This document shows, piece after piece, positions 1 to 64,000 of a DNA stretch of 64,000 nucleotides. Under the pieces are notes generated by a model. The model was not told where the DNA came from. It saw only the letters and a list, made by a program, of their open reading frames with translations, and ran no database searches. Both the position numbers and the translations under genes were made by a program. Source of the DNA: a virus; IMG/VR virus record IMGVR_UViG_3300029787_000003, positions 3,236-67,235 of that record; one strand, written 5' to 3'. Within the stretch, counting starts at the first letter, position 1, and every line of letters starts with the position of its first letter.

Positions 1-1
1 T

Positions 2-1735
2 TTTTACGCTGCTTACCACGGTGCGGAAGGTCTGAAAAAAATAGCAACCAGAGTATTAAGATATAGGCAAACGTTACTACTAGCATTGAAATGGTGTGGA
101 ATAGAAACAGATGAATCAGAAGGATTTGATACTGTAAGATTTAAAACCTCGGTTGCTTTAGATGGTTTTAATGTAAAATATGAAGATGGTTGGTATACCT
201 TATCATTAGATGAGTGTACTACATTAGATGAATTACATCAAATCATTGATTCGCAAGTTGATTTTCCTAATAAAGCAGATACTATTGATCATGTTTTAGA
301 TGCTGTAGGAGATTATAAGTGGTTATCAATTCCTGTAAGAAAAGGAGAGTGGTTAACTCAAGAAGTATTTAACAGATATCATAGTGAAACTGATATGATG
401 AGATACATTCATGAGTTAGTCTCTAAAGATTTCTCATTAGTAAATGGTATGATACCACTTGGTAGTTGTACTATGAAATTAAATGCAGCAGCAGAACTGA
501 TACCAGTTTCATGGCCTGAGTTTGCAAACATGCATCCATTTGCACCGAAGAATCAAACGCAAGGATATTTAAAAATTATAGATGATCTACAGAGATGGTT
601 GTGTGATATCACAGGGTTTGATTCTATATCATTACAACCAAATGCAGGTTCGCAGGGTGAGTATGCAGGTCTTCTCGCAATACAAGAATATCATAGAAGT
701 CGTGGAGATTTAAAAAGAAATGTATGTTTAATTCCTACAAGTGCACATGGAACTAATCCTGCAAGTGCAGTCATGGCTGGTATGAAAATAGTTCCTATTA
801 AGTGTGATGATGATGGTAACATTGATATTAAAGATTTAGAGAAGCAAGCAATCATGAATACGTTTGAACTCTCTTGTATTATGGTCACATACCCATCAAC
901 TCATGGTGTATTTGAACCGACCATTAAAGACATTTGTAGAATTGTACATGAGAATGGTGGTCAGGTATATCTTGATGGAGCAAATCTGAATGCACAGGTA
1001 GGACTAGCAAAACCTGGTGACTATGGTGCAGATGTATGTCACCTTAATTTACATAAGACATTTTGTATTCCTCATGGTGGTGGTGGGCCAGGTGTTGGGC
1101 CAATTGGAGTTGCACCACATCTCACACCCTTCATAAATCAAAGAGTATCGGCATCTGAATTTGGTAGTGCAAGTATTCTTCCTATCAGTTGGATGTATAT
1201 AAGAATGATGGGTGGAGAAGGACTCAGAAAGGCAAGTGAAATATCATTACTATCTGCAAACTGGTTAGCACATCAAATAGATCCATACTTTAAAGTATTA
1301 TATAAAGCAGAGAATGGTAGAGTTGCACATGAATGTATTTTTGATTGTAGAACTTTACCTGTTACTGCAGAAGATGTTGCAAAGAGATTGATGGATTATG
1401 GTTTCCATGCTCCTACATTATCATGGCCAGTTACTAATACTATGATGGTAGAACCAACTGAAAGTGAATCACTAGATGAACTTAGAAGGTTTGTAAAATC
1501 AATGGAGATGATAAGTAGAGAAATTTATATAGATAAAGATATCTTGAAAAACGCACCACATACATCAAGGGTTGTCTGTTCGGACAAATGGGTGTATAAT
1601 TATAGTCGTGAGCAAGCAGCATATCCTGTAGATCAAACTAATAAGTTTTGGCCTGCAGTATCACGAATTGATAATGTTTATGGTGATCGTAATTTGGTAT
1701 GCTCTTGTGCATCTTACTTCGATGAAACTACATGA
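2..1735 (+). CDS. gcvP: Glycine decarboxylase P-protein, C-terminal part (5' end outside window)
   Basis: The reading frame is open from base 2, so the gene starts upstream; 577 residues are visible. P-protein is the PLP-dependent subunit of the glycine cleavage system. It decarboxylates glycine and passes the aminomethyl group to lipoyl-H protein. Visible family features are the YHGAEGLKKIA segment at the very start (the bacterial YxGPxGLxxIA motif), the glycine-rich PLP region, and the PLP-lysine motif LNLHKTF with its Lys at bases 1055-1057, followed by the PHGGGGPGVGP loop. About 225 residues follow this Lys, close to the roughly 250 in E. coli GcvP (957 aa), so the C-terminus looks complete. 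The first ATG in the window (base 86) is internal. It overlaps purN by 4 bases (ATGA), which suggests co-translation of two one-carbon enzymes. The family call is firm; whether the phage also carries other gcv subunits cannot be seen. Confidence 0.93.
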   Translation, partial: FYAAYHGAEGLKKIATRVLRYRQTLLLALKWCGIETDESEGFDTVRFKTSVALDGFNVKYEDGWYTLSLDECTTLDELHQIIDSQVDFPNKADTIDHVLDAVGDYKWLSIPVRKGEWLTQEVFNRYHSETDMMRYIHELVSKDFSLVNGMIPLGSCTMKLNAAAELIPVSWPEFANMHPFAPKNQTQGYLKIIDDLQRWLCDITGFDSISLQPNAGSQGEYAGLLAIQEYHRSRGDLKRNVCLIPTSAHGTNPASAVMAGMKIVPIKCDDDGNIDIKDLEKQAIMNTFELSCIMVTYPSTHGVFEPTIKDICRIVHENGGQVYLDGANLNAQVGLAKPGDYGADVCHLNLHKTFCIPHGGGGPGVGPIGVAPHLTPFINQRVSASEFGSASILPISWMYIRMMGGEGLRKASEISLLSANWLAHQIDPYFKVLYKAENGRVAHECIFDCRTLPVTAEDVAKRLMDYGFHAPTLSWPVTNTMMVEPTESESLDELRRFVKSMEMISREIYIDKDILKNAPHTSRVVCSDKWVYNYSREQAAYPVDQTNKFWPAVSRIDNVYGDRNLVCSCASYFDETT

Positions 1736-2268
1736 GATTAGCAGTCTTATGTTCTGGTAACGGAACTAACTTTGAAAACATTTTGAGGTCTTGTTGGGAA
1801 GACGAAGTTGTTATTATGATTCACAATGTAGAAAATTGTGGTGCTGTTAAAAGAGCAAATAAATTTGGTATCCCACATTGTTTTATTGAACATGAGGATG
1901 AAGACCTAATGATTATGACTCTTAAGGCAATGGATGTTGATCTTATTATACTCGCAGGGTATATGAGAATTCTATCTAAGAGATTTGTAGAATCTTTTGA
2001 TAATATTATAAATGTACATCCATCATTACTACCTAAGTATAAAGGGTTAAATACAGTACAACGAGCCCTAGATGCAGGGGATACTGTTGTAGGGTGTACC
2101 GTACACTACGTAACAGAAGAACTTGACTCTGGTGATATAATATACCAAGGGCTAGTTGATGTTGAACCCAATGATACTGTTAAAACTTTAACAAGAAAAA
2201 TTCAACGACAAGAATACTCTATTTTACCTGAGGCAATTAGACTAATTAAAAACCATGCAAATACCTGA
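1732..2268 (+). CDS. purN: Phosphoribosylglycinamide formyltransferase
   Basis: The 178-aa product transfers formyl from 10-formyl-THF to glycinamide ribonucleotide in de novo purine synthesis. The N-terminal SGNGTNFENIL matches the GAR-binding SGxGTN motif. Catalytic residues are present: Asn94 and His96 in INVHPSLLPKY (E. coli N106/H108) and Asp132 in VTEELDSGDII (E. coli D144). The length is slightly below the bacterial norm of about 210 aa, as in other compact phage copies. The start ATG at 1732 overlaps the gcvP stop (ATGA). PurN is a known cyanophage auxiliary metabolic gene, presumably raising purine supply for phage DNA. Its coupling to gcvP links glycine-derived one-carbon units to the reaction that spends them (inference). 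Confidence 0.95.
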   Translation: MRLAVLCSGNGTNFENILRSCWEDEVVIMIHNVENCGAVKRANKFGIPHCFIEHEDEDLMIMTLKAMDVDLIILAGYMRILSKRFVESFDNIINVHPSLLPKYKGLNTVQRALDAGDTVVGCTVHYVTEELDSGDIIYQGLVDVEPNDTVKTLTRKIQRQEYSILPEAIRLIKNHANT

Positions 2269-2920
2269 TACACCTGAAGCGGCTAAGTTAAGTCCTGAGC
2301 AAAGAGAACTTATAGCTAACGCTAAAACGAAAAGAGATGTTGGAGGAGTAGATTATATATTCCCTGTTCCAATATATGTTAACTATGTTGATAACTATCA
2401 AAATATTCAAGATGAATTATTGACTGGAATTAGTCATTCTGATTTTGCAATGCACCCTAATTGGGGTCATACACATTGGTTATCTGATATTACTTTTGAC
2501 GGTAATTTTATAAAAGATAATAGATGTAATAAATTTATAGAAGAATTAGATTGGCATGTTAAAAAGTATGCTAAAGAAGCTGGAATAGTAGGTCAATTTT
2601 CACAAGATAAGTTTGAATATAATATTAAAGATTCATGGGTTGCTCTTTTTAAAAAGCATAACTATGCACACATACACTCACATGGTGAGGCTGATATATC
2701 AGGTGTGTATTACATTCAAACTCCACCAAAAACCACAGAGAATGTAGGTAAAATTTTCTTTCAAGATGATAGAATGGCTCAAGAAAGAAGTGTTGAGATT
2801 CCTGCCGATCAAGGAGTTATTATATTATTCCCTGGCTACTTAAAGCATGGAGTACAAACAAACATAAGTGACGTAGAACGTCTTAGTTTATCCTTTAACA
2901 TTAAAATTAAAAAGAAATGA
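2255..2920 (+). CDS. 2-oxoglutarate/Fe(II)-dependent dioxygenase family protein
   Basis: The 221-aa product has the double-stranded beta-helix layout of putative 2OG-Fe(II) oxygenases common in cyanophages (TIGR02466-like). The metal-binding region is the His-rich segment AHIHSHGEADISGVYYI (His139, His141, His143). The distal His is in GYLKHGVQTN (about residue 198), and a following Arg in ERLSLSFN would bind 2-oxoglutarate. The first 30 or so residues are probably disordered. The gene overlaps purN by 14 bases. Substrate is unknown; family members hydroxylate proteins, nucleic acids or small molecules. Which histidines bind iron is inferred. Confidence 0.8.
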   Translation: MQIPDTPEAAKLSPEQRELIANAKTKRDVGGVDYIFPVPIYVNYVDNYQNIQDELLTGISHSDFAMHPNWGHTHWLSDITFDGNFIKDNRCNKFIEELDWHVKKYAKEAGIVGQFSQDKFEYNIKDSWVALFKKHNYAHIHSHGEADISGVYYIQTPPKTTENVGKIFFQDDRMAQERSVEIPADQGVIILFPGYLKHGVQTNISDVERLSLSFNIKIKKK

Positions 2921-3204
2921 TTTCATTTTTACTTTTCAATGCAGGTTTTTTAAACCTCTTGTTTTATATCTTTGCTATTGGTTTTCTAATCTCACTAGGA
3001 TTAGAGCAATGGTTAAAGTTTAGACCTCTATCTGCTGATGAGTCAATGAATGAGAGAAACAATTATATTGTCCAGACCAATAGACGATACTGTTGGAGAC
3101 AGGCATGGATGGTAAACATTTATTGGTTCGCATGTAATGTAGGTTTGTATTTTATTTCAAGAAATATGGCTGCACCAACAGATACTTTTTGGAACGGGAT
3201 TTAA
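2917..3204 (+). CDS. Small membrane protein, unknown function
   Basis: The 95-aa product begins with a strongly hydrophobic stretch (about residues 2-28) that should span the membrane. A polar middle with SADESMNERNN and a Trp/Tyr/Phe-rich second hydrophobic stretch (about residues 64-82) follow. It starts in an ATGA overlap with the upstream dioxygenase, so it is probably co-translated. I do not recognise a family. Confidence 0.65.
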   Translation: MISFLLFNAGFLNLLFYIFAIGFLISLGLEQWLKFRPLSADESMNERNNYIVQTNRRYCWRQAWMVNIYWFACNVGLYFISRNMAAPTDTFWNGI

Positions 3205-3205
3205 C

Positions 3206-3289
3206 ATGAACAACATTGGATTGGAAGTAGTATTTTGGACTATATTATCAATTTACTTATTAGCAAAGGTCGGAGTATTTAAAAAGTGA
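3206..3289 (+). CDS. 27-residue single-span membrane peptide
   Basis: This short ORF begins MNNIGLEVVFWTILSIYLL and ends KVGVFKK: one transmembrane helix with a short basic tail. It lies one base after the upstream membrane-protein stop and its own stop overlaps the GTG start of the next gene (GTGA). It therefore fills an otherwise empty gap in a chain of coupled genes. That context and its amphipathic make-up are the only support; no family is recognised. Confidence 0.5.
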   Translation: MNNIGLEVVFWTILSIYLLAKVGVFKK

Positions 3290-3528
3290 AATTAACACAA
3301 GAAATGATTGATGAGATCCAAAGACTCATGGAACATACTAAAAAAGATGGTAGTATGAACTGGGTTGACGGTGAGGAAATTAAGATCAGTTTAGCAGGAA
3401 CGTTTGCTGCTGATAGATTTATTGTTATCGGAAATGAATCTAAGAAACCATGGGTTCCTGCTGAACCACATCCTAGATTTGATTATGAAAAGAAAGAATT
3501 CATAAATGAAGAAACTATTAAGACATAA
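3286..3528 (+). CDS. Conserved-looking small protein, unknown function
   Basis: The 80-aa soluble product starts at GTG (3286) overlapping the stop of the 27-residue peptide. The sequence alternates charged and aromatic residues (MNWVDGEEIKISLAG, RFIVIGNES, a Pro-rich KPWVPAEPHPRFDYE segment), suggesting a small beta fold with a flexible C-terminus. No family or catalytic motif is recognised. Confidence 0.55.
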   Translation: MKLTQEMIDEIQRLMEHTKKDGSMNWVDGEEIKISLAGTFAADRFIVIGNESKKPWVPAEPHPRFDYEKKEFINEETIKT

Positions 3529-3563
3529 AATTTATAATATATAAAAGTAAGTCGCAGTCCCAT

Positions 3564-3884
3564 ATGGAAATTTTATCTTCTCCTCAAGCATATGTTTTTA
3601 ATTTACACACAACGAGTTCGGCAGAAGCAAAAAGAATATGGAGGAGAAAGATAAAAGAAAGGTGGGATTATGAGTGTGCCTATTGCGGTTCTGATCAGAA
3701 CATTACAATAGACCACGTAACTCCACGTTGTAAAGGTGGTGAAGATACTTTAACAAACATGGTATCTTGCTGTAATAAATGTAATCAAAGTAAATCACAT
3801 ACTCTTTGGGAAGAATGGTATTTTTCTCAGGAGTTTTTTAGTTTGGAAAGGTATGCAAAAATCAAGGAAATACAACTTGAATAA
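3564..3884 (+). CDS. HNH endonuclease
   Basis: The 106-aa product is a compact HNH nuclease. Zinc-knuckle cysteines are at 38/41 (CAYC) and 70/73 (CNKC). The catalytic D50-H51 is in ITIDHVTPRCKGG, Asn65 in LTNMVSCC, and the NxxK tail follows in NKCNQSK. Such free-standing HNH enzymes in T4-like phages often behave as homing endonucleases next to variable loci. This one sits immediately before the large fibre cluster, and its stop codon lies inside the late promoter box of the first fibre gene. Confidence 0.9.
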   Translation: MEILSSPQAYVFNLHTTSSAEAKRIWRRKIKERWDYECAYCGSDQNITIDHVTPRCKGGEDTLTNMVSCCNKCNQSKSHTLWEEWYFSQEFFSLERYAKIKEIQLE

Positions 3885-3887
3885 ATA
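3881..3887 (+). promoter_or_regulatory. T4-type late promoter box ATAAATA
   Basis: ATAAATAACT lies 49 bp before the ATG of the first fibre gene (3937) and contains the TAA stop of the HNH gene. It matches the T4-like late -10 box read by gp55 sigma and gp33. Confidence 0.65.
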
Positions 3888-3936
3888 ACTGAAGGCAGTA
3901 TATACTGCTTTCTACTGGTACATACCGATAATATAA

Positions 3937-6741
3937 ATGGCTACCCCTATTAGGATCAAACGATCTGCGGTACCTGGAAAGGCTCCGTCAGTATCCGACT
4001 TACAAGTCGGAGAATTAGCTCTTAATACCTATGATGCAGAACTCTACACTGTTAGATCTAGGCCTGGGATAGGAACGGGTGTTGTTAAGATCGGTGGAGC
4101 AGCAGTAAAGAACGTAATATATGTGAATAAAGATGGAGATGATACAAATAGTGGAGACACATTAGGAAGAGCAAAAGCAACAATTAAATCTGCAGTAGGA
4201 ATTGCCTCAGAAGGAGATGTTATTAAGGTTTCTGCAGGAGTTTATGTAGAAAATAATCCACTTAAAATAGCAAAGCAAGTTAGTATTATTGGAGATAGTC
4301 TTAGAGAAGTAACAGTAGTACCTCAGAATGCGGATCAAGATTTATACCATGTAAATCCTGGTGTTTATATATCTGATATGTCCTTCACAGGGACAATGAA
4401 TGCAGGAAAAGCAATAACAGCATTTGAACCAGACAATATAGAATACTTTGCTCAGTCAGCATATATTCGTAACTGTACTAACTTTGTTACGAATAGTATT
4501 GGAATGAAGATTGATGGTAGTAAGTCTTTAGGGCCATTTAAGAGTATGGTTACTGATTCCTTTACTCAATATAATTCTAATGGTATAGGTGTATCAATTA
4601 CTAACGATGGATATGCACAGATAGTTTCAATGTTTACTATTAATAGTGACGTTGGAATTTTTTGTGGTAGTGGTGGACAGTGTGATGTAACAAACTCAAA
4701 CTCTTCCTTTGGTAACTTTGGATTAATTTCTGATGGAGTTGGTGCAAGAAAATATACAGGAATATTAACTACTGCTACTGCAGTAGATGCAGATACTTTT
4801 GAATTAGATATGACTGTACCAGTACAGAGCATTAAGACTGCTGAATATACTGGTGATACAGGTATGATGACTGTGACTACTCATGTTCCTCATGGATTTG
4901 AGATGGGACAGGGAATAGACTTTAGAAAAATGGGTTGGACTTGTTACTATGGAGATTATTCGCATACATTTGTAAGTGCAGACGCTGCAGCAATATTCAG
5001 TGGTGGAGATTATACACATCAATTTGTTTCTGCTACTTCAGGTGCAATCAATATTAATAGTGGAGCATCAATTGGTAATCAATTAGATATTACTGGTGCA
5101 ATATACACTCCAGTAACAGGTGTTTTACAATTAACATCATCTGCTGCACATGGAATGAGTACAAATGATAACGTTACTGTAGATATTCTTTCACTTAATT
5201 TTACATGTGCTAGAGATAATTATCAATCAGTCCATTCATATCCACGTGCTACTGATCCTATTGCTGGAATCAATACAGCAGTCACAGTGAGTGATGCTAC
5301 TAACTTTACTATTAATGTTGGATCTTCTCCTATTCATAATGATCAACCTACTAATGCTACATATAATCCTAATACTGGAGACATGGTTCTTACCATTGGT
5401 GCTCATGATTTTACTGGTCAAACTACTTTATCTGCAGGTGGTGGTAGCACTTACAATGCAGCTACTGGAGTTCTTGAAATTACAACCACTAACCCATCAC
5501 ATGAATTAGTGACGGGAGATTATGTTAGATTTGATCATGAGTCTTTAACATTCTCATGTTCTAAAGATGACCATGCTACTAATCATGCATACCCAAGAGT
5601 AACAGATCCTACTTATAATCAATGGTTACCTGTAACCAGAGTAGATGCAAATACTTTCCAATGTAATGTAGGAATTTCTACTGCAGGAGATTTTACTCAT
5701 ACATTTGTTTCAGCAGTTAGTCAAGGTATTAAAGTTGCAGAAAGTTCTGTTGGTATTAAGACTGAAGGTATAGTATTTACATGTTCTAAAGATGACCATG
5801 CAACTAACCATCCATACCCTAGAGTTAGTGATCCAGCATATTATAGACAGATGGGTATAGGTGCTACTACTGCAGATAGTATAACAATTAATGTTGGAGT
5901 ATCTACTCTTGATGTATTCCCAAGTGGTGTAAATGGATATGTCTTTGAGGTGAATGAAGTTGTTGGTATCAATACTTTCGTAGTTCATGTTGGGCCTAAT
6001 CGTTTCCCACATCAATATGTTTCAGGTGGATCTGCACAGATAGATGTTATAAGACCATTCGATGGTCAAGTAGTTTACTTTGATGCTTTATACAATACTA
6101 TAGGTAAAGTAAAAGTTGGATCTGGTGGAACTGGGTATATAAGAGCACCTATTATAACTATTGATCCTCCTTCTGAACCATGGGGAATAACAGCTACTGC
6201 TGTTGCCTCAATAAAAAATGGTAAGGTTGAAGAAATTGATATAGTTTCTAGTGGAAGAGGTTATACTTCATCACCAAATATTACTTTATCAGCACCACAG
6301 GCAGGAATAAATACTGCAACAGCTACATTAGAATTAAAACCAACATACTATTCTATTACAAAAGCAACTGAAGTATCTGGTGGTATCTCCACTATAACTA
6401 TTTCAGACAATGTTCCTTTTGTAGTTGGAGTAGGAACCACAGTTCCATTCTATAAACAGAGTAGAATCTTAGCATCAAGTCATTCATTTGAATACATTGG
6501 AACTGGAGTTGATCCAGTTACTTCATTACCTTCTAAAGGTGCTGTTCCTATACAAGACAATGAAGTTGAAGATAGTAATGGTGGACTGACTATATTTACA
6601 AGCACCGATCAGACAGGTAATTTCCGAATTGGTGATGGTGTAATTATTAACCAACAAACTGGAACCATATCAGGAACCTTTTATTCAAAGAGTTTATTTT
6701 CAACAATGACACCATTTATACTAGCATTAGGAGGAGATTAA
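3937..6741 (+). CDS. Tail fibre-like virion protein with beta-helix and repeated FTC..YPR modules
   Basis: The 934-aa product opens with a cyanophage fibre attachment-type sequence (GELALNTYDAELYTV). A right-handed beta-helix region follows (about residues 65-275; DGDDTNSGDTLG, then NxxxGMKIDGSK and SNSSFGNFGLISDG). A similar helix occurs in the 1877-aa fibre at 52358. Residues from about 320 to 700 carry tandem copies of a module with FTC, then YPRxxDP, then an FxxNVG strand, interleaved with HTFVSA repeats. The C-terminal part has GxGYxxxPxIT beta-repeats and ends in a short hydrophobic tail. It heads a run of fibre genes under a late promoter. The structural role is firm; receptor contact is inferred. 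Confidence 0.85.
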   Translation: MATPIRIKRSAVPGKAPSVSDLQVGELALNTYDAELYTVRSRPGIGTGVVKIGGAAVKNVIYVNKDGDDTNSGDTLGRAKATIKSAVGIASEGDVIKVSAGVYVENNPLKIAKQVSIIGDSLREVTVVPQNADQDLYHVNPGVYISDMSFTGTMNAGKAITAFEPDNIEYFAQSAYIRNCTNFVTNSIGMKIDGSKSLGPFKSMVTDSFTQYNSNGIGVSITNDGYAQIVSMFTINSDVGIFCGSGGQCDVTNSNSSFGNFGLISDGVGARKYTGILTTATAVDADTFELDMTVPVQSIKTAEYTGDTGMMTVTTHVPHGFEMGQGIDFRKMGWTCYYGDYSHTFVSADAAAIFSGGDYTHQFVSATSGAININSGASIGNQLDITGAIYTPVTGVLQLTSSAAHGMSTNDNVTVDILSLNFTCARDNYQSVHSYPRATDPIAGINTAVTVSDATNFTINVGSSPIHNDQPTNATYNPNTGDMVLTIGAHDFTGQTTLSAGGGSTYNAATGVLEITTTNPSHELVTGDYVRFDHESLTFSCSKDDHATNHAYPRVTDPTYNQWLPVTRVDANTFQCNVGISTAGDFTHTFVSAVSQGIKVAESSVGIKTEGIVFTCSKDDHATNHPYPRVSDPAYYRQMGIGATTADSITINVGVSTLDVFPSGVNGYVFEVNEVVGINTFVVHVGPNRFPHQYVSGGSAQIDVIRPFDGQVVYFDALYNTIGKVKVGSGGTGYIRAPIITIDPPSEPWGITATAVASIKNGKVEEIDIVSSGRGYTSSPNITLSAPQAGINTATATLELKPTYYSITKATEVSGGISTITISDNVPFVVGVGTTVPFYKQSRILASSHSFEYIGTGVDPVTSLPSKGAVPIQDNEVEDSNGGLTIFTSTDQTGNFRIGDGVIINQQTGTISGTFYSKSLFSTMTPFILALGGD

Positions 6742-6745
6742 GAAA

Positions 6746-7087
6746 ATGGCATTAGCATTAAACGTATTTCAAACAATACCATACGTTGTACCCACGTCAC
6801 AGGTTGGAATTTATACTGCACCTGTTGGGTATACTGGTGTTGTTTTGTTAGCACAAACAGCAAATATTGGATCTGAAACACACACAGTTTCTTTTGCTCA
6901 TGAAAGATCTGTTGCTGGAATAGCAGTTACAACAGAAATTTTAAAGGATTTACCTATTGAAGCAAGCGATACCGCTAATCTTTTACCAGGTAAACTTGTT
7001 CTTGAACAGGGTGATATTCTTAGAATCTCTGGAAGCAATGCAACTGATCTCAAATTTTTAGGAAGCATACTAGAGACACTTAACTAA
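6746..7087 (+). CDS. Small virion structural protein, probably a fibre-associated beta-sandwich
   Basis: The 113-aa product lies 4 bases after the 934-aa fibre gene and one base before the next. It is beta-rich with few charges (IYTAPVGYTGVVLLAQTANIG, GDILRISGSNATDLKFLGSILE). I recall similar proteins beside fibre genes in cyanophages, without known function. It could be a fibre connector or accessory. Cotranscription from the 3881 late promoter is likely. Confidence 0.6.
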   Translation: MALALNVFQTIPYVVPTSQVGIYTAPVGYTGVVLLAQTANIGSETHTVSFAHERSVAGIAVTTEILKDLPIEASDTANLLPGKLVLEQGDILRISGSNATDLKFLGSILETLN

Positions 7088-7088
7088 A

Positions 7089-9713
7089 ATGGCCATAAAA
7101 TACGTTAGCGGTAAGACTAGAGAACTTAGAGTTGGTTTATCCAGTTATAGTGAGGGTAAAGCATCCTTACAAGTTATTGGAAATGTTGGTGTGGGAACTA
7201 CCAACCCACTTAGTGTGGCTAATCCTGCTAATACTTCAGTTATTAATGCTGGTATAGTAACTGCTAATAAATTGTTTGGTGATATAGTTGCTACTGGTGT
7301 AGGTATAACAAACTTAAATGTAACTGGTATATCAACATTTGGTGGAAATGTTTTTGTTGGTACAGGTGCGACAGTTGGATTTGGTACAAGTGCTTTCTTC
7401 CCAGACAATGCTGGTATATATTTCGGAGACGAAGAAGATTTAATTATATTTCATGACGGTAATCATTCTTACATAGATGATCAAGGTACTGGTAATTTAA
7501 AACTTAGATCAAATAATTTTAGAGTATCTAATGCAGATGAATCTAAACTATCTGCAACATTCCAAGCAGCAGGGGCTGCAGAGTTATATCATAATAATAA
7601 TTTAAGATTAACAAGTACAGATTCTGGTGTTGATGTAACTAATACTTTAAATGTTGTTGGTGTTTCTACATTTGGAAGTCTCATAGATGCTACCAGTGAT
7701 TTAAACGTTGGTGGTACATCATCATTTGTAAATGATGTAAGTGTTAGTGCAGCTGGTACTGTTGGATTTGGAACAACAGCATTCTTCAATAATGATTTAC
7801 GTATTGAGAGTCCACTTCCAAAAATATATCTAACAGATACAAACCATGATTCTGATTGGTATATCTCAAATAGTGATGGAACTATTATTTTTTATGACGT
7901 AACAACTACTAATACGAGATTTGAAATATATCCAGGTAATTCGCCAACAATTAGACCACGTATAAAAACTAATTATACTACTGATTCTATTTTTGAAGGA
8001 GAGACAACTCTTGGTGGGCATGGTCTCTCTCCTAGTCATTCCTTAACTGTTGCTGGTGTTTCTACATTTAATAGTTCAGTTGGTATTAATAGTCATCTTA
8101 ATGTAACTGGTGTTTCTACATTTTATGATGATGTAACCGTAGCTACTAGTAAGATAATAAATGTTGGTACATCTAATACTGTAAGACTTTTTAATAATGG
8201 TGCAATTTTTAGAATTCAAGGACAAGGAAATGCACTTCTTGCAATTGATACACCATCTTCATTAGTAGTGAATAGTGGTGCTACTAACGCTGCATTATTT
8301 AATCCAAGTTCATCTACAAAATTATATTTTGCTGGTACTGAAAGATTTGAAACATCTGGAATAGGTGTTAGTGTATATGATGCATTAACTGTAGCAGGTG
8401 TTTCTAGTTTCGTTGGTATATCAACATTCAATGGTAACGCAGAATTTCAAGGTAGTCTAACAACATTTGGAGGTACAGGCACAGGTGCAGGAAATGGTGG
8501 TGCACCATTTGCGATGTGGGCAAAAGCAAATAACTACTTATGGTTCTCTGATGACACAAGAATCCTAATGGGATTTGGTCAGACTTTAGAAATGAAGAGT
8601 GATGGTGAGTCAATAATTAGAGATACTAGAGCAGGTGTTGGTGGTACATTAGCAATTGGAGCAGATCATTTAATCCTTAGAAATAAGGATGGTAATGAAA
8701 AATATCTTGAAGCAACTGATAATGGCTCAGTTAAACTCTATCATGATTTTCTTCCTAGATTTGAGACTACTGGAATAGGAATTACAATTGCTGGTATTGG
8801 TAGTACAGCATACATCGAGGGCCCAGAGAACATAATAATAGATCCGCATCCATATGGTGTTGGTACTACTAGTGGTAACGTTTTCATTAGAGGTGATTTG
8901 TATGTAGAAGGTACAGAATTTATTGTTGATGTAGATAAGATAGAACTTGGTGACTTCCAAATTGGTATTGCAACAACTGCAGGTACTAATGTACTTCTTG
9001 ATGGTGCAGGTATTGGTATTGGTTCTACTAATATTAGAAAGTTTATTACTTGGAATAATGCAACCAATGCATTGATGAGTAGTGAGAACTGGAACCTAGC
9101 ATCAGGAAAACACTATGAGATTAATGGTACTGATGTACTAACTTCTGATACATTACAACTACTTGGAACGGGAGCACAAGTTCATTCACCTTCAAGTAAT
9201 ATATTAACTCTTAAGACGAATGGAGCTGAGAGACTTCGTGTAGATGCATCAGGTAATTTAGGTATTGGAACTGCTACACCAACAGACTCTGCTAATGCAG
9301 CAAATACATCAGTAACTTCTGCAGGTATTGTTACTGCAGTTGAATACTATGGTATATTCAAAGGATCTATCCCTGGCTTCTCAACTGTATTCTCATCAGG
9401 ACAAGGATTTTTTAGTGCAACTCCTGGTAGTGCACAGATTATAGATCAATTCGCATTCTCAACTCATGATTATAAAATTGCAGAATATACTTTACACTTT
9501 GTACATGCTAATGGAATACAAGCACAGAAATCCTTAGTCATGCAGAATAATTCTGTTGCATATTCAGAAGAGTATGGAGTCATGTATGATTCTGAATTAC
9601 TTGTTTCTATTGCTGCAACAGTAAGTGGTTCTAATGTTAATATCACTGCTACACCTGAAGCTGGTATCAGTGGAGTGACTACATTTAGATGGAGAAGGGA
9701 GGTTCAAACCTAA
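7089..9713 (+). CDS. Tail fibre protein with GIGTTNP-type repeats
   Basis: The 874-aa product is a typical fibrous protein with recurring VGVSTF, LNVTGVSTF, GIGTTNP and GIVTA segments of 30-60 residues. Blocks of short beta strands with HNG/DGTG turns follow (LIIFHDGNHSYIDD). The last 110 or so residues (QGFFSATPGSAQIIDQF to FRWRREVQT) form a distinct globular end with a hydrophobic core, a good candidate for a tip or trimerisation domain. Its stop overlaps the start of the protease gene (TAATG), implying coupled translation. No enzymatic motif is seen. Confidence 0.85.
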   Translation: MAIKYVSGKTRELRVGLSSYSEGKASLQVIGNVGVGTTNPLSVANPANTSVINAGIVTANKLFGDIVATGVGITNLNVTGISTFGGNVFVGTGATVGFGTSAFFPDNAGIYFGDEEDLIIFHDGNHSYIDDQGTGNLKLRSNNFRVSNADESKLSATFQAAGAAELYHNNNLRLTSTDSGVDVTNTLNVVGVSTFGSLIDATSDLNVGGTSSFVNDVSVSAAGTVGFGTTAFFNNDLRIESPLPKIYLTDTNHDSDWYISNSDGTIIFYDVTTTNTRFEIYPGNSPTIRPRIKTNYTTDSIFEGETTLGGHGLSPSHSLTVAGVSTFNSSVGINSHLNVTGVSTFYDDVTVATSKIINVGTSNTVRLFNNGAIFRIQGQGNALLAIDTPSSLVVNSGATNAALFNPSSSTKLYFAGTERFETSGIGVSVYDALTVAGVSSFVGISTFNGNAEFQGSLTTFGGTGTGAGNGGAPFAMWAKANNYLWFSDDTRILMGFGQTLEMKSDGESIIRDTRAGVGGTLAIGADHLILRNKDGNEKYLEATDNGSVKLYHDFLPRFETTGIGITIAGIGSTAYIEGPENIIIDPHPYGVGTTSGNVFIRGDLYVEGTEFIVDVDKIELGDFQIGIATTAGTNVLLDGAGIGIGSTNIRKFITWNNATNALMSSENWNLASGKHYEINGTDVLTSDTLQLLGTGAQVHSPSSNILTLKTNGAERLRVDASGNLGIGTATPTDSANAANTSVTSAGIVTAVEYYGIFKGSIPGFSTVFSSGQGFFSATPGSAQIIDQFAFSTHDYKIAEYTLHFVHANGIQAQKSLVMQNNSVAYSEEYGVMYDSELLVSIAATVSGSNVNITATPEAGISGVTTFRWRREVQT

Positions 9714-12700
9714 TGACTGAAGAAGAATATAATCAGCGAAAAGCATCCTTTGAAACACATAAAAACACATTAGAAAAAGAACCATCAGGATCAGATGTAA
9801 AAAAAGAATACTGGGTAGGTTGTAATTCAAAAGATGATTGGGATTTAATACATATACTGCTTCTTGAGGATGGTACTCTAGAAGATAACATTCCTAATGA
9901 TCATGTAGATTGTCCTAATGATTGTCGTCAAAGTGAGACTAGAGCTGTATATCTATTAACAGATACAGAAGTAACCGCACTTAAAAATCATCCACTAGTA
10001 AAATACGTACACATTAATACTTCAAAATATCCAGGAACTTATGCATCAAATCCTGATGATATTAAATCCGATGATCGAACTGATAGATATTCTTCTGCAA
10101 CAAAACATAAAAGAGATACATCAACTAACCAGTCAGATTATTTACCCACTTCACCAGACGCTACATTACTCAATAGAGGTTGTTATAATTTATTAAGACA
10201 TACAGAAAAGATTGATCCTTGGAGAGGAGGATTGTCTGCTACATATACAACTTCTGGAATTTATACTTGGACTTGTCCTGTTGGTGTAACGTCTGTTTCT
10301 GTAGTCTGTGTTGGTGGCGGTGGTGGAGGATATGATGATAATGGTGGAGGTGGTGGTGGCCTAGGATATAAAAATAATATATCAGTAACACCAGGTGTCG
10401 GTTATACAGTAGGGGTTGGTTCTTTTGGAAATAATAGTGCATACCCTGATAGTTATGGTGGAGATTCATATTTTATAAGCACATCTATTGTTAGAGGTGG
10501 TGGCGGCCATGGCGGTGGATATGCTGAAGAATATGGTGTACAATTACCTGGCGATGGTCTCGGTGGAACATTTACTGGAGATGGTGGTGGTAACGGTGGT
10601 AACGGTGGAACTGGTGGAGCATCTGGTGGCGGTGGTGCTGGTGGATATTCAGGAACTGGTGGAGCTGGTGGCGGCCCTACCCAAAATGGTAATGTTGGTG
10701 CTGGTGGCGGTGGCGGTGGCGGTGCTGGTGGTGAAGGATCTTATCCAAATAATTTCCTTGGTTCTTCTGGAGGTGGTGTAGGATTATTTGGAGCAGGTAC
10801 TAATGGTGCTGCTGGATCATATTCTGCTGGTGGAAATTCAACTGGTGCTACTGGAGGTTCGGGTGGTGGTACTGGTGCTGCTGGAGATTCTGGTTGTCCT
10901 TCAGCACAAAAAGGTGGAGACTATGGTGGTGGAGGAGGTTCAGGTAATAGAGGTAACTGTGCTGATGAAGGTGCTGTTGGTGCTGTAAGAATAGTTTGGG
11001 GAGGTGGTAGAGAATTCCCATCACAAAATGTTCAAGAAGTAGTGGCTGATTCAACTATACTTGATAGTGTGATTCCTCAATATGCAACAGGAAAAGATAT
11101 TGATGTAATTGTATGTGATGAAGATATGTGGTTTGGACATATTGAATTTATGAATCCAAGTGGTATAACAGACATTAAACAACAAGATAATGCAACTGCT
11201 GCAACCACTGCTGCACCAGCTAACTATGTTGGAACTAATGTTTTGAAGAGTGGATTTGCTACTTCATCTACAACTGGAATATGTGAATTGTTAGATATAG
11301 TTTTAGATGCTCCTTATTATATTGATAAGGAATGGTTTGAAGCAGATACAGGAAATAGATTAATGACTCGTTGGGATGGAACAAAAGTTCCAGTTGAATC
11401 TGTTGCAAGATCTTGGTGGTCTAATTCATCAAATAGGTCTGCTGCATTTTCAAGTGTAGGTACTGTATCAGTTCCTGCTGCATATACCAGAGCAAATAGT
11501 AATGGAAGTTATACTGCATATCATACTGGTGCTGGAAATCATGGAACTCCTTGTGCATCACAAACATATGGAAGACAATATGGTTGGGCTTATAATGCAA
11601 ACAAATGGTTCTTAAATCTTTATGGAACTAATAGTGTAGGACTTGAAGCAGGTTTTGATTTACAAAAAATATTTCATCAGAACAAACCAAATCGAAGTTC
11701 TGATAATACAAAAAATCCAACTGTATCAAGTAACAGTTGGGGATTGAGACAATCACCTACAACTTCTGGGTATTATTATTTCAGACAAGGTACAACTGGA
11801 GGAACTGGAACAAGTTACAGTAGTCTTCCTGCATTTATGAATTATTTTACGGGTGATGGATTAAATAGAAGAGCACCAGAATATGTTGATGGTCATGCAG
11901 CAATTACTGCTGGTGATGAGATGGTAAATGCAGGTGTTATCTTTGTATGTTCAGCTGGTAATAATAATCAGAAGCAAGTTCAAAGTAATCATGCAGATTA
12001 TAATAATTATTATGCATCAGGTTCAAGTGTAAACTATGTAAATGCAACAACTAATAGCATATATTCATTGATGAATTTTACACCCACTTATAATAGTTTG
12101 AATCGACAAGGGTTTCCAGCACAGATAGGTGTTGATAGAACCACTACTCCATATACTTATAAAACAATATCTATTGGTGCTTTAGATGATGATCATACTG
12201 CTGGAGGATTAGAACGAAAGGCATCCTACAGTAACATGGGTGATTGCACTGATTGTTTTGCTGCTGCAGATCAAACTCTATCTGCATCAGATGATAATTC
12301 TTCTCCAAGGTTTAATAGATATGATGCATACTATGATATTGGAACAACACAAGCTGTTGAATCAGAAGATAAAAACTTTAATGGAACTAGTTCTGCATGT
12401 CCTATAGCTGCAGGATTGATTGCTACTAAGTTAGAGACTAATAGAACTTGGACATATGCTGATGTTAAAAATTGGTTAGCAACTCAGGTTGAGGATACAA
12501 CAGATACATGGTTCTATAAGGGTACTGAAGCAACTACAGCAACTGATACTACTAACTGGAGTGACTATTATAATTTGCAGGGAGCTCAATTGAAAATTAT
12601 ATATGATGCACCATCTGCAGGTGGTGGCGGTGGAGGTGGTTCTGGTGGTGAAGAATCAGATGCAAAAGCATCAGTTACTGGCAGTAATCTCTCGATCAGT

Positions 12701-12721
12701 GGTAACTTCTCAATCACTTAA
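9713..12721 (+). CDS. Subtilisin-like (S8) serine protease with inserted glycine-rich adhesin domain
   Basis: The start at 9713 (TAATG overlap, preceded by GGGAGG) gives 1002 aa. Residues 1-170 include an inhibitor-I9-like prodomain stretch (AVYLLTDTEVTALKNHPLV). Residues about 176-432 are a self-contained glycine-rich domain. It opens with YTWTCPVGVTSVSVVCVGG, continues as GGxGG runs, and closes with GAVRIVWGGG, a domain type seen in phage adhesins. The catalytic domain follows: Asp469 in DVIVCDEDMWFGH, His610 in NHGTPCASQTYG, oxyanion Asn750 in SAGNNN, and nucleophile Ser893 in NGTSSACPIAAG. The triad is complete. A second Gly run and a SNLSISGNFSIT tail end the protein. No signal peptide is seen. 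It lies among fibre genes, so it is probably virion-associated. Cleaving host surface proteins or maturing fibres are both possible. Confidence 0.88.
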   Translation: MTEEEYNQRKASFETHKNTLEKEPSGSDVKKEYWVGCNSKDDWDLIHILLLEDGTLEDNIPNDHVDCPNDCRQSETRAVYLLTDTEVTALKNHPLVKYVHINTSKYPGTYASNPDDIKSDDRTDRYSSATKHKRDTSTNQSDYLPTSPDATLLNRGCYNLLRHTEKIDPWRGGLSATYTTSGIYTWTCPVGVTSVSVVCVGGGGGGYDDNGGGGGGLGYKNNISVTPGVGYTVGVGSFGNNSAYPDSYGGDSYFISTSIVRGGGGHGGGYAEEYGVQLPGDGLGGTFTGDGGGNGGNGGTGGASGGGGAGGYSGTGGAGGGPTQNGNVGAGGGGGGGAGGEGSYPNNFLGSSGGGVGLFGAGTNGAAGSYSAGGNSTGATGGSGGGTGAAGDSGCPSAQKGGDYGGGGGSGNRGNCADEGAVGAVRIVWGGGREFPSQNVQEVVADSTILDSVIPQYATGKDIDVIVCDEDMWFGHIEFMNPSGITDIKQQDNATAATTAAPANYVGTNVLKSGFATSSTTGICELLDIVLDAPYYIDKEWFEADTGNRLMTRWDGTKVPVESVARSWWSNSSNRSAAFSSVGTVSVPAAYTRANSNGSYTAYHTGAGNHGTPCASQTYGRQYGWAYNANKWFLNLYGTNSVGLEAGFDLQKIFHQNKPNRSSDNTKNPTVSSNSWGLRQSPTTSGYYYFRQGTTGGTGTSYSSLPAFMNYFTGDGLNRRAPEYVDGHAAITAGDEMVNAGVIFVCSAGNNNQKQVQSNHADYNNYYASGSSVNYVNATTNSIYSLMNFTPTYNSLNRQGFPAQIGVDRTTTPYTYKTISIGALDDDHTAGGLERKASYSNMGDCTDCFAAADQTLSASDDNSSPRFNRYDAYYDIGTTQAVESEDKNFNGTSSACPIAAGLIATKLETNRTWTYADVKNWLATQVEDTTDTWFYKGTEATTATDTTNWSDYYNLQGAQLKIIYDAPSAGGGGGGGSGGEESDAKASVTGSNLSISGNFSIT

Positions 12722-12722
12722 C

Positions 12723-12729
12723 ATAAATA
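12723..12729 (+). promoter_or_regulatory. T4-type late promoter box ATAAATA
   Basis: ATAAATAACT directly follows the protease stop codon and lies 20 bp before the ATG at 12750. The box plus ACT is the same decamer as at 3881. Confidence 0.65.
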
Positions 12730-12749
12730 ACTAAACGGTAATAAATTCC

Positions 12750-14885
12750 ATGGCAGATAAAGCATTTGGTGTAAAACAACTGAATATAATTGGTACTGGA
12801 ACCCCAACCATTGAAAGTCCTGGTGACTTGAGTTTGAAGGCTGGTACCGTAGCAATTAGTACCAACTTATATGTCGGTGGTATAACAACTCATATTGGAT
12901 TAACAACAACTACAAATGATTTGTATGTAGGATTGGGTTATACTATTCATGGAAATGGTAGTCAAATATATAAGGCACCATGGGGTCATGATGGTCTTTC
13001 TAATTATCTTAGCGATTATCAGGTAACAAATCCTGCAGTCGCAGCTTATGGTAGTTCAATAAGTGGTAATTGGAATGTTGTAGCAGGATATTTTGCAGCA
13101 TGTTGTGGTACTAGTATGAACTACAATGTAATTTTTGGTGAGAGTGCTGGAAGAAAATTAACAAGTGGTAGTAGAAATATTTTAATTGGATCAAAAACAG
13201 GTTGTGTTCTTGATGATGCTCAACAAAATATTATCATAGGATCCTGTGCAGGAGGTGCAGCAACAGGAAGTTATAATGTGGCATTAGGAATGTGTGCTTC
13301 ATGTAAAGTCACTGGAGATTATAACATTGCAATTGGCCTTCATGCTGCTGAAAATATTACAGCTTCTAATAGGAATATTGCTATAGGAAAGGATGCACGT
13401 AATGATGTTGGTGCTGGCGGTACGGATAATGTATTCCTAGGAACTTACGCTGGAGCAACAACTGCTGATCTTGAAAATGGTATAGGTATTGGCCCATCTG
13501 CTCATAGGAATGTGCAGGGAGATTGTAATGTTGCGATTGGTAATGAGGCAATGTTCGGTACAGCGATGGGAGAAGGTTATGATAACATTGCATTAGGTGC
13601 TCAAGCTGGATATGAAATTAATAATGGTTCAAATAATATATTTTTAGGAAAATGTTCTGGTGCAAAATCCACTAACGTACACCATAATATTTTTATGGGT
13701 TGTGGTACAGGATGTTGTACTACTGCTGGTTCATACAATGTATATCTTGGCCATGAAACTGGTAAATGTAATCAAGGTGGTGCTTGTAATGTTTACATTG
13801 GAAACAGAACAGGATTTGCTGCTACTGGTGGTGAACAAAACGTAGCCATTGGCCAAAGTGCAGGTTATAACAACAACATTGGTTCATATAATATTTTCTT
13901 TGGTTCTGGTGCTGGAACAAATAATGATGATGCAAATAAAAATGTTCTGATTGGCCAAAAAGCAGGTTTTTCTAATACCACAGGTCAATGTAATGTATTC
14001 GTTGGTGCTTATGCTGGATGTAAATCAGACAGTTCTGGTTCAAATAATTTATTAAATGTTGCTATTGGACATTGTGCAGGATTTTGTAATGCTGGTAATC
14101 GTAATATTGCTATAGGTTGGAAATCAGGTTGGAACAGTTCTTCTGCTGAGGATAATGTCGTCATTGGCTCTGAAGCTGGGCATTGTATTACGAATGGTGA
14201 CGACAATGTTCTTATAGGTATGAAGGCAGGATTCTGCCAGAATGGTGCAAATAGTAATGTTTTTATTGGATGTTGTGCTGGATATAATGCAGATAGTGGA
14301 GGTGCAAACGTTGCTCTAGGTGGTAATGCACTGGAACTAGTTCATGGTAATTATAATATTGGCCTTGGCTTTGCAGCTGGCGATGATATTACGACTGGTA
14401 GTAGAAATATAACAATTGGATGTAATGTTCAAGTACCTACTGCAGATGCTGATAATCAATTAGCGATTGGTTCTGGTTCTAATACTTGGATCAATGGTGA
14501 TAGTAATTTTGATGTAGGTATAGGAACTGCTACACCAACATCTAAGCTACATGTGGTTGGAGATTTTCTACTAACAGGTATTGCAACTGCTGTAGATTTT
14601 GATTCAACATCTGATATAAGATACAAGAAAAATATTCAAGCAATTGAAGATCCAATTTCTAAGGTTGTAAGTATTGAAGGTGTATCATTTAATTGGAAAG
14701 CAGATGATAGAGCTGCACTTGGTGTTATTGCTGACCAAGTTGAGACAGTATTACCAGAACTTGTTCGTGGTACTGATCCAAAGACAGTTAATTATAATGG
14801 TTTAATTGGATTATTAATTGAAGCGGTTAAGGAACAGCAAATTCAGATAGATAAACTGAACGAAAGAATTTCTAAATTAGAGTGA
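12750..14885 (+). CDS. Cysteine-rich repeat tail fibre with S74 intramolecular chaperone
   Basis: The 711-aa product has a short N-terminal fibre region. A long array (about residues 110-570) follows, of roughly 22-24-residue units with the core N-(I/V)-x-(I/L)-G-x-x-A-G (for example NIAIGLHAAE, NVFIGCCAGY). This is similar to the repeats of trimeric-adhesin-like phage fibres. I count about 22 Cys, nearly all at repeat turns (GDCNV, GKCSG). Then comes a GIGTATPTSKLHV linker and, from about residue 620, a peptidase-S74 chaperone domain: SDIRYKKNIQAIEDP, a FNWK strand, GVIADQVE and a C-terminal coiled coil. S74 domains fold trimeric fibres and usually cut themselves off just before the Ser of the SD motif. 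The sequence has its own late promoter. Confidence 0.88.
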   Translation: MADKAFGVKQLNIIGTGTPTIESPGDLSLKAGTVAISTNLYVGGITTHIGLTTTTNDLYVGLGYTIHGNGSQIYKAPWGHDGLSNYLSDYQVTNPAVAAYGSSISGNWNVVAGYFAACCGTSMNYNVIFGESAGRKLTSGSRNILIGSKTGCVLDDAQQNIIIGSCAGGAATGSYNVALGMCASCKVTGDYNIAIGLHAAENITASNRNIAIGKDARNDVGAGGTDNVFLGTYAGATTADLENGIGIGPSAHRNVQGDCNVAIGNEAMFGTAMGEGYDNIALGAQAGYEINNGSNNIFLGKCSGAKSTNVHHNIFMGCGTGCCTTAGSYNVYLGHETGKCNQGGACNVYIGNRTGFAATGGEQNVAIGQSAGYNNNIGSYNIFFGSGAGTNNDDANKNVLIGQKAGFSNTTGQCNVFVGAYAGCKSDSSGSNNLLNVAIGHCAGFCNAGNRNIAIGWKSGWNSSSAEDNVVIGSEAGHCITNGDDNVLIGMKAGFCQNGANSNVFIGCCAGYNADSGGANVALGGNALELVHGNYNIGLGFAAGDDITTGSRNITIGCNVQVPTADADNQLAIGSGSNTWINGDSNFDVGIGTATPTSKLHVVGDFLLTGIATAVDFDSTSDIRYKKNIQAIEDPISKVVSIEGVSFNWKADDRAALGVIADQVETVLPELVRGTDPKTVNYNGLIGLLIEAVKEQQIQIDKLNERISKLE

Positions 14886-14889
14886 TTGT

Positions 14890-14896
14890 CTAAATA
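14890..14896 (+). promoter_or_regulatory. T4-type late promoter box CTAAATA
   Basis: CTAAATATT lies 40 bp upstream of the ATG at 14937, in the short gap after the previous fibre gene. Confidence 0.55.
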
Positions 14897-14936
14897 TTAA
14901 ATAGAAAATACTACCCAGTGTATACGAGGACGGTAG

Positions 14937-17900
14937 ATGGCAATTAAGTTATCGGGCTCTACTATTATTGATGATAGTAGGCAGATTATAAATGCGGGTA
15001 ATGTGGGGATCGGAACCACAGACCCAACAGCAAAAGTAACAGCATCTAATACTGCAGTATTGGCTGCTGGTGTTGGTACTTTTCATAAAGTATATGGTGA
15101 TGGTAGTGAGTTAATCAATATTGGTTTAGGTGGTACAGATACTTGGAATCAAGATGCACAAGGTAACTTAGTTGCTGGTGTAGGTGCTGGTGTAGCGAGA
15201 GATGCAGATACTTGTAGTAACCTTTTCATAGGATGTTGTGCTGGTGCTGCTGTAAATTCAGGAGATAGAAATGTATTTCTTGGTTATTATGCAGCCAAAA
15301 GTACATTTACATCAGGTAATTGTAATGTTGCTATAGGTGATGAAGCAGGAAAATGTGGTAACGGTGATAATCAAGTCTTCTTAGGATCTTCTGCAGGATT
15401 CTGTATGAGTGGTGACGGTGGTGTGGCCATCGGTAAGAATGCAGGTCGTCATAAGACTAGTGGTATAGCTAACGTATTCATAGGTTGTTATGCTGGTTCA
15501 TGTGGTGGTACTGATGGATGTACTACTGTTGTTGGTGCTTTAGCAGGTAAATGTGGAGAAGGTGGTTGCAATGCAATCTTTGGATCTAAAGCAGGATTCA
15601 ATAATACATCAGGAGATTTTAATACATTCCTTGGATATCAGGCAGGTTGTTCTTCTACTTCTGGTTCAAATTTAGTTGCTATTGGTAATGCAGTTCAAGT
15701 TCCTTCACTAACTGGTGATACACAATTAGCAATTGGTGCTGGTGCTACCACTTGGATTACTGGTAATGATACTTTTAAGGTAGGTATAGGAACTACAACT
15801 TATACATCTTCATTAAATGTTCATAAAGACATTGGTGGTTATCAAGTTTTAAGTGCAGAAGGTGAAGGATCTACCACACTTGAAGTTAAAACTATATCTA
15901 AAACTGCAAAGCACAGATATCCTGGTGGTGGAGGTTCTAGTACTAGTGGATATGAAATAGATGGTGCTGAATCACCATACCTAACTCTAACACCAGGTAG
16001 AACATATAGATTTGAACAGTCTGATAGTAGTAATGATAATCATCCTTTAATATTTTATCTTGAAGCCAATAAGACAACAGAATATACAGCAGGTGTAAGT
16101 TATTATGCTGATGGTGCACAAGCAACCTCTGGTGCTTTTAGTTCCGCTTATAATTCAGCATCAGTTAGATATACAGAAATTACAGTAAGTGATGAGACAC
16201 CTTTGGTGCTTCATTATCAGTGCTATAACCATGGTTACATGGGAAATGCTATTAGTTTCCCTAATAATGTTCTCAATACAAACTATCAGTCAACCATCAG
16301 AGCAGACCTTCATGTTACTGGTATTGCTACTTTTGGTAGTGCATCACTTAAGTTAGATGGTACTAGCAATATTATTAATGTTGGAGCAGCATTAACTCTC
16401 GGACATTCACAAGGTATTCAATACCATACTCAGAATTTACATGCTACTGGTTTCGAAGTTAATCAAATTAATGCTTCAGGTATTACAACATTCACTAATG
16501 TAAAGGTTGGAACTGGTGCAACAATAGAATCGAATGGTAATGCAACTCTAGGTGTTCTAACAGCAACATCATTCCATGGTAGTGGTGCAGGATTAACTGG
16601 TCTTAATGTAAGATTCGATCCTGATTCACAAGAGAACTTATATGCTGGTACTAATGCTGGTGCAGATTCTGATTCTGATACTTGCTATAACGTTGCTATT
16701 GGTAAGAGTGCTGGTGCTCTTTTAAATTCAGGTGATTCTAACGTTTTCATTGGATGTAATGCAGCAAGACGTGCTACTTCTGGAACTGCTAATATTGCAA
16801 TTGGTCAAAATGTAGCAGCTGATGTTGGTAATACTGGTAATTGTCTAACTGGTAATTGCAATGTCATGTTGGGTACCTCAGCTGGTGGTAACCTTAGCAC
16901 TGGTTCATATAACCTATTGTTCGGATATGCTGCTGGTTTCTCTCTTAGTGGTAATTTTACTGGTAGTAATAATATCTTTATGGGTGGAGAGTCTGCCTCT
17001 CTTGGTGACATGTCTGGTAGTTGCAATATTGGATTAGGAAAATGTGTCTTCCAGAATATAGATTCTGGAGATGAGAACATAGCATTAGGTGTTAATGCTA
17101 TGGCTAATGGTACTGTAACTGGTAAACAAAATATAGTACTAGGTACATGTGCTGGTAACAGATTATCAAGTGGTTCTCAAAACCTCTTTTTAGGTGCTTA
17201 TGCAAACACTGGTTTACCACTTGTAACTGGAAACCATAATATTGCTATAGGTCATAGTGTATCAGTCGCAGATCATACTGCTAGTTGTCAATTAGCTATT
17301 GGTGTTGGTAATACTCATTGGATTACTGGTAATGCTAACTTCAATGTTGGTATCGGAACCACTGATCCAGATGCTCCTGTTGGTTCTGGAGTTACTGCTA
17401 AGTTATCGGCTGGTATTGTATCTGCCTTTACTTTCTATGGTGATGGTTCAAACTTAAGTGGTATTGTTGCTAGTGGACAAGGTATTCAAATTAGAGACAA
17501 TAATTCTTTGATTGGTACTGCTGGAACAATAAACTTTTCTACAAACTTATCCGTCTCTGCTATTTCTGGTGCTGCTGTTACTATAACCAGTCAAGGATTA
17601 TGGACTGCAGACGCACAAGAAAACTTATTTGCAGGAACTTGTTCAGGATATAATAGAGACTCAGATACCTGTTTCAATATTGGTATAGGTTATAGTGCAG
17701 GTGAAGCATTAAATGAAGGTGATGAGAATATCTTTATAGGTAGATGTTCAGGTACAAAATCAGTTACAGCTAGCAATAATGTTTTCTTAGGATCAAACAC
17801 TGGTGAATGGGGTATCCTTGGTGATGATAACTTTTTTGCGGGAACTGCTGCTGGTAGATGTAAACAGGGTGGTAGTGAAAACGTTGCATTAGGCCCATTT

Positions 17901-20048
17901 GCATTACTAGGTTCTTCAACACCAGGTCTTAACCAATCTAATAGTAATATTGCTATTGGAATGAGAGCAGGTGCACTAGCACAATCTGGTAGTTGTAATA
18001 TTTTGATAGGTAGAGATTCAGGTACCTGCATAACTACTGGATGTATGAACGTTGCAATTGGCCGTTCAACTGCTAGTGGGAGTGCTGTTACTGGTAATTA
18101 TAACGCTTTATTCGGAGAAAGTGCAGCTAAATGTTTGGCTGGTGGTGATCGTAATACAGTTATTGGCCGATGGGCAGGAAAATATTTAACAAATGGTAGT
18201 CAAAACACCATCTTAGGCCATAGTGCAGGTTGTTGTGTAACTAATGGTAATTGTAATACTCTCATTGGTAATGGTGCTGGTAAAAGAATTCAAACTGGTT
18301 TCAATAACATTACTATAGGCCGTGAAGCTGGTCAAAATATAACGAATGCTAGTAATAATATCGTCATTGGATGTCAGGTTGATACTACATCAGACGGTGC
18401 AAGTGGAGAATTAAGAATTGGTGCTGGTTCAACCATATTAATTAGTGGTGAATTCGATGGTGGAACTGTAACTCTTGCTGGTCTTGCAACTGCTAATCCT
18501 ACTGCTGGTATTCTTAGCACTAGAGATTTCCATACAGATCAACTTAGTGTAACTGGTCTCTCTACCTTTACTGCTAATGTAAGTATTGCTTCAACCTTAT
18601 TTGTGAAAGCAAGAGCAGGTTATGGGAAAGATCAATTAATTGTTGGTGATGAAGCCACATATAATGAACAAATAAAATTATGGCGACAGAGTAATGGTTC
18701 AGTAATAGATTTTACTCATGATGATGACCCTAATGCAATTAGATCGGCCGATATTTTATCACTTAGAGCTAGTTACACAACCAGCACAGCAAATACTTTC
18801 AATGGTTTTGGTATTGATATTGATGATTCTCAAATTTTTCCATCCCATAATTATAGACCCAATTTAGGAACTCCACTCAACAACTTTGGTAACATATACG
18901 CAACTGGTATTATTACTGCTGCAGCTATTGGTGGCCCTGTTGGTATTATCACATACTATGGTGATGGTTCTAAACTACAAGGTGTTGCAGGTGGTCTTAA
19001 TGTTCAGGATGAAGGTGTTACATTAGCAACACAAGCAACCACTCTTAACTTTGAAGGTTCTGGTGTTAGTGCTACTGGTACTGGTGCAACTAAAACTATT
19101 ACTATCTCTGGTGGTGGTGGATCGACTGGTGCTTGGTCTCCTGATGATGATCAAAACTTATTTGCTGGTACTAGAGCTGGTAGATGTTTAGATGGTACCA
19201 ATGGTTGCTTCAACGTATTCCTTGGATGTAATGCTGGTCAATGTACTGATTCTGGTGCTGAGAATATATTTGCAGGTAAGGGTGCAGGTTTTGGTAACCA
19301 AAGTGGTGATTATAATATTTTCTTAGGCTCTTATGCAGGTAAATGCAATACTGTTGGTTATGGTAACGTATTGTTTGGTAAAGAAGTTGGATTCTGTTTG
19401 GATACAGGTATTCATAACTTCTATGCACTAGAAAGAGCAGGTAGTAATGCTTATAATGGTTGTGATAACATTGCAATTGGTAGATGTGCTGGTTATGAGA
19501 TGCAATCTAACGACAATGTTCTTTTAGGCCGAAATGCTGGTAGAGGACAAGTCTTTGGTCATCGAAATGTTGTTATCGGTATGGATGCTGGTAGGTGTGG
19601 TGAACGTGGTGATAATAATGTAATGATTGGTTGCAATGCAGGTCGTTGTAACCAAGGAACAGGTAACGTATTCTTAGGCCATAATACTGGTTCTGCTGTT
19701 ACTAGTGCTAGTGGTAATGTTGTTATTGGATGTAATGTATCACTTGCATCTTCTGTTATAGATCATCAACTAGCAATTGGTGTTGGTAATACAAACTGGA
19801 TCACTGGTATTGAGAACTACAACCTCGGTATCGGAAGTGATAGACCAAGAGTTGCTCTTGATGTTGCTGGAACGGTAGCAACAAGAACGTTCTTCCAGAA
19901 TGAAGTTGAATTGCGTAGTAGTGAAACCTTCCCTAAAGAAGGTGGCCCAGTAAATGGAGGTGTATTTGGCCCATATACTATTGGAACTGGTGCTTGTCTT
20001 ACTATCGGGCCTGGATCTACATTTACTATCATTGGAATACCTGAATAA
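14937..20048 (+). CDS. Very long cysteine-rich repeat tail fibre
   Basis: The 1703-aa product is built from four large blocks of N-x-x-(I/L)-G-x-x-A-G repeats (near residues 75-275, 570-790, 890-1180 and 1450-1650). Blocks typically open with a phrase like DAQENLFAGT, followed by DSDTC, and close with QLAIGxGxxxWITGN; most are followed by a GIGTT linker. Between blocks are YGDGSxLxGI modules found in other fibres of this window. I count about 46 Cys, mostly at repeat turns, far more than in other fibres here. One inter-block domain (about residues 320-450) contains HxPLIFYLE and ends in VLHYQCYNHGYMGNAI, which resembles a cupredoxin-like fold seen in phage fibres. No chaperone domain is visible at the C-terminus (FTIIGIPE). 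Confidence 0.87.
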   Translation: MAIKLSGSTIIDDSRQIINAGNVGIGTTDPTAKVTASNTAVLAAGVGTFHKVYGDGSELINIGLGGTDTWNQDAQGNLVAGVGAGVARDADTCSNLFIGCCAGAAVNSGDRNVFLGYYAAKSTFTSGNCNVAIGDEAGKCGNGDNQVFLGSSAGFCMSGDGGVAIGKNAGRHKTSGIANVFIGCYAGSCGGTDGCTTVVGALAGKCGEGGCNAIFGSKAGFNNTSGDFNTFLGYQAGCSSTSGSNLVAIGNAVQVPSLTGDTQLAIGAGATTWITGNDTFKVGIGTTTYTSSLNVHKDIGGYQVLSAEGEGSTTLEVKTISKTAKHRYPGGGGSSTSGYEIDGAESPYLTLTPGRTYRFEQSDSSNDNHPLIFYLEANKTTEYTAGVSYYADGAQATSGAFSSAYNSASVRYTEITVSDETPLVLHYQCYNHGYMGNAISFPNNVLNTNYQSTIRADLHVTGIATFGSASLKLDGTSNIINVGAALTLGHSQGIQYHTQNLHATGFEVNQINASGITTFTNVKVGTGATIESNGNATLGVLTATSFHGSGAGLTGLNVRFDPDSQENLYAGTNAGADSDSDTCYNVAIGKSAGALLNSGDSNVFIGCNAARRATSGTANIAIGQNVAADVGNTGNCLTGNCNVMLGTSAGGNLSTGSYNLLFGYAAGFSLSGNFTGSNNIFMGGESASLGDMSGSCNIGLGKCVFQNIDSGDENIALGVNAMANGTVTGKQNIVLGTCAGNRLSSGSQNLFLGAYANTGLPLVTGNHNIAIGHSVSVADHTASCQLAIGVGNTHWITGNANFNVGIGTTDPDAPVGSGVTAKLSAGIVSAFTFYGDGSNLSGIVASGQGIQIRDNNSLIGTAGTINFSTNLSVSAISGAAVTITSQGLWTADAQENLFAGTCSGYNRDSDTCFNIGIGYSAGEALNEGDENIFIGRCSGTKSVTASNNVFLGSNTGEWGILGDDNFFAGTAAGRCKQGGSENVALGPFALLGSSTPGLNQSNSNIAIGMRAGALAQSGSCNILIGRDSGTCITTGCMNVAIGRSTASGSAVTGNYNALFGESAAKCLAGGDRNTVIGRWAGKYLTNGSQNTILGHSAGCCVTNGNCNTLIGNGAGKRIQTGFNNITIGREAGQNITNASNNIVIGCQVDTTSDGASGELRIGAGSTILISGEFDGGTVTLAGLATANPTAGILSTRDFHTDQLSVTGLSTFTANVSIASTLFVKARAGYGKDQLIVGDEATYNEQIKLWRQSNGSVIDFTHDDDPNAIRSADILSLRASYTTSTANTFNGFGIDIDDSQIFPSHNYRPNLGTPLNNFGNIYATGIITAAAIGGPVGIITYYGDGSKLQGVAGGLNVQDEGVTLATQATTLNFEGSGVSATGTGATKTITISGGGGSTGAWSPDDDQNLFAGTRAGRCLDGTNGCFNVFLGCNAGQCTDSGAENIFAGKGAGFGNQSGDYNIFLGSYAGKCNTVGYGNVLFGKEVGFCLDTGIHNFYALERAGSNAYNGCDNIAIGRCAGYEMQSNDNVLLGRNAGRGQVFGHRNVVIGMDAGRCGERGDNNVMIGCNAGRCNQGTGNVFLGHNTGSAVTSASGNVVIGCNVSLASSVIDHQLAIGVGNTNWITGIENYNLGIGSDRPRVALDVAGTVATRTFFQNEVELRSSETFPKEGGPVNGGVFGPYTIGTGACLTIGPGSTFTIIGIPE

Positions 20049-20051
20049 ATA
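20045..20051 (+). promoter_or_regulatory. T4-type late promoter box ATAAATA
   Basis: ATAAATAATA overlaps the stop codon of the 1703-aa fibre gene and lies 21 bp before the ATG at 20073. Confidence 0.6.
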
Positions 20052-20072
20052 ATAAAACAATTGAAATAGATT

Positions 20073-20612
20073 ATGAGTACTTTAGTCCTAAAGGGAGACA
20101 TCTCTGGGTTCACAAAACTACAGGCCAAAGATCAAGCATCATGTAAGATATTGAAATTACCTAATACAGGTAGTTTTAAATGGGAAAGTTACGCAATAGT
20201 ATTAGATAAAAAAAATTCTGGTACTACCAGTGGTACTTTCACTAGAGGTGTCTGGCAAACAAGAGATTTGATTACAAAGACTGATATAGATAACATTATA
20301 TCTCTCTCCAATAATCAATTTACATTAGGTGCAGGTACTTATTTAATTAAATGGTCAGCACCTGTATATAATGTAGATGGTCATCAAACTAGATTAAGAA
20401 ACATGAGTGACCTGACTACAGACATTGTTGGTTCTTCAGAATCTGATAACTCAAGATCTTTTGGTACTGGTGTTATAACTATTCTTGAAAATAAAATTTT
20501 TGAGATACAACACAGATCAGAAACTACTGTAACTAATAATGGATTTGGTTTTAATTTAGATTTTGGTGAGGATAATATTTTCACCATCATTGAAGTATAT
20601 AAAGAGTCGTGA
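20073..20612 (+). CDS. C1q/TNF-like jelly-roll tip protein
   Basis: The 179-aa product resembles a phage jelly-roll family found at fibre tips. It has the motifs TRGVWQTRDL, SLSNNQFTLGAGTYLIKWSAP, DGHQTRLRN, GSSE, NKIFEIQHR and IFTIIEVYKE. The LGAGTYxIxxSAP strand and terminal IEVYKE strand are typical. Such proteins trimerise and often bind receptors. It is a separate gene here with its own late promoter, so it may attach to a longer fibre or act as a short fibre. The family call is from memory of the motif order. Confidence 0.7.
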   Translation: MSTLVLKGDISGFTKLQAKDQASCKILKLPNTGSFKWESYAIVLDKKNSGTTSGTFTRGVWQTRDLITKTDIDNIISLSNNQFTLGAGTYLIKWSAPVYNVDGHQTRLRNMSDLTTDIVGSSESDNSRSFGTGVITILENKIFEIQHRSETTVTNNGFGFNLDFGEDNIFTIIEVYKES

Positions 20613-20618
20613 ATGATG

Positions 20619-20663
20619 CAGTTTTTAAAACCAATAAATAGTAAAAACTGGTTATATGTAACC
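20619..20663 (+). other. Two inverted repeats between the tip protein and the next late promoter
   Basis: CAGTTTTTA (20619-20627) pairs perfectly with TAAAAACTG (20642-20650). GGTTA (20650-20654) pairs with TAACC (20659-20663). No T-run follows, so a standard intrinsic terminator is not obvious; an RNA processing or stability element is possible. Confidence 0.4.
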
Positions 20664-20670
20664 ACTATTG

Positions 20671-20678
20671 TATAAATA
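20671..20678 (+). promoter_or_regulatory. Perfect T4 late promoter box TATAAATA
   Basis: TATAAATA is an exact match to the T4 late consensus and lies 20 bp before the ATG at 20699. Confidence 0.75.
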
Positions 20679-20698
20679 GACAAAGGTATTCAGAGAAT

Positions 20699-21103
20699 AT
20701 GGGAGTTCTAAACGCAGATAGAGTTAACGCTGGTATTTTCAGTGGTGATGGTTCCCTACTGTCTAATGTAACAGCAGTTGGAACTGGACTAGCGGTAGAA
20801 AACAGTGGTGTATTAGTTGGAACTGCACTTACACTTGACTTTAACCAAGGAGTTGACGTTCAATTCAGTGGGGGTATTGCTACTATCACAAGCCAAGCAG
20901 CCACTTGGCAGGGTAACCAAACTGGTACTTTCACTTTAGGATCAGTTGGTATTGGTACAACCAACACACAATCAGTCGCAGGTGTTGCACTTACATCACA
21001 ACTAACTGTGGGTATAGTATCATGCTATGAAATCTATCAAGACTCAAAACGTCTTGCACTCGAATCAAATGTTATAGCATATGCTGTAGCACTTGGTGGC
21101 TAA
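20699..21103 (+). CDS. Short fibre-type structural protein
   Basis: The 134-aa product begins with MGVLNADRVNAGIFSGDGS, a copy of the AGI...GDGSxLxxV module used throughout the fibres. It continues with VGIGTTNTQ and ends in LALESNVIAYAVALGG. It looks like a miniature fibre or a fibre subunit made of one module plus a C-terminal cap. It has its own late promoter. Confidence 0.7.
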   Translation: MGVLNADRVNAGIFSGDGSLLSNVTAVGTGLAVENSGVLVGTALTLDFNQGVDVQFSGGIATITSQAATWQGNQTGTFTLGSVGIGTTNTQSVAGVALTSQLTVGIVSCYEIYQDSKRLALESNVIAYAVALGG

Positions 21104-21109
21104 TCCATC

Positions 21110-21117
21110 TATAAATA
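21110..21117 (+). promoter_or_regulatory. Perfect T4 late promoter box TATAAATA
   Basis: TATAAATAAAAA lies 28 bp before the ATG at 21146, in the short gap between two structural genes. Confidence 0.75.
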
Positions 21118-21145
21118 AAAACAAGGACAGAGGTATTTGTAAGAA

Positions 21146-24100
21146 ATGGCAAAACATCTAATTTATAACTATACTTTCACACCAGGCACTAGTCTGAATG
21201 GTACGATTGTTATTGAAGGTAATTATCCCGTTAGAACTTGGCAGTTAATTACAAATACAGGTACAGCAGGTGATTATAATCATACTTTTATAAGAGACGA
21301 TCTTGCTGCTAGTACGGGTGCGATTGATATTATAAGTGGAGGTAGCGGAGGTAACCTTATAGTTGCTGAAACAGGTACAAGTTATGATCCTGTTTCAGGT
21401 ATCATGACTGTGACTACCACTACTAGCCATGGTCTAGTTAATGGTGACAGAATACAATTCCGTCAAGATTCACTTATCTTTACTTGTGAGAAGGATGGAA
21501 ATAATAAAGAGAAATCATATCCAAGAACAACTGACCCTACTTATGGTCAGGATATAGTAATTACTAAAGTTGATGCTGATACATTTACTTGTTATGTTTA
21601 CGATGCATCAACAGATAACGAAATAATATATAACTTCTCCGATAAAACTTTATCTGGATCAACATATTATAATAGTGTACTTGATACAACTACAATGACG
21701 TTGCTTGCGGATACATCCGACATGGATTACCGTGATGAATTACAGATCTTTGTAGATGCACAGCACGAAAAGATAGAATTTTCAGAAACTTTTATTGATC
21801 CTGTAAGTAAATTAAGAGTTTCAAACCCACAAAACTTAATTGATACTGACTTTGAATATGGACTACAACCAACAAAGTGGGAGACTATAGAACTTGTAAA
21901 TCAGGTTCCATCGTTCTATTCTAATTCAGCAGACTATTCTATTGCAGACGTTACTTCTGTTCAAACTTTCCAAGATAGTACGAACATCACTGTAAATACT
22001 GTTGCTGATCATGGATTAGTAGTTGGTGCACCTATCGACGTTCAAGGTCTTGCAGCAAGAACTGCAGAGGGTAAGTTTCTTATAACATCAGTTCCTTCTG
22101 ATACATCATTCGTTTATAGAGCAAAGAAAAGACAAGAAAAAACAGGAAGAATTGATGGTAGTTACACTGTTATTACACCAGGTCAGTTCTATAATGGATC
22201 TGAAATTCAATATAACAATGAGATTGGAATTGAAACAGATGGTGCTGATCCATCTACACTAAAATTATTTACTGATTATGTTCATGGATTTATTGCAGGT
22301 TCTAGTTTATACTTCACTAATACTATTGGATCTCTAAAATATACAGTAGAAGAGGCTGCAACTGCTCTTGCTCCTGATGGTAGACCTTATGTTGATTTCT
22401 CAAATACTGCAACTGTAGACTTTACTCCAGATGTTTCACAGACAGAAACAAGAGTAAAGAGATCTACTTATACTCGTAAATTTAAGACTGGTGATGTTGA
22501 TACTGCCAATAATTCAATTAATTGGCCAAATCATAGATTAAGACAGGGTGACTGTGTTCTTTATAGTCCTTCTGCAGGAGACGCATCAGTTGGTGGACTA
22601 CAAAGATTCCAGATTTATTATATTAAAGATGCTAGTAACCCAAATACAGTTACCTTATGTGAAACTACAAATGGACAGTTTAATAATAATGCAGAAATCA
22701 ATATAACAAGTGCAGGTACTTCTTCTTATGGATACCATGCCTTAATGTTATGTTATGAAATTGGTTTAGCCTTAAGTTATTCTGGATATCAGACTGCTTT
22801 TTATAGTAGAAGATACTACTTTGGTAGTGGTTCGGGTTGGGATTTAACCAACTATAGTATAGGTTACAATGGAAGTAGATGGGTTGGTATTGGACAGGAA
22901 ACTCCTGGTTATATGATGGTGATGGATAAGAAAACAAGTACTCAACTAGAGACATATTCAGTTAAGGATCCTATTTATTCTACACGTTCTAATTCAAACT
23001 TTACCTTCAATAAGGCTGGTAGTGTTCCTGATGGATATGAATTTACGGAAGATTGGCAGAGATGGGAACAATATTCTACTACAGGAGATGGTACTGAGAA
23101 CCAAGTATATGCTTCTTATGGTAGAGCATTCCTTTATCAGGCACATGATTATAGAAGTAGTTACAGTTATCAGTATGGTGGAAACTACAGTGATGGTGGT
23201 AGATGGTTCTGGATGTATCTAACAGATGATGGTGAAGCAGATTCATTCTTCTATGCTAACCATGGTCTGGAAGATCAAAGTAGTTTGACTGTTACTGTAG
23301 GTGCTGGTGCATCTATTAAGTATAGAACTGATACAGGTACTACTTATAACACAACACCTACTTTCGGATATATTGGTTCTGGAACAACACATAGTATTAC
23401 TGTTGTTGGTGATGATAGATTCAAAATCAATACTGCATTAAGATTAAGTAGTGGTTCAGGAACTTACACATTTTCTGGTGAAGGTAATAACCCACTTAAG
23501 AACTCCTTCTATATTAATGATTCAAGGATAACTAATAGACAAATGGGAACTATTGGTGTTGGTGTTGGTGGTTCTATTCCTACTTCACTATCTGGCCCTG
23601 TTACACCAACTGTTGAAACTATTGATGTTGTTCATGAGGCAGTAAAAGCTAAGATGGATACTATTAGAACATCAATGGGTAATGATGCTATTAGAATGCT
23701 TTATGATGGTAGTAATAATAATGGATATGCACCATTCCAAAGTTGGAATAGTAATGTAGATGGTGGTTATCAGTATGTTTCACATAACAGATATAATATG
23801 TACGTATATCTGCAGAATACTTCTGGATCTACAAATAGTTACTACAGTGGATCTTTGAGTAGTAAACCAAATTGGGGAACTGGTACAAGACAAGATTTAT
23901 TTAACACAACAGCTCTTGCTGGGTTGGGATTTGATATGATTGAAACACCATATACAAATAATACATATACAAATTACTGGTATAGTATCAAACAGATTCC
24001 TAGTCTGGCTGGTTTGACTGTTAGTGGATTGCCTGTTAACAGAGCCAGATGGGACTGGTCTAGTTTCTGGAGTTACTGTCAAGGTAACTACGGTCAAGTT

Positions 24101-27100
24101 AATAATAACCAAAATGCTAACTACACAAACTATGATACATCAATCGGTAATGGATGGAGATATAATTACGTAGCAAAGTGGACATATGGTAGTAGTTATA
24201 ATGATTACGTCCAGCTGGCTCTGGTTATTGATAATAGTAACTGGCCTTCTTACTATAATAATATTAGTGGAAGTCATTATTATACTCCTTGGTATTCTCT
24301 AACTCCAAGAGATTATACTTACGGTGGTCAGAGATATGTTATTGATATGGTATTCCCAATTAGGTATACTGTTAACTCAAATTCATATGGTCAGTCTGGT
24401 AGTGTACTTACACATGCTCAGATAGCAAACACTGTCGCAGCAGGTATTGCAGCTAGTATGACCAGTACACCATTAAATGCTGGTGTAGTTCAATTTGAAC
24501 AACTTAATTCTGTTAGATTTGCATTGAGAGATCCTAATGATGTTCAGTATGATATTACCAATCCAGGTATGACTCCATTGATATTCACTACCTTAGAAGC
24601 AACAGGTGGTGTTGATGGTTTCTATCCTATTGATGTTGTCGGTGCTGGTGGTACTCAAATGCAATCATTCTCATCAGGATTAATTCCTAAGAGAATAATT
24701 GGATTCTCTTCTGAGTCAATTGCGGAATTAAGTAGTGTAATGTACATTAACATTCCTAACCATAAGATGCAGAACAACCAGAGGTTTGTTTATACTTCTG
24801 ATGGAACTGGATCAATACCTGGCTTGACTTCAGCATTCACTTACCATGCTCTTGTAAGTGGCCCAGATCATATACAGTTAACAGATACTGCAGACGGAGC
24901 ACCAATTGGTATTGGAACAACAGATGCTGGTAACTTTATATTAACGGTTCCATCGGTAGCAGGAATTTCATCTGCTGTTGGTACTGTTGCTATCTCAACT
25001 GTTTCCCCGACAATCGTTGGAACAGACACACTATTCAGAAGATTCTTCAAGGCGGGAGACTCCTTTAAGGTTAATGATTCAACCTTATCACCACCAACAT
25101 ATACAGAATTTACTGTTGACTCGGTGATTGATGATACTAATATAACAGTTACAACTCAACCAACATCTGGTATACAAACTACACAGTATTATGTTACAAC
25201 CAAGATTAACACTCGACCAGATGGTGCTTTCTTACACAGACCATTTGACGGTGGAGTTGAGATTGATGCTGGTACATCACCAAACAGTTCAATCGTAAGA
25301 CAGACACGTAAGTATTTCCGTTATCAGTCAGGTAAAGGTATTCAGTGTTCATTGGCGATTAACTTCAACCCATCTAGAGTAGCAACAACACTTGTAAGTA
25401 GTGCAAACACTGCATTACCTAGTGAAGTATACAGATTTACTCTTAATAGTAATGAAGCAAACTCTTGGAACGTTTCTGGTGCTGCTAGAGATGGAAGAAT
25501 CTTTGGTGAAAACCCTCCAATCAATATCGTTAAAGGAGATTACCTCGTCTTTACTGTTAATGCACCAGGTCAAAATCTTTGGATTAAGACTGCTCCAACC
25601 ACTGGAGTAGGTGACTCTGTTTCTGCTGTTGGTAATGGTACTGATTCTGGATCAATTAGCTTACAGACAAATGGATTAGGTATTGGAACTTACTACTATC
25701 AAAGTGAAAATGCTGGTGCTATGAGTGGAATGATAAACATTGAGGCAGTTGGTACAGCAACAACAATCGCTAAAGTAGTTACCAAATATCCTCATGGTAT
25801 AACCAGAGTTAATAAAGTAACAATTAAGGGATCTGAAGATCAATCTTACAACGGAACTTTCCAAGTTAGATCATCTACAGACTTTGAGTTTAGATATTAC
25901 ATAACTGATGCTACTACAACTAGTGTTCCAAATGGTATTATTGCATATAATGTTGACTCATGGCAAAATAGTAAGGTTCGTTGTGGACTATTTGATTATC
26001 AGAACGGAATGTTCTTCGAATTTGACGGTGAAAACTTATGGGCAGTAAGAAGATCTACAGTTCAGCAGTTACCTGGTACTGGTGCTGTTACTAAGGGTAG
26101 TAACTTCATGACTGGTACTGATACTAACTTTACTGGACAATTAGTAGTTGGTGATAAGATTGTAATCAGAGGTCAGAGTCATAGAATTACTCACATTCCA
26201 TCTAAGACTTTGATTCATATGCAACCATCATATCAAGGTGTTGATGCTTCTGATATTATTATCACAAAGACTATTGATGTTAGAGTTCAACAAAATGAGT
26301 GGAATATTGATAACGCAGATGGTACAGGGCCTTCAGGATTCTTATTAGATCTAACTAAGATTCAGATGTGCTACCTTGATTACTCTTGGTACGGTGCTGG
26401 TAAGATTAGATTTGGATTTAAAGATACCTACGGTCACGTTAAGTACATGCATGAATTCCGTCACAACAACAGACTGGAAGAAGCATACATGAGAACTGGT
26501 AACATTGCTGGTAGATATGAGATTGAGAACGAAGGAATTCCAACTTATGTTCCATCACTGTTCCACTGGGGTACTTCAATCATTATGGATGGTAAGTTTG
26601 ACGATGATAAAGCGTACTTATTTACTGCTCCATCTAAGACACTAGTGTTTACAAACGGTGACTCTAACGCTGTTAATACAGTTGGTAACTCCTCTCTAAC
26701 ATATAGAGGTGGTTACTATAGAGATTACTATGTAAGAATTCCATTCAACCAAACTGATCAGGGTAAGTTTAGTTCTGGTGCTGCACTTTATACCGCAGAC
26801 AATGCATTACAAGGTACAAATGCATCACCTTACGCACACATTGTAGATTACACTGACTTTGCTGGTGGTAACTTCAACACTTACATATACGTAGGATCAT
26901 ACTATCGCTGGCAGCAACCTGGTGTATATCCAAGCGTTCTTAGTGGAACTGCAGTTAACGTTGGTGCTCCTGCAACTGGTGCTGCTGATGATGAACTGGT
27001 TAACAAGATTCCACTTGTAAGTATCCGTCTTGCACCATCTGTTGATAACAACCTCACAGGTGCCTTAGGAGCAAGAGAAATTGTTAACAGAATGCAATTA

Positions 27101-27505
27101 CAGATGAAGTCTTTGGGTATCACGTTGACTCATGACTGTACTGTTGACCTAATCTTGAATGGACAAAGTAGTAACAGAACATTTAATGATGTTGCATCTC
27201 CATCATTATCAGAATTGGTTCAACACTCTGCTGGTGATAAGATTGTTTCAGGATCAGTAATCTACTCCTTGAGAGCATCTGGTGGTGCTGAAGGTACTGG
27301 TGGTAGAAGACTTCCTGCAACATCTGACTTCGACCTATCACAGATTACTGACTTAGGTAACTCTATATTAGGTGGAGATGGAACGTATCCAAACGGGCCT
27401 GACTTATTAACCATTGCTATTGTTCCTGTTGATACTGCATCTATTAACGCTGACTCACCATTAGAAGTATCCTCTAGGATATCATGGACAGAATCACAGG
27501 CATAG
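21146..27505 (+). CDS. Giant virion structural / tail fibre protein (2119 aa)
   Basis: This is the largest gene in the window. Near the N-terminus it has one copy of the FTC..YPRxxDP module and an NHTFI repeat also found in the 934-aa fibre. A middle region (about residues 530-1070) is unusually rich in Tyr, Asn, Ser and Trp (for example NYGQVNNNQNANYTNYD). The C-terminal third (about residue 1590 on) is a more globular, charged region with Gly-Asp turns (GLFDYQNGMFFEFDGEN, FGFKDTYGHVKYMHEFRH), a type I recall from large cyanophage structural proteins. No signal peptide or enzyme motif is seen. It is probably a long fibre or baseplate appendage; the exact role is unknown. Confidence 0.8.
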   Translation: MAKHLIYNYTFTPGTSLNGTIVIEGNYPVRTWQLITNTGTAGDYNHTFIRDDLAASTGAIDIISGGSGGNLIVAETGTSYDPVSGIMTVTTTTSHGLVNGDRIQFRQDSLIFTCEKDGNNKEKSYPRTTDPTYGQDIVITKVDADTFTCYVYDASTDNEIIYNFSDKTLSGSTYYNSVLDTTTMTLLADTSDMDYRDELQIFVDAQHEKIEFSETFIDPVSKLRVSNPQNLIDTDFEYGLQPTKWETIELVNQVPSFYSNSADYSIADVTSVQTFQDSTNITVNTVADHGLVVGAPIDVQGLAARTAEGKFLITSVPSDTSFVYRAKKRQEKTGRIDGSYTVITPGQFYNGSEIQYNNEIGIETDGADPSTLKLFTDYVHGFIAGSSLYFTNTIGSLKYTVEEAATALAPDGRPYVDFSNTATVDFTPDVSQTETRVKRSTYTRKFKTGDVDTANNSINWPNHRLRQGDCVLYSPSAGDASVGGLQRFQIYYIKDASNPNTVTLCETTNGQFNNNAEINITSAGTSSYGYHALMLCYEIGLALSYSGYQTAFYSRRYYFGSGSGWDLTNYSIGYNGSRWVGIGQETPGYMMVMDKKTSTQLETYSVKDPIYSTRSNSNFTFNKAGSVPDGYEFTEDWQRWEQYSTTGDGTENQVYASYGRAFLYQAHDYRSSYSYQYGGNYSDGGRWFWMYLTDDGEADSFFYANHGLEDQSSLTVTVGAGASIKYRTDTGTTYNTTPTFGYIGSGTTHSITVVGDDRFKINTALRLSSGSGTYTFSGEGNNPLKNSFYINDSRITNRQMGTIGVGVGGSIPTSLSGPVTPTVETIDVVHEAVKAKMDTIRTSMGNDAIRMLYDGSNNNGYAPFQSWNSNVDGGYQYVSHNRYNMYVYLQNTSGSTNSYYSGSLSSKPNWGTGTRQDLFNTTALAGLGFDMIETPYTNNTYTNYWYSIKQIPSLAGLTVSGLPVNRARWDWSSFWSYCQGNYGQVNNNQNANYTNYDTSIGNGWRYNYVAKWTYGSSYNDYVQLALVIDNSNWPSYYNNISGSHYYTPWYSLTPRDYTYGGQRYVIDMVFPIRYTVNSNSYGQSGSVLTHAQIANTVAAGIAASMTSTPLNAGVVQFEQLNSVRFALRDPNDVQYDITNPGMTPLIFTTLEATGGVDGFYPIDVVGAGGTQMQSFSSGLIPKRIIGFSSESIAELSSVMYINIPNHKMQNNQRFVYTSDGTGSIPGLTSAFTYHALVSGPDHIQLTDTADGAPIGIGTTDAGNFILTVPSVAGISSAVGTVAISTVSPTIVGTDTLFRRFFKAGDSFKVNDSTLSPPTYTEFTVDSVIDDTNITVTTQPTSGIQTTQYYVTTKINTRPDGAFLHRPFDGGVEIDAGTSPNSSIVRQTRKYFRYQSGKGIQCSLAINFNPSRVATTLVSSANTALPSEVYRFTLNSNEANSWNVSGAARDGRIFGENPPINIVKGDYLVFTVNAPGQNLWIKTAPTTGVGDSVSAVGNGTDSGSISLQTNGLGIGTYYYQSENAGAMSGMINIEAVGTATTIAKVVTKYPHGITRVNKVTIKGSEDQSYNGTFQVRSSTDFEFRYYITDATTTSVPNGIIAYNVDSWQNSKVRCGLFDYQNGMFFEFDGENLWAVRRSTVQQLPGTGAVTKGSNFMTGTDTNFTGQLVVGDKIVIRGQSHRITHIPSKTLIHMQPSYQGVDASDIIITKTIDVRVQQNEWNIDNADGTGPSGFLLDLTKIQMCYLDYSWYGAGKIRFGFKDTYGHVKYMHEFRHNNRLEEAYMRTGNIAGRYEIENEGIPTYVPSLFHWGTSIIMDGKFDDDKAYLFTAPSKTLVFTNGDSNAVNTVGNSSLTYRGGYYRDYYVRIPFNQTDQGKFSSGAALYTADNALQGTNASPYAHIVDYTDFAGGNFNTYIYVGSYYRWQQPGVYPSVLSGTAVNVGAPATGAADDELVNKIPLVSIRLAPSVDNNLTGALGAREIVNRMQLQMKSLGITLTHDCTVDLILNGQSSNRTFNDVASPSLSELVQHSAGDKIVSGSVIYSLRASGGAEGTGGRRLPATSDFDLSQITDLGNSILGGDGTYPNGPDLLTIAIVPVDTASINADSPLEVSSRISWTESQA

Positions 27506-27514
27506 TGCTATAAT
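27485..27514 (+). promoter_or_regulatory. Sigma70-like promoter (TGGACA - 18 bp - TATAAT)
   Basis: The -35 TGGACA (27485-27490) is followed by an 18-bp spacer and a perfect -10 TATAAT (27509-27514). It lies at the end of the giant fibre gene, 40 bp before the sulfotransferase start, and would drive the 27.5-31 kb cassette independently of late transcription. Confidence 0.6.
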
Positions 27515-27554
27515 AGTTCTAAGAGTTATTATGTAAAATTGAATTCTATATTAT

Positions 27555-28442
27555 ATGAATAAAAAATATTATTTTATGGGAGGGCTTCCACGTTCTGGAA
27601 GTACCCTCCTTTCTTCTATCTTAAATCAGAATCCAAGATTTTATTCAGGCCCATCAAGTCCTGTACTTGGTGCGATGGTTTCTACTCATGATAATTTCTT
27701 ACAGAATGAACTATATCATGGGTATCCAAAACCATATCAGGTGAATGAAATTGTTGGTTCAATTATAGGTCATTGGTATAGTGATGTAGATAAACCAGTC
27801 ATTATTGATAAGAATCGTGCATGGACATCGAACGTTTCATTCATTGAAGGATACTTAAACATAGAACCAAAGATAATTTTACCAGTAAGAAGGGTTGATG
27901 AGATATTAACATCCATACTTAAGATGATTCATCGCAATCCTTTTAAAGAAGGGCAATCAAGAATTAATTTTGTAGATGAATTTCTAGTAAAAAATAATAC
28001 TCCTATCAATGATGAGGAACGTTGTAATCATCTTTTAAATCCTAGTGGTATTGTTTATGAGTCATTAAATGCTATCATGGATGGGTTTAAGGATCAAAAA
28101 CGTGACAAATTTCACTTTATAGACTATAATGATTTGGTAAACGATCCACAGAAAGAGTTGGATAGTATCTATGATTTCTTAGGTGAAGAATCATTCGAAC
28201 ATAGTTTTGATGATCTATCTAATCAATATAGAGAAGATGATCTCAATACATATGGTCTAACTGATATGCATGAAGTTCGTTCGGACATATCGAAGACTTC
28301 TGATCATCCATCTAATGTTCTTCCCTCTTCTATTATTGATCTATATAATAGAAATAGACAGAACTTAGAGTTTTGGACTGAACCTGAGGTTGTTAAAATT
28401 AATCCTCCTAAAGCACCTACATCATATAATATCTTTTCATAA
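27555..28442 (+). CDS. PAPS-dependent sulfotransferase family protein
   Basis: The 295-aa product begins MNKKYYFMGGLPRSGSTLLS. The LPRSGSTLL loop is the 5'-phosphosulfate-binding motif of sulfotransferases. A 3'-phosphate-type region follows with Arg/Ser (LPVRRVDEILTSILKM), and a conserved FIDYNDLVNDPQKELDSIYDFLG segment matches the usual YEDLVxxPxxxLxxIxxFLG. The acceptor is unknown; a glycan or protein on the host or virion surface is plausible given the glycosyltransferase two bases downstream. Family call firm, role inferred. Confidence 0.88.
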   Translation: MNKKYYFMGGLPRSGSTLLSSILNQNPRFYSGPSSPVLGAMVSTHDNFLQNELYHGYPKPYQVNEIVGSIIGHWYSDVDKPVIIDKNRAWTSNVSFIEGYLNIEPKIILPVRRVDEILTSILKMIHRNPFKEGQSRINFVDEFLVKNNTPINDEERCNHLLNPSGIVYESLNAIMDGFKDQKRDKFHFIDYNDLVNDPQKELDSIYDFLGEESFEHSFDDLSNQYREDDLNTYGLTDMHEVRSDISKTSDHPSNVLPSSIIDLYNRNRQNLEFWTEPEVVKINPPKAPTSYNIFS

Positions 28443-28444
28443 TT

Positions 28445-29338
28445 ATGACTAAAAAATATTCTTTATTCCATGTACAAGGTGGGTTTGGAAAGCATATTGC
28501 AGCTACAGCAGTAGCAAAATGTATAAAAAATAATCATCCAAGTAGAGAACTAATATTAACTGCTGTTTATACAGAAATATATCAGAACCTTCCATTTGTA
28601 GATAGAGTATATCAATTAGGAAACACAAGTTATTATTATCAAACTTATGTGGAGGATATGGATTCATTAATCTTTGCTAATGAACCATACTTTACAACTG
28701 ATCATGTAAATAAAAAACTACCTTTGATACAGACTTGGAGTAAGATGTATGGTCTGAAGTATAAAGGTGAGATGCCTCAGATTACATTCAATCATCTTCA
28801 AAAAAAGATTGCTAAAGAATTCTGGATTAATAGATCAAATGGTAAACCTATCTTAGTCATACAAACTAATGGTGGATTATTAAATGAGCAAAGACCTTAT
28901 CTATGGGCTAGAGATATGCCTATAGCATTAGCACAGAAATTAGTAGATCATTATGAAAAGGATTACCATATCTTCCAGATAACTAAACCAACTGGTGAAG
29001 TATTAGATGGTGTAGAAGTTATTAATACTCCTATGAGTAACATGGAACTTGTAAGTATATTATTACAGAGTGAGAAAAGAATCTTTATTGATAGTTGTAT
29101 GCAACATGCTGCTGCAGCATTGAAGATGCCTTCAGTAGTTCTATGGAATGGTACAAGTCCAAAAGTATTTGGATGGGATATGCATACTAATATACAAGCA
29201 AGAAAACCTGCTAAGTTTAAACTACCTAACAGTGTGTTCTTTGACTTTGATTTTATTGGTGTTGAAGCCGAGTATCCATACGTTGATGAAGAGGAAGACA
29301 TCTTTGATTTTGATAAGATTATAGAGGCAGTTGGTTAA
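28445..29338 (+). CDS. GT9-like glycosyltransferase (heptosyltransferase fold)
   Basis: The 297-aa product shows the GT-B pattern of heptosyltransferase-like enzymes. The N-terminus is HVQGGFGKHIAATAVAKCIK (glycine loop plus helix). A middle segment starts the second Rossmann domain (KPILVIQTNGG). Near the C-terminus, DSCMQHAAAALKMPSVVLWNG corresponds to the family DS...HxAaAlxxPxvxlfG motif. A very acidic C-terminus (DEEEDIFDFDKI) is unusual. It sits between a sulfotransferase and a carbamoyltransferase, so a role in building or modifying a surface saccharide is likely. The donor sugar cannot be told. Confidence 0.78.
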   Translation: MTKKYSLFHVQGGFGKHIAATAVAKCIKNNHPSRELILTAVYTEIYQNLPFVDRVYQLGNTSYYYQTYVEDMDSLIFANEPYFTTDHVNKKLPLIQTWSKMYGLKYKGEMPQITFNHLQKKIAKEFWINRSNGKPILVIQTNGGLLNEQRPYLWARDMPIALAQKLVDHYEKDYHIFQITKPTGEVLDGVEVINTPMSNMELVSILLQSEKRIFIDSCMQHAAAALKMPSVVLWNGTSPKVFGWDMHTNIQARKPAKFKLPNSVFFDFDFIGVEAEYPYVDEEEDIFDFDKIIEAVG

Positions 29339-29339
29339 C

Positions 29340-31040
29340 ATGAATGTTGTTGGACTTTATGGTGCTATAGGTTGGAATGTTGTACTTTCTAATCATCCTA
29401 AGTTAGAAAAGGAAGTAAATGATAGTTGGACACATGGTGCTAGTGTAACCTTATTTAAGGATGATAACCATATATGTAGTGTAAGTGAGGAAAGACTTAG
29501 TAGAGTAAAATATGATGGTAACTTCCCCAGAAAGTCTATAGAATATTGTTTATCTGTTGGTAATTTAGATAAAAAAGATATTGATTTGGTAGTCATTCCT
29601 TCTATGGCTAACCAACAATTTTATAAGTATTGGATCAATGGTACTGTTACAAAAAAAGTAAAAAGATATTTTCCAAATGCAAGAGTGCAGGTAGTATCTC
29701 ATCACATATGTCACGCAGCATCAACAATATTTTCTTGTGATTATAATGAAGGTGCCTTCGTTACATTAGATAATGCAGGATCAGTTTTGTTTGATACTGT
29801 AGGACAGATATTTGCCTGTGAAAATCATTCATTAGGTTATTTTAATAAGAGAAAAGGTATATTCAAATATTTTCCTGGTGTTCCTCAGATGAATAACTTT
29901 GGAAATTATTATTGGTTGTGGGCATATAATATCTACGTTAATAAAATTGATAAAGATATTAAATTAACTGACCCATATTATAGAGAGACATTCTGTGGTA
30001 AGGTAATGGGTCTCTCTGCCTATGGAAATTTAAAAGAACTACCAAAGGATGGTAGGGTTGCTATGGAAGGTATGCCTCAGGTTGCTATGGAATATCTACC
30101 TCAGACAGGTAAAATGGGCCCATATGAAAACCTAACACCAGAAAATAAAGCACAACTTCTTCAGCATAACTTTGAACAAGGTATGTTAACGTACATGAAA
30201 TTGTTGAAAGAAGAAACATATATTCAAGACAATCTTTGCCTTGCTGGTGGTGTCTTCTTAAATATTCTTGCTAACTCTGTGCTTCATGAGAATAATATTG
30301 CAGATAATATACACATACCACCATTCCCTGATGATACTGGACTCTCATTTGGAGCAGCATGTTATGGTATATTTAAAAATAAAGGGAAGGTAAACCTACC
30401 TCACAATATATCATTATTAGGTAAGACTTATACTGACGAAGAGATTGAACAAGCACTTGGAGATATTAAGTATAAGAAGTATGATAACTTTGATGAATTA
30501 TGTGAGGTGGTATCAAAACTTCTTACAGACAATAAGATTGTAGGATGGTTTCAGAACAGATCTGAATTTGGGCCTAGAGCACTTGGTTCAAGGTCTATCC
30601 TTATGAATCCTAAGTCTAAGAAAAACAAGAGTATTATAAACGAACGTATCAAGCATAGAGAGGAGTGGAGACCCTTTGCAGGTATTATGTTAGAGGAATA
30701 TCAAGAAGATTATTTTGAGGAGACATATCCTAATGATTATATGCTATACTCTTTGACTGTACGGAAGCATAAGAGAAAAAATCTTGCTGCTATTACTCAT
30801 GAAGATGGTTCTTGTAGAATACAAACAGTGAATAAGGAATTACATCCAGAAGTCACTACTCTTCTAGAAAAATATAAAGAAGAAACAGGGTGTCCTATTC
30901 TTCTAAATACATCTTTCAATGATAATGGACAACCAATTGTTGAGACTCCAGAACATGCTGTTGAGACTTTTAACAATATTGATTTAGATTACTTATGTAT
31001 CGGCAATTACATTATAAATAAAAATTTCAAAGACACATGA
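29340..31040 (+). CDS. NodU/CmcH-type carbamoyltransferase
   Basis: The 566-aa product uses the ATG at 29340 (TTG at 29331 is less likely). These enzymes make carbamoyl-adenylate from carbamoyl phosphate and ATP and transfer the carbamoyl group to a hydroxyl. Family features: SEERLSRVKYDGNFP near residue 48; the Kae1-like metal motif SHHICHAAS; AGGVFLNILANSVL; and the C-terminal domain with FGPRALGSRSIL, EWRPFAGIML and NTSFNDNGQPIVETPEHA. Members are common in cyanomyoviruses. It overlaps the glutaredoxin start (ATGA). The substrate is probably a sugar or nucleoside hydroxyl (inference). Confidence 0.93.
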   Translation: MNVVGLYGAIGWNVVLSNHPKLEKEVNDSWTHGASVTLFKDDNHICSVSEERLSRVKYDGNFPRKSIEYCLSVGNLDKKDIDLVVIPSMANQQFYKYWINGTVTKKVKRYFPNARVQVVSHHICHAASTIFSCDYNEGAFVTLDNAGSVLFDTVGQIFACENHSLGYFNKRKGIFKYFPGVPQMNNFGNYYWLWAYNIYVNKIDKDIKLTDPYYRETFCGKVMGLSAYGNLKELPKDGRVAMEGMPQVAMEYLPQTGKMGPYENLTPENKAQLLQHNFEQGMLTYMKLLKEETYIQDNLCLAGGVFLNILANSVLHENNIADNIHIPPFPDDTGLSFGAACYGIFKNKGKVNLPHNISLLGKTYTDEEIEQALGDIKYKKYDNFDELCEVVSKLLTDNKIVGWFQNRSEFGPRALGSRSILMNPKSKKNKSIINERIKHREEWRPFAGIMLEEYQEDYFEETYPNDYMLYSLTVRKHKRKNLAAITHEDGSCRIQTVNKELHPEVTTLLEKYKEETGCPILLNTSFNDNGQPIVETPEHAVETFNNIDLDYLCIGNYIINKNFKDT

Positions 31041-31273
31041 ACTTTACAGTTTATACGAAAGATAGTTGCACATATTGCGACAAAGTAAAACAAGTATTAA
31101 AGTTGACAGAGAGTAACTATGTGGTGTATAATTTAGGCCAACACTTTGATAAAGATTCATTTTTAGAAGAGTTTGGTGAAGGATCTACCTTCCCACAAGT
31201 TGTTTGTGATGGAAAAAAATTAGGAGGTTGCATTGAAACAATCAAATTCCTCAAAGAAGAAAAAATCATCTGA
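31037..31273 (+). CDS. nrdC: Glutaredoxin
   Basis: The 78-aa product is a minimal glutaredoxin: VYTKDSCTYCDKVKQ with the C11-T-Y-C14 redox motif, the cis-Pro in STFPQV, and the GGCxE glutathione-contact segment (KLGGCIETIKFL). In T4-like phages such proteins reduce phage ribonucleotide reductase; none is visible in this window. It overlaps the carbamoyltransferase stop by 4 bases and hosts the start of the next gene within its 3' end. Confidence 0.93.
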   Translation: MNFTVYTKDSCTYCDKVKQVLKLTESNYVVYNLGQHFDKDSFLEEFGEGSTFPQVVCDGKKLGGCIETIKFLKEEKII

Positions 31274-31451
31274 TCCTAGCATAAATAAAACCAAGACCAC
31301 TAATCGTGGTGTGGAACTCATGCTTTCGGGAGGTAAAAGAAAGAAGAAACCTTTTCATATAATATGGAACAAGATGATCTGTTTTTGGAATACAGAAATA
31401 GATATCTATTTTGAATTTTCCTTATCGGCAAGGAAAAAAACTAAAAAATAG
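31233..31451 (+). CDS. Small basic conserved cyanophage protein, unknown function
   Basis: The 72-aa product starts at TTG (31233) inside the glutaredoxin gene. A strong Shine-Dalgarno (GGAGG, 31223-31227) five bases upstream supports this start. The N-terminus is Lys/Ser-rich (KQSNSSKKKKSSDP). A core NRGVELMLSGGKRKKKPFHI follows, which I recall from cyanophages. The basic character suggests nucleic-acid or membrane contact. No defined family. Confidence 0.65.
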   Translation: MKQSNSSKKKKSSDPSINKTKTTNRGVELMLSGGKRKKKPFHIIWNKMICFWNTEIDIYFEFSLSARKKTKK

Positions 31452-31460
31452 GAGTGTAAA

Positions 31461-31691
31461 ATGGATTTTACCATAGTAACCTTGACATTAACAACATTAG
31501 TGTCTATACTTGCATTATTAGTTGGTGGTATGATAGGATGGATGGCGAGACAGCATTCATACAATACAACACCCCAAACAGTGTATGCTCATCCAGAAAT
31601 GTTTGATGAAAATGGTAACCTAGCCCCAGACGAAATTATAGCTGTACGTTTTGAAAATTATGACCCAGACACCGAAGAAGAAGACGACTAA
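31461..31691 (+). CDS. Small membrane-anchored protein with acidic tail
   Basis: The 76-aa product has one N-terminal transmembrane helix (about residues 4-28: TLTTLVSILALLVGGMIGWMA). A short His/Tyr linker and a very acidic C-terminus (YDPDTEEEDD) follow. A purine-rich RBS (AGGAG) lies just upstream. The tail would face the cytoplasm or periplasm depending on orientation. Similar small proteins occur in cyanophages; function unknown. Confidence 0.7.
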   Translation: MDFTIVTLTLTTLVSILALLVGGMIGWMARQHSYNTTPQTVYAHPEMFDENGNLAPDEIIAVRFENYDPDTEEEDD

Positions 31692-32256
31692 ACCTAAGAG
31701 AACTTTACAAGTTAAAACTCTTCCAGAACTTCCCCCTAATCCTTTTATATTTGAGATTCTTGATTTAGTATCAAGACAAAGATCTAAGGCCAAAAAGATA
31801 GAAGTCCTTAGAAAATATGATCACAAAGCATTGAGACAGTGCTTGATCTGGAACTTTGATGAAGCAATAGTTTCTGTACTACCAGAAGGAGAGGTTCCTT
31901 ACGTAGGATATGATGAGAATGTTTCTTATAGTGGAACTCTATCTACTAAACTCACCCATCAGGTACGTTCTATGCATGAGAAAGGTAACTTCTCTTTAGG
32001 TGTAGGTGATCAGCAAGGTCATACTACTATTCGAAGAGAGTCCAGACATTTCTATAGGTTTGTAAAGGGTGGTGATAATGGATTGAATGCTATCCGTAGA
32101 GAGACTATGTTCATTAACATTCTTCAAGGATTACATCCATTAGAAGCAGAGATTGTTTGTCTTATAAAGGATGGAAGACTATCTGATTCTTACAACATCA
32201 CAAGAGAAGTTGTTGCTGCAGCATTCCCTAATATTGTATGGAGAGATAAGAAATGA
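31660..32256 (+). CDS. Conserved cyanophage protein (DUF6433-like)
   Basis: With the ATG at 31660 the product is 198 aa (a TTG at 31651 would add three residues). After a basic, disordered N-terminus comes PNPFIFEILDLVSRQRSKAKKIEVLRKYDHKALRQCLIWNFDE-type sequence. Next are a RESRHFYRFVKGGDNGLNAI segment and LQGLHPLEAEIVCLIKDGRL. This order of segments matches a family of phage proteins of unknown function that I recall as DUF6433. The helical Arg/Lys-rich character hints at nucleic-acid binding, but there is no direct evidence. It overlaps the upstream gene by 32 bases. Confidence 0.7.
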   Translation: MTQTPKKKTTKPKRTLQVKTLPELPPNPFIFEILDLVSRQRSKAKKIEVLRKYDHKALRQCLIWNFDEAIVSVLPEGEVPYVGYDENVSYSGTLSTKLTHQVRSMHEKGNFSLGVGDQQGHTTIRRESRHFYRFVKGGDNGLNAIRRETMFINILQGLHPLEAEIVCLIKDGRLSDSYNITREVVAAAFPNIVWRDKK

Positions 32257-32588
32257 CGACCACTAAAACAACTCCTAAAAAGAAATCTATTTGGTCTTCG
32301 GATGAAATAACTAACTTGAATGAAAACTATGGAACTGATATCGTTGTAGAAAATGGTACACAAGAGGAAGTTAAAGCAACTCAGGCACCTAATGATGCAT
32401 ATATTGTAAAGTATGTGTACGAGGATTCCGTTCGCTATGACCTCACAAGAGGGAGTAAAGTTTCTTTGTTTGATATGTACTATGATAAACTTAAACAAGG
32501 CCTGAAGTCCATAGAATACGGTAAGGGTACGATTAGACCTTCACTCTGGGGATATAAGTCACCACAAGGAAAGAAAAAAAAGAAATGA
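32253..32588 (+). CDS. Conserved cyanophage small protein, unknown function
   Basis: The 111-aa product has a Lys/Thr-rich N-terminus, a central acidic stretch, and a conserved-looking C-terminal block (VRYDLTRGSKVSLFDMYYDK, then a Gly/Lys segment ending KKKKK). I recall the DLTRGxxVxxFDxYYDK block from cyanophage genomes but not its function. It is coupled to both neighbours by ATGA overlaps. Confidence 0.65.
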   Translation: MTTTKTTPKKKSIWSSDEITNLNENYGTDIVVENGTQEEVKATQAPNDAYIVKYVYEDSVRYDLTRGSKVSLFDMYYDKLKQGLKSIEYGKGTIRPSLWGYKSPQGKKKKK

Positions 32589-32755
32589 ACTGTTGGCACT
32601 GTAATACTGAACTCATATGGGGATCAGATTTTGATGCTGAAGACTATGGATGTGAAGAAGAGTATTCTATTGTAAGTAATCTCTCATGTCCTAAGTGTGA
32701 ATCGTTTGTGCAAGTGTATTATCCTAATGAAGATCAAAGACAAGTTTCTAGATAA
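32585..32755 (+). CDS. Small zinc-ribbon protein
   Basis: The 56-aa product has two CxxC pairs: MNCWHCNTEL at the N-terminus and LSCPKCES near residue 37, the pattern of a zinc ribbon. An acidic segment lies between (DFDAEDYGCEEE). It overlaps the previous gene (ATGA) and the next gene starts inside it at 32727. Similar short zinc-ribbon proteins occur in cyanophages; a nucleic-acid or protein-binding role is possible. Confidence 0.75.
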   Translation: MNCWHCNTELIWGSDFDAEDYGCEEEYSIVSNLSCPKCESFVQVYYPNEDQRQVSR

Positions 32756-33236
32756 ACTAACTTTTCATAGAATTAAAACAGTTATTTTTAATCAAATTGA
32801 AACTCCTTGGATGTGTATCAAGGATATTTCTGGTGAAGGTAAGGAGAAAGATTGTTACTTCACTCATACATTATTTGAAACTCATATGAATGAGGACAAG
32901 GAACTATATTATAATGGGTTTCCTTGTAGTCCTCATCATTGGATTGCAGATATATTGAAAGAGGCTATAGGTGCAGAAACATTAATTAGAGTAAAGGCAA
33001 ATCTATATCCTAGAACAGATATTTTACATAGTCATAGACCTCATAAAGATTATAAATTTGATCACAAGGCAGCATTGCTATCTTTGAATACATGTAATGG
33101 TCATACTAATGTTGATGGTACAAAAGTTGAGTCTGTTAAAAACAGAATGTTATTCTTCAACCCTCAAATCACACACAACAGTACTAACTGTACTGATGAA
33201 CAGTTTAGATGTAACATCAATATTAATTACATGTAA
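32727..33236 (+). CDS. 2OG-Fe(II) oxygenase-like protein
   Basis: With the ATG at 32727 the product is 169 aa. The C-terminal half carries the dioxygenase-type strands RVKANLYPRTDILHSHRPHKDY (His-rich metal region), AALLSLNTCNGHTNV, and NRMLFFNPQITHNSTNC with a distal His, followed by RCNININY. This is the usual HxH/D ... H ... R order of the 2OG family as seen in cyanophages. The last gene before an intergenic regulatory region. Substrate unknown. Confidence 0.68.
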   Translation: MKIKDKFLDKLTFHRIKTVIFNQIETPWMCIKDISGEGKEKDCYFTHTLFETHMNEDKELYYNGFPCSPHHWIADILKEAIGAETLIRVKANLYPRTDILHSHRPHKDYKFDHKAALLSLNTCNGHTNVDGTKVESVKNRMLFFNPQITHNSTNCTDEQFRCNININYM

Positions 33237-33314
33237 CCTCTGGCCACCAAAATTGACCTTAGCTTTCAAAAATCGGGTGAAAAAAACTCCGACATTTTTT
33301 TGAGCCACAGGATT

Positions 33315-33332
33315 TTGTAACACATGTTACAA
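33315..33332 (+). promoter_or_regulatory. Candidate NtcA-binding palindrome (GTA-N8-TAC)
   Basis: TTGTAACACATGTTACAA is a perfect 7-bp dyad and contains GTA-ACACATGT-TAC, the exact consensus of the cyanobacterial nitrogen regulator NtcA. It lies in the 199-bp gap before two small conserved genes. A TATACT box (33346-33351, TAN3T form) lies 15-16 bp downstream, and TTGACT (33339-33344) with TAGTAT 17 bp later is a second promoter reading. The usual NtcA spacing to the -10 is about 22 bp, so activation geometry is uncertain. Confidence 0.55.
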
Positions 33333-33382
33333 TATTACTTGACTATATACTATAACTGTGTTAGTATTAACACAATCGTTCA

Positions 33383-33435
33383 ACCTGATACATTCAGGTC
33401 GCAAGTAAGCCGACTCGGAACGGATCGTTCATCCT
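33383..33435 (+). ncRNA. Structured 5' leader of the small-protein pair
   Basis: Two perfect hairpins precede the ATG at 33436: ACCTGA/TCAGGT (stem 33383-33388 with 33394-33399, loop 5 nt) and GAACG/CGTTC (33418-33422 with 33426-33430, loop 3 nt), the second next to the start. GGAACGGAT is repeated at 33417-33425 and 33637-33645, before each of the two small genes. This suggests a cis-acting leader element; no regulator is known to me. Confidence 0.45.
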
Positions 33436-33633
33436 ATGATTGAAACCTTGATTGCTGCATCAACTGCTGTTACTACTTTAGTTACAGTATCATGCACCGA
33501 CATTAATACTCTTGTAGATCGTGCTAAGGTCTATCCAGACATTAGCGATAAAGATAGACAGGAAATTATTGATCTATATTATGATTTTGCTGAAAGGCAA
33601 GGATTAGATTGTAAGGACGCAAAAGCCGACTAA
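33436..33633 (+). CDS. Small protein with hydrophobic N-terminus, unknown function
   Basis: The 65-aa product begins MIETLIAASTAVTTLVTVSC: a hydrophobic/Thr-rich stretch ending in Cys that could be a signal or lipobox-like sequence. A charged region follows (YPDISDKDRQEIIDLYYDFAERQ). It is first in the pair behind the NtcA-like site and leader. No family recognised; secretion is only a possibility. Confidence 0.6.
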   Translation: MIETLIAASTAVTTLVTVSCTDINTLVDRAKVYPDISDKDRQEIIDLYYDFAERQGLDCKDAKAD

Positions 33634-33674
33634 AGGAACGGATTTAAAAACCCAACTACTTTAGGAGTACCATC

Positions 33675-33797
33675 ATGGCACAAGTCACATACAGAGGTAT
33701 CAAGTACGATACCAACGACAAAAAGCAAACTAACTCTAACAAGGTTCAAGAATCTTATAGAGGTATCAAGTTTGAGAAGGAAGTTGTTACTGCATAG
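33675..33797 (+). CDS. DUF4278-type mini-protein with duplicated YRGIK motif
   Basis: The 40-aa product (MAQVTYRGIKYDTN ... SYRGIKFEKE) contains two copies of the TYRGIxY core of DUF4278, a short domain of cyanobacteria and their phages. The AGGAG ribosome-binding site is 7 bases before the ATG. It lies between the small protein above and a strong terminator. Function is unknown; the motif itself is a host-range hint. Confidence 0.78.
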   Translation: MAQVTYRGIKYDTNDKKQTNSNKVQESYRGIKFEKEVVTA

Positions 33798-33817
33798 TAT
33801 CAATTCCTGATATATCT

Positions 33818-33848
33818 AAGAGCATCTCTTGACAGATGCTCTTTTTTT
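33818..33848 (+). terminator. Rho-independent terminator
   Basis: A 10-bp perfect stem AAGAGCATCT/AGATGCTCTT with a 6-nt loop is followed directly by a T-run. It closes the small-protein pair transcript and separates it from the thyX operon. Confidence 0.9.
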
Positions 33849-33879
33849 GTGTAAAATACCTAAATACCATATAAAAATT

Positions 33880-34047
33880 ATGGAACCGAAAAGAGACCAA
33901 CTGAAATTAAGACTTAGACAAGTTGAAATGGCAGTAGATGCACTTAAGGCAGAAATCTATTCTGACGTAGATGCATATTCCACTGTAAGTACCGCAGAAA
34001 AGGTATTAAACGATTATGATGAAATCTTTGAGGACGACGACGGATGA
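33880..34047 (+). CDS. Small coiled-coil protein, unknown function
   Basis: The ATG at 33880 is chosen because any upstream start would lie in the terminator. The 55-aa product is mostly one amphipathic helix (PKRDQLKLRLRQVEMAVDAL) with an acidic C-terminus (DEIFEDDDG). It is coupled by ATGA to the next gene. No family recognised. Confidence 0.6.
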   Translation: MEPKRDQLKLRLRQVEMAVDALKAEIYSDVDAYSTVSTAEKVLNDYDEIFEDDDG

Positions 34048-34205
34048 AAAGACAAAAACATCTTATAAAGAATTTAAAAAATGCAATACAACAAGACTAT
34101 TTGTATAATGCTAATGAATTAGCATATATGAAAAAGCAACTTGTAATGCTTGAAGAAATGAATGTCGTTAAGAAAAAAGAAAAACCCGAAGGATTTGGTA
34201 AATGA
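34044..34205 (+). CDS. Small basic helical protein, unknown function
   Basis: The 53-aa product (MKRQKHLIKNLKNAIQQDYL ... EKPEGFGK) is Lys/Gln-rich and predicted helical. It is linked by ATGA overlaps to both the upstream coiled-coil protein and thyX, so it is likely translated as part of the thyX operon. No family recognised. Confidence 0.6.
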   Translation: MKRQKHLIKNLKNAIQQDYLYNANELAYMKKQLVMLEEMNVVKKKEKPEGFGK

Positions 34206-34834
34206 ACGTAAAACTTGTAAGTATCACTCCTGATGCGGAGCAAATGATGGCTTATATCGCCAGAGTGAGTAATCCCTCAAATCAGGATAATGAGAACTAT
34301 TCTGGATTATTAAAATATTGTATTAAGCATAATCATTGGAGTGTATTTGAACAATCCTCGATGAGCTTGGAGATCGAGACAAGCCGAGCTATTGCTGCTC
34401 AAATTTTGAGACATAGGAGCTTTACGTTCCAAGAGTTCTCACAGAGATATGCATCAAGCACCGCATTAGGCGATTTTGACCTACCAGAACTCAGAAAACA
34501 AGACAAGAAGAATCGTCAAAATTCTACAAATGACTTGGAACCCGAATTAATAGACAAATTTGAGAAACAGATGATAACCCTGTTTAGTTCCTCAAAGGCA
34601 CTTTATGAGCAAATGCTGAGTCAGGGTGTTGCGAAGGAATGTGCAAGAATGGTGTTACCTCTATGTACTCCTACCAGAATCTATATGACTGGAAGTTGTC
34701 GTTCATGGATTCACTATATTAACCTGAGATCTGCACACGGTACTCAAAAAGAGCACATGCAGATTGCAGAGAAATGTAGAAAGATCTTTATAGAGCAATT
34801 CCCGAACGTATCAGAAGCCCTAGAATGGGTCTAA
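34202..34834 (+). CDS. thyX: Flavin-dependent thymidylate synthase
   Basis: The 210-aa product makes dTMP from dUMP using methylene-THF and FAD/NADPH. The ThyX motif RHRxxSxxxxSxR appears as R70-HRSFTFQEFSQR, with Thr at the first Ser position. The later region RMVLPLCTPTRIYMTG followed by LRSAHGTQKEHMQIA matches the ThyX C-terminal half, with HGTQKE replacing the usual HAQWEI. Its methylene-THF demand fits with the gcvP gene at the window start (inference). Operon: two small genes upstream, coupled. Confidence 0.94.
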   Translation: MNVKLVSITPDAEQMMAYIARVSNPSNQDNENYSGLLKYCIKHNHWSVFEQSSMSLEIETSRAIAAQILRHRSFTFQEFSQRYASSTALGDFDLPELRKQDKKNRQNSTNDLEPELIDKFEKQMITLFSSSKALYEQMLSQGVAKECARMVLPLCTPTRIYMTGSCRSWIHYINLRSAHGTQKEHMQIAEKCRKIFIEQFPNVSEALEWV

Positions 34835-34837
34835 ATA
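34831..34837 (+). promoter_or_regulatory. Possible T4-type late promoter box CTAAATA
   Basis: CTAAATAAAT contains the thyX stop codon and lies 20 bp before the ATG at 34858. It may give late expression of the downstream gene, but the stop-codon context makes chance matches easier. Confidence 0.4.
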
Positions 34838-34857
34838 AATTTACCCGATAAAATATT

Positions 34858-35106
34858 ATGGCTACATATCCTGTTGTAAATACAAAAAATGGAGATAAGA
34901 AAGAAGTCTCAATGAGTGTACATGATTGGGATCAGTGGTGTGCTGATAACCCTGAGTGGAGTAGAGATTACTCTGATCCATCTACATGTCCGATGGCTGC
35001 AGAAGTGGGAGAATGGAGAGATAAACTACGTAAATCAAAGCCTGGCTGGAACGAAGTTCTGCAGAAAGCATCCAAAGCACCAGGTGCCCGTAATTTGAAA
35101 CTATAA
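34858..35106 (+). CDS. Conserved cyanophage protein, unknown function
   Basis: The 82-aa product begins MATYPVVNTKNGDKKEVSMS (a small beta-hairpin-like start). An aromatic and charged stretch follows (VHDWDQWCADNPEWSRDY), and it ends KPGWNEVLQKASKAPGARNL. I recall this sequence type in many cyanomyoviruses, always near phoH, with no assigned role. One base separates it from phoH. Confidence 0.72.
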   Translation: MATYPVVNTKNGDKKEVSMSVHDWDQWCADNPEWSRDYSDPSTCPMAAEVGEWRDKLRKSKPGWNEVLQKASKAPGARNLKL

Positions 35107-35107
35107 A

Positions 35108-35866
35108 ATGGCCCGTAAAAGAAAAACCTCTGGGGATCAACCTATTGGTGTGGGAATGACTGGTAAACAGATGAAGAGGAAAAAACCTCTGAGTGCTGAT
35201 TATTTGATTGATATCCAACCTCTTACTGATAATCAAAAAAGACTATTTGATTCCTATAAAGAAGGAAAACAAATCGTTGCCTATGGAGCAGCAGGGACAG
35301 GAAAAACTTTCGTTACCCTCTTCAATGCTCTAAAGGACGTTTTAAACCAGAAAACTCCATACGAAAGAATCTATATTGTAAGATCATTAGTCTCTACAAG
35401 AGAGATTGGATTTTTACCTGGTGATTATGAAGATAAATCAGACATCTACCAAGTGCCTTATAAGCACATGGTAAAGTATATGTTCGAAATGAACTCTGAT
35501 GCTGATTTTGAAATGCTTTATGGGAATCTAAAAGCACAGGATACAATTAAATTCTGGAGTACCTCGTTTTTAAGAGGAACTACACTCGATAATGCGATTG
35601 TGATTGTTGATGAATTTCAGAACCTCAATTTCCATGAACTTGATAGTATTATTACCAGAATAGGAGAAAATAGTAAGATATGCTTCTGTGGAGATGCTAG
35701 ACAATCTGATTTACTTAAAACTAATGAGAGAAACGGTATAGTGGACTTTATGAACATCTTGCGTAAAATGAATTCTTTTGATATAATAGAATTTGGAATT
35801 GATGATATCATTCGTTCTGGACTCGTGAAGGAGTATATTATTGCTAAACTTGAAATGGGTATGTAA
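35108..35866 (+). CDS. phoH: PhoH-like P-loop ATPase
   Basis: The 252-aa product has Walker A G60-AAGTGKT67 and Walker B IVIVDEFQN (about residues 164-172). The PhoH-specific segments are IVRSLVSTREIGFLPGD and ICFCGDARQSDLLK (the sensor region). PhoH is widespread in marine phages and is used as a marker gene. Its phage function is unresolved; it may be RNA-linked. A basic N-terminal tail (residues 1-27) precedes the core. The downstream nuclease overlaps its stop by one base. Confidence 0.94.
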   Translation: MARKRKTSGDQPIGVGMTGKQMKRKKPLSADYLIDIQPLTDNQKRLFDSYKEGKQIVAYGAAGTGKTFVTLFNALKDVLNQKTPYERIYIVRSLVSTREIGFLPGDYEDKSDIYQVPYKHMVKYMFEMNSDADFEMLYGNLKAQDTIKFWSTSFLRGTTLDNAIVIVDEFQNLNFHELDSIITRIGENSKICFCGDARQSDLLKTNERNGIVDFMNILRKMNSFDIIEFGIDDIIRSGLVKEYIIAKLEMGM

Positions 35867-36549
35867 TGTTTAAACATGTTGATTTGAGTCTTCCTAAACT
35901 TACTAGGGAGACTATTGATGGAGTTCGTTATTACTCAGTACCAGACGAAGAAGAGTTACTTAAACTTGTTTCAATTACTTCCGTCACTAGCCACTTTAAT
36001 AAAGACATCTTTGTTAATTGGAGAAAGAAGGTAGGTAATGAAGAGGCAGATCGTATCACGAAAGCGGCCACAACCCGTGGAACTGGTATGCACACTCTTA
36101 CGGAACATTATTTAAGTAATGATGAAGTACTTCCAGAGGTTCCTCCTATGTCTGATTTTTTATTTAAAATCTCAAAGGGGGAACTTAACAAAATAGATAA
36201 TATTTACTCTCTTGAGGGTGCCCTATATAGTAAGCAACTTGGTATCGCTGGAACTGTTGATTGTATTGCAGAATATGATGGAGAGTTATCAATAATAGAT
36301 TTTAAAACGTCTAAAAAACCAAAGCCTAAAAAATGGATAGAACATTATTTTGTCCAAGCGATGGCATACGGTTGTATGTTGTATGAATTGAAAAATATAT
36401 CAATTAAAAAATTAGTCATTATTATGGCTTGTGAAAATGGAGAATGTGTAGTTTATGAAGAGTACAACAAAGCAAAGTACATCAAACTTCTCGACAAATA
36501 TATTAGAAAGTTTGTTGGAGATAAATTGGAAATCTATGGAACCGAATAA
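35866..36549 (+). CDS. PD-(D/E)XK exonuclease (RecB/Cas4-like)
   Basis: The 227-aa product shows the RecB-nuclease order: ITSVTSHF, RGTGMHTLTE (about 71-80), Glu117 in SLEGAL, Asp132 in GTVDCIAEYDG, D145-F-K147 in IIDFKTSK, and the Q164-xxx-Y168 motif in YFVQAMAYG. It is a metal-dependent DNA exonuclease candidate. In this setting, next to gp33, gp59 and gp32, a role in host DNA breakdown or recombination is likely. The gp33 gene starts within its last 14 bases. Confidence 0.88.
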   Translation: MFKHVDLSLPKLTRETIDGVRYYSVPDEEELLKLVSITSVTSHFNKDIFVNWRKKVGNEEADRITKAATTRGTGMHTLTEHYLSNDEVLPEVPPMSDFLFKISKGELNKIDNIYSLEGALYSKQLGIAGTVDCIAEYDGELSIIDFKTSKKPKPKKWIEHYFVQAMAYGCMLYELKNISIKKLVIIMACENGECVVYEEYNKAKYIKLLDKYIRKFVGDKLEIYGTE

Positions 36550-36796
36550 AGAACTTGAGCAAGTAATGGAGAAGAAGTTTCTTACTCCTGCTAAATTTGC
36601 AATGGAAATTGAGTCAATAGTATCTAAAGAAGATATGAATTATATTGATGCAATATGTTACTATTGTGAAATCAATGGACTTGAGATAGAATCAGTAACA
36701 AAGTTAGTTTCTAAACCACTCAAAGAGAAATTGAAGTGGGATGCACAGGAACTCAATTTTATGAAAAAGACATCAAGAGCAAAATTGCCTTTATAA
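36536..36796 (+). CDS. 33: Late transcription co-activator gp33
   Basis: The 86-aa product (MEPNKELEQVMEKKFLTPAK...) aligns in pattern with T4 gp33. FAMEIESIVSKEDMNYIDAI corresponds to T4 IIEKMVEEFGMSYLEATTAF, followed by the ESVTKLVSKPLKEKL region. gp33 bridges RNA polymerase, the gp55 sigma and the sliding clamp at late promoters. The start at 36536 is chosen over an upstream ATG that would run inside the nuclease gene. It fits the many late boxes in this window. Confidence 0.85.
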   Translation: MEPNKELEQVMEKKFLTPAKFAMEIESIVSKEDMNYIDAICYYCEINGLEIESVTKLVSKPLKEKLKWDAQELNFMKKTSRAKLPL

Positions 36797-36993
36797 TGCC
36801 TACTAAATCTGAATTAACACATTATCGTCTTCAAGCAATGCTTAGGGAACATAGTTTCCCTGACCTTGAATATATTGGAGAACGCAAGAGTTGGAAATCA
36901 GGAGAACTTGAACATTGGTATCGTATAGGAAAGGCAGAAGTTCCTGTAGATGCTATTACAGAATTGGATATGGAAAAGGATGAAACAGATTGA
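36796..36993 (+). CDS. Conserved-looking small protein, unknown function
   Basis: The ATG at 36796 overlaps the gp33 stop (TAATG), giving 65 aa: MPTKSELTHYRLQAMLREHS, then YIGERKSWKSGELEHWYRIG and an acidic end. A basic aromatic helix pair is likely. No family recognised; position between gp33 and gp59 suggests a replication/transcription accessory. Confidence 0.6.
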   Translation: MPTKSELTHYRLQAMLREHSFPDLEYIGERKSWKSGELEHWYRIGKAEVPVDAITELDMEKDETD

Positions 36994-37606
36994 AGTATTG
37001 CCTCAGACCATATATCAGTTTGAAGCAGATCCAAGGATCACAGAAACAGCATTAGAATTACTTAAAAAAGAAGAATTAATTCAACAGGGAAATGCTGAGG
37101 GTTATGAAGTTTCTGGAATGACTGAAGATGCTCGTCTTAATCTTAGGCCTGAATATGCAGATATCATGGATTGGATTCATGAGTGTTTAGATGAAGTAAG
37201 ATTAATAAAGAATTTGCAATGTGAACGTCTACAAATTACTCAGTCTTGGGGTGTTACTACCACATATAATACACACCAATATAAGCATTATCACACCAAC
37301 TCTTATATCAGTGGTGTTTTTTATTTGACAAATTCACCTACAGGAACTACACTATATCATAATAGTATATGGGAACAGGAGAATCCTCCATTGATGACTG
37401 TTAGACATCTTGCAGAGTCTCGTGATCTTACCCATAAAGTACGTGCAAAAGCAGGTACTTTAGTTTTATTTCCTTCTGCCTTAGAGCATGAAGTAAGACC
37501 AAGTAAAGATTTTGGTGATAGATACACTCTAGTCATTAATGCCTTTCCTTCTGGTAAAATAGGAAATTTTAGAATGTTCAATGGAATAGAAATTGAGATT
37601 AAATGA
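36980..37606 (+). CDS. 2OG-Fe(II) oxygenase (TIGR02466-like)
   Basis: With the ATG at 36980 the product is 208 aa. The metal region is THQYKHYHTNSYISGVFYLT (His cluster followed by SGVFYL). The distal His is in SALEHEVRPS, and RYTLVINAF carries the 2OG-binding Arg. The layout matches the dioxygenase at 2255. It lies between gp33 and gp59 and overlaps the latter by 4 bases, so it is part of the replication block rather than a fibre cluster. Target unknown. Confidence 0.8.
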   Translation: MKQIEVLPQTIYQFEADPRITETALELLKKEELIQQGNAEGYEVSGMTEDARLNLRPEYADIMDWIHECLDEVRLIKNLQCERLQITQSWGVTTTYNTHQYKHYHTNSYISGVFYLTNSPTGTTLYHNSIWEQENPPLMTVRHLAESRDLTHKVRAKAGTLVLFPSALEHEVRPSKDFGDRYTLVINAFPSGKIGNFRMFNGIEIEIK

Positions 37607-38199
37607 AAGTGACTCCATTTGAAACCTATCAAACTTATCTCTCTATGAAAAGTCATTTTACTAACCCCAAGTATGACTTTATAAAATATGGTGGTAAGTC
37701 AAGGGCTACAATGTCTGCCTTTAACAAAAGGAAAGACAAATACTGGTTTGAAAAGACATCCAGAAAATACTCTGACGAAGAAATCGTAAACTTTTTATTA
37801 GCAAACTTTGTAACAACCGATAACCCACAAAACTTATGGATTGGAGAAATTATAAATTCTGGAGAAAGAACATACGCAGACTGGAAAAGACGCAAACAGA
37901 GTTTGACGTACTTATTCAAAGAACAAACAGAGAAATTGGTTTGCGAAAACAACTTAGAAGAAGTATTCGATTGCTCGAAGGGACACCCATTAGTCCTAAA
38001 AAGATATCTGGGTGGAGAGATCTCGCTAGAAACGCTTACAATACTGGAAAAGGTCTTTTCTTTCGCAAAAAACTTTGATAAGAAACTAAAAGATCCTGTG
38101 TGGGAATCCGTCAGTTTAAAGATAAAAAAGTACATTCCTTTTATAAATATTAATGTATTCCATTATAAAAACGTATTAAGAGATATTATCAATGAGTGA
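37603..38199 (+). CDS. 59: DNA helicase loader gp59
   Basis: The 198-aa product loads the gp41 replicative helicase onto gp32-covered DNA in T4. Matches to T4 gp59 are visible along the length: YLSMKSHFTNPKYDFIKYGG, FNKRKDKYWFEKTSRKYSDE, NLWIGEI, and near the end WESVSLKIKKYIPFI. T4 gp59 is 217 aa. It lies three genes before its partner gp32. It overlaps both neighbours by ATGA-type junctions. Confidence 0.9.
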   Translation: MKVTPFETYQTYLSMKSHFTNPKYDFIKYGGKSRATMSAFNKRKDKYWFEKTSRKYSDEEIVNFLLANFVTTDNPQNLWIGEIINSGERTYADWKRRKQSLTYLFKEQTEKLVCENNLEEVFDCSKGHPLVLKRYLGGEISLETLTILEKVFSFAKNFDKKLKDPVWESVSLKIKKYIPFININVFHYKNVLRDIINE

Positions 38200-38524
38200 A
38201 TTTTTCCAATCAGAAATGGTTCGTGAAGAACTAAAAGTTATCAACGAACTTCAACAAGATGTTTATGGTTCACTCATGAATTTCAACATAATGCCTCATG
38301 ACGAAAAACTGGAACACATTGAAAAATTAAGTTCTTTACTTGAAAAGCAAAAGGTCATGTACACAAGATTATCCTTGTCTGATGATCCAGAAGCAGATGA
38401 TATGAAAAAGAATTTAGAGAAATCACTTACCGTGTTGGGTTTCCCAGAAGGTACTGATATGATCACACTTTTTAATGGAATGGCTAAGACCATTCAACAA
38501 ATGAAAGACCATCTTGACAATTAA
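38192..38524 (+). CDS. DUF1825-type protein
   Basis: The 110-aa product resembles the DUF1825 family of cyanobacteria and cyanophages: FFQSEMVREELKVINELQQD near the start, then the segment KQKVMYTRLSLSDDPEADDM and a C-terminal helix with IQQMKDHLDN. The whole protein is predicted helical. Function unknown. Its end contains the -35 box of the gp32 promoter. Confidence 0.82.
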   Translation: MSEFFQSEMVREELKVINELQQDVYGSLMNFNIMPHDEKLEHIEKLSSLLEKQKVMYTRLSLSDDPEADDMKKNLEKSLTVLGFPEGTDMITLFNGMAKTIQQMKDHLDN

Positions 38525-38542
38525 GTCAATGTATGGTATAAT
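38514..38542 (+). promoter_or_regulatory. Consensus sigma70 promoter of gp32 (TTGACA - 17 bp - TATAAT)
   Basis: Both hexamers are perfect: TTGACA at 38514-38519 and TATAAT at 38537-38542 with a 17-bp spacer. It overlaps the end of the DUF1825-type gene and lies 39 bp before the gp32 ATG. Two tandem CCAATTAAT copies (38551-38569 region) follow in the 5' UTR. Confidence 0.88.
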
Positions 38543-38581
38543 ACAAACATCCAATTAATCCAATTAATCCGAGGTATCCTA

Positions 38582-39499
38582 ATGTCTTTCGCAGACTTAA
38601 AAAAACAATCTAAACTTGGTTCACTGACTGCAAAGTTAGTTAAAGAAGTTGAGAAAATGAATAACAACGGTGCATCAGGCGATGACCGTATGTGGAAATT
38701 AGACGTAGATAAATCAGGTAACGGTTATGCTGTTATTAGATTTCTACCTGCACCAAATGGTGAAGATCTTCCATTCGTAAAACTATACTCTCATGCCTTT
38801 CAAGGGCCTGGCGGTTGGTATATCGAAAATAGTTTGACTACTCTTGGTCAAAAAGATCCTGTTTCTGAGTACAATACCCAACTCTGGAACAATGGTACAG
38901 ACGCAGGTAAAGATACTGCACGTAAACAGAAACGTAAACTCACTTACATTAGTAACATCTATGTTGTGAAGGATCCTGCTAATCCTGAGAATGAAGGTAA
39001 GACTTTCTTATACAAATATGGTAAGAAAATCTTTGATAAACTCACTGCAGCAATGCAACCTGAGTTCGAAGATGAAGAAGCAATTGATCCATTTGATTTC
39101 TGGCAAGGTGCTAACTTCAAGTTGAAGGCTAAAAACGTTGCAGGTTACAGAAACTATGATTCTTCCGAGTTCGCTGCTCAAAGTCCATTATTAGACGATG
39201 ATGAAGCAATGGAAGGGTTGTGGAAGAAGCAAGCATCACTTCAAGAATTTGTAGGTGCTGACCAGTTCAAATCATATGAAGATTTGAAGAAACGTCTAGG
39301 TTACGTATTAGGTAACAAGACTTCTGCACGTCCTGCATTTGATGATGAATTAGAAGACTTAAGTGAAGGCCTAAACAAGGCAGAACAAGTTGTTGCTGAC
39401 GCAGTTAAAGCAACTCCCACACCAGTAAGTGTTGGAGTTCCTGATGAAGAAGCGGAGGATGATACACTATCATACTTTGCGAAACTCGCATCAGAATAA
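38582..39499 (+). CDS. 32: Single-stranded DNA-binding protein gp32
   Basis: The 305-aa product coats ssDNA in replication and recombination. The N-terminal cooperativity motif is basic KKQSKLGSLTAKL (LAST-type). The OB core includes VIRFLPAPNG and GPGGWYIENSLTTLGQKDPVS. The C-terminus is acidic and partner-binding (DEEAEDDTLSYFAKLASE). The T4 zinc ligands (three Cys and a His) are absent; there is no Cys in the whole protein, as in other cyanophage gp32 proteins I recall. It has a consensus promoter and a terminator of its own. Confidence 0.95.
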   Translation: MSFADLKKQSKLGSLTAKLVKEVEKMNNNGASGDDRMWKLDVDKSGNGYAVIRFLPAPNGEDLPFVKLYSHAFQGPGGWYIENSLTTLGQKDPVSEYNTQLWNNGTDAGKDTARKQKRKLTYISNIYVVKDPANPENEGKTFLYKYGKKIFDKLTAAMQPEFEDEEAIDPFDFWQGANFKLKAKNVAGYRNYDSSEFAAQSPLLDDDEAMEGLWKKQASLQEFVGADQFKSYEDLKKRLGYVLGNKTSARPAFDDELEDLSEGLNKAEQVVADAVKATPTPVSVGVPDEEAEDDTLSYFAKLASE

Positions 39500-39507
39500 A
39501 CAATAAG

Positions 39508-39533
39508 AAAGGGGTCGTGAGACCCCTTTTTTT
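39508..39533. terminator. Intrinsic terminator between convergent genes
   Basis: AAAGGGGTC/GACCCCTTT (9-bp stem, GTGA tetraloop) followed by T's terminates gp32. The gp53 gene converges from the other strand and its stop codon (39532-39534) touches the T-run. The - strand side has a weaker TTTCTT tail, so partial two-way function is possible. Confidence 0.9.
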
Positions 39534-40191
39534 ATGCTGTTGTAATTCTAGTATTTTCTGTCTTACTTAATTTATCACCTAATCGTTGAGAAGATTTTTG
39601 AATTATCATTATATCTCTCATATCATTAACAAATTGATTAAGATAACGTTTTTTGAGAATATTTATAGAACTCTTATCAATATTTTTCTTTAGTTCATAT
39701 TCAAAATTAGTAAGTCCTGTGATCGTATCTACAGAAAGTGGTGTTATGTATTGATTATTATAATAATAAGTAACTGAAAAATTACCATCAACTCTTTGAC
39801 CTTCAGGAAGAATCATTCTCCCATCCCCATCTACAATTTCCTTTGTCTCATAGTGACGAACAGCATTTATATTTGCACCATACTTATCTGTACAGAAATT
39901 AAATAATTCTTGATTAGTTAGAGGCCAATCATCTCTAACATTTAAAATTCCTGCAGTTAATAAAACAACCCAGTCGAATTTATCATCGCCATATAATTCT
40001 TCTGCAATAGTATCAGGTCTAGCACCCTCTCGAATTTCATACTTATCAAAGACAGTAAATAAACCCTCTAAATCATCACGTACTTTATTTCTTCTAAAAA
40101 GGTTTTTAACTACAACGTAACTTTGTGATGAAAGACTATCAGATAAAAAATTCTGATATGCTACATCTGGTAACTCTCTAAAATATCCCAT
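39532..40191 (-). CDS. 53: Baseplate wedge protein gp53
   Basis: The 219-aa product matches T4 gp53 in order: an N-terminal region ending LFRRNKVRDD, YEIREGARPDTIAEELYGDDKFDWVVLL (T4 has GSPRPEELANAIYGNPQLYWVLL), a segment with LTNQELFNF, and an I-S-S-INILKKRYLNQFVNDMRDI end. gp53 joins wedges around the hub in the T4 baseplate. Its start overlaps the gp48 stop by one base. Confidence 0.9.
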   Translation of the reverse strand: MGYFRELPDVAYQNFLSDSLSSQSYVVVKNLFRRNKVRDDLEGLFTVFDKYEIREGARPDTIAEELYGDDKFDWVVLLTAGILNVRDDWPLTNQELFNFCTDKYGANINAVRHYETKEIVDGDGRMILPEGQRVDGNFSVTYYYNNQYITPLSVDTITGLTNFEYELKKNIDKSSINILKKRYLNQFVNDMRDIMIIQKSSQRLGDKLSKTENTRITTA

Positions 40192-41129
40192 TAGAATCCA
40201 ACTCCGTCTGAACTATCACCGTATGCTCCATAATCTTCATTGTAAACTGGGGTAAGTTCTTTAAAAGTTAAACCCATAGTCATAGCAACTGGTGAACCAT
40301 CATTATATGTTGCCCAAGTTCCATCTGCAGTAAAATTAATATTACAAGATTGTAATGCACATAATTTAATTCTATTCAAATAATCTTGTGCTTTTCCAAG
40401 ATATTGAATTTCAAAAACTTTTGGTGTTTTTATCATAGCAGCACCAGAACCTTCTGGAGCCATATTTCTTTTAAATGCCTTAATTATAGTTCTTACAGTC
40501 TCTGCTTCTTTTTGAAATCTTGGTGTGAATTTAAAAGTGAAACTGAAAGTTCTAAGAGTTGGCCCTTTAAATAACAATTCCATATTTGGATTTATTACTT
40601 GACCTGAACCTCTTGCTGTTAGATCATCAACACTAATATTACCTCCAACAGAATTAACAGCCTGTGCTGCAAAATAATTTTTAACTAAAGGACTATCTTT
40701 AAGACCATTAACCATATTTGTTATTGACTTACCAGCTTCTTCTGTATTTCCACCTATCAAACCACCAGCAGCATCAACACCAGCTGCTTGCAGAAAATTC
40801 ATATTACCTTGACCCCAGTTAGCACTGTTACTATCTTGTAGTTGTGCGGGTATTGGTAAAATAATATTACCTAGTAAATCTGATTTTAATGAATTACTAT
40901 CTTTTGTTACAACACCTGCTCGTTTATATTTGAAAATAGTAAATTTTAGAAAATCTTGAGTATTATCTATTGTGCTATATGGATACCTCAAACCTGTAGG
41001 CAATTTCTCTGGTGCTGCTGGCTTTGGCTTAGCAGTAATCAGTGACTCATATTCTTTTATAGATTTATTATTTGACGTTACAGTACTTTTGGGTGCACCC
41101 AATTCGTCTGTTTGTCCTGCAGGTAACAT
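40191..41129 (-). CDS. 48: Baseplate tail-tube cap protein gp48
   Basis: The 312-aa product has gp48-type sequence: DFLKFTIFKYKRAG, NIILPIPAQLQDSNSANWG, MELLFKGPTLRTFSFTFKFTPR, KAFKRNMAPEG and QSCNINFTADGTWATYNDG, then GLTFKELTPVYNEDY. gp48 completes the baseplate centre and caps it for tail-tube growth. It has a perfect late promoter box (TATAAATA) 19 bp upstream on the same strand. Confidence 0.9.
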   Translation of the reverse strand: MLPAGQTDELGAPKSTVTSNNKSIKEYESLITAKPKPAAPEKLPTGLRYPYSTIDNTQDFLKFTIFKYKRAGVVTKDSNSLKSDLLGNIILPIPAQLQDSNSANWGQGNMNFLQAAGVDAAGGLIGGNTEEAGKSITNMVNGLKDSPLVKNYFAAQAVNSVGGNISVDDLTARGSGQVINPNMELLFKGPTLRTFSFTFKFTPRFQKEAETVRTIIKAFKRNMAPEGSGAAMIKTPKVFEIQYLGKAQDYLNRIKLCALQSCNINFTADGTWATYNDGSPVAMTMGLTFKELTPVYNEDYGAYGDSSDGVGF

Positions 41130-41143
41130 TATTAGCTCTTTTT

Positions 41144-41617
41144 TTATCTATTTATACGGATATTCTGAAAAGGTATCTCTCTTGCGTCTGGAAGTTCCTC
41201 AGCAGTGATTAAATATAGTCCACCAGCGATCTCATCCCATGTATATTGTCTCATTTGACCCCAATGATAGTTCAATCCTTTAAATCCCCAACTAAACACA
41301 TTTGATACTGCAACTAAAGGGTTTTGATCATATTGAATATTCGGTGTTTTAGGTTGATATACAAAACAATAGTAATTTCCTGCTGTTGGTACTTTACCAC
41401 CTTCACGTAATGCATTCATTACTTCTAACATCAAATCATCTCCACTTTCAGTACCAGTTACACTATCCATAACACCACGAAGTCTATTTAATTTAGCATT
41501 GGTAGGTCTTCTTTCTATTTGATTTGCAGGAACAGGTAAACCCGTATATTGGCCAGGTTTAGTGGGACTCCTAGCATCAATCTCTGCTTTTATCTCTTCA
41601 TAACTTTGTTTAGACAT
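41144..41617 (-). CDS. Conserved cyanophage structural-type protein, unknown function
   Basis: The 157-aa product has a Pro-rich N-terminus. A globular region follows with YYCFVYQPKTPNIQYDQNPL, VFSWGFKGLNYHWGQMRQYTWDE and a C-terminal IPFQNIRINR. I recall this Trp-rich sequence type in cyanophages beside gp4 and gp48. It has no T4 name that I can assign. Its neighbours suggest a head-completion or baseplate part. Confidence 0.65.
   Translation of the reverse strand: MSKQSYEEIKAEIDARSPTKPGQYTGLPVPANQIERRPTNAKLNRLRGVMDSVTGTESGDDLMLEVMNALREGGKVPTAGNYYCFVYQPKTPNIQYDQNPLVAVSNVFSWGFKGLNYHWGQMRQYTWDEIAGGLYLITAEELPDAREIPFQNIRINR
41149..41156 (-). promoter_or_regulatory. Perfect T4 late promoter box TATAAATA (- strand)
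   Basis: The - strand reads TATAAATA here, inside the last codons of the upstream gene and 19 bp before the gp48 start. It would drive gp48 and gp53. Confidence 0.7.
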
Positions 41618-42054
41618 TACTTGATACCTAATTCGTCCTCTGTTAATACTTTAAATTCCCACATACGGTCAGCACAATAATCTCTTGCTGCCTTCCATTT
41701 TGCTTGATTTCTAGCATATTCATAAACTTCGTAGATATACCCTTTTGTCTTCTTTTTTTGAGGTTTGGGTTCTACGCATTGTTTTTTTGGTTTTACCTCA
41801 ATCAAATATTTTTTAATATGACCCTTTGATTCTTTGACTTTAATATAAAAATCTGGAAAGTATCTATGGATCCTATTATCAAGAGGAGATCTGTAAGGAA
41901 GGAATATTTCTTCACTTCCCCATTCTAAAATATTTTCGTTTTTATCGCAGTAAACCATGAATTTACGTTCCCATAAAGAACGGTAAATTATGTTTCGAAA
42001 GTTACCTTTATACTTTAATGGGTTACTTGGTTGATATCTTCCTTTGTAAGACAC
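41617..42054 (-). CDS. 4: Head completion protein gp4 (nuclease-like fold)
   Basis: The 145-aa product starts at GTG (42054). Its sequence follows T4 gp4: YQPSNPLKYKG, SLWERKFMVYCDKN, WGSEEIFLPY, RYFPDFYIK, YLIEVKPKKQ, and a basic segment followed by AKWKAARDYCADRMWEF. The FPDF...IEVKPKKQ spacing is that of a TnsA/PD-(D/E)XK fold (Asp68, Glu86, Lys88; Glu30 in SLWE). gp4 completes packaged heads in T4. It is the first gene of the - strand operon, from a late box at 42081-42087. Confidence 0.9.
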   Translation of the reverse strand: MSYKGRYQPSNPLKYKGNFRNIIYRSLWERKFMVYCDKNENILEWGSEEIFLPYRSPLDNRIHRYFPDFYIKVKESKGHIKKYLIEVKPKKQCVEPKPQKKKTKGYIYEVYEYARNQAKWKAARDYCADRMWEFKVLTEDELGIK

Positions 42055-42060
42055 TAAATA
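42054..42060 (+). promoter_or_regulatory. Late promoter box CTAAATA, + strand (divergent pair)
   Basis: CTAAATAGA lies 28 bp before the GTG of the tail-tube gene (42089) and overlaps the first base of the - strand gp4 start codon. Confidence 0.6.
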
Positions 42061-42080
42061 GAAATATAATAATATAAGTA

Positions 42081-42087
42081 TATTTAG
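42081..42087 (-). promoter_or_regulatory. Late promoter box CTAAATA, - strand (divergent pair)
   Basis: The - strand reads CTAAATATA from 42087 down, 26 bp before the gp4 GTG (42054). With the + strand box it forms a near-symmetric divergent late promoter pair in 34 bp. Confidence 0.6.
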
Positions 42088-42088
42088 A

Positions 42089-42727
42089 GTGGCAGGACTT
42101 ATTTCAAAATATAAAATGGGTACTCTTACCAGATTAGATCTTGGTAAGGTATCTTTGAATAACCAATATCAAGTACATATCGCAGGTATATCATTTGAAT
42201 TAAAAAGATATCTTCAGCAATATTATGATATACCTAATGATTATGCAAATGGTAATAAGGTTGGTATAATGTGTGCTGAAGCTACATTACCTACTAGCTC
42301 ATTTGCTACATCAGAAGTTAAAGATAATTATCATGGAATCAATCAACAGTTTGCACATACAAGAATATATGTTGATAGTGATTTCTCATTTTACGTAGAT
42401 TCGGATTATAATGTTCTTAAATTTTTTGAAGGATGGATGGATTATGTTGCAGGTGATGATAATTTTAGAGGTATCACCCGTACTGATGATGCAAACTATT
42501 ATAGAAGATTAAACTATCCTATGAACAGAGATACTAAGATAGGATATAAGTCTGGATCATTAACTATTACAAAATTTGAAAAGAATTTAGATCCAAAGAA
42601 AAGTATTACTTATGAATATGTAAATGCTTTTCCAAAGTCAATGACTTCAATACCTGTTCAATATGGTGGGGCTGATCTTGTAAAAGTAAATGTTCAGTTT
42701 GCATACGATAGATACAGGATGAAATAA
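42089..42727 (+). CDS. Tail-tube-fold protein (gp54/gp19-like)
   Basis: The 212-aa product starts at GTG. It has tail-tube features: CAEATLPTSSFATSEVKDNY followed by INQQFAHTRIYVD, then DFSFYVDSDYNVLKFFEGWMDYV, RRLNYPMNRDT and YEYVNAFPKSMTSIP, and it ends KVNVQFAYDRYRMK. These match gp19-like tail tube proteins. Because it sits next to baseplate genes rather than with a sheath gene, gp54 (tube initiator) is the more likely identity; gp19 cannot be excluded. The fold assignment is firm, the name is not. Confidence 0.75.
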   Translation: MAGLISKYKMGTLTRLDLGKVSLNNQYQVHIAGISFELKRYLQQYYDIPNDYANGNKVGIMCAEATLPTSSFATSEVKDNYHGINQQFAHTRIYVDSDFSFYVDSDYNVLKFFEGWMDYVAGDDNFRGITRTDDANYYRRLNYPMNRDTKIGYKSGSLTITKFEKNLDPKKSITYEYVNAFPKSMTSIPVQYGGADLVKVNVQFAYDRYRMK

Positions 42728-42772
42728 AAAGTTTGTAAAACCCGTATATATAATATACTGAAATTATAAATT

Positions 42773-43495
42773 ATGCCTTTACCAAAAATTAATACCCCCG
42801 TCTATGAATTGGTATTGCCTTCTAGTGGAAGAAAAGTAAAATATAGACCATTCTTAGTTAGAGAAGAAAAAATTCTAATTATGGCTTTAGAATCTGAAGA
42901 TCAAAAACAGATTTCTAATGCAATTAAAACAGTAATCTCACAGTGTGTTCAAACAAGAGGTATCAAAGTCGATAAAATGGCGACTTTTGATATTGAGTAT
43001 CTATTTCTCAATGTTCGTGCAAAATCTGTTGGAGAGCAAGTTGAGGTTAATGTAACCTGCCCTGATGATGGTCAAACAATGGTTCAGATGGAAATCGACA
43101 TTGATTCTATTAAAGTTGAAAAAAATCCAGACCATAGTGATATTATTAAATTAGATAAAGATCTATCAGTTAAAATGAATTATCCATCTATGACTCAATT
43201 TATTGAGACTAATTTTGAAGTGGATACTGATAAACCTCAAGTAGATCAATCTCTTGATGTTATTATGCAATGTATTGATCAAGTATACAATGCAGAAGAA
43301 TCTTGGGATGCAACTGATTGTACTAAAAAAGAATTGAGAGAATTTGTTGAGTCTATGAACTCTAAACAATTTAAGGATATTGAAAAGTTTTTTGAGACAA
43401 TGCCTAAATTACAACATAAAATTAAGGTAATGAATCCAAATACTAAAGTTGAAAGTGAAGTGATGTTGGAGGGTCTAGCAAGTTTTTTCGCTTAG
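42773..43495 (+). CDS. 26: Baseplate hub/chaperone protein gp26
   Basis: The 240-aa product matches gp26: LPSSGRKVKYRPFLVREEKILIMALESED near the start, CPDDGQTMVQMEIDI, VKMNYPSMTQFIE, DVIMQCIDQVYN and MNSKQFKDIEKFFETMP. In T4, gp26 is needed to build the baseplate hub. By position and composition it also resembles tail assembly chaperones, which precede the tape measure and are often extended by frameshifting. Its last codons contain the T TTT TTC slip site described separately. Confidence 0.88.
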   Translation: MPLPKINTPVYELVLPSSGRKVKYRPFLVREEKILIMALESEDQKQISNAIKTVISQCVQTRGIKVDKMATFDIEYLFLNVRAKSVGEQVEVNVTCPDDGQTMVQMEIDIDSIKVEKNPDHSDIIKLDKDLSVKMNYPSMTQFIETNFEVDTDKPQVDQSLDVIMQCIDQVYNAEESWDATDCTKKELREFVESMNSKQFKDIEKFFETMPKLQHKIKVMNPNTKVESEVMLEGLASFFA

Positions 43496-43518
43496 CTCTA
43501 GCTCATGAGAGTCTAGAG
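43483..43518 (+). promoter_or_regulatory. Programmed -1 frameshift signal
   Basis: T TTT TTC (43483-43489) sits in the correct zero-frame register in the gp26 end (AGT TTT TTC GCT TAG). A 6-nt spacer is followed by a stem-loop: CTCTAGCTC (43496-43504) pairs with GAG and CTAGAG (43509-43518) around an ATGA loop, with one bulged T. Slippage at TTT-TTC to TTT-TTT reads into the 61-codon downstream frame. Confidence 0.75.
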
Positions 43519-43674
43519 AATTACTATCGGACTAATTTTGCCCTGATGCAACACCATAAATATAGCTTAACAGAGTTAGAAAACATGATTCCTTGGGAAA
43601 GGGAAATTTATGTTTCACTTCTCCAGCAATACATTGAAGAAGAAAACTTAAAAGCACAACAAAAACGTGGCTAA
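43489..43674 (+). CDS. gp51-like extension of gp26 in the -1 frame
   Basis: This frame has no good start of its own: its first ATG is near codon 20. It reads RLALAHESLENYYRTNFALM, then a helical charged region with LTELENMIPWEREIYVSLL, and stops at 43672-43674. Pro-Trp-Glu and a Leu/Gln-rich amphipathic end resemble the short second part of tail-assembly chaperone pairs and gp51-type proteins. Expression as a gp26 fusion of about 300 residues by -1 frameshift is the best explanation. The next gene's GTG (43667) overlaps its end by 8 bases. Confidence 0.72.
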   Translation, partial: RLALAHESLENYYRTNFALMQHHKYSLTELENMIPWEREIYVSLLQQYIEEENLKAQQKRG

Positions 43675-45238
43675 AACAGCAAAACCTAAACCTAAAATAA
43701 ACATATCAAAAGTAACTGCTCTTGGTGGGAAGGCTGCTGCTCCAATGAGAAGAGCAAAAAAGTCAAGAAAGGGTGCAAAATCACTTAAAGAAGTAAAAGC
43801 AGCGATTGATGCAAAAAACCCCACATATGTAAGTCCTGTTTCAGGAGGTATGTTACCAGGCACGGGCCCTAAAATAGATCCAAGTAAATTAATACCAGAA
43901 GGTAATGTTGATGATGAACTAAGTCAAAGAGTTTCTGCTAATGAAGCAAAAATTACCAGTATTAAAAATATTCTTAAACTAAGAAAAGAAAATGAACCTA
44001 CTGATGATATAGCAGAGGTATCTGTAATACTTCAAGATATTGGTAATGCATTAAGTAAAGATTTTGCAAACAGAATTTCACAAGAGAAAGATTCAATATC
44101 AACTCTAAGAGGGACTGCAGATAGAAAGAAAAGAACTGGTGCTGAAGCAGGAATAGAATCTGTTAAGAAAATAGGTAATACTTTAGGTAAAGCATTTGAT
44201 ACAATAACTGCACCTGCAAAGGGCATACTTGATAAGGTTATGAATTTCTTCATGGCAATAGCAGGAGGATTCATTGCAGACAAAGCAATAACATGGTTGG
44301 GTAATAACAATGAAGCAATTACAGGATTCTTTAAATTTTTAGGAGATCATGGTAAAAAAATTCTAATTGGATTGGGAGCTATTGTTGGTGGTGTTCTCTT
44401 AGGAAAACTGGTCAAAAAAGTTAGACAACTTATTAAATTTACTAAAAATGTTTTTAAAGGATTGAATAGGGCTAGAAGGTTGGCTAGAGTCTTCGTAAAA
44501 AGGACACTTCCAAAGATGCTTAAAAATGCTAAAGCCTTGATTAAAAATGGTATATCTGCAATTAAGAATTTTGCTAAGAATATACCAGGTGCAAAAGGTT
44601 TATTTAAGATGGGTAAGAATGTAATAAAAGGTGGAAAGAATTTAATTAAAGGTGGAAAGAATTTATTAAAGAGTGGTGGTAAGTTATTAAAGACTGGTGG
44701 TAAGGGACTATTAAAAAACTTAGGTAAAGCTGGAGGTAAATCACTTCTTAAAAAGATTCCTATTGTTGGACTAGGTTTAGGTGCTGCATTTGCTGTAGGA
44801 AGATTATTACAAAAACCAGCAGATTGGAAAGGTGCTATAGGTGAAATGGCTTCTGGTGCTGCGTCTATGATTCCTGGTGTTGGAACTGCTCTTTCAGTCG
44901 GTATTGATGCTGGTATGATGGTAAGAGATAGTAAAATGTCTAAGGATGAGAAAGATTTGAAATCTGCAATGGGCAACTATGAGGCAGTAGCAGAAAAAAT
45001 AGCTGGTAAGGAACAACAACTTAACTTTAAAAATAATGTTAATCCAACAGGAGATCTTACAGAACCTGATAGAAGTGGAACCACAGTTTTAGATCCTATA
45101 ACAATTGCTGATCAGGCAAATTCAAGACAGCAAAATTCCTTAGAGGGTGAATTTGATACTGTACCTATTATTGGCTCAGAAGATGTCAGTAACTATTATA
45201 TTACTCAGACTAAGGAAAAACTAGGGATATACGTATAA
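43667..45238 (+). CDS. Candidate tail tape-measure protein
   Basis: The 523-aa product starts at GTG. It begins with a very basic tail (AKTAKPKPKINIS), a coiled coil (about residues 90-150) and a hydrophobic helix pair (VMNFFMAIAGGFIADKAITWL, then ILIGLGAIVGGVLLGKLVKKV). A Lys/Gly repeat region (KGGKNLIKGGKNLLKSGGK) follows, then another hydrophobic stretch (IVGLGLGAAFAVGRLL). Position directly after a chaperone frameshift pair is where tape measures sit. Length is close to T4 gp29 (590 aa). No lysozyme motif seen. Call is by context and composition. Confidence 0.65.
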   Translation: MAKTAKPKPKINISKVTALGGKAAAPMRRAKKSRKGAKSLKEVKAAIDAKNPTYVSPVSGGMLPGTGPKIDPSKLIPEGNVDDELSQRVSANEAKITSIKNILKLRKENEPTDDIAEVSVILQDIGNALSKDFANRISQEKDSISTLRGTADRKKRTGAEAGIESVKKIGNTLGKAFDTITAPAKGILDKVMNFFMAIAGGFIADKAITWLGNNNEAITGFFKFLGDHGKKILIGLGAIVGGVLLGKLVKKVRQLIKFTKNVFKGLNRARRLARVFVKRTLPKMLKNAKALIKNGISAIKNFAKNIPGAKGLFKMGKNVIKGGKNLIKGGKNLLKSGGKLLKTGGKGLLKNLGKAGGKSLLKKIPIVGLGLGAAFAVGRLLQKPADWKGAIGEMASGAASMIPGVGTALSVGIDAGMMVRDSKMSKDEKDLKSAMGNYEAVAEKIAGKEQQLNFKNNVNPTGDLTEPDRSGTTVLDPITIADQANSRQQNSLEGEFDTVPIIGSEDVSNYYITQTKEKLGIYV

Positions 45239-46258
45239 ATGAGCCAGAAACAAGAAGTAAAAAGATTAAAGATCACTGCTGTTAATATTAGGAGTGTACT
45301 AACTGAGAGAAATAAAGAACTCACGAAGTTAGGTGATAAGAAGAAAATTCTTGTCCGTAAGCAACGATTACAGGCAGAAAGAGCAGCTGCCGAGAAGAAG
45401 ATTGAATCGAAGGGAGGTAATAAAGGCCCTGTAGCAGGTGTACTTGGTAATGTTGGTGGAATGGTAATGAGTATCAAAGATAGGGTAATGAATTTCTTTG
45501 GATATCTTTTGATGGGATTTGTTGTTCAGAAATTACCACAGATCATTTCTTTCCTAACATCCGCATATGATAAAATAGCACCATTCGTAAAAGTTGTATG
45601 GAAGGTTATAAGTTCGATTGCAAAAGCATTAGTAAAATTTGGTGGTTGGGTTGCTCAACTTTGGAAACCAAAAGATGCAGAAACCAATGTAGCTCAATTA
45701 GAAACTGCAAAAACACAGATTGAAGGTGAAGTTGATAGTTTAGAAATTCCTAAAGAGGAAACAGATGGGGGTGGTGAAGAAAAAGTAAGTGAAGGAGATA
45801 CTTCTACTCCTATAAATTTTGATCCCGTTGGTCAAGATTCAGGAGGTTTAGATAAACCTACTAAAGGAGAAGGAGAGGATGAAGCAGTATTAGATGCAAC
45901 AGGTACTACTGATGATCCTGAACCAGAAGGAGAGCAAACAGAAAGTCCATTAGAAAATTTAATTGCTATAGATCCTGAGAAAATTGCAAAAGGTGGGAGT
46001 GATGGTGAAGCAAAGGAGAATGTTACACAGGAAGATGGTCAAGTTAATAAAGTTATAGAATCTAATGTTAATAATATAATAGGTAAAGTTCATAAGGTCA
46101 CTGGTGACTTAAAACGGGTAGATGGAAATAATGTTCAAACTGTTATTGTTCCTGTAGAAGTATTCGCAAATTCTGGTAATGCAGATAGTGGATCTGGTGG
46201 TGGTGGTGGAGAAGAAAGACCAGAACCAGCATTATCTGAGAGTTTGGTTATAGACTAA
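45239..46258 (+). CDS. Tape-measure-like structural protein, paralogue-like
   Basis: The 339-aa product has an N-terminal coiled coil (about residues 1-58). A hydrophobic block follows with RVMNFFGYLLMGFVVQKLPQ, then AKALVKFGGWVAQLWKP, then a long acidic Pro/Glu/Ser-rich, disordered region and GGGGGEE. The VMNFF motif and following helices are shared with the preceding 523-aa protein, so the two may be distant paralogues or two halves of one structure. It overlaps the next gene by one base. Role in the tail interior is inferred. Confidence 0.6.
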   Translation: MSQKQEVKRLKITAVNIRSVLTERNKELTKLGDKKKILVRKQRLQAERAAAEKKIESKGGNKGPVAGVLGNVGGMVMSIKDRVMNFFGYLLMGFVVQKLPQIISFLTSAYDKIAPFVKVVWKVISSIAKALVKFGGWVAQLWKPKDAETNVAQLETAKTQIEGEVDSLEIPKEETDGGGEEKVSEGDTSTPINFDPVGQDSGGLDKPTKGEGEDEAVLDATGTTDDPEPEGEQTESPLENLIAIDPEKIAKGGSDGEAKENVTQEDGQVNKVIESNVNNIIGKVHKVTGDLKRVDGNNVQTVIVPVEVFANSGNADSGSGGGGGEERPEPALSESLVID

Positions 46259-47688
46259 TGGCAGTACAATCTTCAAAATACGAAGTATTCAAGATCAAAT
46301 CTTCCAATGGTGAGAGGGAGGTAGATCTTTTAGATGGGCCCTTTGCTGGAGGAAGTAGAATTGTTAACCTATATTTTTATGAAAATGTATTATCACCACA
46401 TATAACTGGTGTTGCTACTATTGTTAGTACTGGAGATGCAGTTGCTAAGGAAGGAGATGAATCAGTAACGGGTTCTTTGCATGAATATCTTCCACTTGAA
46501 GCTGGTTGTGAATTTATGTTCAGAGCTAAAACTGAAATTGGTGAAGGTATAGATTTTGCTATTAAAGGAGATCCTCATAGAATATTGTATATTAATGAAG
46601 TACAAATATTAGATAAACAGGCAAATAGTGAGACTATTCAAATAAGATTCTGTTCTAGAATTGGAGTATTGAATGCTATTAAAAAGGTTACATCATGCTA
46701 TAAAGGTAGTATATCAGAATCTGTTGCTTCAATATGCAAAGATATTCTAACATTACCTGCAGACAGAGTATTGATTTCAGAATCTAGTAATAGTTACACG
46801 TTTGCTGGAATGACTAAAAGACCATTTGATTTAATTGCAATGATTGCAAAGCAAACAATACCAATGAATACTGCTAATCCTGGTTATTTTGCATACGAAA
46901 CAAAAAGTGGATTTAAGTTTGTATCATTAGATAGTCTAATTAATACAGAACCAGATGATCAAACTCATCATTATTTCTATAATTCTCAAAATAAAGATGT
47001 TAATCAGAAGGATGATGATAGTAATAATTTTAAAGTATCTGCTTTAGTTGTAGGTAGGGATCAAAATCTTACCAGTCAAATTAGATCTGGTATCTATGCA
47101 AGTAAAAATATATTTTTTAATCCAGCAACCTATTCTTTTACTGAAATTGATATTAATGTTGTTGATGGTAAATTAATAGATGATGAAAAATTTAGTACTT
47201 TAGGTGGTAAACCAACAGTTGCTAAAATTCTTGATGAGGAATTTGAAGGAGGAACAAAGTTCCACAGGGTATCAACTGCTGTAATGAATATTGGTGGTGC
47301 AGATACCAGTGTAGATCCTAATAATAGCCCTGAATTATATTATGCTGCTGGTGCTGCAAGATATAATATATTATTTTCTCAAAATTATTCTATTGTTGTT
47401 CCAATGAATACTGATTTGGAAGCAGGTGATACAATTAAACTTGAGATTGAGGTTATAAGTAGTAATAAGGAATCTGGCCCTGATCAAAAGGCAAGTGGTA
47501 CGTATATAATACAATCATTATGTCATTTCTTCGAGGCTGAAAAATCTGTTACTTCTATGAAATTAATAAGAGACTCTTATGGAATGCATTTTTCTAAGGG
47601 TGAAACACCTAAAAAGATGGAAAAAGTGGCTATTAAAAATAAGAGGGGTAGAACTACTGGTTCTAAATGGCAGGAGGTTAAAGACTAA
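46258..47688 (+). CDS. Baseplate hub protein, gp27-like
   Basis: The 476-aa product has N-terminal beta-rich hub features: KIKSSNGEREVDLLDGPFAGG, VNLYFYENVLSPHITGVATI and then RILYINEVQILDKQ. A helical region (about residues 150-200) carries SESVASICKDILTLPADR. The beta pattern and its place just before the OB-fold spike gene fit gp27, the T4 hub ring that holds gp5. Direct sequence identity to T4 gp27 cannot be judged here. A basic C-terminus (KNKRGRTTGSKW) is present. Confidence 0.68.
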   Translation: MAVQSSKYEVFKIKSSNGEREVDLLDGPFAGGSRIVNLYFYENVLSPHITGVATIVSTGDAVAKEGDESVTGSLHEYLPLEAGCEFMFRAKTEIGEGIDFAIKGDPHRILYINEVQILDKQANSETIQIRFCSRIGVLNAIKKVTSCYKGSISESVASICKDILTLPADRVLISESSNSYTFAGMTKRPFDLIAMIAKQTIPMNTANPGYFAYETKSGFKFVSLDSLINTEPDDQTHHYFYNSQNKDVNQKDDDSNNFKVSALVVGRDQNLTSQIRSGIYASKNIFFNPATYSFTEIDINVVDGKLIDDEKFSTLGGKPTVAKILDEEFEGGTKFHRVSTAVMNIGGADTSVDPNNSPELYYAAGAARYNILFSQNYSIVVPMNTDLEAGDTIKLEIEVISSNKESGPDQKASGTYIIQSLCHFFEAEKSVTSMKLIRDSYGMHFSKGETPKKMEKVAIKNKRGRTTGSKWQEVKD

Positions 47689-47690
47689 CT

Positions 47691-48245
47691 ATGGCTGATC
47701 AGGATACATATGGATCTGGTACTAATGAATTTCTTGGTATCATTCTTCCATTAGAGTCACAAAAAGAGCAACAAAATGGCGACGAAGGTGTCGGTTACAG
47801 ATATAGAGTTGCTGTAATGGGGAGTCATCCTAGTGATGAAACTGTAAAAGATACCGATATCATTTACGCAATGGTAGCTCTTGGAGTATCTGATGGAACG
47901 GGTGCGGGAGGTAAGAAAAAAACACCAGCAATATCACAAGGTGATGTTGTTATGGGTAAATTCATGGATGGTGATAGGAAACAAAATCCTGTTATCACAA
48001 ATGTTTTAGGAAGAACTAAAGGTGTTAGGTATGGATCAGGAAGATTTGATATCAAAACTGGATATGTAGGCAACAATACAGATGCTAATTTAATTGATAA
48101 TATTGAATTTAGTGAGACAGTGCCTATATGCACACCTTCTGCTAGAGTAGATAACAGTACAGATAATAGAGACCTCAGAACAGAGGATTTGGAAAGAAGT
48201 GGATTAGGTGGAGATAATGAAGTTGGTGCCCTTTCATTTGATTAA
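47691..48245 (+). CDS. 5: Baseplate spike OB-fold protein (gp5 N-terminal domain type)
   Basis: The 184-aa product has the gp5/VgrG OB-fold pattern: GYRYRVAVMGSHPSD, then IIYAMVALGVSDGTGAGGK, ISQGDVVMGKFMDGDRKQNPVITNVLG. In T4 this domain is joined to lysozyme and a beta-helix in one 575-aa chain. Here the chain ends after the OB fold with an Asp/Arg-rich tail. No lysozyme domain is visible. A separate gene at 50245 carries a beta-helix-like chain that could complete the spike. Confidence 0.8.
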   Translation: MADQDTYGSGTNEFLGIILPLESQKEQQNGDEGVGYRYRVAVMGSHPSDETVKDTDIIYAMVALGVSDGTGAGGKKKTPAISQGDVVMGKFMDGDRKQNPVITNVLGRTKGVRYGSGRFDIKTGYVGNNTDANLIDNIEFSETVPICTPSARVDNSTDNRDLRTEDLERSGLGGDNEVGALSFD

Positions 48246-48257
48246 ATAAATATTATT

Positions 48258-48521
48258 ATGTTAATTTTTTCCTTCATTCTTTCACTATTTGCTAATCACC
48301 TACCCGTGATGTACGTTCAAGTACCACAGTGGGCAGATGATTGGGCAGTTTGTGCTGTAGATATACCTGATGCAAAGTGCCATTGGTATGTTATGTCACC
48401 TGATAATACATTTGGTGAAGGATTTGATTGGGAAGATGCACCTTGGTTCGATGCAAATGGCCTAAATGATATTGCACCTATACAGAAAGAAACCGTAGTT
48501 GAGAAATTGCAAAAACAATGA
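48258..48521 (+). CDS. Small protein with hydrophobic N-terminus, unknown function
   Basis: The 87-aa product begins with a hydrophobic segment (MLIFSFILSLFANHLPVMYV), probably a signal peptide or membrane anchor. It then has a Trp/Asp-rich body (WADDWAVCAVDIPDAKCHWY) with two Cys. It lies between baseplate genes and overlaps the following start (ATGA). No family recognised. Confidence 0.55.
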   Translation: MLIFSFILSLFANHLPVMYVQVPQWADDWAVCAVDIPDAKCHWYVMSPDNTFGEGFDWEDAPWFDANGLNDIAPIQKETVVEKLQKQ

Positions 48522-50242
48522 GTATTACACCAGCACCAAAAGTTTTAGATGATTTATCTATTAGTACTGTAAAAGATCTAATAGAAGCGAATCCTGCTGA
48601 CCCAAAATTACAAAATGTAATAAAACAATATAAAGATCTTTATCCTGCAACATTTGATGGTGTAATTCCTAAACCCTTAAATTCACTTACTAAACAAGCA
48701 CAAGAAAAAAGACAGAATTTTGTTAGAGCATTACAAGAATGTACTAAATCTGATAGTAATACTGTTGGAGTTACTGTTACACAAGCAAGTCCTTGTAGTG
48801 ATACTGCTATGAGTGAGGTGAGTAATTCTATTAATAATTTCTTTAATAAGATTCAGGCAGGTGGAAATCAAATATTAAATATGCCTCAAGAAATTAAGAA
48901 TGTATCAGATTTAGTTTCCCGTAGTATGACTAGTGTAACTAATAAAATGACGGGTTCATTAAATGATAAGATGGAATCAGAATTTAAAACTGGTTTAGCT
49001 AGAGTTCATGATCAGATTATGGCCTTAGTACCTCATACTCTACCTAAACCTGCAGCAGTTGCAATAATTAAAGGAATTCAAGGAGGGATGGTAGGCCCTA
49101 TGAATAATGCATTTGACGGTGCAACTTGTGGTATGCAGAATATTACAGATGCTATGCAAGGTGTTGTTAGTGATCTGGTAACAGCAGCAGCAAAAAATAT
49201 AACTAAAGCACCAGCCTGTGCAGTTCAGGAATTGATGGGTGCTATCACTAATAAAACTACTAATATGATGGATTCAGTTGCTGGCCCAATAATGGCACCT
49301 ATTGAAAAGACATTAGGTTTTGCATTTAATACCAAACAATTCCTAACAAGTGGTGTTGATATGTTATCAAAGGCTGAAGGATTAATGAAATGTGGTGAAA
49401 AAATGGATTGTCCTCCTAGCACTAATTATGTAACAGGTAAAGGTGATAGACCAAGCCCTTCAGATTCTACTCAGAGTGAAGACTTTAGAAGAATGTTCTC
49501 AGGAACATCAGTTTCAGGAGCAGTAAGTGATAAACTATCAGCATTTGAAAAAGAGTATGGATCTTGGGGAATCTTTGGAGGTAAGTCACCATCATCTGAT
49601 ATTGGCCCATGTGGAGATCCAGCCGAACAGGTTTGTGGAGGCCCAACTGTTAGCATCTTTGGTGGTGGAGGACAAGGTGGAGTAGGTAGAGTTATACTTG
49701 GAAGATTCATTAATAAATTAGATACTAATAATATGTTTGCTGCAGTACAAAGAACTGCAAGTATTATTGGAGTAGAAGTTACAAATCCTGGTGCAAGATA
49801 TACAAGTGAACCTATAGTGACTTTTGATGATGAATGTCAAAAGGGAGAAGGTGCTTATGGTAAAGCAACCATTGATCAAAATCCAAAATCTCCAACTTAT
49901 GGTCAGATTACCAGTATAACTATGACTACGATTGGTAGTAAATATCCTGCTGAAGATGAAGATGATTCCTTTGTAAGTGGAGTTTTAATTGATGCACCTG
50001 GCTCAGGTTATGAAGATGCTAATTTGGACAATTTTGAATTGCAAATAACTGATGGTAGAATTACTGGTGTAAATATTGTAAATCAAATTGCATATCGTGA
50101 TTTTCCTAATATGAGAATTCAGAGTGAAACAGGATCTGGTGCTAGACTAAGACCGATAATGACTAATACCCTACCTCAAGGAAAAGTTATTGAGGTTATT
50201 GATTGTGTCGGTAAAACATATTCTAGTGGGGAGGTTAATTAA
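48518..50242 (+). CDS. Large virion structural protein, helical N-half and beta-repeat C-half
   Basis: The 574-aa product has a helical first part (about residues 1-290) with many Cys (for example ECTKSDSN, ASPCSDT, ATCGMQ, APACAVQ, MKCGEKMDCPPS). A Gly-rich hinge (VSIFGGGGQGGVGR) and beta repeats of the GxGYxxxP type follow (VTNPGARYTSEPIVTFDDEC and GSGYED). These repeats also occur in the 934-aa fibre. The cysteine richness is notable. In cyanophages similar proteins are annotated only as structural. It lies between the OB-fold and spike-candidate genes, which suggests a baseplate part. Confidence 0.65.
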   Translation: MSITPAPKVLDDLSISTVKDLIEANPADPKLQNVIKQYKDLYPATFDGVIPKPLNSLTKQAQEKRQNFVRALQECTKSDSNTVGVTVTQASPCSDTAMSEVSNSINNFFNKIQAGGNQILNMPQEIKNVSDLVSRSMTSVTNKMTGSLNDKMESEFKTGLARVHDQIMALVPHTLPKPAAVAIIKGIQGGMVGPMNNAFDGATCGMQNITDAMQGVVSDLVTAAAKNITKAPACAVQELMGAITNKTTNMMDSVAGPIMAPIEKTLGFAFNTKQFLTSGVDMLSKAEGLMKCGEKMDCPPSTNYVTGKGDRPSPSDSTQSEDFRRMFSGTSVSGAVSDKLSAFEKEYGSWGIFGGKSPSSDIGPCGDPAEQVCGGPTVSIFGGGGQGGVGRVILGRFINKLDTNNMFAAVQRTASIIGVEVTNPGARYTSEPIVTFDDECQKGEGAYGKATIDQNPKSPTYGQITSITMTTIGSKYPAEDEDDSFVSGVLIDAPGSGYEDANLDNFELQITDGRITGVNIVNQIAYRDFPNMRIQSETGSGARLRPIMTNTLPQGKVIEVIDCVGKTYSSGEVN

Positions 50243-50244
50243 CT

Positions 50245-50808
50245 ATGTCTAATCAATCAGGATACAGTGCAACAGTTCAGGACATGTGGAGTCCTTTATG
50301 TTATCTAGAAACACGTAATCCCAATGATAGTAAATGTGGTGCAGAATCTGCAGCATTAAAATTTACTAATGAAGCAGGTCTTAGATTTGTGATAGCACAT
50401 CATGAAGGCCCTATAACCAGATTAGAAACAGAGCAGACATTTCAAATAGATGCTAATAATTCTGGTTCTAATGATACTACTGGTATTCAGATGACTGCTC
50501 ATAATGGAAATGTTAGTATCACTTCATCAAAGAACTCTATAGGAATAAAGGCTGCACATACAATTACATTAGAGGCAGATAGTGTTATCATTAAAGCTAA
50601 GAAGAAATTAGTTTTAGGTGGTACAGAATCAAATTATTGTAGACATATTCAAATTGAGGGAATGGCTATTGATGTTCCTGGTCGTTTTAATGGATCTTTG
50701 GGTAGGATATTGAAAAAATCATGGAAAATGAATGTTGCTTTAGCACCAAAAGTTTTAATTTCTGCAATGGCAGAAAAAATATTCAATAAATCACCAAACG
50801 GAATATAG
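50245..50808 (+). CDS. Beta-helix spike candidate (gp5 C-terminal type)
   Basis: The 187-aa product has a short N-terminal domain. Repeating short strands follow: TGIQMTAHNGNVSITSSKNS, IGIKAAHTITLEADSVIIKA and KKLVLGG, the alternating hydrophobic pattern of the gp5/VgrG triple-stranded beta-helix needle. The last 40 residues are basic and may be exposed. It follows the OB-fold gene by two genes, so the spike may be made of separate polypeptides. Call by pattern, not by close identity. Confidence 0.62.
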   Translation: MSNQSGYSATVQDMWSPLCYLETRNPNDSKCGAESAALKFTNEAGLRFVIAHHEGPITRLETEQTFQIDANNSGSNDTTGIQMTAHNGNVSITSSKNSIGIKAAHTITLEADSVIIKAKKKLVLGGTESNYCRHIQIEGMAIDVPGRFNGSLGRILKKSWKMNVALAPKVLISAMAEKIFNKSPNGI

Positions 50809-50812
50809 AAAA

Positions 50813-51604
50813 ATGTCTGACGAACCAAACACTAATCTATTTGCTGATGAGATTTTTTCTGATAAAATCACTGCTACTGAATCAATAGAAACAGATCAAA
50901 TACAGTCAAATAAAGTTATAATTACAGGTGAATTAAATGCAGGTACTCTCAAAGGAGATGGTTCTCAATTAACGGGTGTATTAAATGGATTCACTTTCCC
51001 CTCAGTAGATGGGAGCTCTGGTGATGTTCTGCAGACAAATGGGAATAAGACACTCTCATTCGCAACTCCAACTCAATGGACAGTTCATAAAACATATGCT
51101 GGATCTACTAACCATTCTTATTTTGAGGCAACAGATTTAAACAATCCACAAGTAGTTAAACTTGTTTTTCATGAGATTAGGCACTCACTAGCTGGTAGAA
51201 ATCATATGTTTATTGGTGGATTCAATGGTTATGAAGACTCAGGTTATTATGATGTAGGTTATACTGCTAAGGATGACGGTACAGTAACTCGTGCAAAACA
51301 GATAGATAAATCTAATTGGTTTCCTCTTGATTATAATATGACGAATACTAATTCTTTGTACAGTGGTGAGATAATCATAAACAAAGTAACAACTGGTAGT
51401 GATATGCTTCCGTATTATTACACCTACAATTCTCACGTTGAGGCTGGTCTTGCTTATGGTGGTTGGTCTGGTACTGTTGATTATTATGAACTATCTTGGA
51501 AGGGTCATAATAATGATTTGACGTATCCGTTGGGCAGAGTAAAACTAGAGAATGGAAATGGTGGTAGCTACACTGGTAGACTTACAATTTTATCACAACG
51601 ATAG
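50813..51604 (+). CDS. Short tail fibre protein
   Basis: The 263-aa product has an N-terminal strand-turn region, then LNAGTLKGDGSQLTGVLNGF, the module shared by many fibres here, and a globular C-terminal half rich in Tyr, Trp and Gly (YAGSTNHSYFEATDL, GYEDSGYYDVGYTAKDDG, YELSWKG) ending GGSYTGRLTILSQR. The C-terminal half is likely the receptor-binding head. No late box is evident just upstream; it probably shares the baseplate transcript. Confidence 0.75.
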   Translation: MSDEPNTNLFADEIFSDKITATESIETDQIQSNKVIITGELNAGTLKGDGSQLTGVLNGFTFPSVDGSSGDVLQTNGNKTLSFATPTQWTVHKTYAGSTNHSYFEATDLNNPQVVKLVFHEIRHSLAGRNHMFIGGFNGYEDSGYYDVGYTAKDDGTVTRAKQIDKSNWFPLDYNMTNTNSLYSGEIIINKVTTGSDMLPYYYTYNSHVEAGLAYGGWSGTVDYYELSWKGHNNDLTYPLGRVKLENGNGGSYTGRLTILSQR

Positions 51605-51630
51605 ACAAACCAGCATATATATGATATAAT
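51602..51630 (+). promoter_or_regulatory. Sigma70-like promoter (TAGACA - 17 bp - TATAAT)
   Basis: TAGACA (51602-51607), 17-bp spacer, perfect TATAAT (51625-51630). It starts at the stop codon of the short fibre and precedes the small-protein trio at 51651. Confidence 0.7.
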
Positions 51631-51650
51631 ACTCTATATGTTCTGAGTTT

Positions 51651-51866
51651 ATGATGGAAGGTCAATTGGTAAGGGAGACTATTGTAGATCTTTGTAATAG
51701 ATCCTTTCTTATAATTTCCGATGATGGTTATGAAAAAAAGATTAGGTGCGAAACACCTGAACAATTTTTAGATGTGATGGAAGTGGTGAATGATTTATTA
51801 GAACCTGAGAGAATAAAGTACGCGAATCTTGCCATTTATGAAAAAGACAAAGGAACCAAAGATTAA
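51651..51866 (+). CDS. Small acidic protein, unknown function
   Basis: The 71-aa product (second Met at 51654 is an alternative start) has the strand-rich sequence MEGQLVRETIVDLCNRSF followed by LIISDDGYEKKIRC and a helical end (FLDVMEVVNDLL). First of three small genes behind a sigma70-like promoter. No family recognised. Confidence 0.6.
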   Translation: MMEGQLVRETIVDLCNRSFLIISDDGYEKKIRCETPEQFLDVMEVVNDLLEPERIKYANLAIYEKDKGTKD

Positions 51867-51981
51867 ATTTAATTTTGATGGTTGTTATAACTATAATAAA
51901 TTAAAAGATGAAGGTTTGGTTGATGAATCAAATGATGATGAAATAGTTCGTATACATACTACACATAACGATGGGCCATGA
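51838..51981 (+). CDS. Small protein, unknown function
   Basis: The 47-aa ORF (MKKTKEPKIKFNFDGCYNYN ... HTTHNDGP) overlaps the previous gene by 29 bases. Basic N-terminus, acidic middle. Support is only the coupling with its neighbours. Confidence 0.45.
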   Translation: MKKTKEPKIKFNFDGCYNYNKLKDEGLVDESNDDEIVRIHTTHNDGP

Positions 51982-51984
51982 ATA

Positions 51985-52305
51985 ATGGTAAATACGTTTA
52001 TGATAGATACCAGTTATTGTTGGTATACAGAACAACTTGAAGGTACAATTGAAAGAATTGTTTTGATGTATTTTATCAATGGTATTCCTTTTACCTTTGA
52101 TGAATTAGAAGATCTGGATAAAACCGAAGTAGATCTTCCAATGATTAAAACAATTGCCGATCTTGAAAAAAGATACAATACTGAAGAATTGTACAAATAT
52201 TATGCATATTTAATGTACGAGGAAATGCATCCGATGGTATTTCCAATTGAATTAGAAAACCCAGAAGATCTTCCTCCCGATTTCGTGGAAGAAGAGGAGT
52301 TCTAG
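51985..52305 (+). CDS. Small acidic protein, unknown function
   Basis: The 106-aa product has the helical sequence GTIERIVLMYFINGIPFTFD, then EDLDKTEVDLPMIKTIADLE and RYNTEELYKYYAYLMYEEMHP, and an acidic Pro-rich end. An ATG at 51978 would overlap the previous stop but meets a stop after 20 codons, so 51985 is preferred. No family recognised. A late promoter box follows its stop. Confidence 0.62.
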   Translation: MVNTFMIDTSYCWYTEQLEGTIERIVLMYFINGIPFTFDELEDLDKTEVDLPMIKTIADLEKRYNTEELYKYYAYLMYEEMHPMVFPIELENPEDLPPDFVEEEEF

Positions 52306-52310
52306 GGTGA

Positions 52311-52317
52311 CTAAATA
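52311..52317 (+). promoter_or_regulatory. T4-type late promoter box CTAAATA
   Basis: CTAAATAACT lies 40 bp upstream of the ATG of the 1877-aa fibre (52358), in the gap after the small gene. Confidence 0.65.
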
Positions 52318-52357
52318 ACTTATAGTAATAATTTTATAGTAGTCATAAGGAAAACTC

Positions 52358-55300
52358 ATGCCTCTGAATAAATTAGATAATTTTATAAAGAATACTGAAG
52401 GCCGTATTCTTTATGTGAGTCCAAGCGATTTAGACTCAACAGACAGTATTAGTAATGAAGGTAATTCTCTTGCTAGACCATTTAAGACCGTTCAAAGAGC
52501 ACTGCTAGAAGCGGCTAGATTTTCATATGTCAAAGGAAGAAGTAATGATGAGATAGCTAAAACCACTATAGTATTATATCCTGGTGAGCATATTATTGAT
52601 AATAGGCCAGGTTATAGAATCTATAATGAAGGTGGAGTTGCTAAAGTTCAACCAGCTGGTGGTGGAACAGTATCTAATGCATTAACAACTTTAGACTTAA
52701 ACCTAACAAGTAATTTTGATTTAACACAAGAAGATAATATACTTTATAAGTTCAATAGTGTTTATGGTGGTCTTATTCTACCTAGAGGAACATCTATTGT
52801 TGGTATGGATCTTAGAAAAACTAGGATAAGACCTAAGTATGTTCCAAATCCAACTGATCCTAATGTAGCTGGTTCAACAATCTTCAGAATGACTGGTACT
52901 TGCTATCTATGGCAGTTCAGTTTATTTGATGGAGATGATTTAGGATTAGTATATACAGACCCAGCTAACTTTAGTAAAACAGCAAGTCCAATATTCTCAC
53001 ACCATAAATTATCATGTTTTGAATATGCTGATGGTGTAAATTATGTAACTCTTGGTAATACCACATATGATATTACAGACCTTGATATGTATTACGCTAA
53101 GATAGGTAATGCATATAATGTAGGTTCTGGAAGAGAAATTGAAAATACTCAGAAATATCCAACAGATCCTCTTGCTTTCTCACCACAAAGACCAGAATTT
53201 GAAATTGTTGGTGCTTTTGCTGCTGACCCTATTACATTAACAAGTATTAGAGCTGGAGACGAGGCTGGTGTAACTAACGTAGTTACTGCAAAAACTTCAA
53301 GAGCTCACGGGTATCAAGTAGGTACTCCTATTAAAGTAAGAGGAGTTACTCCAACAAACTATAATATATCAGCTACAGTTACTGGTGTAAGTAATAGTGA
53401 TAATACAGTATTTACATATACATTACCAAATCCACCACTAACTCTGATTCCAGGTAATACTTCAGCAGCAACAGTAACAGTTGAAACTGATACTGTACAA
53501 GGTGCATCACCATATGTGTTTAACTGTTCTATGCGTTCAGTATATGGTATGAATGGTATGAACATTGATGGCTCAAAGGCCACAGGATTCAGATCCATAG
53601 TTGTTGCTCAGTTTACGGGAATATCACTACAGAAAGACGATAGAGCATTTGTAAAATATAATCCAGTTGCTAGATCTTATGATGGAATATCCTTAGGATC
53701 ACCAACTGAAGGAGCAGCATTGGCGGCTGAATCATCTGCAACTGCAACAGGAGAAGCATACCATTTAGATTCATCTGCAATTTATAGAAGAGGATGGGAA
53801 ACAAGTCATATTAAACTTACTAATGATGCTGTTGCTCAGGTTGTTTCTGTTTTCGCTATTGGATTTGCGAATCATTTCCTTACAGAGAGTGGTGCTGACC
53901 AATCAATTACAAACTCAAACTCAAACTTTGGACAATTATCTCTTGTTTCTGATGGATTCAAGAAAGATGCATTCCAGAAAGATAATAAAGCATTTCTTAC
54001 TTCTATCATTCCACCAAGAAAGATGGAAACAACCAGTAAAGATCTTGACTGGTTAGCTATTGATAAGGCCAAAACACTTGCTGTTGCTGATACTGCTAAG
54101 TTATTCCTAGATGGATATACAAGTGCTGATATTTTACCACCTGTTAATACTCAGGGTTTCAAAATTGGTGCAAAGATAGGAGATATTTTATATCTACTTG
54201 CAGGAGGTTCAGAAAGAACTGCACAAATTTTAATGCCTGATGGTAGTAGTTCTGTAAAAGAATATAGAGTAACTGGTGTTGATGAATTACTTGATACATT
54301 CACTATTGGAAATAATACATTAGATACTGGTGAAAAAGTTGTTATTACCAGTGATGACGGTGATTTACCAGAGAACATATCAAATACAGAACTGTATTAT
54401 GCTGTTAGAGCTGGTAGTACTGATATTAAGTTGGCATCATCTGAAGCAGATGCTATTAGTGGAAAGACAATTGATATAGCTGGTGGAACTAATCTTAGAA
54501 TATTCTCAAGAGTATCTGATAAACTTTCTGGAGATTTAGGTCACCCAGTACAATTTGATGCTATTGAAGGTCAATGGTATGTTAATACTAATAATAGTAA
54601 TGTTGCTGGTGGAATATACAATGCTTTAACTATTTCTGGATTAATACCAGAAGATGTCACTACTGCTTCTTTCATCAAGAGAATTGATGATACAAGAAGT
54701 TTAGATGAAAAAGTTTATAAGATAAGGGTTGTAGTACCTAAGGAACTACAAAATGCTAAGAACCCAGAAAATGGATTTGTAATACAGGAATCAAGTAGTA
54801 CAGGTGCTAGATCTGACGCAGACTTTACCTTTAATAATACTTTAACAGGTGATGATTATGAATTTGAAAAGAATCCAAGATTCATTGCTACATGTACTTC
54901 CTCATCTTCAACTGGTATATGCTCTATTAGATCTGAATTACCACATAACTTAAATGTAAACGATACTGTTATTGTTAAGAACGTAACTGATAGTGTTAAC
55001 GTTACTGGTACTGCTAATACAGGATATAATGGAACATATAAAGTATTGACTGTGCATAATTCCATGGAATTTGCATATCAACCTGTTACTGTACATGGTC
55101 TTCAATCCACAAATGATACAGCAATAAGGACTGTATCATTACCTAGATTTGAAAAGAATAATTTACAGACAAACCTCTACATCTATAGAGCTCTAAAGAT
55201 TTCGAATTATATTCAAGATAAGCAAGATGGAGTTTATCACATTTATGCATTATCATCAGACCATAAGATTGATTCTGAGTTTACTGACTATGGATATAGT

Positions 55301-57991
55301 CAAAACGTATCTGATTTATATCCACAGTTAGATAGAGATAATCCAAATGATAACCCTCCAGCATCAAAATCTTTTGCTTTAAGATCTCCTATTGGTGATG
55401 TTTCAACTAATGATCTTAAAAAGAGTTTAACTAGAGAAAGTACTGACTCCTTTATTAAGGCTTTGGGTGTAGGTGTTACTGTATTAACTGCTCCAACTGG
55501 TGCAAACCCAACAATAACCTTTAGTAGATCTCATGGATATGCAGGTATTGTAACTGGAACTGTATCAAATCAGGGTAATAGTTATGCCGATGGAACATAT
55601 TTCAACATAAAATTATTAAATTCCTCAATAAGTGGCCCTTGGAGGGGTGCTACTGCTAGAGTAAGTATTGCTTCTAGTCAAATTACCAATGTAGATATTC
55701 AATCAAAAGGTGCTGGATATGCGGCTGGTGATTTATATTTCGATCCAACATTTATTGGTGGTGATGGAACTGCTAGATATACAATTACAAATGCAGGTAT
55801 TACATCTGCTATTAATAACGTAGCACAGTTTACTGGTATTGGTGTAACAGAAGATCAGTACCTAAGAATAACTGGTGTTACTAACGATACTCAGATCACT
55901 GTTGCTAAAGTTGCTAGTGGCCCTGAGTTACAGGCAGGTCAGTATGTATTCAATACTGGTAGAGCAGTAGAAATAAACAGTACTACTTTTGATGTTACCT
56001 CTGGAATAACAACATTTGCTTGTGCAAACAGTCATGGTTTGACTGCAGGTAATAGTTTCTCAATAGTTGATGGTAGTAATAATGGATTAGGTTCATATGT
56101 GGTTAACTCTGCTGTAGGTGTTACTACATTCAATGCAGTGACTACAACTGCTGTAGGAACTCCTGCATATGCATTTAAACATGGTCTTTCATCTAACGAA
56201 AAACTTTCAGATAGGTCTAATGAGAATATAAGTGCACGTACAATGCCTATCTTAGATAGTGAAAGTGCAACTACTATTGATTCAATTCCATCAAGTGGTA
56301 TTACTACAGTTGCGGTAACAGGTGTTGATAACATAATTGATAGATTCCCATATGGTTCTTATCTACAAATTAATAGTGAGATAATGAGAGTTGCTTCCAA
56401 GACTATTGTTGGAAGTGATCAACTTCAAGTTATTAGAGGTGTATTTGCAACAGGAATTCAAACACATACTGCTGGTTCTGTAATTAGAAAGATTAAACCA
56501 GTACCTGTTGAATTTAGAAGACCATCTATTCTTAGAGCATCTGGTCATACATTTGAATATCTTGGTTACGGGCCAGGAAACTACTCAACTGCACTTCCAC
56601 AGGTTCAGGACAGAACACTTACTGAGAAGGAAGAATTCTTAGTTCAGTCACAAGAAAAATCTGGTGGTGTTGTTGTTTATACTGGTATGAACAATAAAGG
56701 TGACTTCTATATTGGAAACCAGAAGAAATCATCTGCTACTGGTGAGGAGACAACATTTGATACTCCAATTCCAACTGTAACTGGTGAAACACCTGCAAGA
56801 TTAAGTGCTGTATTTGATGAAGTAACTGTTAAAGAAAGAATAGTTGTTGAAGGTGGTGACTCTGGAGACATTCTATCTTCCTTTGATGGCCCAACTACAT
56901 TCAATAAGAGTGTTAAAATTAATAATACTCTAAAAGTAACAAGTCAAACTCAGTTAGTTAGCACTCTTGATTCAACCAGTAAAGAATCAGGTTCTCTTGT
57001 AGTTTCTGGTGGTGTTGGTATTGGTAGTAATCTCTTTGTTGCTGGTGAGAACGTTGCAATCTCAACTGTAACTGGTGCACTTATTGTAGAGAAGGGTGGT
57101 GTTGGTATCGCTAAGAGTCTACATGTTGGTGAAGGTGGTTACTTTGCTGGTATTGTATCTGCTACATCATTCTTGGGTGATGGTTCTACTTTAACTAATA
57201 TTGATATTCCTGGTGGTTCAATAGGTACTGTATTCTATGATGGTAATTTGATTGGTTTCGGTGCAAGTACTGGAACTCCTGATTTACAAATTGGCCATGA
57301 TTCTGCACACTCTATAATTAGAGAGACTGGTACAGGAAATCTGTACATACAAAGTGATGGTAATGTTAATATTAGTAACACGGATGCAACTAAGGTCTCT
57401 GCTTATTTTGATACTGATGGAGCTGTAACACTTAACCATAACAACTCACAACGATTTAAGACTTACTCAGGTGGTATTAGAGTTGGTGATCAAACTTCTA
57501 ATGGAAACATAACGGCTTATGGTGATATCACTGCATACTATTCTTCTGATATAACATTAAAGGATAATGTTAATAATATTCATGATCCTCTTGAAAAAGT
57601 ATTACAGATTAGTGGTAATACATTTACTTGGAAAGAAAATGATGCTGGACATGAAGGTGAAGATACTGGTGTAATTGCACAAGAAATTGAAGCACTTGGA
57701 CTACCAGGAGTTGTTGTTACCAGAGACAATGGTAAGAAAGCAGTTAAGTATGAAAAATTAGTTCCACTTCTTATTGAAGCAATTAAAGAACTCAACTCAA
57801 AAGTTGAAAGACTTGCTGCTACACCAGATATCATGAATGCTGTAGGCATGATAAATGATATCACACAAGATAAAAATAGGATGATGGAAGAGAGATTGGA
57901 AAGGCAAAACCAATCTAAGAAGGATACTGGAAATCCTAATCAAGGCCCTGTCGGATGGTCGGAACCAATTCCACCAAAAGATGGAATATAA
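52358..57991 (+). CDS. Long tail fibre with beta-helix and S74 chaperone
   Basis: The 1877-aa product opens with LNKLDNFIKNTEGRILYVSP and a right-handed beta-helix (about residues 20-540) that parallels the 934-aa fibre (MNGMNIDGSKATGFRSIV, then SNSNFGQLSLVSDG). Beta-repeat domains follow (GSPTEG, SKGAGYAAGDLYFDP), a shared YGxGNYSTALPQ segment, SAFLGDGSTLTNI-type modules and, from about residue 1728, a peptidase-S74 chaperone: SDITLKDNVNNIHDPLEKV, FTWKEND, GVIAQEIEALGLPG, and a coiled coil. Autocleavage before the Ser of SD would release the last 150 residues. It has a late promoter and few Cys. Confidence 0.88.
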   Translation: MPLNKLDNFIKNTEGRILYVSPSDLDSTDSISNEGNSLARPFKTVQRALLEAARFSYVKGRSNDEIAKTTIVLYPGEHIIDNRPGYRIYNEGGVAKVQPAGGGTVSNALTTLDLNLTSNFDLTQEDNILYKFNSVYGGLILPRGTSIVGMDLRKTRIRPKYVPNPTDPNVAGSTIFRMTGTCYLWQFSLFDGDDLGLVYTDPANFSKTASPIFSHHKLSCFEYADGVNYVTLGNTTYDITDLDMYYAKIGNAYNVGSGREIENTQKYPTDPLAFSPQRPEFEIVGAFAADPITLTSIRAGDEAGVTNVVTAKTSRAHGYQVGTPIKVRGVTPTNYNISATVTGVSNSDNTVFTYTLPNPPLTLIPGNTSAATVTVETDTVQGASPYVFNCSMRSVYGMNGMNIDGSKATGFRSIVVAQFTGISLQKDDRAFVKYNPVARSYDGISLGSPTEGAALAAESSATATGEAYHLDSSAIYRRGWETSHIKLTNDAVAQVVSVFAIGFANHFLTESGADQSITNSNSNFGQLSLVSDGFKKDAFQKDNKAFLTSIIPPRKMETTSKDLDWLAIDKAKTLAVADTAKLFLDGYTSADILPPVNTQGFKIGAKIGDILYLLAGGSERTAQILMPDGSSSVKEYRVTGVDELLDTFTIGNNTLDTGEKVVITSDDGDLPENISNTELYYAVRAGSTDIKLASSEADAISGKTIDIAGGTNLRIFSRVSDKLSGDLGHPVQFDAIEGQWYVNTNNSNVAGGIYNALTISGLIPEDVTTASFIKRIDDTRSLDEKVYKIRVVVPKELQNAKNPENGFVIQESSSTGARSDADFTFNNTLTGDDYEFEKNPRFIATCTSSSSTGICSIRSELPHNLNVNDTVIVKNVTDSVNVTGTANTGYNGTYKVLTVHNSMEFAYQPVTVHGLQSTNDTAIRTVSLPRFEKNNLQTNLYIYRALKISNYIQDKQDGVYHIYALSSDHKIDSEFTDYGYSQNVSDLYPQLDRDNPNDNPPASKSFALRSPIGDVSTNDLKKSLTRESTDSFIKALGVGVTVLTAPTGANPTITFSRSHGYAGIVTGTVSNQGNSYADGTYFNIKLLNSSISGPWRGATARVSIASSQITNVDIQSKGAGYAAGDLYFDPTFIGGDGTARYTITNAGITSAINNVAQFTGIGVTEDQYLRITGVTNDTQITVAKVASGPELQAGQYVFNTGRAVEINSTTFDVTSGITTFACANSHGLTAGNSFSIVDGSNNGLGSYVVNSAVGVTTFNAVTTTAVGTPAYAFKHGLSSNEKLSDRSNENISARTMPILDSESATTIDSIPSSGITTVAVTGVDNIIDRFPYGSYLQINSEIMRVASKTIVGSDQLQVIRGVFATGIQTHTAGSVIRKIKPVPVEFRRPSILRASGHTFEYLGYGPGNYSTALPQVQDRTLTEKEEFLVQSQEKSGGVVVYTGMNNKGDFYIGNQKKSSATGEETTFDTPIPTVTGETPARLSAVFDEVTVKERIVVEGGDSGDILSSFDGPTTFNKSVKINNTLKVTSQTQLVSTLDSTSKESGSLVVSGGVGIGSNLFVAGENVAISTVTGALIVEKGGVGIAKSLHVGEGGYFAGIVSATSFLGDGSTLTNIDIPGGSIGTVFYDGNLIGFGASTGTPDLQIGHDSAHSIIRETGTGNLYIQSDGNVNISNTDATKVSAYFDTDGAVTLNHNNSQRFKTYSGGIRVGDQTSNGNITAYGDITAYYSSDITLKDNVNNIHDPLEKVLQISGNTFTWKENDAGHEGEDTGVIAQEIEALGLPGVVVTRDNGKKAVKYEKLVPLLIEAIKELNSKVERLAATPDIMNAVGMINDITQDKNRMMEERLERQNQSKKDTGNPNQGPVGWSEPIPPKDGI

Positions 57992-57994
57992 ATA
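57987..57994 (+). promoter_or_regulatory. Perfect T4 late promoter box TATAAATA
   Basis: TATAAATAACA overlaps the stop codon of the long fibre and lies 19 bp before the ATG at 58014. Confidence 0.7.
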
Positions 57995-58013
57995 ACAATA
58001 AAGTCTAGGCTCA

Positions 58014-60005
58014 ATGGCAAATTATAATAAGTCATTTAATTTCAGAAATGGTGTACAGGTTGATAGTGATAACTTCATAGTCAACGCTAGTGGCTTGGTT
58101 GGAATTGGAACATCAGTTCCAACACGATTCCTAGATGTCCATGGAACTTCTGCTCTGCGTGGTCAGACGGATATTACTGGAGTAACAAGCACTGGTGCTT
58201 TACGTGTTGCAGGAATAGCTACATTTCATGGTGATGTTGGTATAGGAACCACAAATCCTACAGGTAATGCGTTAGTTGGAAATACTAATGTACTTAATGT
58301 TGGTGTTGTAACTGCTAATTATTTCTTTGGTAGTGGTTTGTATATGGATGATATTGTCGGTTTTACAACCGATGGTTGGATTGTTCATCAGGCCAAAAAT
58401 ACTGTTGGTACAAGAACTGGTATTGCTACACACTTGAAGGTTGGTATTGGAACAACTGAGGCAGATAATGCTTTTGACTTAATGATTGGACAGAATCCAA
58501 CAAATGCTGGTGTAGAAGGTATTGGATTTATAGGAGAGACAGGAGATAGTTCAGGTTTTGGTAATCAAATAATAATGAGTGGCCAAATACAGGCAAACTC
58601 TTTTGTTGGTATTGGTACTGAGTTGACACAATTAAATGCAGATTATCTTGCAACTGGTACGATTAGTAATAATAGACTTCCAGTAATAGATAACACTAAG
58701 TTCCCTAATCCAACTATTCTTGATAGTGGTAATGGTACATTACGAGCTGAATTTGTACAATTAGGTGCAACAACAGGTGTTGTAACCGCAGGTATATTCA
58801 CAGGTACATCTTCTAAATTCTATGGTGAGCATATTGGTGATGTAACTGGTAATGCTGATACTGCAACTACACTGAATAGTAATTCAAATGTAAAAACCTC
58901 TGGAACATTAGATGCAAATTCCTTAGTTGGTGCAGGATTAAGTGTTTCTCAATCAATAGGACTTAGTACAACATCACCTAATGGTGAATTGCATGTAGTT
59001 GGAGTTAATACAACTGATGCAGCTACTATACAAGTAACAAGCCCTGAGCAAGCATCTAAATTAATCTTAGGATTAAATGCTAATGCACAGGATAATAACA
59101 ATGGAGTCCTTCAGTTTGGTAATAGAAGTGCAGGGTTACCATATAGTCAACCAGGTTCACTAGATCTTATTAACTATAGTACTGGTACTCATCAGGGTAA
59201 TGTTAACTTCTATTGTGATGGTAGTGGTGTTGGACTTAATACAGGAAGTTTCTACTGGCATGGTGATGGTTCTACTAGATTAGCGGCTCTTACCTATGAA
59301 GGTAATTTTGGTATAGGAGTTACAGCTCCTCAACAGAAGTTAGAAGTCAATGGTATAGGTACATTTGTAAGTAGTCTGTTTGCTGGTTTTGATCTTCAAG
59401 TTGCTAATGATTTGAGGGTTGTTAGTGGTGTTGCATCTGCTCCTGCATTTATAGGAGATTTCTATGGTAAGGATGTAGGAAGTATCGTTGATATTACTTC
59501 TATTGGTTGTACAAACTTAAGTGTAACTGGTGTTACCACTATTCCTTACCTAACCATGGGTATAGGTGCTACTATGATTATTGGTGACCCAATCCAATTA
59601 TTTCTTGGAGCTGCATCAGCGTCTTTAGTTGTCTCTGATGGTGGTGGAGATGGAGATAATGTAAGTTACTTTAAAGATGATGGTTATCTTGGTATTAAAA
59701 CTGATTTCGATTTCTCAAATGAGGTAGCACCTGGTGCAACTGGACTTGCTGTTGGTAAAGGTGCAATTTTCCGTACATTCATCGGTGTTGGTGAAACTAA
59801 TCCAACAGCTGGTGTTGACTTCTCATGTGCTAGTGACGACATCACAAGAAGATTCATGGTGTTACCAAAACTTACTACTACTCAAAGAAATGCCTTATCT
59901 GGTGCAGCAGTCACTGATGGTGCCTTGATTTATAATATTACTACAGATCATTTGCAGTTTTATAATGGTAGTTCTTGGAGACAAATACAGGATGAATCCG
60001 TATAA
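58014..60005 (+). CDS. Tail fibre protein with GIGTT repeats
   Basis: The 663-aa product starts MANYNKSFNFRNGVQVDSDN. It carries recurring GIGTSVPTRFLDV, GIGTTNPTG, GVVTA, GIGTTEADNAF and YGEHIGDVTGNADTATTL modules. The C-terminal 60 or so residues form a small conserved cap (RRFMVLPKLTTTQRNAL, then ITTDHLQFYNGSSWRQI) typical of cyanophage fibre ends. No enzyme or chaperone domain seen. Only three Cys, unlike the Cys-rich fibres. Confidence 0.85.
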   Translation: MANYNKSFNFRNGVQVDSDNFIVNASGLVGIGTSVPTRFLDVHGTSALRGQTDITGVTSTGALRVAGIATFHGDVGIGTTNPTGNALVGNTNVLNVGVVTANYFFGSGLYMDDIVGFTTDGWIVHQAKNTVGTRTGIATHLKVGIGTTEADNAFDLMIGQNPTNAGVEGIGFIGETGDSSGFGNQIIMSGQIQANSFVGIGTELTQLNADYLATGTISNNRLPVIDNTKFPNPTILDSGNGTLRAEFVQLGATTGVVTAGIFTGTSSKFYGEHIGDVTGNADTATTLNSNSNVKTSGTLDANSLVGAGLSVSQSIGLSTTSPNGELHVVGVNTTDAATIQVTSPEQASKLILGLNANAQDNNNGVLQFGNRSAGLPYSQPGSLDLINYSTGTHQGNVNFYCDGSGVGLNTGSFYWHGDGSTRLAALTYEGNFGIGVTAPQQKLEVNGIGTFVSSLFAGFDLQVANDLRVVSGVASAPAFIGDFYGKDVGSIVDITSIGCTNLSVTGVTTIPYLTMGIGATMIIGDPIQLFLGAASASLVVSDGGGDGDNVSYFKDDGYLGIKTDFDFSNEVAPGATGLAVGKGAIFRTFIGVGETNPTAGVDFSCASDDITRRFMVLPKLTTTQRNALSGAAVTDGALIYNITTDHLQFYNGSSWRQIQDESV

Positions 60006-60008
60006 ATT

Positions 60009-61031
60009 ATGGCCTTACAAAGTTCTGGAGCAATTTCATATAGCAACATCAAAGATGAGTTTGGTCAACCAACCAATAAAAATCTTGGTGCATATAGAAT
60101 TACACAAAACGTTGGTGAATTATCAAATTTAGCACTAGATACTGGTATTCCTAAGTCTGGAGAAATAAAATTTAGTGATTTTTATGGTAAGCAATTAAAT
60201 ATTGTAGTTAACTTCCATAGTGGTGGTACTGTTACTAGACAAAATGCAAGAACTCAATACAATAATAATAATGTAACAGTTATTGGTGGTTTTAGATCTA
60301 AACCTAGTGTTAATAGTACTGGGTGGCAAGGTGGTAAGAAGGTTATTATACATGTAAATAAATTAATTGGATCAGTTGTACATAATAGTATTAATAGTAG
60401 AGTTGCCTTAAGAACTGGAGCATGGCAAAATGGTACCGATTTAGTTATTGATGTTGGTGGAGAAGGAAGAATATGGGGTGCAGGTGGTAAAGGTGGTGAT
60501 GGTAGAACTAATCAAGGAACTGGTGAAAGTGGAAAAACAGGAACCAGTGCTTTAGGTATTGAATATGGTGGTGGAACAATTATAAACATAGCAAATGGTG
60601 GACAAATTCATCGTGGATTTGGCGGTGGAGGAGGAGGTGGCGGTGGTCACCAATCTGATAAAGGATCACGTCGATACGCTAGTGGTGGCGGTGGTGGTGG
60701 CGGTCAAGGATATCCTGGCGGCCCACATGGAGATAGAGGTAATGGTGGTGCATTAGGTGGAAATGGTACTGATGGAAGTATAAGTGCTGCTGGTAATGGT
60801 GGTGGTGGAAGTAATAATGGTGGTGAGGCCGAAGGTGGTGGCGGTGGTGAAGGAGGTTGGACAGGAGATACCTCTGCTGATAATGGTGGTGGTGGAGAAG
60901 ATAGTAGCGGTGGAGCTGGTGGTGGTAATGGTTCTGCTATCCGAAGAACATCTGGTATTGCTTTAAACACTATAACTATGAACAATACTAATAGAATTGA
61001 TGGAGCTACAAATTCAACAGGAGTTACATAA
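60009..61031 (+). CDS. Glycine-rich adhesin at the end of the fibre cluster
   Basis: The 340-aa product begins with a cyanophage fibre N-terminus (AISYSNIKDEFG, then IPKSGEIKFSDFYGK). A beta region follows with RSKPSVNSTGWQGGKKVIIH, and residues about 150-310 are dominated by glycine runs (HRGFGGGGGGGGG, GGGGGGGQGYPGG, GGGGSNNGG). The last 25 residues are strand-like. Such patterns form poly-glycine II helix sandwiches in tip adhesins like gp38 of Salmonella phage S16. Receptor binding is the likely role. Antisense and alternative-frame ORFs in this low-complexity DNA are not genes. Confidence 0.8.
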   Translation: MALQSSGAISYSNIKDEFGQPTNKNLGAYRITQNVGELSNLALDTGIPKSGEIKFSDFYGKQLNIVVNFHSGGTVTRQNARTQYNNNNVTVIGGFRSKPSVNSTGWQGGKKVIIHVNKLIGSVVHNSINSRVALRTGAWQNGTDLVIDVGGEGRIWGAGGKGGDGRTNQGTGESGKTGTSALGIEYGGGTIINIANGGQIHRGFGGGGGGGGGHQSDKGSRRYASGGGGGGGQGYPGGPHGDRGNGGALGGNGTDGSISAAGNGGGGSNNGGEAEGGGGGEGGWTGDTSADNGGGGEDSSGGAGGGNGSAIRRTSGIALNTITMNNTNRIDGATNSTGVT

Positions 61032-61032
61032 C

Positions 61033-61061
61033 TTGCATTTACACGAGATCTGATATATAAT
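61033..61061 (+). promoter_or_regulatory. Sigma70-like promoter (TTGCAT - 17 bp - TATAAT)
   Basis: TTGCAT (61033-61038), 17-bp spacer, perfect TATAAT (61056-61061), 23 bp before the dioxygenase ATG at 61085. It begins just after the glycine-rich adhesin stop. Confidence 0.68.
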
Positions 61062-61084
61062 ACAAATAACTGTTGATATGTCTT

Positions 61085-61669
61085 ATGACCAGTGAGAGTG
61101 AATTAATTAGAAGATATAAAGGTGTCTTTTCAAAAGAGAGATGTAAGAAAATAATGAGACACTTAGATTACTTAGAGAATAATAGTCTATTATTTTATGA
61201 TAAAAGAAATCTTCATATGGAAGATCATCTAACTCTCAATGCAACTTTGGATTACGAGATAGATTTGACTGCAACTACGAGAGTAGCAGAAGAAATACTC
61301 CCAATGCTTAAAAAACCAGTTGATGAATACTTAGAGACTGTTAGTATTCTTAAATCAAGTAGATTCTTGTGCTATGATTGTAAGATAAAGAAAATCCCTC
61401 AAGGTGGAGGGTTTCATAATTGGCATTTTGAAAATGGTGTTATAGGTGCAACACCAAGAACTTTTGTGATACAAGTATATCTTAATGATGACTTTGAGGG
61501 TGGTGAGACAGAATTTTTATATCAGAATAGAAGAGAACAAGCAGTACAGGGTGATGTTTTAATTTTCCCTGCAGGATTTACACATACTCATAGGGGTAAT
61601 CCACCAATAGGAGGAACAAAATATCTTGCTACAACGTGGGCTATTATTCAACCACCTGATGATAATTAA
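61085..61669 (+). CDS. 2OG-Fe(II) dioxygenase (prolyl 4-hydroxylase-like)
   Basis: The ATG at 61085 gives 194 aa (TTG at 61073 is less likely). The P4H pattern is clear: IKKIPQGGGFHNWHFENG with His114-x-Glu116 as the metal pair (most members have HxD). Then VIQVYLNDDFEGGETEF, GDVLIFPAGFTHTHRG with the distal His (His167 or His169), and GGTKYLATTW with Lys179 as the 2-oxoglutarate contact. Cyanophages often carry such enzymes, target unknown. First of three dioxygenases in a row, overlapping the second by one base. Confidence 0.86.
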   Translation: MTSESELIRRYKGVFSKERCKKIMRHLDYLENNSLLFYDKRNLHMEDHLTLNATLDYEIDLTATTRVAEEILPMLKKPVDEYLETVSILKSSRFLCYDCKIKKIPQGGGFHNWHFENGVIGATPRTFVIQVYLNDDFEGGETEFLYQNRREQAVQGDVLIFPAGFTHTHRGNPPIGGTKYLATTWAIIQPPDDN

Positions 61670-62367
61670 TGGCTCAAGTTTTTAATGTATTTCCAACTAC
61701 GATAGTTGTTGATGTAATGCAGGGACATAACAAATATCTTGAAGATTTTGAAAAAGTATATCCAAAATATGATTATGCACCTGAGATACATGATAATGGA
61801 TATGTTTATAACACCACTACGAGTGAAAACTTTGGTAATCCTTTATTACATACAGATAAAGAACTAGAGGATATGTTTGGTGAGATTGCTTATAATGTAA
61901 AAAAGTATATCTATGAGGTACTAGATTATAAAAGAATATTTAATATTGTTATTACTAAGAGTTGGTTATCTAGGTCTAGAAAATCTGAAGATGAAATTGT
62001 TTGGCACGATCATTCTGCAAGTCAAATATCTTTTGTATATTATTTAAAAACACCACCAAATTCACACGTATTGAAGTTCCTTACCCCTGATAATACTAAT
62101 AGTGTGTTTAGAGGTAATAATACCAGTGAGTATAAACATGGTATTGAGAATTTTAATTTAGTAAATTCTTCTACATTCTTTATAGAACCAGTAGCGGGAA
62201 GTTTAATTATGTTTCCAAGTAAAGTAAAACATTGTACACACTCAATAGATGATAATTTTGAGGGTGAAAGATTGGCTATCGTTGGTGATGTTACATTAGT
62301 ATATAATCCTAATATTTTAGATTATTCTCAGGGATACATACATCCTAATTACTGGAAGGTTTATTAG
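61669..62367 (+). CDS. 2OG-Fe(II) dioxygenase (TIGR02466-like)
   Basis: The 232-aa product begins AQVFNVFPTTIVVDV. Its metal region is VWHDHSASQISFVYYL (His113-Asp114-His115). The distal His is in MFPSKVKHCTHS, followed by an Arg in ERLAIVGD. It follows the P4H-like gene and precedes a third dioxygenase by a TAGTG overlap. The same type as the 2255 and 36980 products by layout, but sequences differ. Substrate unknown. Confidence 0.8.
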   Translation: MAQVFNVFPTTIVVDVMQGHNKYLEDFEKVYPKYDYAPEIHDNGYVYNTTTSENFGNPLLHTDKELEDMFGEIAYNVKKYIYEVLDYKRIFNIVITKSWLSRSRKSEDEIVWHDHSASQISFVYYLKTPPNSHVLKFLTPDNTNSVFRGNNTSEYKHGIENFNLVNSSTFFIEPVAGSLIMFPSKVKHCTHSIDDNFEGERLAIVGDVTLVYNPNILDYSQGYIHPNYWKVY

Positions 62368-62969
62368 TGTTTAGATTAAATGAAGAACTACAAATCATAA
62401 ATTGCCCATCAAGTAGGCCTATCTTTATAATAGATGATTTCTATGAGAATCCAAAAGAAGTTGAGGATTATCTTTTTAATAGAAATTCTCCACTATGGAA
62501 AATAAATGATGCTGGAAGTAAGAATGGTGTATATTTTGAAGATAGAAGATTTTCTATCTATGATGAGAGACTACGAGAAGCATATGATTACTTAAGTGAG
62601 TTGTGTGGGCAGAAATATTTTAGTTGTGATGTTAACACTAATATGACTCGCTTTACTAAAGATAGTTTTAATGACTACGAGAATTGTATTTGGTGGCCAC
62701 ACAAGGATACTGGATATAATGGTATAGTATATTTTAGTGATGAATGTGGTACTTGTTTATATGAGGACTTAGGTGTAGATGGTTTTAGTATCGAACATCG
62801 TGAACCTTGGAGACTGAAGGAAAAATATAAAGTATTAGAAACACTTGTTCCAAAGTATAATCGTATGGTATTATTTGATGGTATGATACCACACGGAATG
62901 AATATCTGTAGTGATAGATATTTTGGCGAGGAATATCGTAAAAACCAAGTATTTTTCTTTGATAAATGA
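62367..62969 (+). CDS. 2OG-Fe(II) dioxygenase-fold protein (DUF6445-like)
   Basis: The 200-aa product starts at GTG overlapping the previous stop. It contains WWPHKDTGYNGIVYFSDECG with H112-x-D114 as a metal pair, then NRMVLFDGMIPHGM with distal His176, and an Arg-containing end (YRKNQVFFFDK). This HxD...H spacing is that of the cupin-like dioxygenases. The N-terminal half (IIDDFYENPKEVEDYL) matches the start of DUF6445-type proteins that I recall. Third in the series. Confidence 0.68.
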   Translation: MFRLNEELQIINCPSSRPIFIIDDFYENPKEVEDYLFNRNSPLWKINDAGSKNGVYFEDRRFSIYDERLREAYDYLSELCGQKYFSCDVNTNMTRFTKDSFNDYENCIWWPHKDTGYNGIVYFSDECGTCLYEDLGVDGFSIEHREPWRLKEKYKVLETLVPKYNRMVLFDGMIPHGMNICSDRYFGEEYRKNQVFFFDK

Positions 62970-63316
62970 AATCAATTTTTAAAATATCACATTATTATCC
63001 AGAAACTAATCAGATTACTATTAGATTCTGTAGATTACACGCACCTAAAAATATTGATGAATATAGACCTATTAGTCTTGATCTAGGTGAAGAATTAGAT
63101 TTGTATGATATAGAAACATTCACTCAAAGTATCATGAGAAAGGCTGGAGAGAAGTGGATTGAAAAACATGAAGATTCTGAAGAGTTATTGTTTGAGAATA
63201 TACCAGAGACTCCTAAAGGTAGATTTAATATAGAAGATTTAGTGGGTAAAGTTATCTCATGCGAGACTTATAAACAAAGTAGAGAAGCAATTAAAATGAG
63301 GAAGATTGAATTATGA
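62966..63316 (+). CDS. Small protein, unknown function
   Basis: The 116-aa product has beta strands (IFKISHYYPETNQITIRFCR) and an acidic helical part (TFTQSIMRKAGEKWIEKHED). Overlaps both neighbours by ATGA. It may belong functionally with the dioxygenase group, but no family is recognised. Confidence 0.62.
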   Translation: MKSIFKISHYYPETNQITIRFCRLHAPKNIDEYRPISLDLGEELDLYDIETFTQSIMRKAGEKWIEKHEDSEELLFENIPETPKGRFNIEDLVGKVISCETYKQSREAIKMRKIEL

Positions 63317-63798
63317 CTATCCCTAGATATAAACATTTTTTTAAGAGGTTAGATAAGTTCTCAGTATGTGCAATAAAAGCTGATCCTAACTGGATTGGTG
63401 TAGAGAGGGATGTTGAATGTTTAGGTGCATATCATTATGTGGTACATGGTAGGGCAAAAGTTGGAGTACCATTTAAAGAAGAATACTTTGAGGTAAAGAG
63501 TAAAGATTTCTTTTCTATGCAACATCTTTTCCCAACAGTAATGATGGACATTCAAGATGATTTCTATATGATAGGATTTAGTGCTTTACATGGGAAAGAA
63601 AAATGGGATGGTAGATTAGTAACAGAACCAACAGTACTGGTACAGAAAGAATCACATTTAATTTGTTTTGATGGTAAACCTATTGTAAATGGGAAACAAT
63701 TAGAAAGATTTGATTATGCTGATCTATCTCCTGATAGAACTTACGAGATTAATTTGAATGGTGGTGCTTTAGGATTGTTTACTGAGGTTAGTGTTTAG
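63313..63798 (+). CDS. Unknown protein, possible cupin-like beta fold
   Basis: The 161-aa product is beta-rich with a central region (CLGAYHYVVHGRAKVGVPFKEE, SKDFFSMQHLFPTVMMDIQ) that resembles a cupin barrel by strand pattern. No clear metal-binding His triad can be fixed. It converges on the halogenase-like gene and overlaps its end by 11 bases. Confidence 0.58.
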   Translation: MTIPRYKHFFKRLDKFSVCAIKADPNWIGVERDVECLGAYHYVVHGRAKVGVPFKEEYFEVKSKDFFSMQHLFPTVMMDIQDDFYMIGFSALHGKEKWDGRLVTEPTVLVQKESHLICFDGKPIVNGKQLERFDYADLSPDRTYEINLNGGALGLFTEVSV

Positions 63799-64000
63799 GT
63801 ACATTAAAGTATAGTGCTAATTGAGCCCATATAGCATCAGGATATAGATTTGTATATTTGTTTGATTTGTTATTATAGTGTTCCCATACAGTCTTAGAAC
63901 AGTCAAAGTTTTTATAGTATCTCCAAAATTCAGTATCATCTCTTTGACTTAACATATAATGATGTAAGATATAGTCAGAGTTATCTTTTTGTACTTTCAT
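63788..64000 (-). CDS. Tryptophan halogenase-like protein, C-terminal end (continues outside window)
   Basis: 70 residues are visible. The sequence includes ILHHYMLSQRDDTEFWRYYK and an aromatic/Asn-rich segment (VWEHYNNKSNKYTNLYPDAI). This resembles the C-terminal end of flavin-dependent tryptophan halogenases, where HYxLSxRxDTxFW occurs. The reading frame is open to the right edge; the Met at the edge is probably internal. Cyanophages are known to carry such genes. FAD- and substrate-binding parts are not visible, so activity cannot be judged. Confidence 0.7.
   Translation of the reverse strand: MKVQKDNSDYILHHYMLSQRDDTEFWRYYKNFDCSKTVWEHYNNKSNKYTNLYPDAIWAQLALYFNVPKH

Follow-up and report, generated by a model that had tools for sequence, protein, structure and literature searches.

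The protease gene and its fibre cassette

The window analysed here, the whole stretch of 64,000 nucleotides, comes from IMG/VR virus record G000, which is 152 kb long, and covers its bases 3236-67235. Because psbA lies near the left end of the record and the relatives of the record are T4-like cyanophages, we take it to be a cyanophage contig. On the plus strand, which carries every feature described below, an open reading frame at 9713..12721 encodes a 1002-aa S8 subtilase with an inserted glycine-rich module. The best homologue model for the protein is phrog_9158 (E 4e-82, residues 446-968), and phrog_4474 is matched at residues 176-443 (E 4e-46). The gene begins at the end of a fibre gene (7089..9713), such that the fibre stop TAA and the protease ATG share one base (TAATG), and a Shine-Dalgarno-like GGGAGG read in the sequence (9697..9702) lies inside the end of the fibre gene, spaced 10 nt from ATG 9713. 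A short overlap of fibre and S8 genes also occurs in S-SSM7, S-SCSM2R, P-SSM2, and S-SCSM1. The overlap and the spacing fit the translational coupling of fibre and protease that a first-pass annotation of this DNA had proposed. An in-frame ATG is also present at 9689, without the GGGAGG spacing of ATG 9713.

The surroundings of the S8 gene are conserved. The upstream fibre ends in a conserved C-terminal region of ~130 aa (TPEAGISGVTTFRW), of a type that precedes the protease in most cyanophage-type loci, and the downstream fibre protein, which carries an S74 chaperone (12750..14885), begins with the conserved N-terminus MADKAFGVKQLN...GTPTIESP. Neighbours were counted by blastp, as a regex for the downstream gene undercounted. 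Among the 83 loci with upstream sequence, the fibre end was of the TPExGISGxTTYRF type in about 50 and of the MIYNTTxNKFQG type in 21, and a downstream gene with the N-terminus MADKxFGVKxxNxxGxxGTPTIES was found in 48 loci. Thus, with the S8 gene directly behind a fibre gene in most loci, in keeping with its earlier placement within a fibre cluster, and with a recurrent gene behind it, the S8 gene is part of a conserved fibre cassette. One reading of this arrangement is that the enzyme matures fibres, cutting phage fibre or baseplate proteins at assembly, with the glycine-rich module as a fibre-docking or accessory part. The strict position behind the fibre gene with an overlapping start favours such a role, as does the upstream fibre C-terminal domain, which is kept in 49 searched loci while the rest of the fibre diverges and would be an example of a substrate. 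The same S8 family, however, also follows fibres with the unrelated MIYN-type end, and thus no single fibre end is the substrate. We consider fibre maturation unlikely, although it is the main rival to the reading developed below.

The catalytic domain and its relatives

The catalytic domain occupies residues about 441-960 (11033..12592), as delimited by a Pfam match and a model. Asp469 (11117..11119), His610 (11540..11542), the oxyanion Asn750 (11960..11962), and Ser893 (12389..12391) lie within VCDEDMWFGHIEF, NHGTPCAS, CSAGNNNQ, and FNGTSSACP, respectively, as read in the sequence and in the family alignment. The Asp-His-Ser triad and the oxyanion Asn sit in canonical S8 motifs, and the residues were intact at exactly the positions first named for them. 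Pfam Peptidase_S8 (PF00082) was matched with E 1.5e-11 and 44.6 bits against a cut-off of 21.8. Structure prediction, which had been suggested as a check, returned a subtilase fold: most of the prodomain and catalytic domain reached a pLDDT of about 90 or higher in the AlphaFold full-length model, and the catalytic fold was closest to the proteinase K-type subtilases 1s2n and 2b6n (Foldseek, E 3e-10, target TM about 0.7).

Relatives were gathered from 40 annotated-phage records and 412 IMG/VR stretches, 80 of which were kept, and residue conservation was counted over 86 non-redundant ORFs. In the alignment, His and Asn were present in 86/86 ORFs, Asp in 85/86, and Ser in 84/86; the gaps were due to two truncated ORFs and one misaligned Asp, visible as IQDSG. 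Thus, all 84 complete non-redundant homologues (84/84) keep the D, H, N, and S tetrad. The first-pass annotation had warned that homologues lacking the catalytic residues, if common, would imply a dead fold, and no complete homologue of that kind was found. A dead fold is ruled out for this S8 family on these grounds, and we give almost no weight to the idea that the protein serves as a catalytically dead scaffold, for which nothing in favour was found. The retention of the tetrad in every complete relative supports the prediction that the S8 protein is an active protease.

The catalytic domain is preceded by a putative prodomain and followed by a short tail. Residues about 30-103 (9800..10021) show a beta-alpha-beta-alpha-beta order in the AlphaFold model, with a pLDDT of about 90 or more. 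Pfam Inhibitor_I9 was weakly matched in 6/17 family members (best E 0.005), and subtilisin prosegments were among the weak PDB profile matches. We assign the prodomain to the I9 type with moderate confidence. The processing or linker region that follows (residues 104-150, 10022..10162) has a YPGTY motif conserved in the family consensus and probably holds the autocleavage zone, with the cleavage site near that motif. Behind the catalytic domain, family sequences define a glycine linker and a short C-terminal beta-like motif, VTGSNLSISGNFSI (12593..12718), which recurs in many relatives, even behind Ig-like extensions, and is possibly a docking tail. A regex for the motif matched 28/86 ORFs, the pattern being too strict for a useful count.

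S8 genes in cyanophage fibre clusters are already known and annotated, and two cyanophages were noted by Sullivan et al. to carry an S8 peptidase gene, to which no function was given (PMC3037559). Our literature search found no study of the function of this S8 protease family and no binding or cleavage data. Members of T4-GC 292 (phrog_9158), namely P-SSM2 PSSM2_297, S-SSM7 SSSM7_232, and S-SCSM2R 203, resemble the window protein in their prodomain and catalytic architecture, in their place behind a fibre gene, and in a downstream gene with a MADKxFGVK-type N-terminus, but they lack the glycine-rich module and are about 26-44% identical. S-SCSM1 SSCSM1_228, about 26-27% identical, likewise joins S8 to carbohydrate-binding-type domains in a virion-protein gene cluster, but its accessory domains are C-terminal and of the LamG lectin type. 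S-TIM54 UYE97265.1 (2140 aa), annotated as a virion structural protein, also has a large foreign domain before the S8 catalytic core; there, however, a BD-FAE/carboxylesterase stands between the prodomain and the mature N-terminal motif, and Ig repeats lie behind the enzyme. Moreover, in two relatives (L003 and L012) cupredoxin-like domains interrupt the catalytic domain, at two different loops; a second S8 domain is present in L016, the insert of L041 had no match in Pfam or PHROG, and on several contigs two S8 genes are adjacent or almost adjacent. The added domains suggest an enzyme exposed on the particle. Among 84,980 genomes, only 5 relatives were found, of which four lie in MAG contigs and the fifth in an assembly of Pelagibacteraceae; they are probably phage contigs, and a cellular origin was rejected. 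What is new at the present locus is the fusion of an adhesin inside the mature enzyme and the exchange of that module, both halves being of known kinds.

The glycine-rich module

The inserted module occupies residues about 173-440 (10229..11032), including an RxFPSxN tail. Its frame motifs YTWTCP and GAVRIVW start at residues 184 and 423, respectively, in a domain of ~265 residues. Pfam Gly_rich_2 was matched with 26.3 bits against a cut-off of 24.3 (E 9e-6) and was also matched by 25/27 aligned module members, which share a conserved frame and an indel-rich interior. In the full-length model the module was of low confidence because only two alignment rows carry it, whereas a model of the module built on an alignment of 27 relatives had a pLDDT of 86. 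The top PDB match of that model was the fibre of cyanophage Pam3 (7ypx, E 8e-6, prob 1.00, TM about 0.5), followed by the Bxb1 tail tip and then the glycine-rich domain of ALK/LTK. Weak PDB matches of the module profile to Ika/Tako repeat proteins were taken as chance, and phmmer with the full protein or the module against the PDB gave nothing useful. A tblastn search with the module alone against phage records gave no match, probably because of the low-complexity filter. The glycine-rich domain claimed at the outset is real and of adhesin type, with Gly_rich_2 and phrog_4474 as its sequence family and the glycine-rich domain of Pam3 fibre gp24 as the closest solved fold to that predicted for it. 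The Pam3 domain has been proposed to recognise the host through a hypervariable tip (PMC9608196). It forms the tip of a trimeric fibre on a TNF-like base, whereas the window module is a single copy in a loop of a protease and would have to fold and bind by itself, which weighs somewhat against a receptor-binding role. Gp38 of Salmonella phage S16 is likewise a glycine-rich distal receptor-binding tip (cited in PMC9608196), but it has a different frame and was not among the PDB matches listed.

The module lies within the mature enzyme. Residues 151-172 (10163..10228) form the N-terminal arm of the mature enzyme, LNRGCYNLLRHTEKIDPW, which, with the P-SSM2 homologue as a bridge, can be aligned with WGLDRIDQRDLPL of aqualysin and with WGLGRISHRS of 3f7o. 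In the P-SSM2 homologue, QWGLYRHSHRS stands directly before the insertion point and matches the mature N-terminus WGLDRIDQRD of aqualysin, and LNRGCYNLLRHTEKIDPW corresponds to the WGLxR segment that aqualysin and proteinase K-like enzymes share. The first-pass annotation had placed the module between the prodomain and the catalytic domain; instead, it follows the mature N-terminal motif, which puts it in a mature-enzyme loop ahead of the strand with the catalytic Asp. Removal of the prodomain, if cut at the usual place, should therefore leave the adhesin attached to the enzyme.

The insert is a complete adhesin end. Elsewhere in phages, stand-alone proteins of 290-450 aa mostly carry the module as a C-terminal cap, which extends from xYTTxGTYxWxxPxGVTSVSVV to GAVRIxW and stops 14-20 residues further on, after RxFPSTN. 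The protease module keeps the whole cap, including the tail GGREFPSQNV, and thus the entire adhesin end was inserted. The module might instead be structural, a spacer, an oligomerisation element, or a virion anchor, on a protease that still acts at the host surface. Glycine-rich stems are compact lattices that could be spacers, and most S8 relatives do without the module. Against a structural part, the module comprises the adhesin cap in full, tail included, and it is the interior, not the frame, that is exchanged between close relatives, as expected for receptor recognition. We regard a purely structural module as distinctly unlikely.

The exchange is seen in one pair of genomes. Within the S8 family, the module was found only in the window and in IMG/VR locus L010; further module-protease junctions were sought, and only the contig of L010 was found. 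A search of phage proteomes for the same domain order, which had been proposed as a check, thus added one contig to an order that is rare. Window and L010 share about 91-94% DNA identity over most of the 17 kb fibre cluster, and the main breaks fall at window 7569-8766 (in the upstream fibre), 10325-10978 (in the module), and 16715-17289 and 18068-18951 (both inside a 1703-aa fibre). The exchanged core of the module (10325..10978) had no blastn match between flanks of 91-92% nucleotide identity. For the protease, protein identity was 91-93% in the flanks and 55% in the module; the fourfold-site difference was 0.12 and 0.06 in the flanks against 0.45 in the module, and NG86 dS was 0.15 and 0.10 against 0.72. 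Synonymous change was thus about 4-8 times higher in the module than in the flanks, which argues for replacement by recombination and not only for selection on residues. Moreover, the window module resembles stand-alone adhesins (55% to L106) no less than it resembles the module of L010 (49-54%). The break points coincide with the two conserved frame motifs of the module, and the motifs may thus act as homology arms. Judged from these alignments, recombination between the conserved frame motifs has swapped the module, as has happened in neighbouring fibres. We note that AG-345-F15, the closest named relative, has an S8 gene without the insert and a stand-alone glycine-rich gene two genes downstream of it.

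A protease proposed to act at the host surface

In the S-SCSM1 record, the S8 homologue bears the label "baseplate wedge subunit (virion protein)". The "(virion protein)" label is also on the nearby S-SCSM1 ORF213 and ORF214, which, according to PMC9602691, were detected by mass spectrometry in CsCl-purified particles, and it is absent from several other S-SCSM1 structural genes, such as those for head completion and the baseplate hub. Because the label is on genes named as detected by mass spectrometry and absent from other structural genes, we read it as a mark of mass spectrometric detection, and the S-SCSM1 homologue (about 26-27% identical and without the glycine-rich module) would then have been detected in virions. 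The virion protease proposed in the first-pass annotation gains to that extent, by a label on a distant homologue, a label that coincides with the mass spectrometry set of S-SCSM1. The enzyme might otherwise act off the virion, degrading host proteins inside the infected cell or aiding lysis, as subtilases can be general degradative enzymes. The fibre-cluster position, the adhesin insertion, the Ig and LamG fusions in relatives, and the virion label of S-SCSM1 all speak against such a role, and we consider it very improbable. The label also weighs against fibre maturation, and a host-facing role accounts better for module exchange and for the esterase or lectin domains gained by relatives.

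How the protease might work can be outlined from sequence and models, which yield the active site, the identity and fold of the module, its insertion point, its exchange, and its fibre-cluster context. We favour, at a probability of about 0.5, a tail-borne protease tethered at the host envelope by a receptor-binding tip and cutting host-surface proteins during adsorption. The protease would be a virion-borne subtilase of the cyanophage S8 family, associated with the tail fibre or baseplate and made together with the preceding fibre. It would probably mature by autoprocessing, with removal of the I9-type prodomain. The complete Pam3-type glycine-rich receptor-binding cap, inserted in a surface loop of the mature protease and thus retained after processing, would present a receptor-binding surface and tether the protease at the host envelope, where host-surface proteins would be cut during adsorption. 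By exchanging the cap through recombination, the phage would re-aim the protease as the host surface changes. The module is missing from most family members, and thus the core role does not need it. Cutting at the host surface and fibre maturation are not mutually exclusive.

Polysaccharide-degrading enzymes are common on phage tails; to our knowledge, few tail-borne proteases that act on the bacterial surface have been well characterised. We speculate, tentatively, that cyanophages have a class of docking proteases in which a constant tail-borne subtilase core with exchangeable host-facing modules strips host-surface proteins during adsorption. Three or more insertion points would take up the modules, which would be glycine-rich adhesin, esterase, cupredoxin-like, Ig, or lectin domains, and their turnover by recombination would keep pace with that of the fibres. 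The window and L010 form a natural module-swap experiment, which makes the role of the module directly testable. The reading would offer a role for hundreds of unannotated genes, as relatives are encoded in 412 IMG/VR stretches. Ultimately, if it is true, the enzyme with which cyanophages digest proteins of the host surface has an aiming part that swaps as fibre tips do, with a bearing on how cyanophages track resistant Synechococcus and Prochlorococcus.

Composite and doubled S8 proteins

The virus carries a psbA-type D1 gene, a cyanophage marker, at the left end of its record and outside the window (G000:C1:4-759). Among relatives of its protease, a structural protein of S-TIM54 joins a BD-FAE/carboxylesterase-type domain, an S8 protease and Ig repeats in a single chain of 2,140 residues (L001 12310-13380). 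Two S8 domains share one protein at locus L016, and paired S8 genes, adjacent or near on the same contig, are found at L022, L024, L025, L030, L031, L033, L035, L040 and L066. The relative at L041 has a large insert (residues about 120-360) ahead of the mature N-terminal motif, and this insert had no match in Pfam or PHROG.

Candidate insert donor and docking tail

In AG-345-F15, the S8 gene is followed, two genes downstream, by a stand-alone glycine-rich adhesin gene that the end of the record truncates (L003 14899-15297). Perhaps the protease insert came from a donor of this type. The protease of the window ends in a short motif, roughly xxFxSGxGLxFxGxxIxI (12659-12718), that recurs at the C termini of many S8 relatives, also after Ig-like extensions, and may be a virion-docking tail.

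Cupredoxin-like domains and probably swapped tracts in the fibers

Cupredoxin-like domains recur in many cyanophage tail fibers, including the 1,703-residue fiber of the window (16041-16241; residues 369-435), and occur even within S8 loops at L003 and L012. Their His...Cys..His..Met pattern resembles that of type 1 copper sites; Pfam Cupredoxin_1/Copper-bind matched weakly and in only some of them. By blastn against L010, the other locus found to have a module-protease fusion, three tracts in fiber genes near the protease lack similarity (7569-8766, 16715-17289 and 18068-18951), while their surroundings are 91 to 94% identical. Judged from this alignment, the tracts are probably receptor-binding regions exchanged in parallel with the protease module.

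Follow-up and report, generated by a model that had tools for sequence, protein, structure and literature searches.

Cysteine-rich NxxIG solenoid tail fibres of aquatic phages co-occur with a glycosyltransferase and sulfotransferase module: possible S-glycosylation of fibre cysteines

Two Cys-rich tail fibre genes in a marine phage record

The 64-kb stretch of DNA analysed here (the window) derives from the 152-kb virus record IMGVR_UViG_3300029787_000003. The baseplate hub/lysozyme protein of this phage matched cyanophage and marine T4-like records only, and its best match was the single-cell virus AG-345-L05 (a Kyanoviridae record). Two tail fibre genes follow one another on the + strand. 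The first (12750..14885) encodes a 711-aa protein composed of an N-terminal segment, about 28 NxxIG rungs, a cap and a C-terminal S74 chaperone domain, with 22 Cys in total. Its NxxIG beta-solenoid (13074..14504, + strand, approximately residues 109-585) carries Cys at rung sites 6, 7, 10, 11, 16 and 17. The Peptidase_S74/endosialidase-type intramolecular chaperone (14610..14768, + strand) was recognised by a Pfam match of residues 621-673 to PF13884 (E 1.4e-12, 48.1 bits, cut-off 22), and this region also matched the sequence of the T4-type long tail fibre distal subunit 6f45 (E 2.7e-6). In a Pfam search of both fibres at E up to 0.1, S74 alone was found. The second gene (14937..20048) encodes a 1703-aa tail fibre with 46 Cys and four NxxIG solenoid blocks, all on the + strand: block 1 (15165..15791, approximately residues 77-285), block 2 (16629..17351, residues 565-805), block 3 (17616..18461, residues 894-1175) and block 4 (19149..19835, residues 1405-1633). 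Each block starts with DxQxNLxAGxxAG and ends with QLAIGxGxTxWITG. A cupredoxin-like domain with a conserved H...C-x2-H-x2-M motif (15819..16281, + strand) lies between blocks 1 and 2.

An earlier sequence-only reading had estimated about 22 and 46 Cys in the two fibres and only a few in the other fibres of the window. The counts proved exact, and the remaining fibre-like ORFs contain 0 to 10 Cys each (0/874, 8/934, 10/2119, 6/1877 and 3/663 Cys per aa). All other ORFs of the window have a mean Cys content of 0.92%, and the binomial tails for the Cys excess are 1.4e-6 for the 711-aa and 3.5e-10 for the 1703-aa fibre.

The fibre pair is kept in the related contigs L106 and L108, where a fibre that ends in ...TVNYNGLxGLLIE... 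comes before one beginning MAIKISGSTIIDDSR. Orthologues of the second fibre vary in length, with about 44 rungs in the window, 109-126 in L106 and 131-147 in L108, which suggests expansion or contraction of the solenoid. When the 1703-aa fibre was compared with its relative in contig L081, blocks 2 and 3 aligned badly, the flanks were about 90% identical and the Cys density was preserved, as if these two blocks had been swapped as cassettes. Directly upstream of the first NxxIG fibre lies a subtilase (PF00082) ORF (window 9689-12721); PSSM2_297 of P-SSM2, upstream of the related P-SSM2 fibre, is likewise annotated as a subtilase.

Cysteines are confined to the free doublets of a 17-residue rung

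The NxxIG repeat proposed in the sequence-only reading was recovered as rungs of 16-18 residues, mostly 17, with the consensus N1-V2-x3-I4-G5-x6-x7-A8-G9-x10-x11-N12-T13-T14-G15-x16-x17. The repeat is a 17-residue beta-solenoid rung with three unconstrained doublets (6,7 / 10,11 / 16,17). In the parsed rungs, all 20 Cys of the 711-aa fibre and 37 of the 38 Cys of the 1703-aa fibre occupy these six sites; the other Cys of both fibres belong to partial rungs, caps or the cupredoxin-like domain (Cys429). The regular placement of Cys by the repeat, also claimed earlier, was thus upheld as a confinement to the free doublets, a trait of these two fibres.

In 1011 17-residue rungs from 34 Cys-rich proteins, a set partly picked with Cys-containing patterns, Cys was present at sites 6, 7, 10, 11, 16 and 17 in 12, 19, 14, 21, 13 and 11% of rungs, respectively, and was the commonest or a top-three residue at each of them. 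It was found in none of the 1011 rungs at sites 1, 3, 4, 5, 8 and 12. A second sample of 115 solenoid proteins was collected with a DNA pattern blind to Cys. Among its Cys-rich members (975 rungs), Cys made up 6.9-23.9% of residues at the six sites, against 0.0% at sites 1-5, 8, 9, 12 and 15. Rung Cys content in this sample was below 1.5% in 83 of the 115 proteins and 2-8.4% in the other 32. Because no protein fell between 1.5 and 2%, Cys-richness is a discrete, bimodal state and not the tail of a distribution. Random codons at the given base composition would give 3.7-3.9% Cys anywhere; it is not the Cys total that is extreme against this expectation but the placement. The free sites contain 14% Cys in Cys-rich solenoids versus 1.4% in their Cys-poor relatives, and the density in Cys-rich solenoids is about 0.8 Cys per rung. 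Ser, Asn and Tyr also occur frequently at these six positions. At site 17 of Cys-rich rungs His is more frequent (9.7% versus 1.2%), and it follows a Cys at site 16 more often (20% versus 6%). No clear sequon was found around the rung Cys.

Several simple origins of the cysteines were considered and rejected. A role as small core residue does not agree with the 0/1011 rungs at core sites or with the exchange of Cys with K/R/N/D/Q/H, and a general trait of the repeat does not agree with the 83 Cys-poor proteins in the Cys-blind sample. DGR-like diversification was dismissed as the source, since the phage record has no reverse transcriptase (PF00078) and since K, Q and E, which lie outside the NNY set, are common at the free sites. 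A cellular origin of the Cys-rich form was discarded after a search for NxxIGxCAGxC in 84,980 species genomes, which returned 14 matches with a single real solenoid, on a Paceibacterota MAG contig (L151); none of the other matches listed was a solenoid. The L151 protein (957 aa, 39 Cys), the only Cys-rich NxxIG solenoid recognised in this collection, could be viral.

Predicted structure of the solenoid

An AF2 model of residues 85-711 of the 711-aa fibre as a monomer had a mean pLDDT of 66, with values of 75-89 in the middle of the solenoid. In this model 19 of 20 rungs form a strand at sites 2-4, and sites 5-10 are coil, so that the Cys sites are predicted to lie mostly outside the strands. 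From these strand positions, together with the residues that exchange with Cys, we infer that the Cys sites are exposed. A Foldseek search of the solenoid against the PDB gave no match at E <= 0.001. A VIA comparison returned mostly generic beta-helix tailspikes, with a tail part of Staphylococcus phage Andhra on top (Z 19.5); VIA matches were left out of the classification. BFVD structural matches of the NxxIG repeat include Bodo saltans virus, Tenacibaculum phage pT24 and P-SSM5. The Chlorovirus glycoprotein repeat PF06598 and phage NxxIG repeats (phrog_6002, phrog_4636) have the same repeat grammar as the window fibres; the relative L083 scored 25.7 bits against PF06598 (cut-off 27), and the window fibres themselves gave no match to it at E up to 0.1. 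Most NxxIG-type repeats of other phages differ from those of the window in having few or no Cys and no enzyme module of the kind described below.

The rung cysteines are nearly independent of one another

Coupling between Cys was assessed in 1023 rungs of 34 Cys-rich solenoids by shuffles within each chain. If disulphides or metal sites were fixed in a homo-oligomer, coupling would be expected, except where a symmetry axis brings a residue together with its own copies. The sequence-only reading had proposed ladders of Cys for disulphides along the fibre, which the data did not bear out: Cys did not recur at the same site in the following rung more often than expected (113 observed versus 121 expected), nor were most specific pairs enriched. 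All within-rung pairs were slightly avoided (246 versus 282), and all pairs one rung apart numbered 594 versus 622. Sites 7 and 11 in one rung formed the sole raised group (135 versus 108), and this grouping was made post hoc. Of the 38 rung Cys in the 1703-aa fibre, 22 lack a same-doublet Cys up to one rung away, and 8 lack any other Cys over this distance. Cysteines at different sites and rungs are therefore nearly independent. A same-residue bond across three chains at a trimer axis is possible and would leave no coupling signal, although only some of the six sites could meet their own copies at such an axis.

Cys was conserved between close relatives, with a significant difference from other residues in one fibre only. 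In the 711-aa orthologues (84% overall identity) 19 of 20 Cys were kept, as compared with 73% of the non-Cys residues at these sites (Fisher p = 0.02), whereas in the 1703-aa orthologues the differences (89% versus 83% and 74% versus 67%) were not significant. Replacements of Cys were mostly polar or charged residues (K, R, N, D, Q, H) and not core residues.

A glycosyltransferase and sulfotransferase module co-occurs with Cys-rich solenoids

Three genes of a putative modification module lie downstream of the fibres on the + strand of the window. They encode a sulfotransferase (27555..28442; PF13469, E 2.6e-15), which is a candidate fibre-decorating enzyme, a GT9/heptosyltransferase-like glycosyltransferase (28445..29338; phrog_8954, E 4e-8), which is a candidate for action on the fibre Cys, and a Nol-like carbamoyltransferase (29331..31040; PF16861, E 2e-66; phrog_1601) as a possible third decorating enzyme. 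The glycosyltransferase gene is located 8.4 kb from the fibres, and its product has 297 aa and 2 Cys. The match of this protein to PF01075 was weak (E 0.027, 14.2 bits), as was that of its orthologue in contig L133 (E 0.0011, 18.8 bits), both below the cut-off of 22; another Cys-rich phage (G029) gave a match above the cut-off (28.9 bits). A profile of the glycosyltransferase retrieved only weak WaaC matches from the PDB (E 0.36).

In a first set of records, which was partly Cys-selected, the GT9-like gene was present in 20 of 33 Cys-rich and, at useful similarity, in 0 of 12 clearly Cys-poor records; P-SSM2 gave a marginal 21% match. In the Cys-blind sample, the glycosyltransferase profile matched 21 of 30 Cys-rich versus 0 of 49 Cys-poor records (Fisher 2e-12), and 12 of 18 versus 0 of 38 when only contigs of 15-60 kb were counted (3e-8); many records are related, so that these p-values overstate independence. 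Nineteen of the 21 positive records were strong matches. Matches to the sulfotransferase family above cut-off were obtained in 20 of the 30 Cys-rich records and in none of the 49 Cys-poor ones. Nine of the 30 Cys-rich records had no glycosyltransferase; these were mostly short fragments, but one was 52 kb long. A 259-kb Cys-rich contig without an orthologue contained another GT9 match that exceeds the Pfam cut-off and lies in the company of sulfotransferase-like and carbamoyltransferase-like genes. Cys-rich solenoids thus co-occur with the glycosyltransferase and the sulfotransferase.

The enzyme was also used as the starting point. In a search of 50,697 phage records, the glycosyltransferase of the window matched only AG-345-L05 and, weakly, the Pelagibacter phages HTVC111P and HTVC112P. 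The enzyme of AG-345-L05 is 84% identical and its solenoid fibre has 4.0% Cys; in HTVC111P and HTVC112P (about 24% identity) the gene annotated as a glycosyltransferase comes immediately after that of an NxxIG fibre, which has about 2% Cys. With a second glycosyltransferase query, AG-345-P14 and O18, both marine, were added at about 25% identity. These two contain ORFs with 9-11% Cys and no recognisable rungs (L395:5105-5962; L396:10016-13158), within about 1 kb upstream of the distant glycosyltransferase relative. Among IMG/VR contigs with the enzyme, 39 of 80 showed a Cys-rich NxxIG solenoid in the retrieved flanks. Where enzyme and Cys-rich solenoid were present in one retrieved locus, they were at most 3 kb apart in 74 of 82 loci, and the glycosyltransferase was downstream on the same strand in 70 of 82, in a count for which the contigs were partly redundant. 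Control tail-fibre records not chosen for Cys-rich solenoids gave a strong enzyme match in 4 of 44. In G085 and G086 a Cys-dense GG solenoid is located close to the enzyme; in the other two (G099, G103) there is none within about 8 kb of it.

The association was observed again in a second type of solenoid. Several diverged enzyme carriers have, in place of NxxIG, a 15-residue GG repeat (STIGGGxxNTxSGxY). Most GG solenoids in a sample blind to Cys were rich in it; Cys occupied sites 7, 8, 10 and 12-15, outside the core of this repeat, and was absent from sites 1-3, 5, 6, 9 and 11. The enzyme profile matched 29 of 40 Cys-rich versus 1 of 8 Cys-poor GG records; the lone Cys-poor exception (G083) has a GG solenoid with 3.4% Cys directly upstream of its glycosyltransferase, and counting it as Cys-rich changes the tally to about 30/41 versus 0/7. 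Because of the relatedness of the records, this replication is a better argument than the p-values. The association of enzyme and Cys holds for both solenoid types and over a range of enzyme identities from about 96% to about 25%. A 465-kb phage contig (L404:13413-18869) encodes a 1819-aa GG solenoid with 9.4% Cys, and glycosyltransferase and sulfotransferase-like genes lie 2-3 kb upstream of it.

Possible function of the module and alternative explanations

S-glycosylation is rare, and to our knowledge the known Cys-linked glycosyltransferases (SunS and the glycocin enzymes) belong to families other than the GT9-like one. A literature search, mostly outside subscription journals, found no paper on Cys-rich phage solenoids or Cys-glycosylated tail fibres. 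We consider it likely that the module modifies or otherwise serves the Cys-rich fibre, be it through the Cys, other residues or another target. Phage-encoded S-glycosylation of tail-fibre Cys, suggested by sequence and by analogy with TibC, a GT-B heptosyltransferase that modifies serines of the beta-solenoid adhesin TibA many times (PMC4358343), is the explanation preferred here, at just short of an even chance. The exposed rung Cys would act as acceptors for a sugar transferred by the GT9/heptosyltransferase-like enzyme of the phage, this sugar would be modified further by the sulfotransferase and in some phages also by the carbamoyltransferase, and the fibre would leave the cell as a densely S-glycosylated rod, comparable to the action of TibC on TibA. 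Such a decoration might be used for receptor binding, solubility or shielding in seawater. Attachment sites are proposed because the Cys appear exposed, are mutually independent and of steady density, and because the module is lacking in phages with Cys-poor solenoids; the near-independence in particular fits separate acceptors. A broader proposal, that S-linked, probably sulfated glycans on free-turn Cys constitute a recurrent system of aquatic phages which is programmable on a repeat scaffold, is put forward tentatively.

The strong association by itself does not mark Cys as the acceptor. The module might decorate Ser, Thr, Asn or Tyr of the fibre, or another virion or host target, with a separate and co-selected role of the Cys; Ser, Asn and Tyr are common at the same six sites, and the known targets of phage glycosyltransferases include DNA, host surfaces and virions (PMC12619734). 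However, the module tracks Cys and not the solenoid, being absent from all 49 records with Cys-poor but Ser/Asn/Tyr-rich solenoids, and it tracks Cys in the GG solenoid too, which makes this explanation unlikely. It is also conceivable that there is no functional link at all, the Cys being merely tolerated at free positions and the module being a marker of lineage or habitat. The Cys do occupy the unconstrained sites, and a large number of the Cys-rich records belong to marine phages related to each other, but mere tolerance explains neither the bimodal Cys content nor a free-site frequency that exceeds both that of Cys-poor relatives and that of random codons, nor does common lineage explain the recurrence of the association across distant enzymes and two solenoid types. 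We regard the absence of a link as improbable.

Thiol chemistry of the Cys themselves was considered as well. Dense and regularly placed Cys could reinforce the fibre if cytosolic thiols were oxidised after lysis and cross-linked rungs or chains, as the tail of phage Milano is stabilised by disulphide networks (PMC10811340), and the weak excess of sites 7 and 11 in one rung would agree with this. Most pairs show no coupling, however, many rung Cys of the 1703-aa fibre lack a partner nearby, and disulphides leave the association with glycosyltransferase and sulfotransferase unexplained, so that such reinforcement is quite unlikely. Exposed thiols might also bind Cu, Zn or Fe or take part in thiol-disulphide exchange with the host, for which the raised His at site 17 and after Cys16 and the separate cupredoxin-like domain could be quoted. 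Here the Cys do not cluster as would be expected of fixed metal sites, and the cupredoxin-like domain is present in many marine phage fibres without Cys-rich solenoids; metal binding or surface thiol chemistry therefore seems hardly probable.

Comparison with known systems

TibC and other bacterial autotransporter heptosyltransferases, which act on TibA and AIDA-I, are GT-B enzymes encoded beside a beta-solenoid adhesin that they decorate repeatedly (PMC4358343); a similar arrangement is proposed for these phages. TibC forms a dodecamer and has an iron finger of four Cys (PMC4358343), whereas the phage enzyme is shorter, diverged and, in the window, has only two Cys, too few for such a finger. 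The acceptor of TibC is serine; in the phage system the proposed acceptor is Cys and a sulfotransferase is added. Phage Milano resembles the window phage in having Cys-rich tail parts that are exposed after lysis (PMC10811340). Specific disulphides were seen by cryo-EM in its sheath, baseplate and tail parts (PMC10811340), whereas the solenoid Cys analysed here show no pairwise coupling. The YadA-type head, a left-handed parallel beta-roll, is likewise a short-rung beta-solenoid with N and I-G motifs and free turn positions (PMC9543794). Its rung is the 14-residue GxNSVAIGAxSxAx, in contrast to the 17-residue NxxIG rung of the window fibre, which moreover gave no YadA-head Pfam match and ends in S74 instead of a membrane anchor. 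Structural proteins of mycobacteriophages are glycosylated (Freeman et al. 2023, as cited in PMC12619734); the modification reported there concerns the C-termini of capsid and tail-tube subunits and not tail-fibre Cys.

If S-glycosylation of the fibre Cys is correct, a frequent and so far unexplained sequence oddity of aquatic phage fibres would obtain a function tied to specific enzymes, and a sugar coat would have to be included in how these phages meet their hosts or resist damage. A phage family that glycosylates Cys on a regular scaffold would also be a new source of cysteine glycosyltransferases. Even with a wrong acceptor, the association of Cys and module is a genomic rule for future fibre studies to explain. 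Since HTVC111P and HTVC112P are cultured Pelagibacter phages, the S-glycosylation of fibre Cys can be tested directly.

Cupredoxin-like domain of the 1703-aa fibre

The AF2 model of the cupredoxin-like domain had a pLDDT of 85.7 and a pTM of 0.84. Its Foldseek matches were nearly all cupredoxins and multicopper oxidases, with rusticyanin on top (E 1.6e-4, probability 1.0, TM 0.39-0.46), at TM-scores of only 0.39-0.47 and rmsd of 5-8. The type-1 copper ligand set His, Cys, His, Met (HPL...YxCxxHxxMG) is conserved in nearly all relatives that cover the domain. Because sequence relatives recur in at least 166 marine phage records, the domain is not tied to the Cys-rich state. The predicted fold and the conserved ligands make a type-1 copper site in phage tail fibres possible; in P-SSM2, PSSM2_298 matched PF00127 above the cut-off.

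Follow-up and report, generated by a model that had tools for sequence, protein, structure and literature searches.

Does a cyanophage read the nitrogen status of its host at a short dyad between two of its genes? The question is raised by a stretch of 64 kb (the window) from a 152-kb viral contig; of the named relatives found, the single-cell marine virus AG-345-L05 is the nearest. In the original prediction, made from the letters of the window, the dyad was taken for a site of the host regulator NtcA at which the phage senses host nitrogen. This suggestion gains strong support from a glutamine riboswitch 45 nt downstream of the dyad, but the geometry of the promoter is unlike that of a classical NtcA-activated one. 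Our main reading, to which we give a probability of roughly 0.6, is that positions 33315-33843 make up a cyanophage operon, complete in itself, at which two nitrogen signals of the host are read. The features upstream of the riboswitch are as follows.

33315-33332, + strand: putative NtcA box, TTGTAACA-CA-TGTTACAA; conserved upstream in 52/89 promoters, its half-site matching host glnA boxes
33339-33344, + strand: -35 element TTGACT, 8 nt after the box; the gap is 8 nt in 38/52 boxed promoters
33357-33374, + strand: dyad TGTGTTA-GTAT-TAACACA around the -10; stem of at least 6 bp in 45/89 loci, null about 5%
33362-33367, + strand: -10 element TAGTAT, after a 17-nt spacer and 31 nt after TAC; TAN3T is at 31 nt in 37/52 boxed promoters

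The box is the 18-mer TTGTAACACATGTTACAA (+ strand). It had been described as an exact dyad, but the symmetry is imperfect: the two arms pair over 8 bp with perfect complementarity, the 2-bp CA centre breaks it with a mismatched C/A pair, and the reverse complement of the 18-mer matches itself with 2 mismatches. The motif GTA-N8-TAC lies inside it at 33317-33330 and is indeed intergenic; by simple gene calls, just one more copy in the window lies between genes. This second copy (38531-38544, GTATGGTATAATAC) contains TATAAT and is just upstream of the gp32 gene (38582). There are 39 copies of GTA-N8-TAC in the window, compared to 19 expected from shuffles, and nearly all are within genes; a single copy by itself is weak evidence of an NtcA site. 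The window holds no second copy of the 18-mer within 3 mismatches, its own reverse complement excepted, and the exact 18-mer is present also in one other viral locus (L079).

Viral contigs were scanned for the glutamine aptamer described below, the box not being used as a criterion, and the upstream regions were then examined. An exact GTA-N8-TAC starts 52-62 nt before the aptamer in 52 of the 112 nonredundant viral loci listed, where 0.49 would be expected. Among the promoters of composite elements (89 nonredundant, among the loci listed), 52 have the box at this distance, compared to 0.59% at random positions, and 37 lack the exact box. That the box is fixed in position and spacing across so many cyanophage promoters is a strong argument against chance. 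The dyad had been staked on its conservation upstream of orthologous genes, and it is kept in about 60% of the cyanophage orthologues; the genes downstream of it are, as predicted, small conserved cyanophage genes.

The consensus around the box across the aligned promoters is AATTGTATCACAAGTTACAAAA, with a strict GTA/TAC flanked by TTG..CAA. The window promoter, TTGACT-N17-TAGTAT, is the exact mode of the family (gap 8, -10 at 31). The TATACT that had been pointed out near the dyad exists at 33346-33351, but it is only 15 nt after TAC and is not a conserved -10, a role that is ruled out by the spacing across the 52 aligned promoters. It is worth adding two observations on this promoter. The -35 region (33339-33349 in the window) reads TTGACTAWATA in most loci, with TAWATA in 42/52; this resembles a T4-type late promoter overlapping the -35, and the unit may have two promoters. 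The arms of the dyad around the -10 vary by locus in the upstream regions of loci L001-L120 (GGTC..GACC, TGTGTTA..TAACACA, GGTATG..CATACC), with complementarity often retained. This is an unusual pattern for the site of a protein, and would be in keeping with a hairpin formed in late or read-through RNA.

Class II NtcA promoters have a TAN3T -10 about 20-24 nt after TAC, and the box replaces the -35. Picocyanobacterial glnA promoters, a family reached from a Prochlorococcus single-cell genome, have GTA-N8-TAC with TAN3T at 22-23 nt in 22/30 loci. The right half of their box is TTGATACAAAA, and the phage TTGTATCA is complementary to their half-site, TGTATCA/TGATACA being common to both. The window promoter shares with this NtcA-activated class II promoter the GTA-N8-TAC box and the half-site, and to that extent the claim of an NtcA consensus is borne out. 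It differs in that its -10 is 31 nt after TAC and in having a full -35 as well as the box, which stands one helical turn further upstream than in the host glnA promoters. With the box outside the classical 22-23 nt distance, activation is not assured.

The box could also be the site of something other than NtcA, either an AT-rich upstream element or the site of another CRP-family regulator. The motif is a loose one, as its 39 window copies attest, and 41% of the promoters have it absent or degenerate; however, its fixed phase to the -35, the strict GTA/TAC with TTG..CAA flanks, and the half-site common to host glnA promoters make this reading unlikely.

The same pairing of box and riboswitch is found in the host. 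In genes under host type II glutamine riboswitches, which are mostly DUF4278-like, the box is 18-20 nt before the aptamer, near +1, in 28/29 loci, and it lies 45-75 nt upstream in 0/29. Phage and host alike couple a GTA-N8-TAC box to a glutamine riboswitch, at different positions. In host loci L306-L331 a second conserved element, TTTTGTATC-N5-GTGAACTACA, is often found about 70 nt before the type II riboswitches. The position of the phage box upstream of an intact -35 suggests activation, and that of the host box near +1 suggests repression, both signs being read from position. We regard it as somewhat unlikely that NtcA binds the phage box but represses, or only modulates. The host box near +1 would block RNA polymerase, NtcA represses gifA and gifB (PMC7760959), and -51 differs from the classical activating position; against this, the phage box is upstream of the -35 and clear of the promoter core, and none of the 29 host loci has a box at that position. 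Activation remains the preferred reading.

As early as 2010, cyanomyoviruses were proposed to have NtcA sites with a link to 2-oxoglutarate (PMC3037559). The idea of phages exploiting host NtcA and 2-oxoglutarate is the same there, but that work lists sites and makes no mention of riboswitches, whereas in the window the box is coupled to one. The presence of six 2-oxoglutarate dioxygenases in the window had been offered as part of the case; among 20 window proteins scanned, four 2OG-Fe(II) oxygenases pass a Pfam cut-off (2255-2920, 36950-37606, 61073-61669 and 61669-62367). The gene just upstream of the dyad (32697-33236) has the position of the P-SSM2 phytanoyl-CoA dioxygenase gene and matched no Pfam family.

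Downstream of the promoter, the unit contains the following.

33375-33426, + strand: part recognised by Rfam as RF01739; 35.1 bits, cut-off 35
33377-33640, + strand: composite nested glutamine riboswitch; outer P1 33377-33381 with 33636-33640; E-loop AGTA 33404-33407 and AAA 33632-33634
33383-33399, + strand: P2 hairpin ACCTG/CAGGT; in some other phages it hosts a gene
33408-33416, + strand: P3 5' strand AGCCGACTC; T33415 pairs with A33624
33417-33430, + strand: inner P1 hairpin GAACG-GAT-CGTTC, 33418-33422 with 33426-33430; invariant, so without covariation information
33432-33435, + strand: P2' 5' strand TCCT, directly before ATG 33436; pairs with AGGA 33614-33617
33436-33633, + strand: embedded 65-aa ORF (phrog_504); lies in the loop of P2'; has two invariant Cys and a C-terminal DAKAD that aptamer sequence encodes
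33614-33634, + strand: P2' 3' strand, CGCAA, P3 3' strand (33624-33631), E-loop 3' strand; shared with the end of the ORF, its last codons and its stop
33630-33664, + strand: possible competing stem CTAAAG/CTTTAG, reaching the Shine-Dalgarno AGGAG 33663-33667; exact complement in 25/74 loci
33675-33797, + strand: gene of a 40-aa DUF4278 protein (phrog_5049); PF14105 27.6 bits, cut-off 25.3
33818-33843, + strand: predicted intrinsic terminator closing the unit

The glutamine riboswitch RF01739 is the sole Rfam family over threshold in the 64-kb window, and it passes marginally; the assignment is backed by at least 174 related viral elements. The score barely passes because the E-loop strands are split between two half-aptamers. 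A canonical glutamine aptamer has AGUA before P3 and GAA after it, and these together form the E-loop. The first half in the window has AGUA, followed directly by C-GGAACG with no GAA, and the second half, about 210 nt downstream, has CGCAAA and then AAA-GGAACG. The E-loop is therefore not found within one contiguous aptamer, and is complete only in a nested fold. The same division is seen in 94 nonredundant elements, among those listed: every first half is without the 3' E-loop strand, and every second half is without AGUA. That 3' strand is AAA in 31/94 elements, as in the window, rather than GAA. In three loci with a short spacer (L020, L045 and L067) the nested pairing is the one that the program cmscan itself chooses, the 5' part of the first half with the 3' part of the second, at up to 43.6 bits.

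In the fold that we propose, the first half would supply the outer P1 5' strand, P2 and the E-loop 5' strand, and the second the E-loop 3' and P1 3' strands, with a common P3 joining the half-aptamers and the inner P1 and P2' lying inside. Compared to the type I riboswitch RF01739 (glnA RNA), the phage RNA has the same CGUUCA / CGNAAGUA / GGAACG core and P1-P2-P3 plan, and is likewise upstream of a DUF4278 gene; it differs in the split E-loop strands, the one long P3 common to both halves, the inner P1 and P2', and the protein gene in a hairpin loop. It also resembles the type II riboswitch RF01704 (downstream-peptide, of marine picocyanobacteria) in CGUUCA and GGAACG, multiple copies, and DUF4278 control, but the window scores 26.4 bits for RF01704, below the cut-off of 33, and the host RNA has no inserted gene and has its box near +1. 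Single canonical glutamine aptamers with a complete E-loop also occur on viral contigs (L008, L033, L042, L095, L117 and others), usually before a short ORF.

The evidence for nesting comes from P3. Its variable pair (the base preceding the last C of the first strand) is GC in 82, TA in 58, AT in 21 and other in 3, which makes 161/164 Watson-Crick pairs, of three types; in the isolate P-RSM4 the strands read AUUCG/CGAAU instead of the AGUCG/CGACU of others. For the nested structure, examined on 40 sequences from a single length class, 98.4% of cells are paired, 12 pairs show double changes and the covariation is 0.356, compared to at most 0.078 for slid controls; nested P3 is 98.8% paired, with double changes at 4/6 pairs. 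This alignment was built in blocks with loops removed, so that it tests pairing and not alignment, and kinship among the sequences inflates the counts. The covariation shows the architecture to be one of two half-aptamers sharing P3.

One alternative to consider is a pair of ordinary tandem glutamine riboswitches with local P3s and a small gene in the second, the nesting being an illusion of repeats. Glutamine aptamers are already known in tandem (PMC2864571), and second elements alone score up to 40 bits. The outer and inner P1 are invariant, identical repeats, so covariation cannot directly choose between P1 partners, and tandem P1 pairing is equally possible. The local P3 of the tandem model, however, fails without compensation in 13/40 sequences (83.8% paired in those helices, 0 double changes), whereas the nested P3 is compensated, and neither half has a complete E-loop; plain tandem aptamers were rejected as the main model on the covariation of P3, and we consider them improbable. 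It is still less probable that the second half is a type II aptamer, its GGAACG placed in the CTAAAG/CTTTAG loop and pseudoknotted to CGTTC. One locus (L067) reaches 34.0 bits for RF01704, and the exact complements of this stem point the same way, but the window stays below the cut-off and the P3 covariation requires pairing with the first half. Against the nested fold itself, the window RNA with its ORF excised has an unliganded minimum-energy fold that is lower than the nested one, in a model with neither ligand nor non-canonical pairs.

The embedded ORF matches the profile of phrog_504 (E 2.9e-10), whose orthologues include T4-GC 430 and 541. A P2' loop of about 140-200 nt with an ORF is found in 62/94 elements, among those listed, and in these the ATG is 9-11 nt after the C of the second CGUUCA and the stop ends 1 nt before the final GGAACG in 59/62 (16 nt before in 3/62). 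The P2' strands flanking the ORF pair over at least 4 bp in 62/62, with compensatory pairs, compared to 0.9% at control positions. Single changes in the ORF are synonymous or nonsynonymous in the ratio 1239:704, and these counts, together with the two invariant Cys and the phrog_504 match, indicate that it is a real gene. The protein is predicted to be a helical hairpin (pLDDT 80.9 overall, from input rows without isolates), of which residues 62-65, the aptamer-encoded tail, are below 50 and predicted disordered. The tail (DAKAD/WDAND) is in frame in 59/62, and one could suppose that it is conserved as protein, its RNA likeness to the aptamer being a by-product. This is barely credible, given the predicted disorder of these residues and the fact that the same RNA is kept in the 32/94 elements with a short P2' loop and no ORF, and in the 3 loci whose stop is 15 nt earlier.

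How the unit would work can be set out in steps. Host NtcA, which is active at high 2-oxoglutarate, would bind the box, whose centre is about 51 bp before the predicted start, and to judge from the site and its geometry would raise transcription from the intact -35/-10 promoter. The transcript would open with the composite aptamer, for which family membership points to glutamine as the ligand; type I and type II aptamers alike are glutamine-binding activators (PMC6316151). In the window the P2' stem TCCT/AGGA adjoins the ATG, and in a larger set, among those listed, the AUG is wholly in the P2' stem in 37/116 and partly so in a further 67. With the start codon at or in this stem, and 1 nt between the stop and the final aptamer segment, the RNA could be translated or folded into the aptamer but would not be both at once. 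Glutamine binding would then most likely close P2', silencing the embedded gene, and draw CUAAAG off the DUF4278 ribosome site, switching DUF4278 on; these are the weakest steps. The competing stem itself covaries (CTAAAG/CTTTAG in some loci, CTGAAG/CTTCAG in others). The direction, glutamine turning the embedded gene off and DUF4278 on, is put forward tentatively, at rather less than even odds, and the folding simulation did not settle it: with the nested fold enforced in 118 loci, exposure of the DUF4278 ribosome site was not raised (mean 0.377 free against 0.349). With no consistent effect over these simulated loci, release of the ribosome site was set aside as a proven expression platform.

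The DUF4278 gene is in keeping with what is known in the host, this being the family most often under host glutamine riboswitches (PMC6316151). The nearest parallel is the gifB/IF17 unit of Synechocystis (PMC6316151), where NtcA and a glutamine riboswitch act on one small DUF4278-containing gene, as they may in the phage. The phage unit differs from gifB, which by its published description is repressed by NtcA and has a single aptamer that carries no gene.

The element is widespread in cyanophages. In at least 174 nonredundant cores, the outer and inner loops are short/ORF in 86, short/short in 36, ORF/ORF in 29 and ORF/short in 12, the rest being incomplete; all counts from the scans are lower bounds. 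Isolates with an ORF inside include P-SSM7, P-RSM6, S-SSM7, S-SSM4, S-CAM9, S-SKS1, P-TIM40, ACG-2014d and the lake phage DSL-LC03; S-PM2 and P-TIM68 have a short loop, and P-SSM4, P-HM1 and P-RSM4 have ORFs in both loops. The genes of the outer loop (T4-GC 429 and others) have as their stop the UAA of CGC-AAG-UAA, within the E-loop, in 16/43 among those listed, and one protein family can occupy either loop (inner in L003, outer in L206).

A scan of 84,980 species genomes for the pattern of the 3' half gave at least 9 matches, on chance or phage-like sequence. Three of the nine (L122, L125 and L128) are probably chance, having nothing of the rest of the element, and the others carry cyanophage-type sequence, as similarity to P-HM2-like phages shows for L130; a host origin of the composite was rejected on these grounds. 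The last of these (QCLS01000003.1, 189 kb), filed under Prochlorococcus AG-418-C09, carries P-HM2-like cyanophage genes and probably comes from an infected cell. Among the matches listed, no composite element was found outside cyanophages and phage-like contigs.

Glutamine riboswitches in cyanophages have already been listed (PMC9964418, PMC9602691). In the open-licence literature we came across neither the nested form, nor genes inside the aptamer, nor its coupling to an NtcA box, nor a riboswitch of any kind with an ORF within its aptamer. To our knowledge, riboswitches have been described as leaders ahead of genes, in contrast to which the genes here are within the aptamer, in some of the ocean's most abundant viruses. 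We propose, with a confidence just short of an even chance, that this is a gene-hosting riboswitch: interlocked glutamine half-aptamers share one helix, and each hairpin loop can carry a protein gene that starts at or in the stem and stops in the conserved core, so that ribosome and ligand would compete and glutamine would choose among up to three phage genes on an NtcA-controlled message. If the main reading is true, the virus reads 2-oxoglutarate (through NtcA) and glutamine (through RNA), separate host nitrogen signals, at one small operon, and the unannotated T4-GC 429, 430, 431, 541, 542 and 660 would share a regulatory context and acquire a role in the control of nitrogen during infection that can be put to the test.
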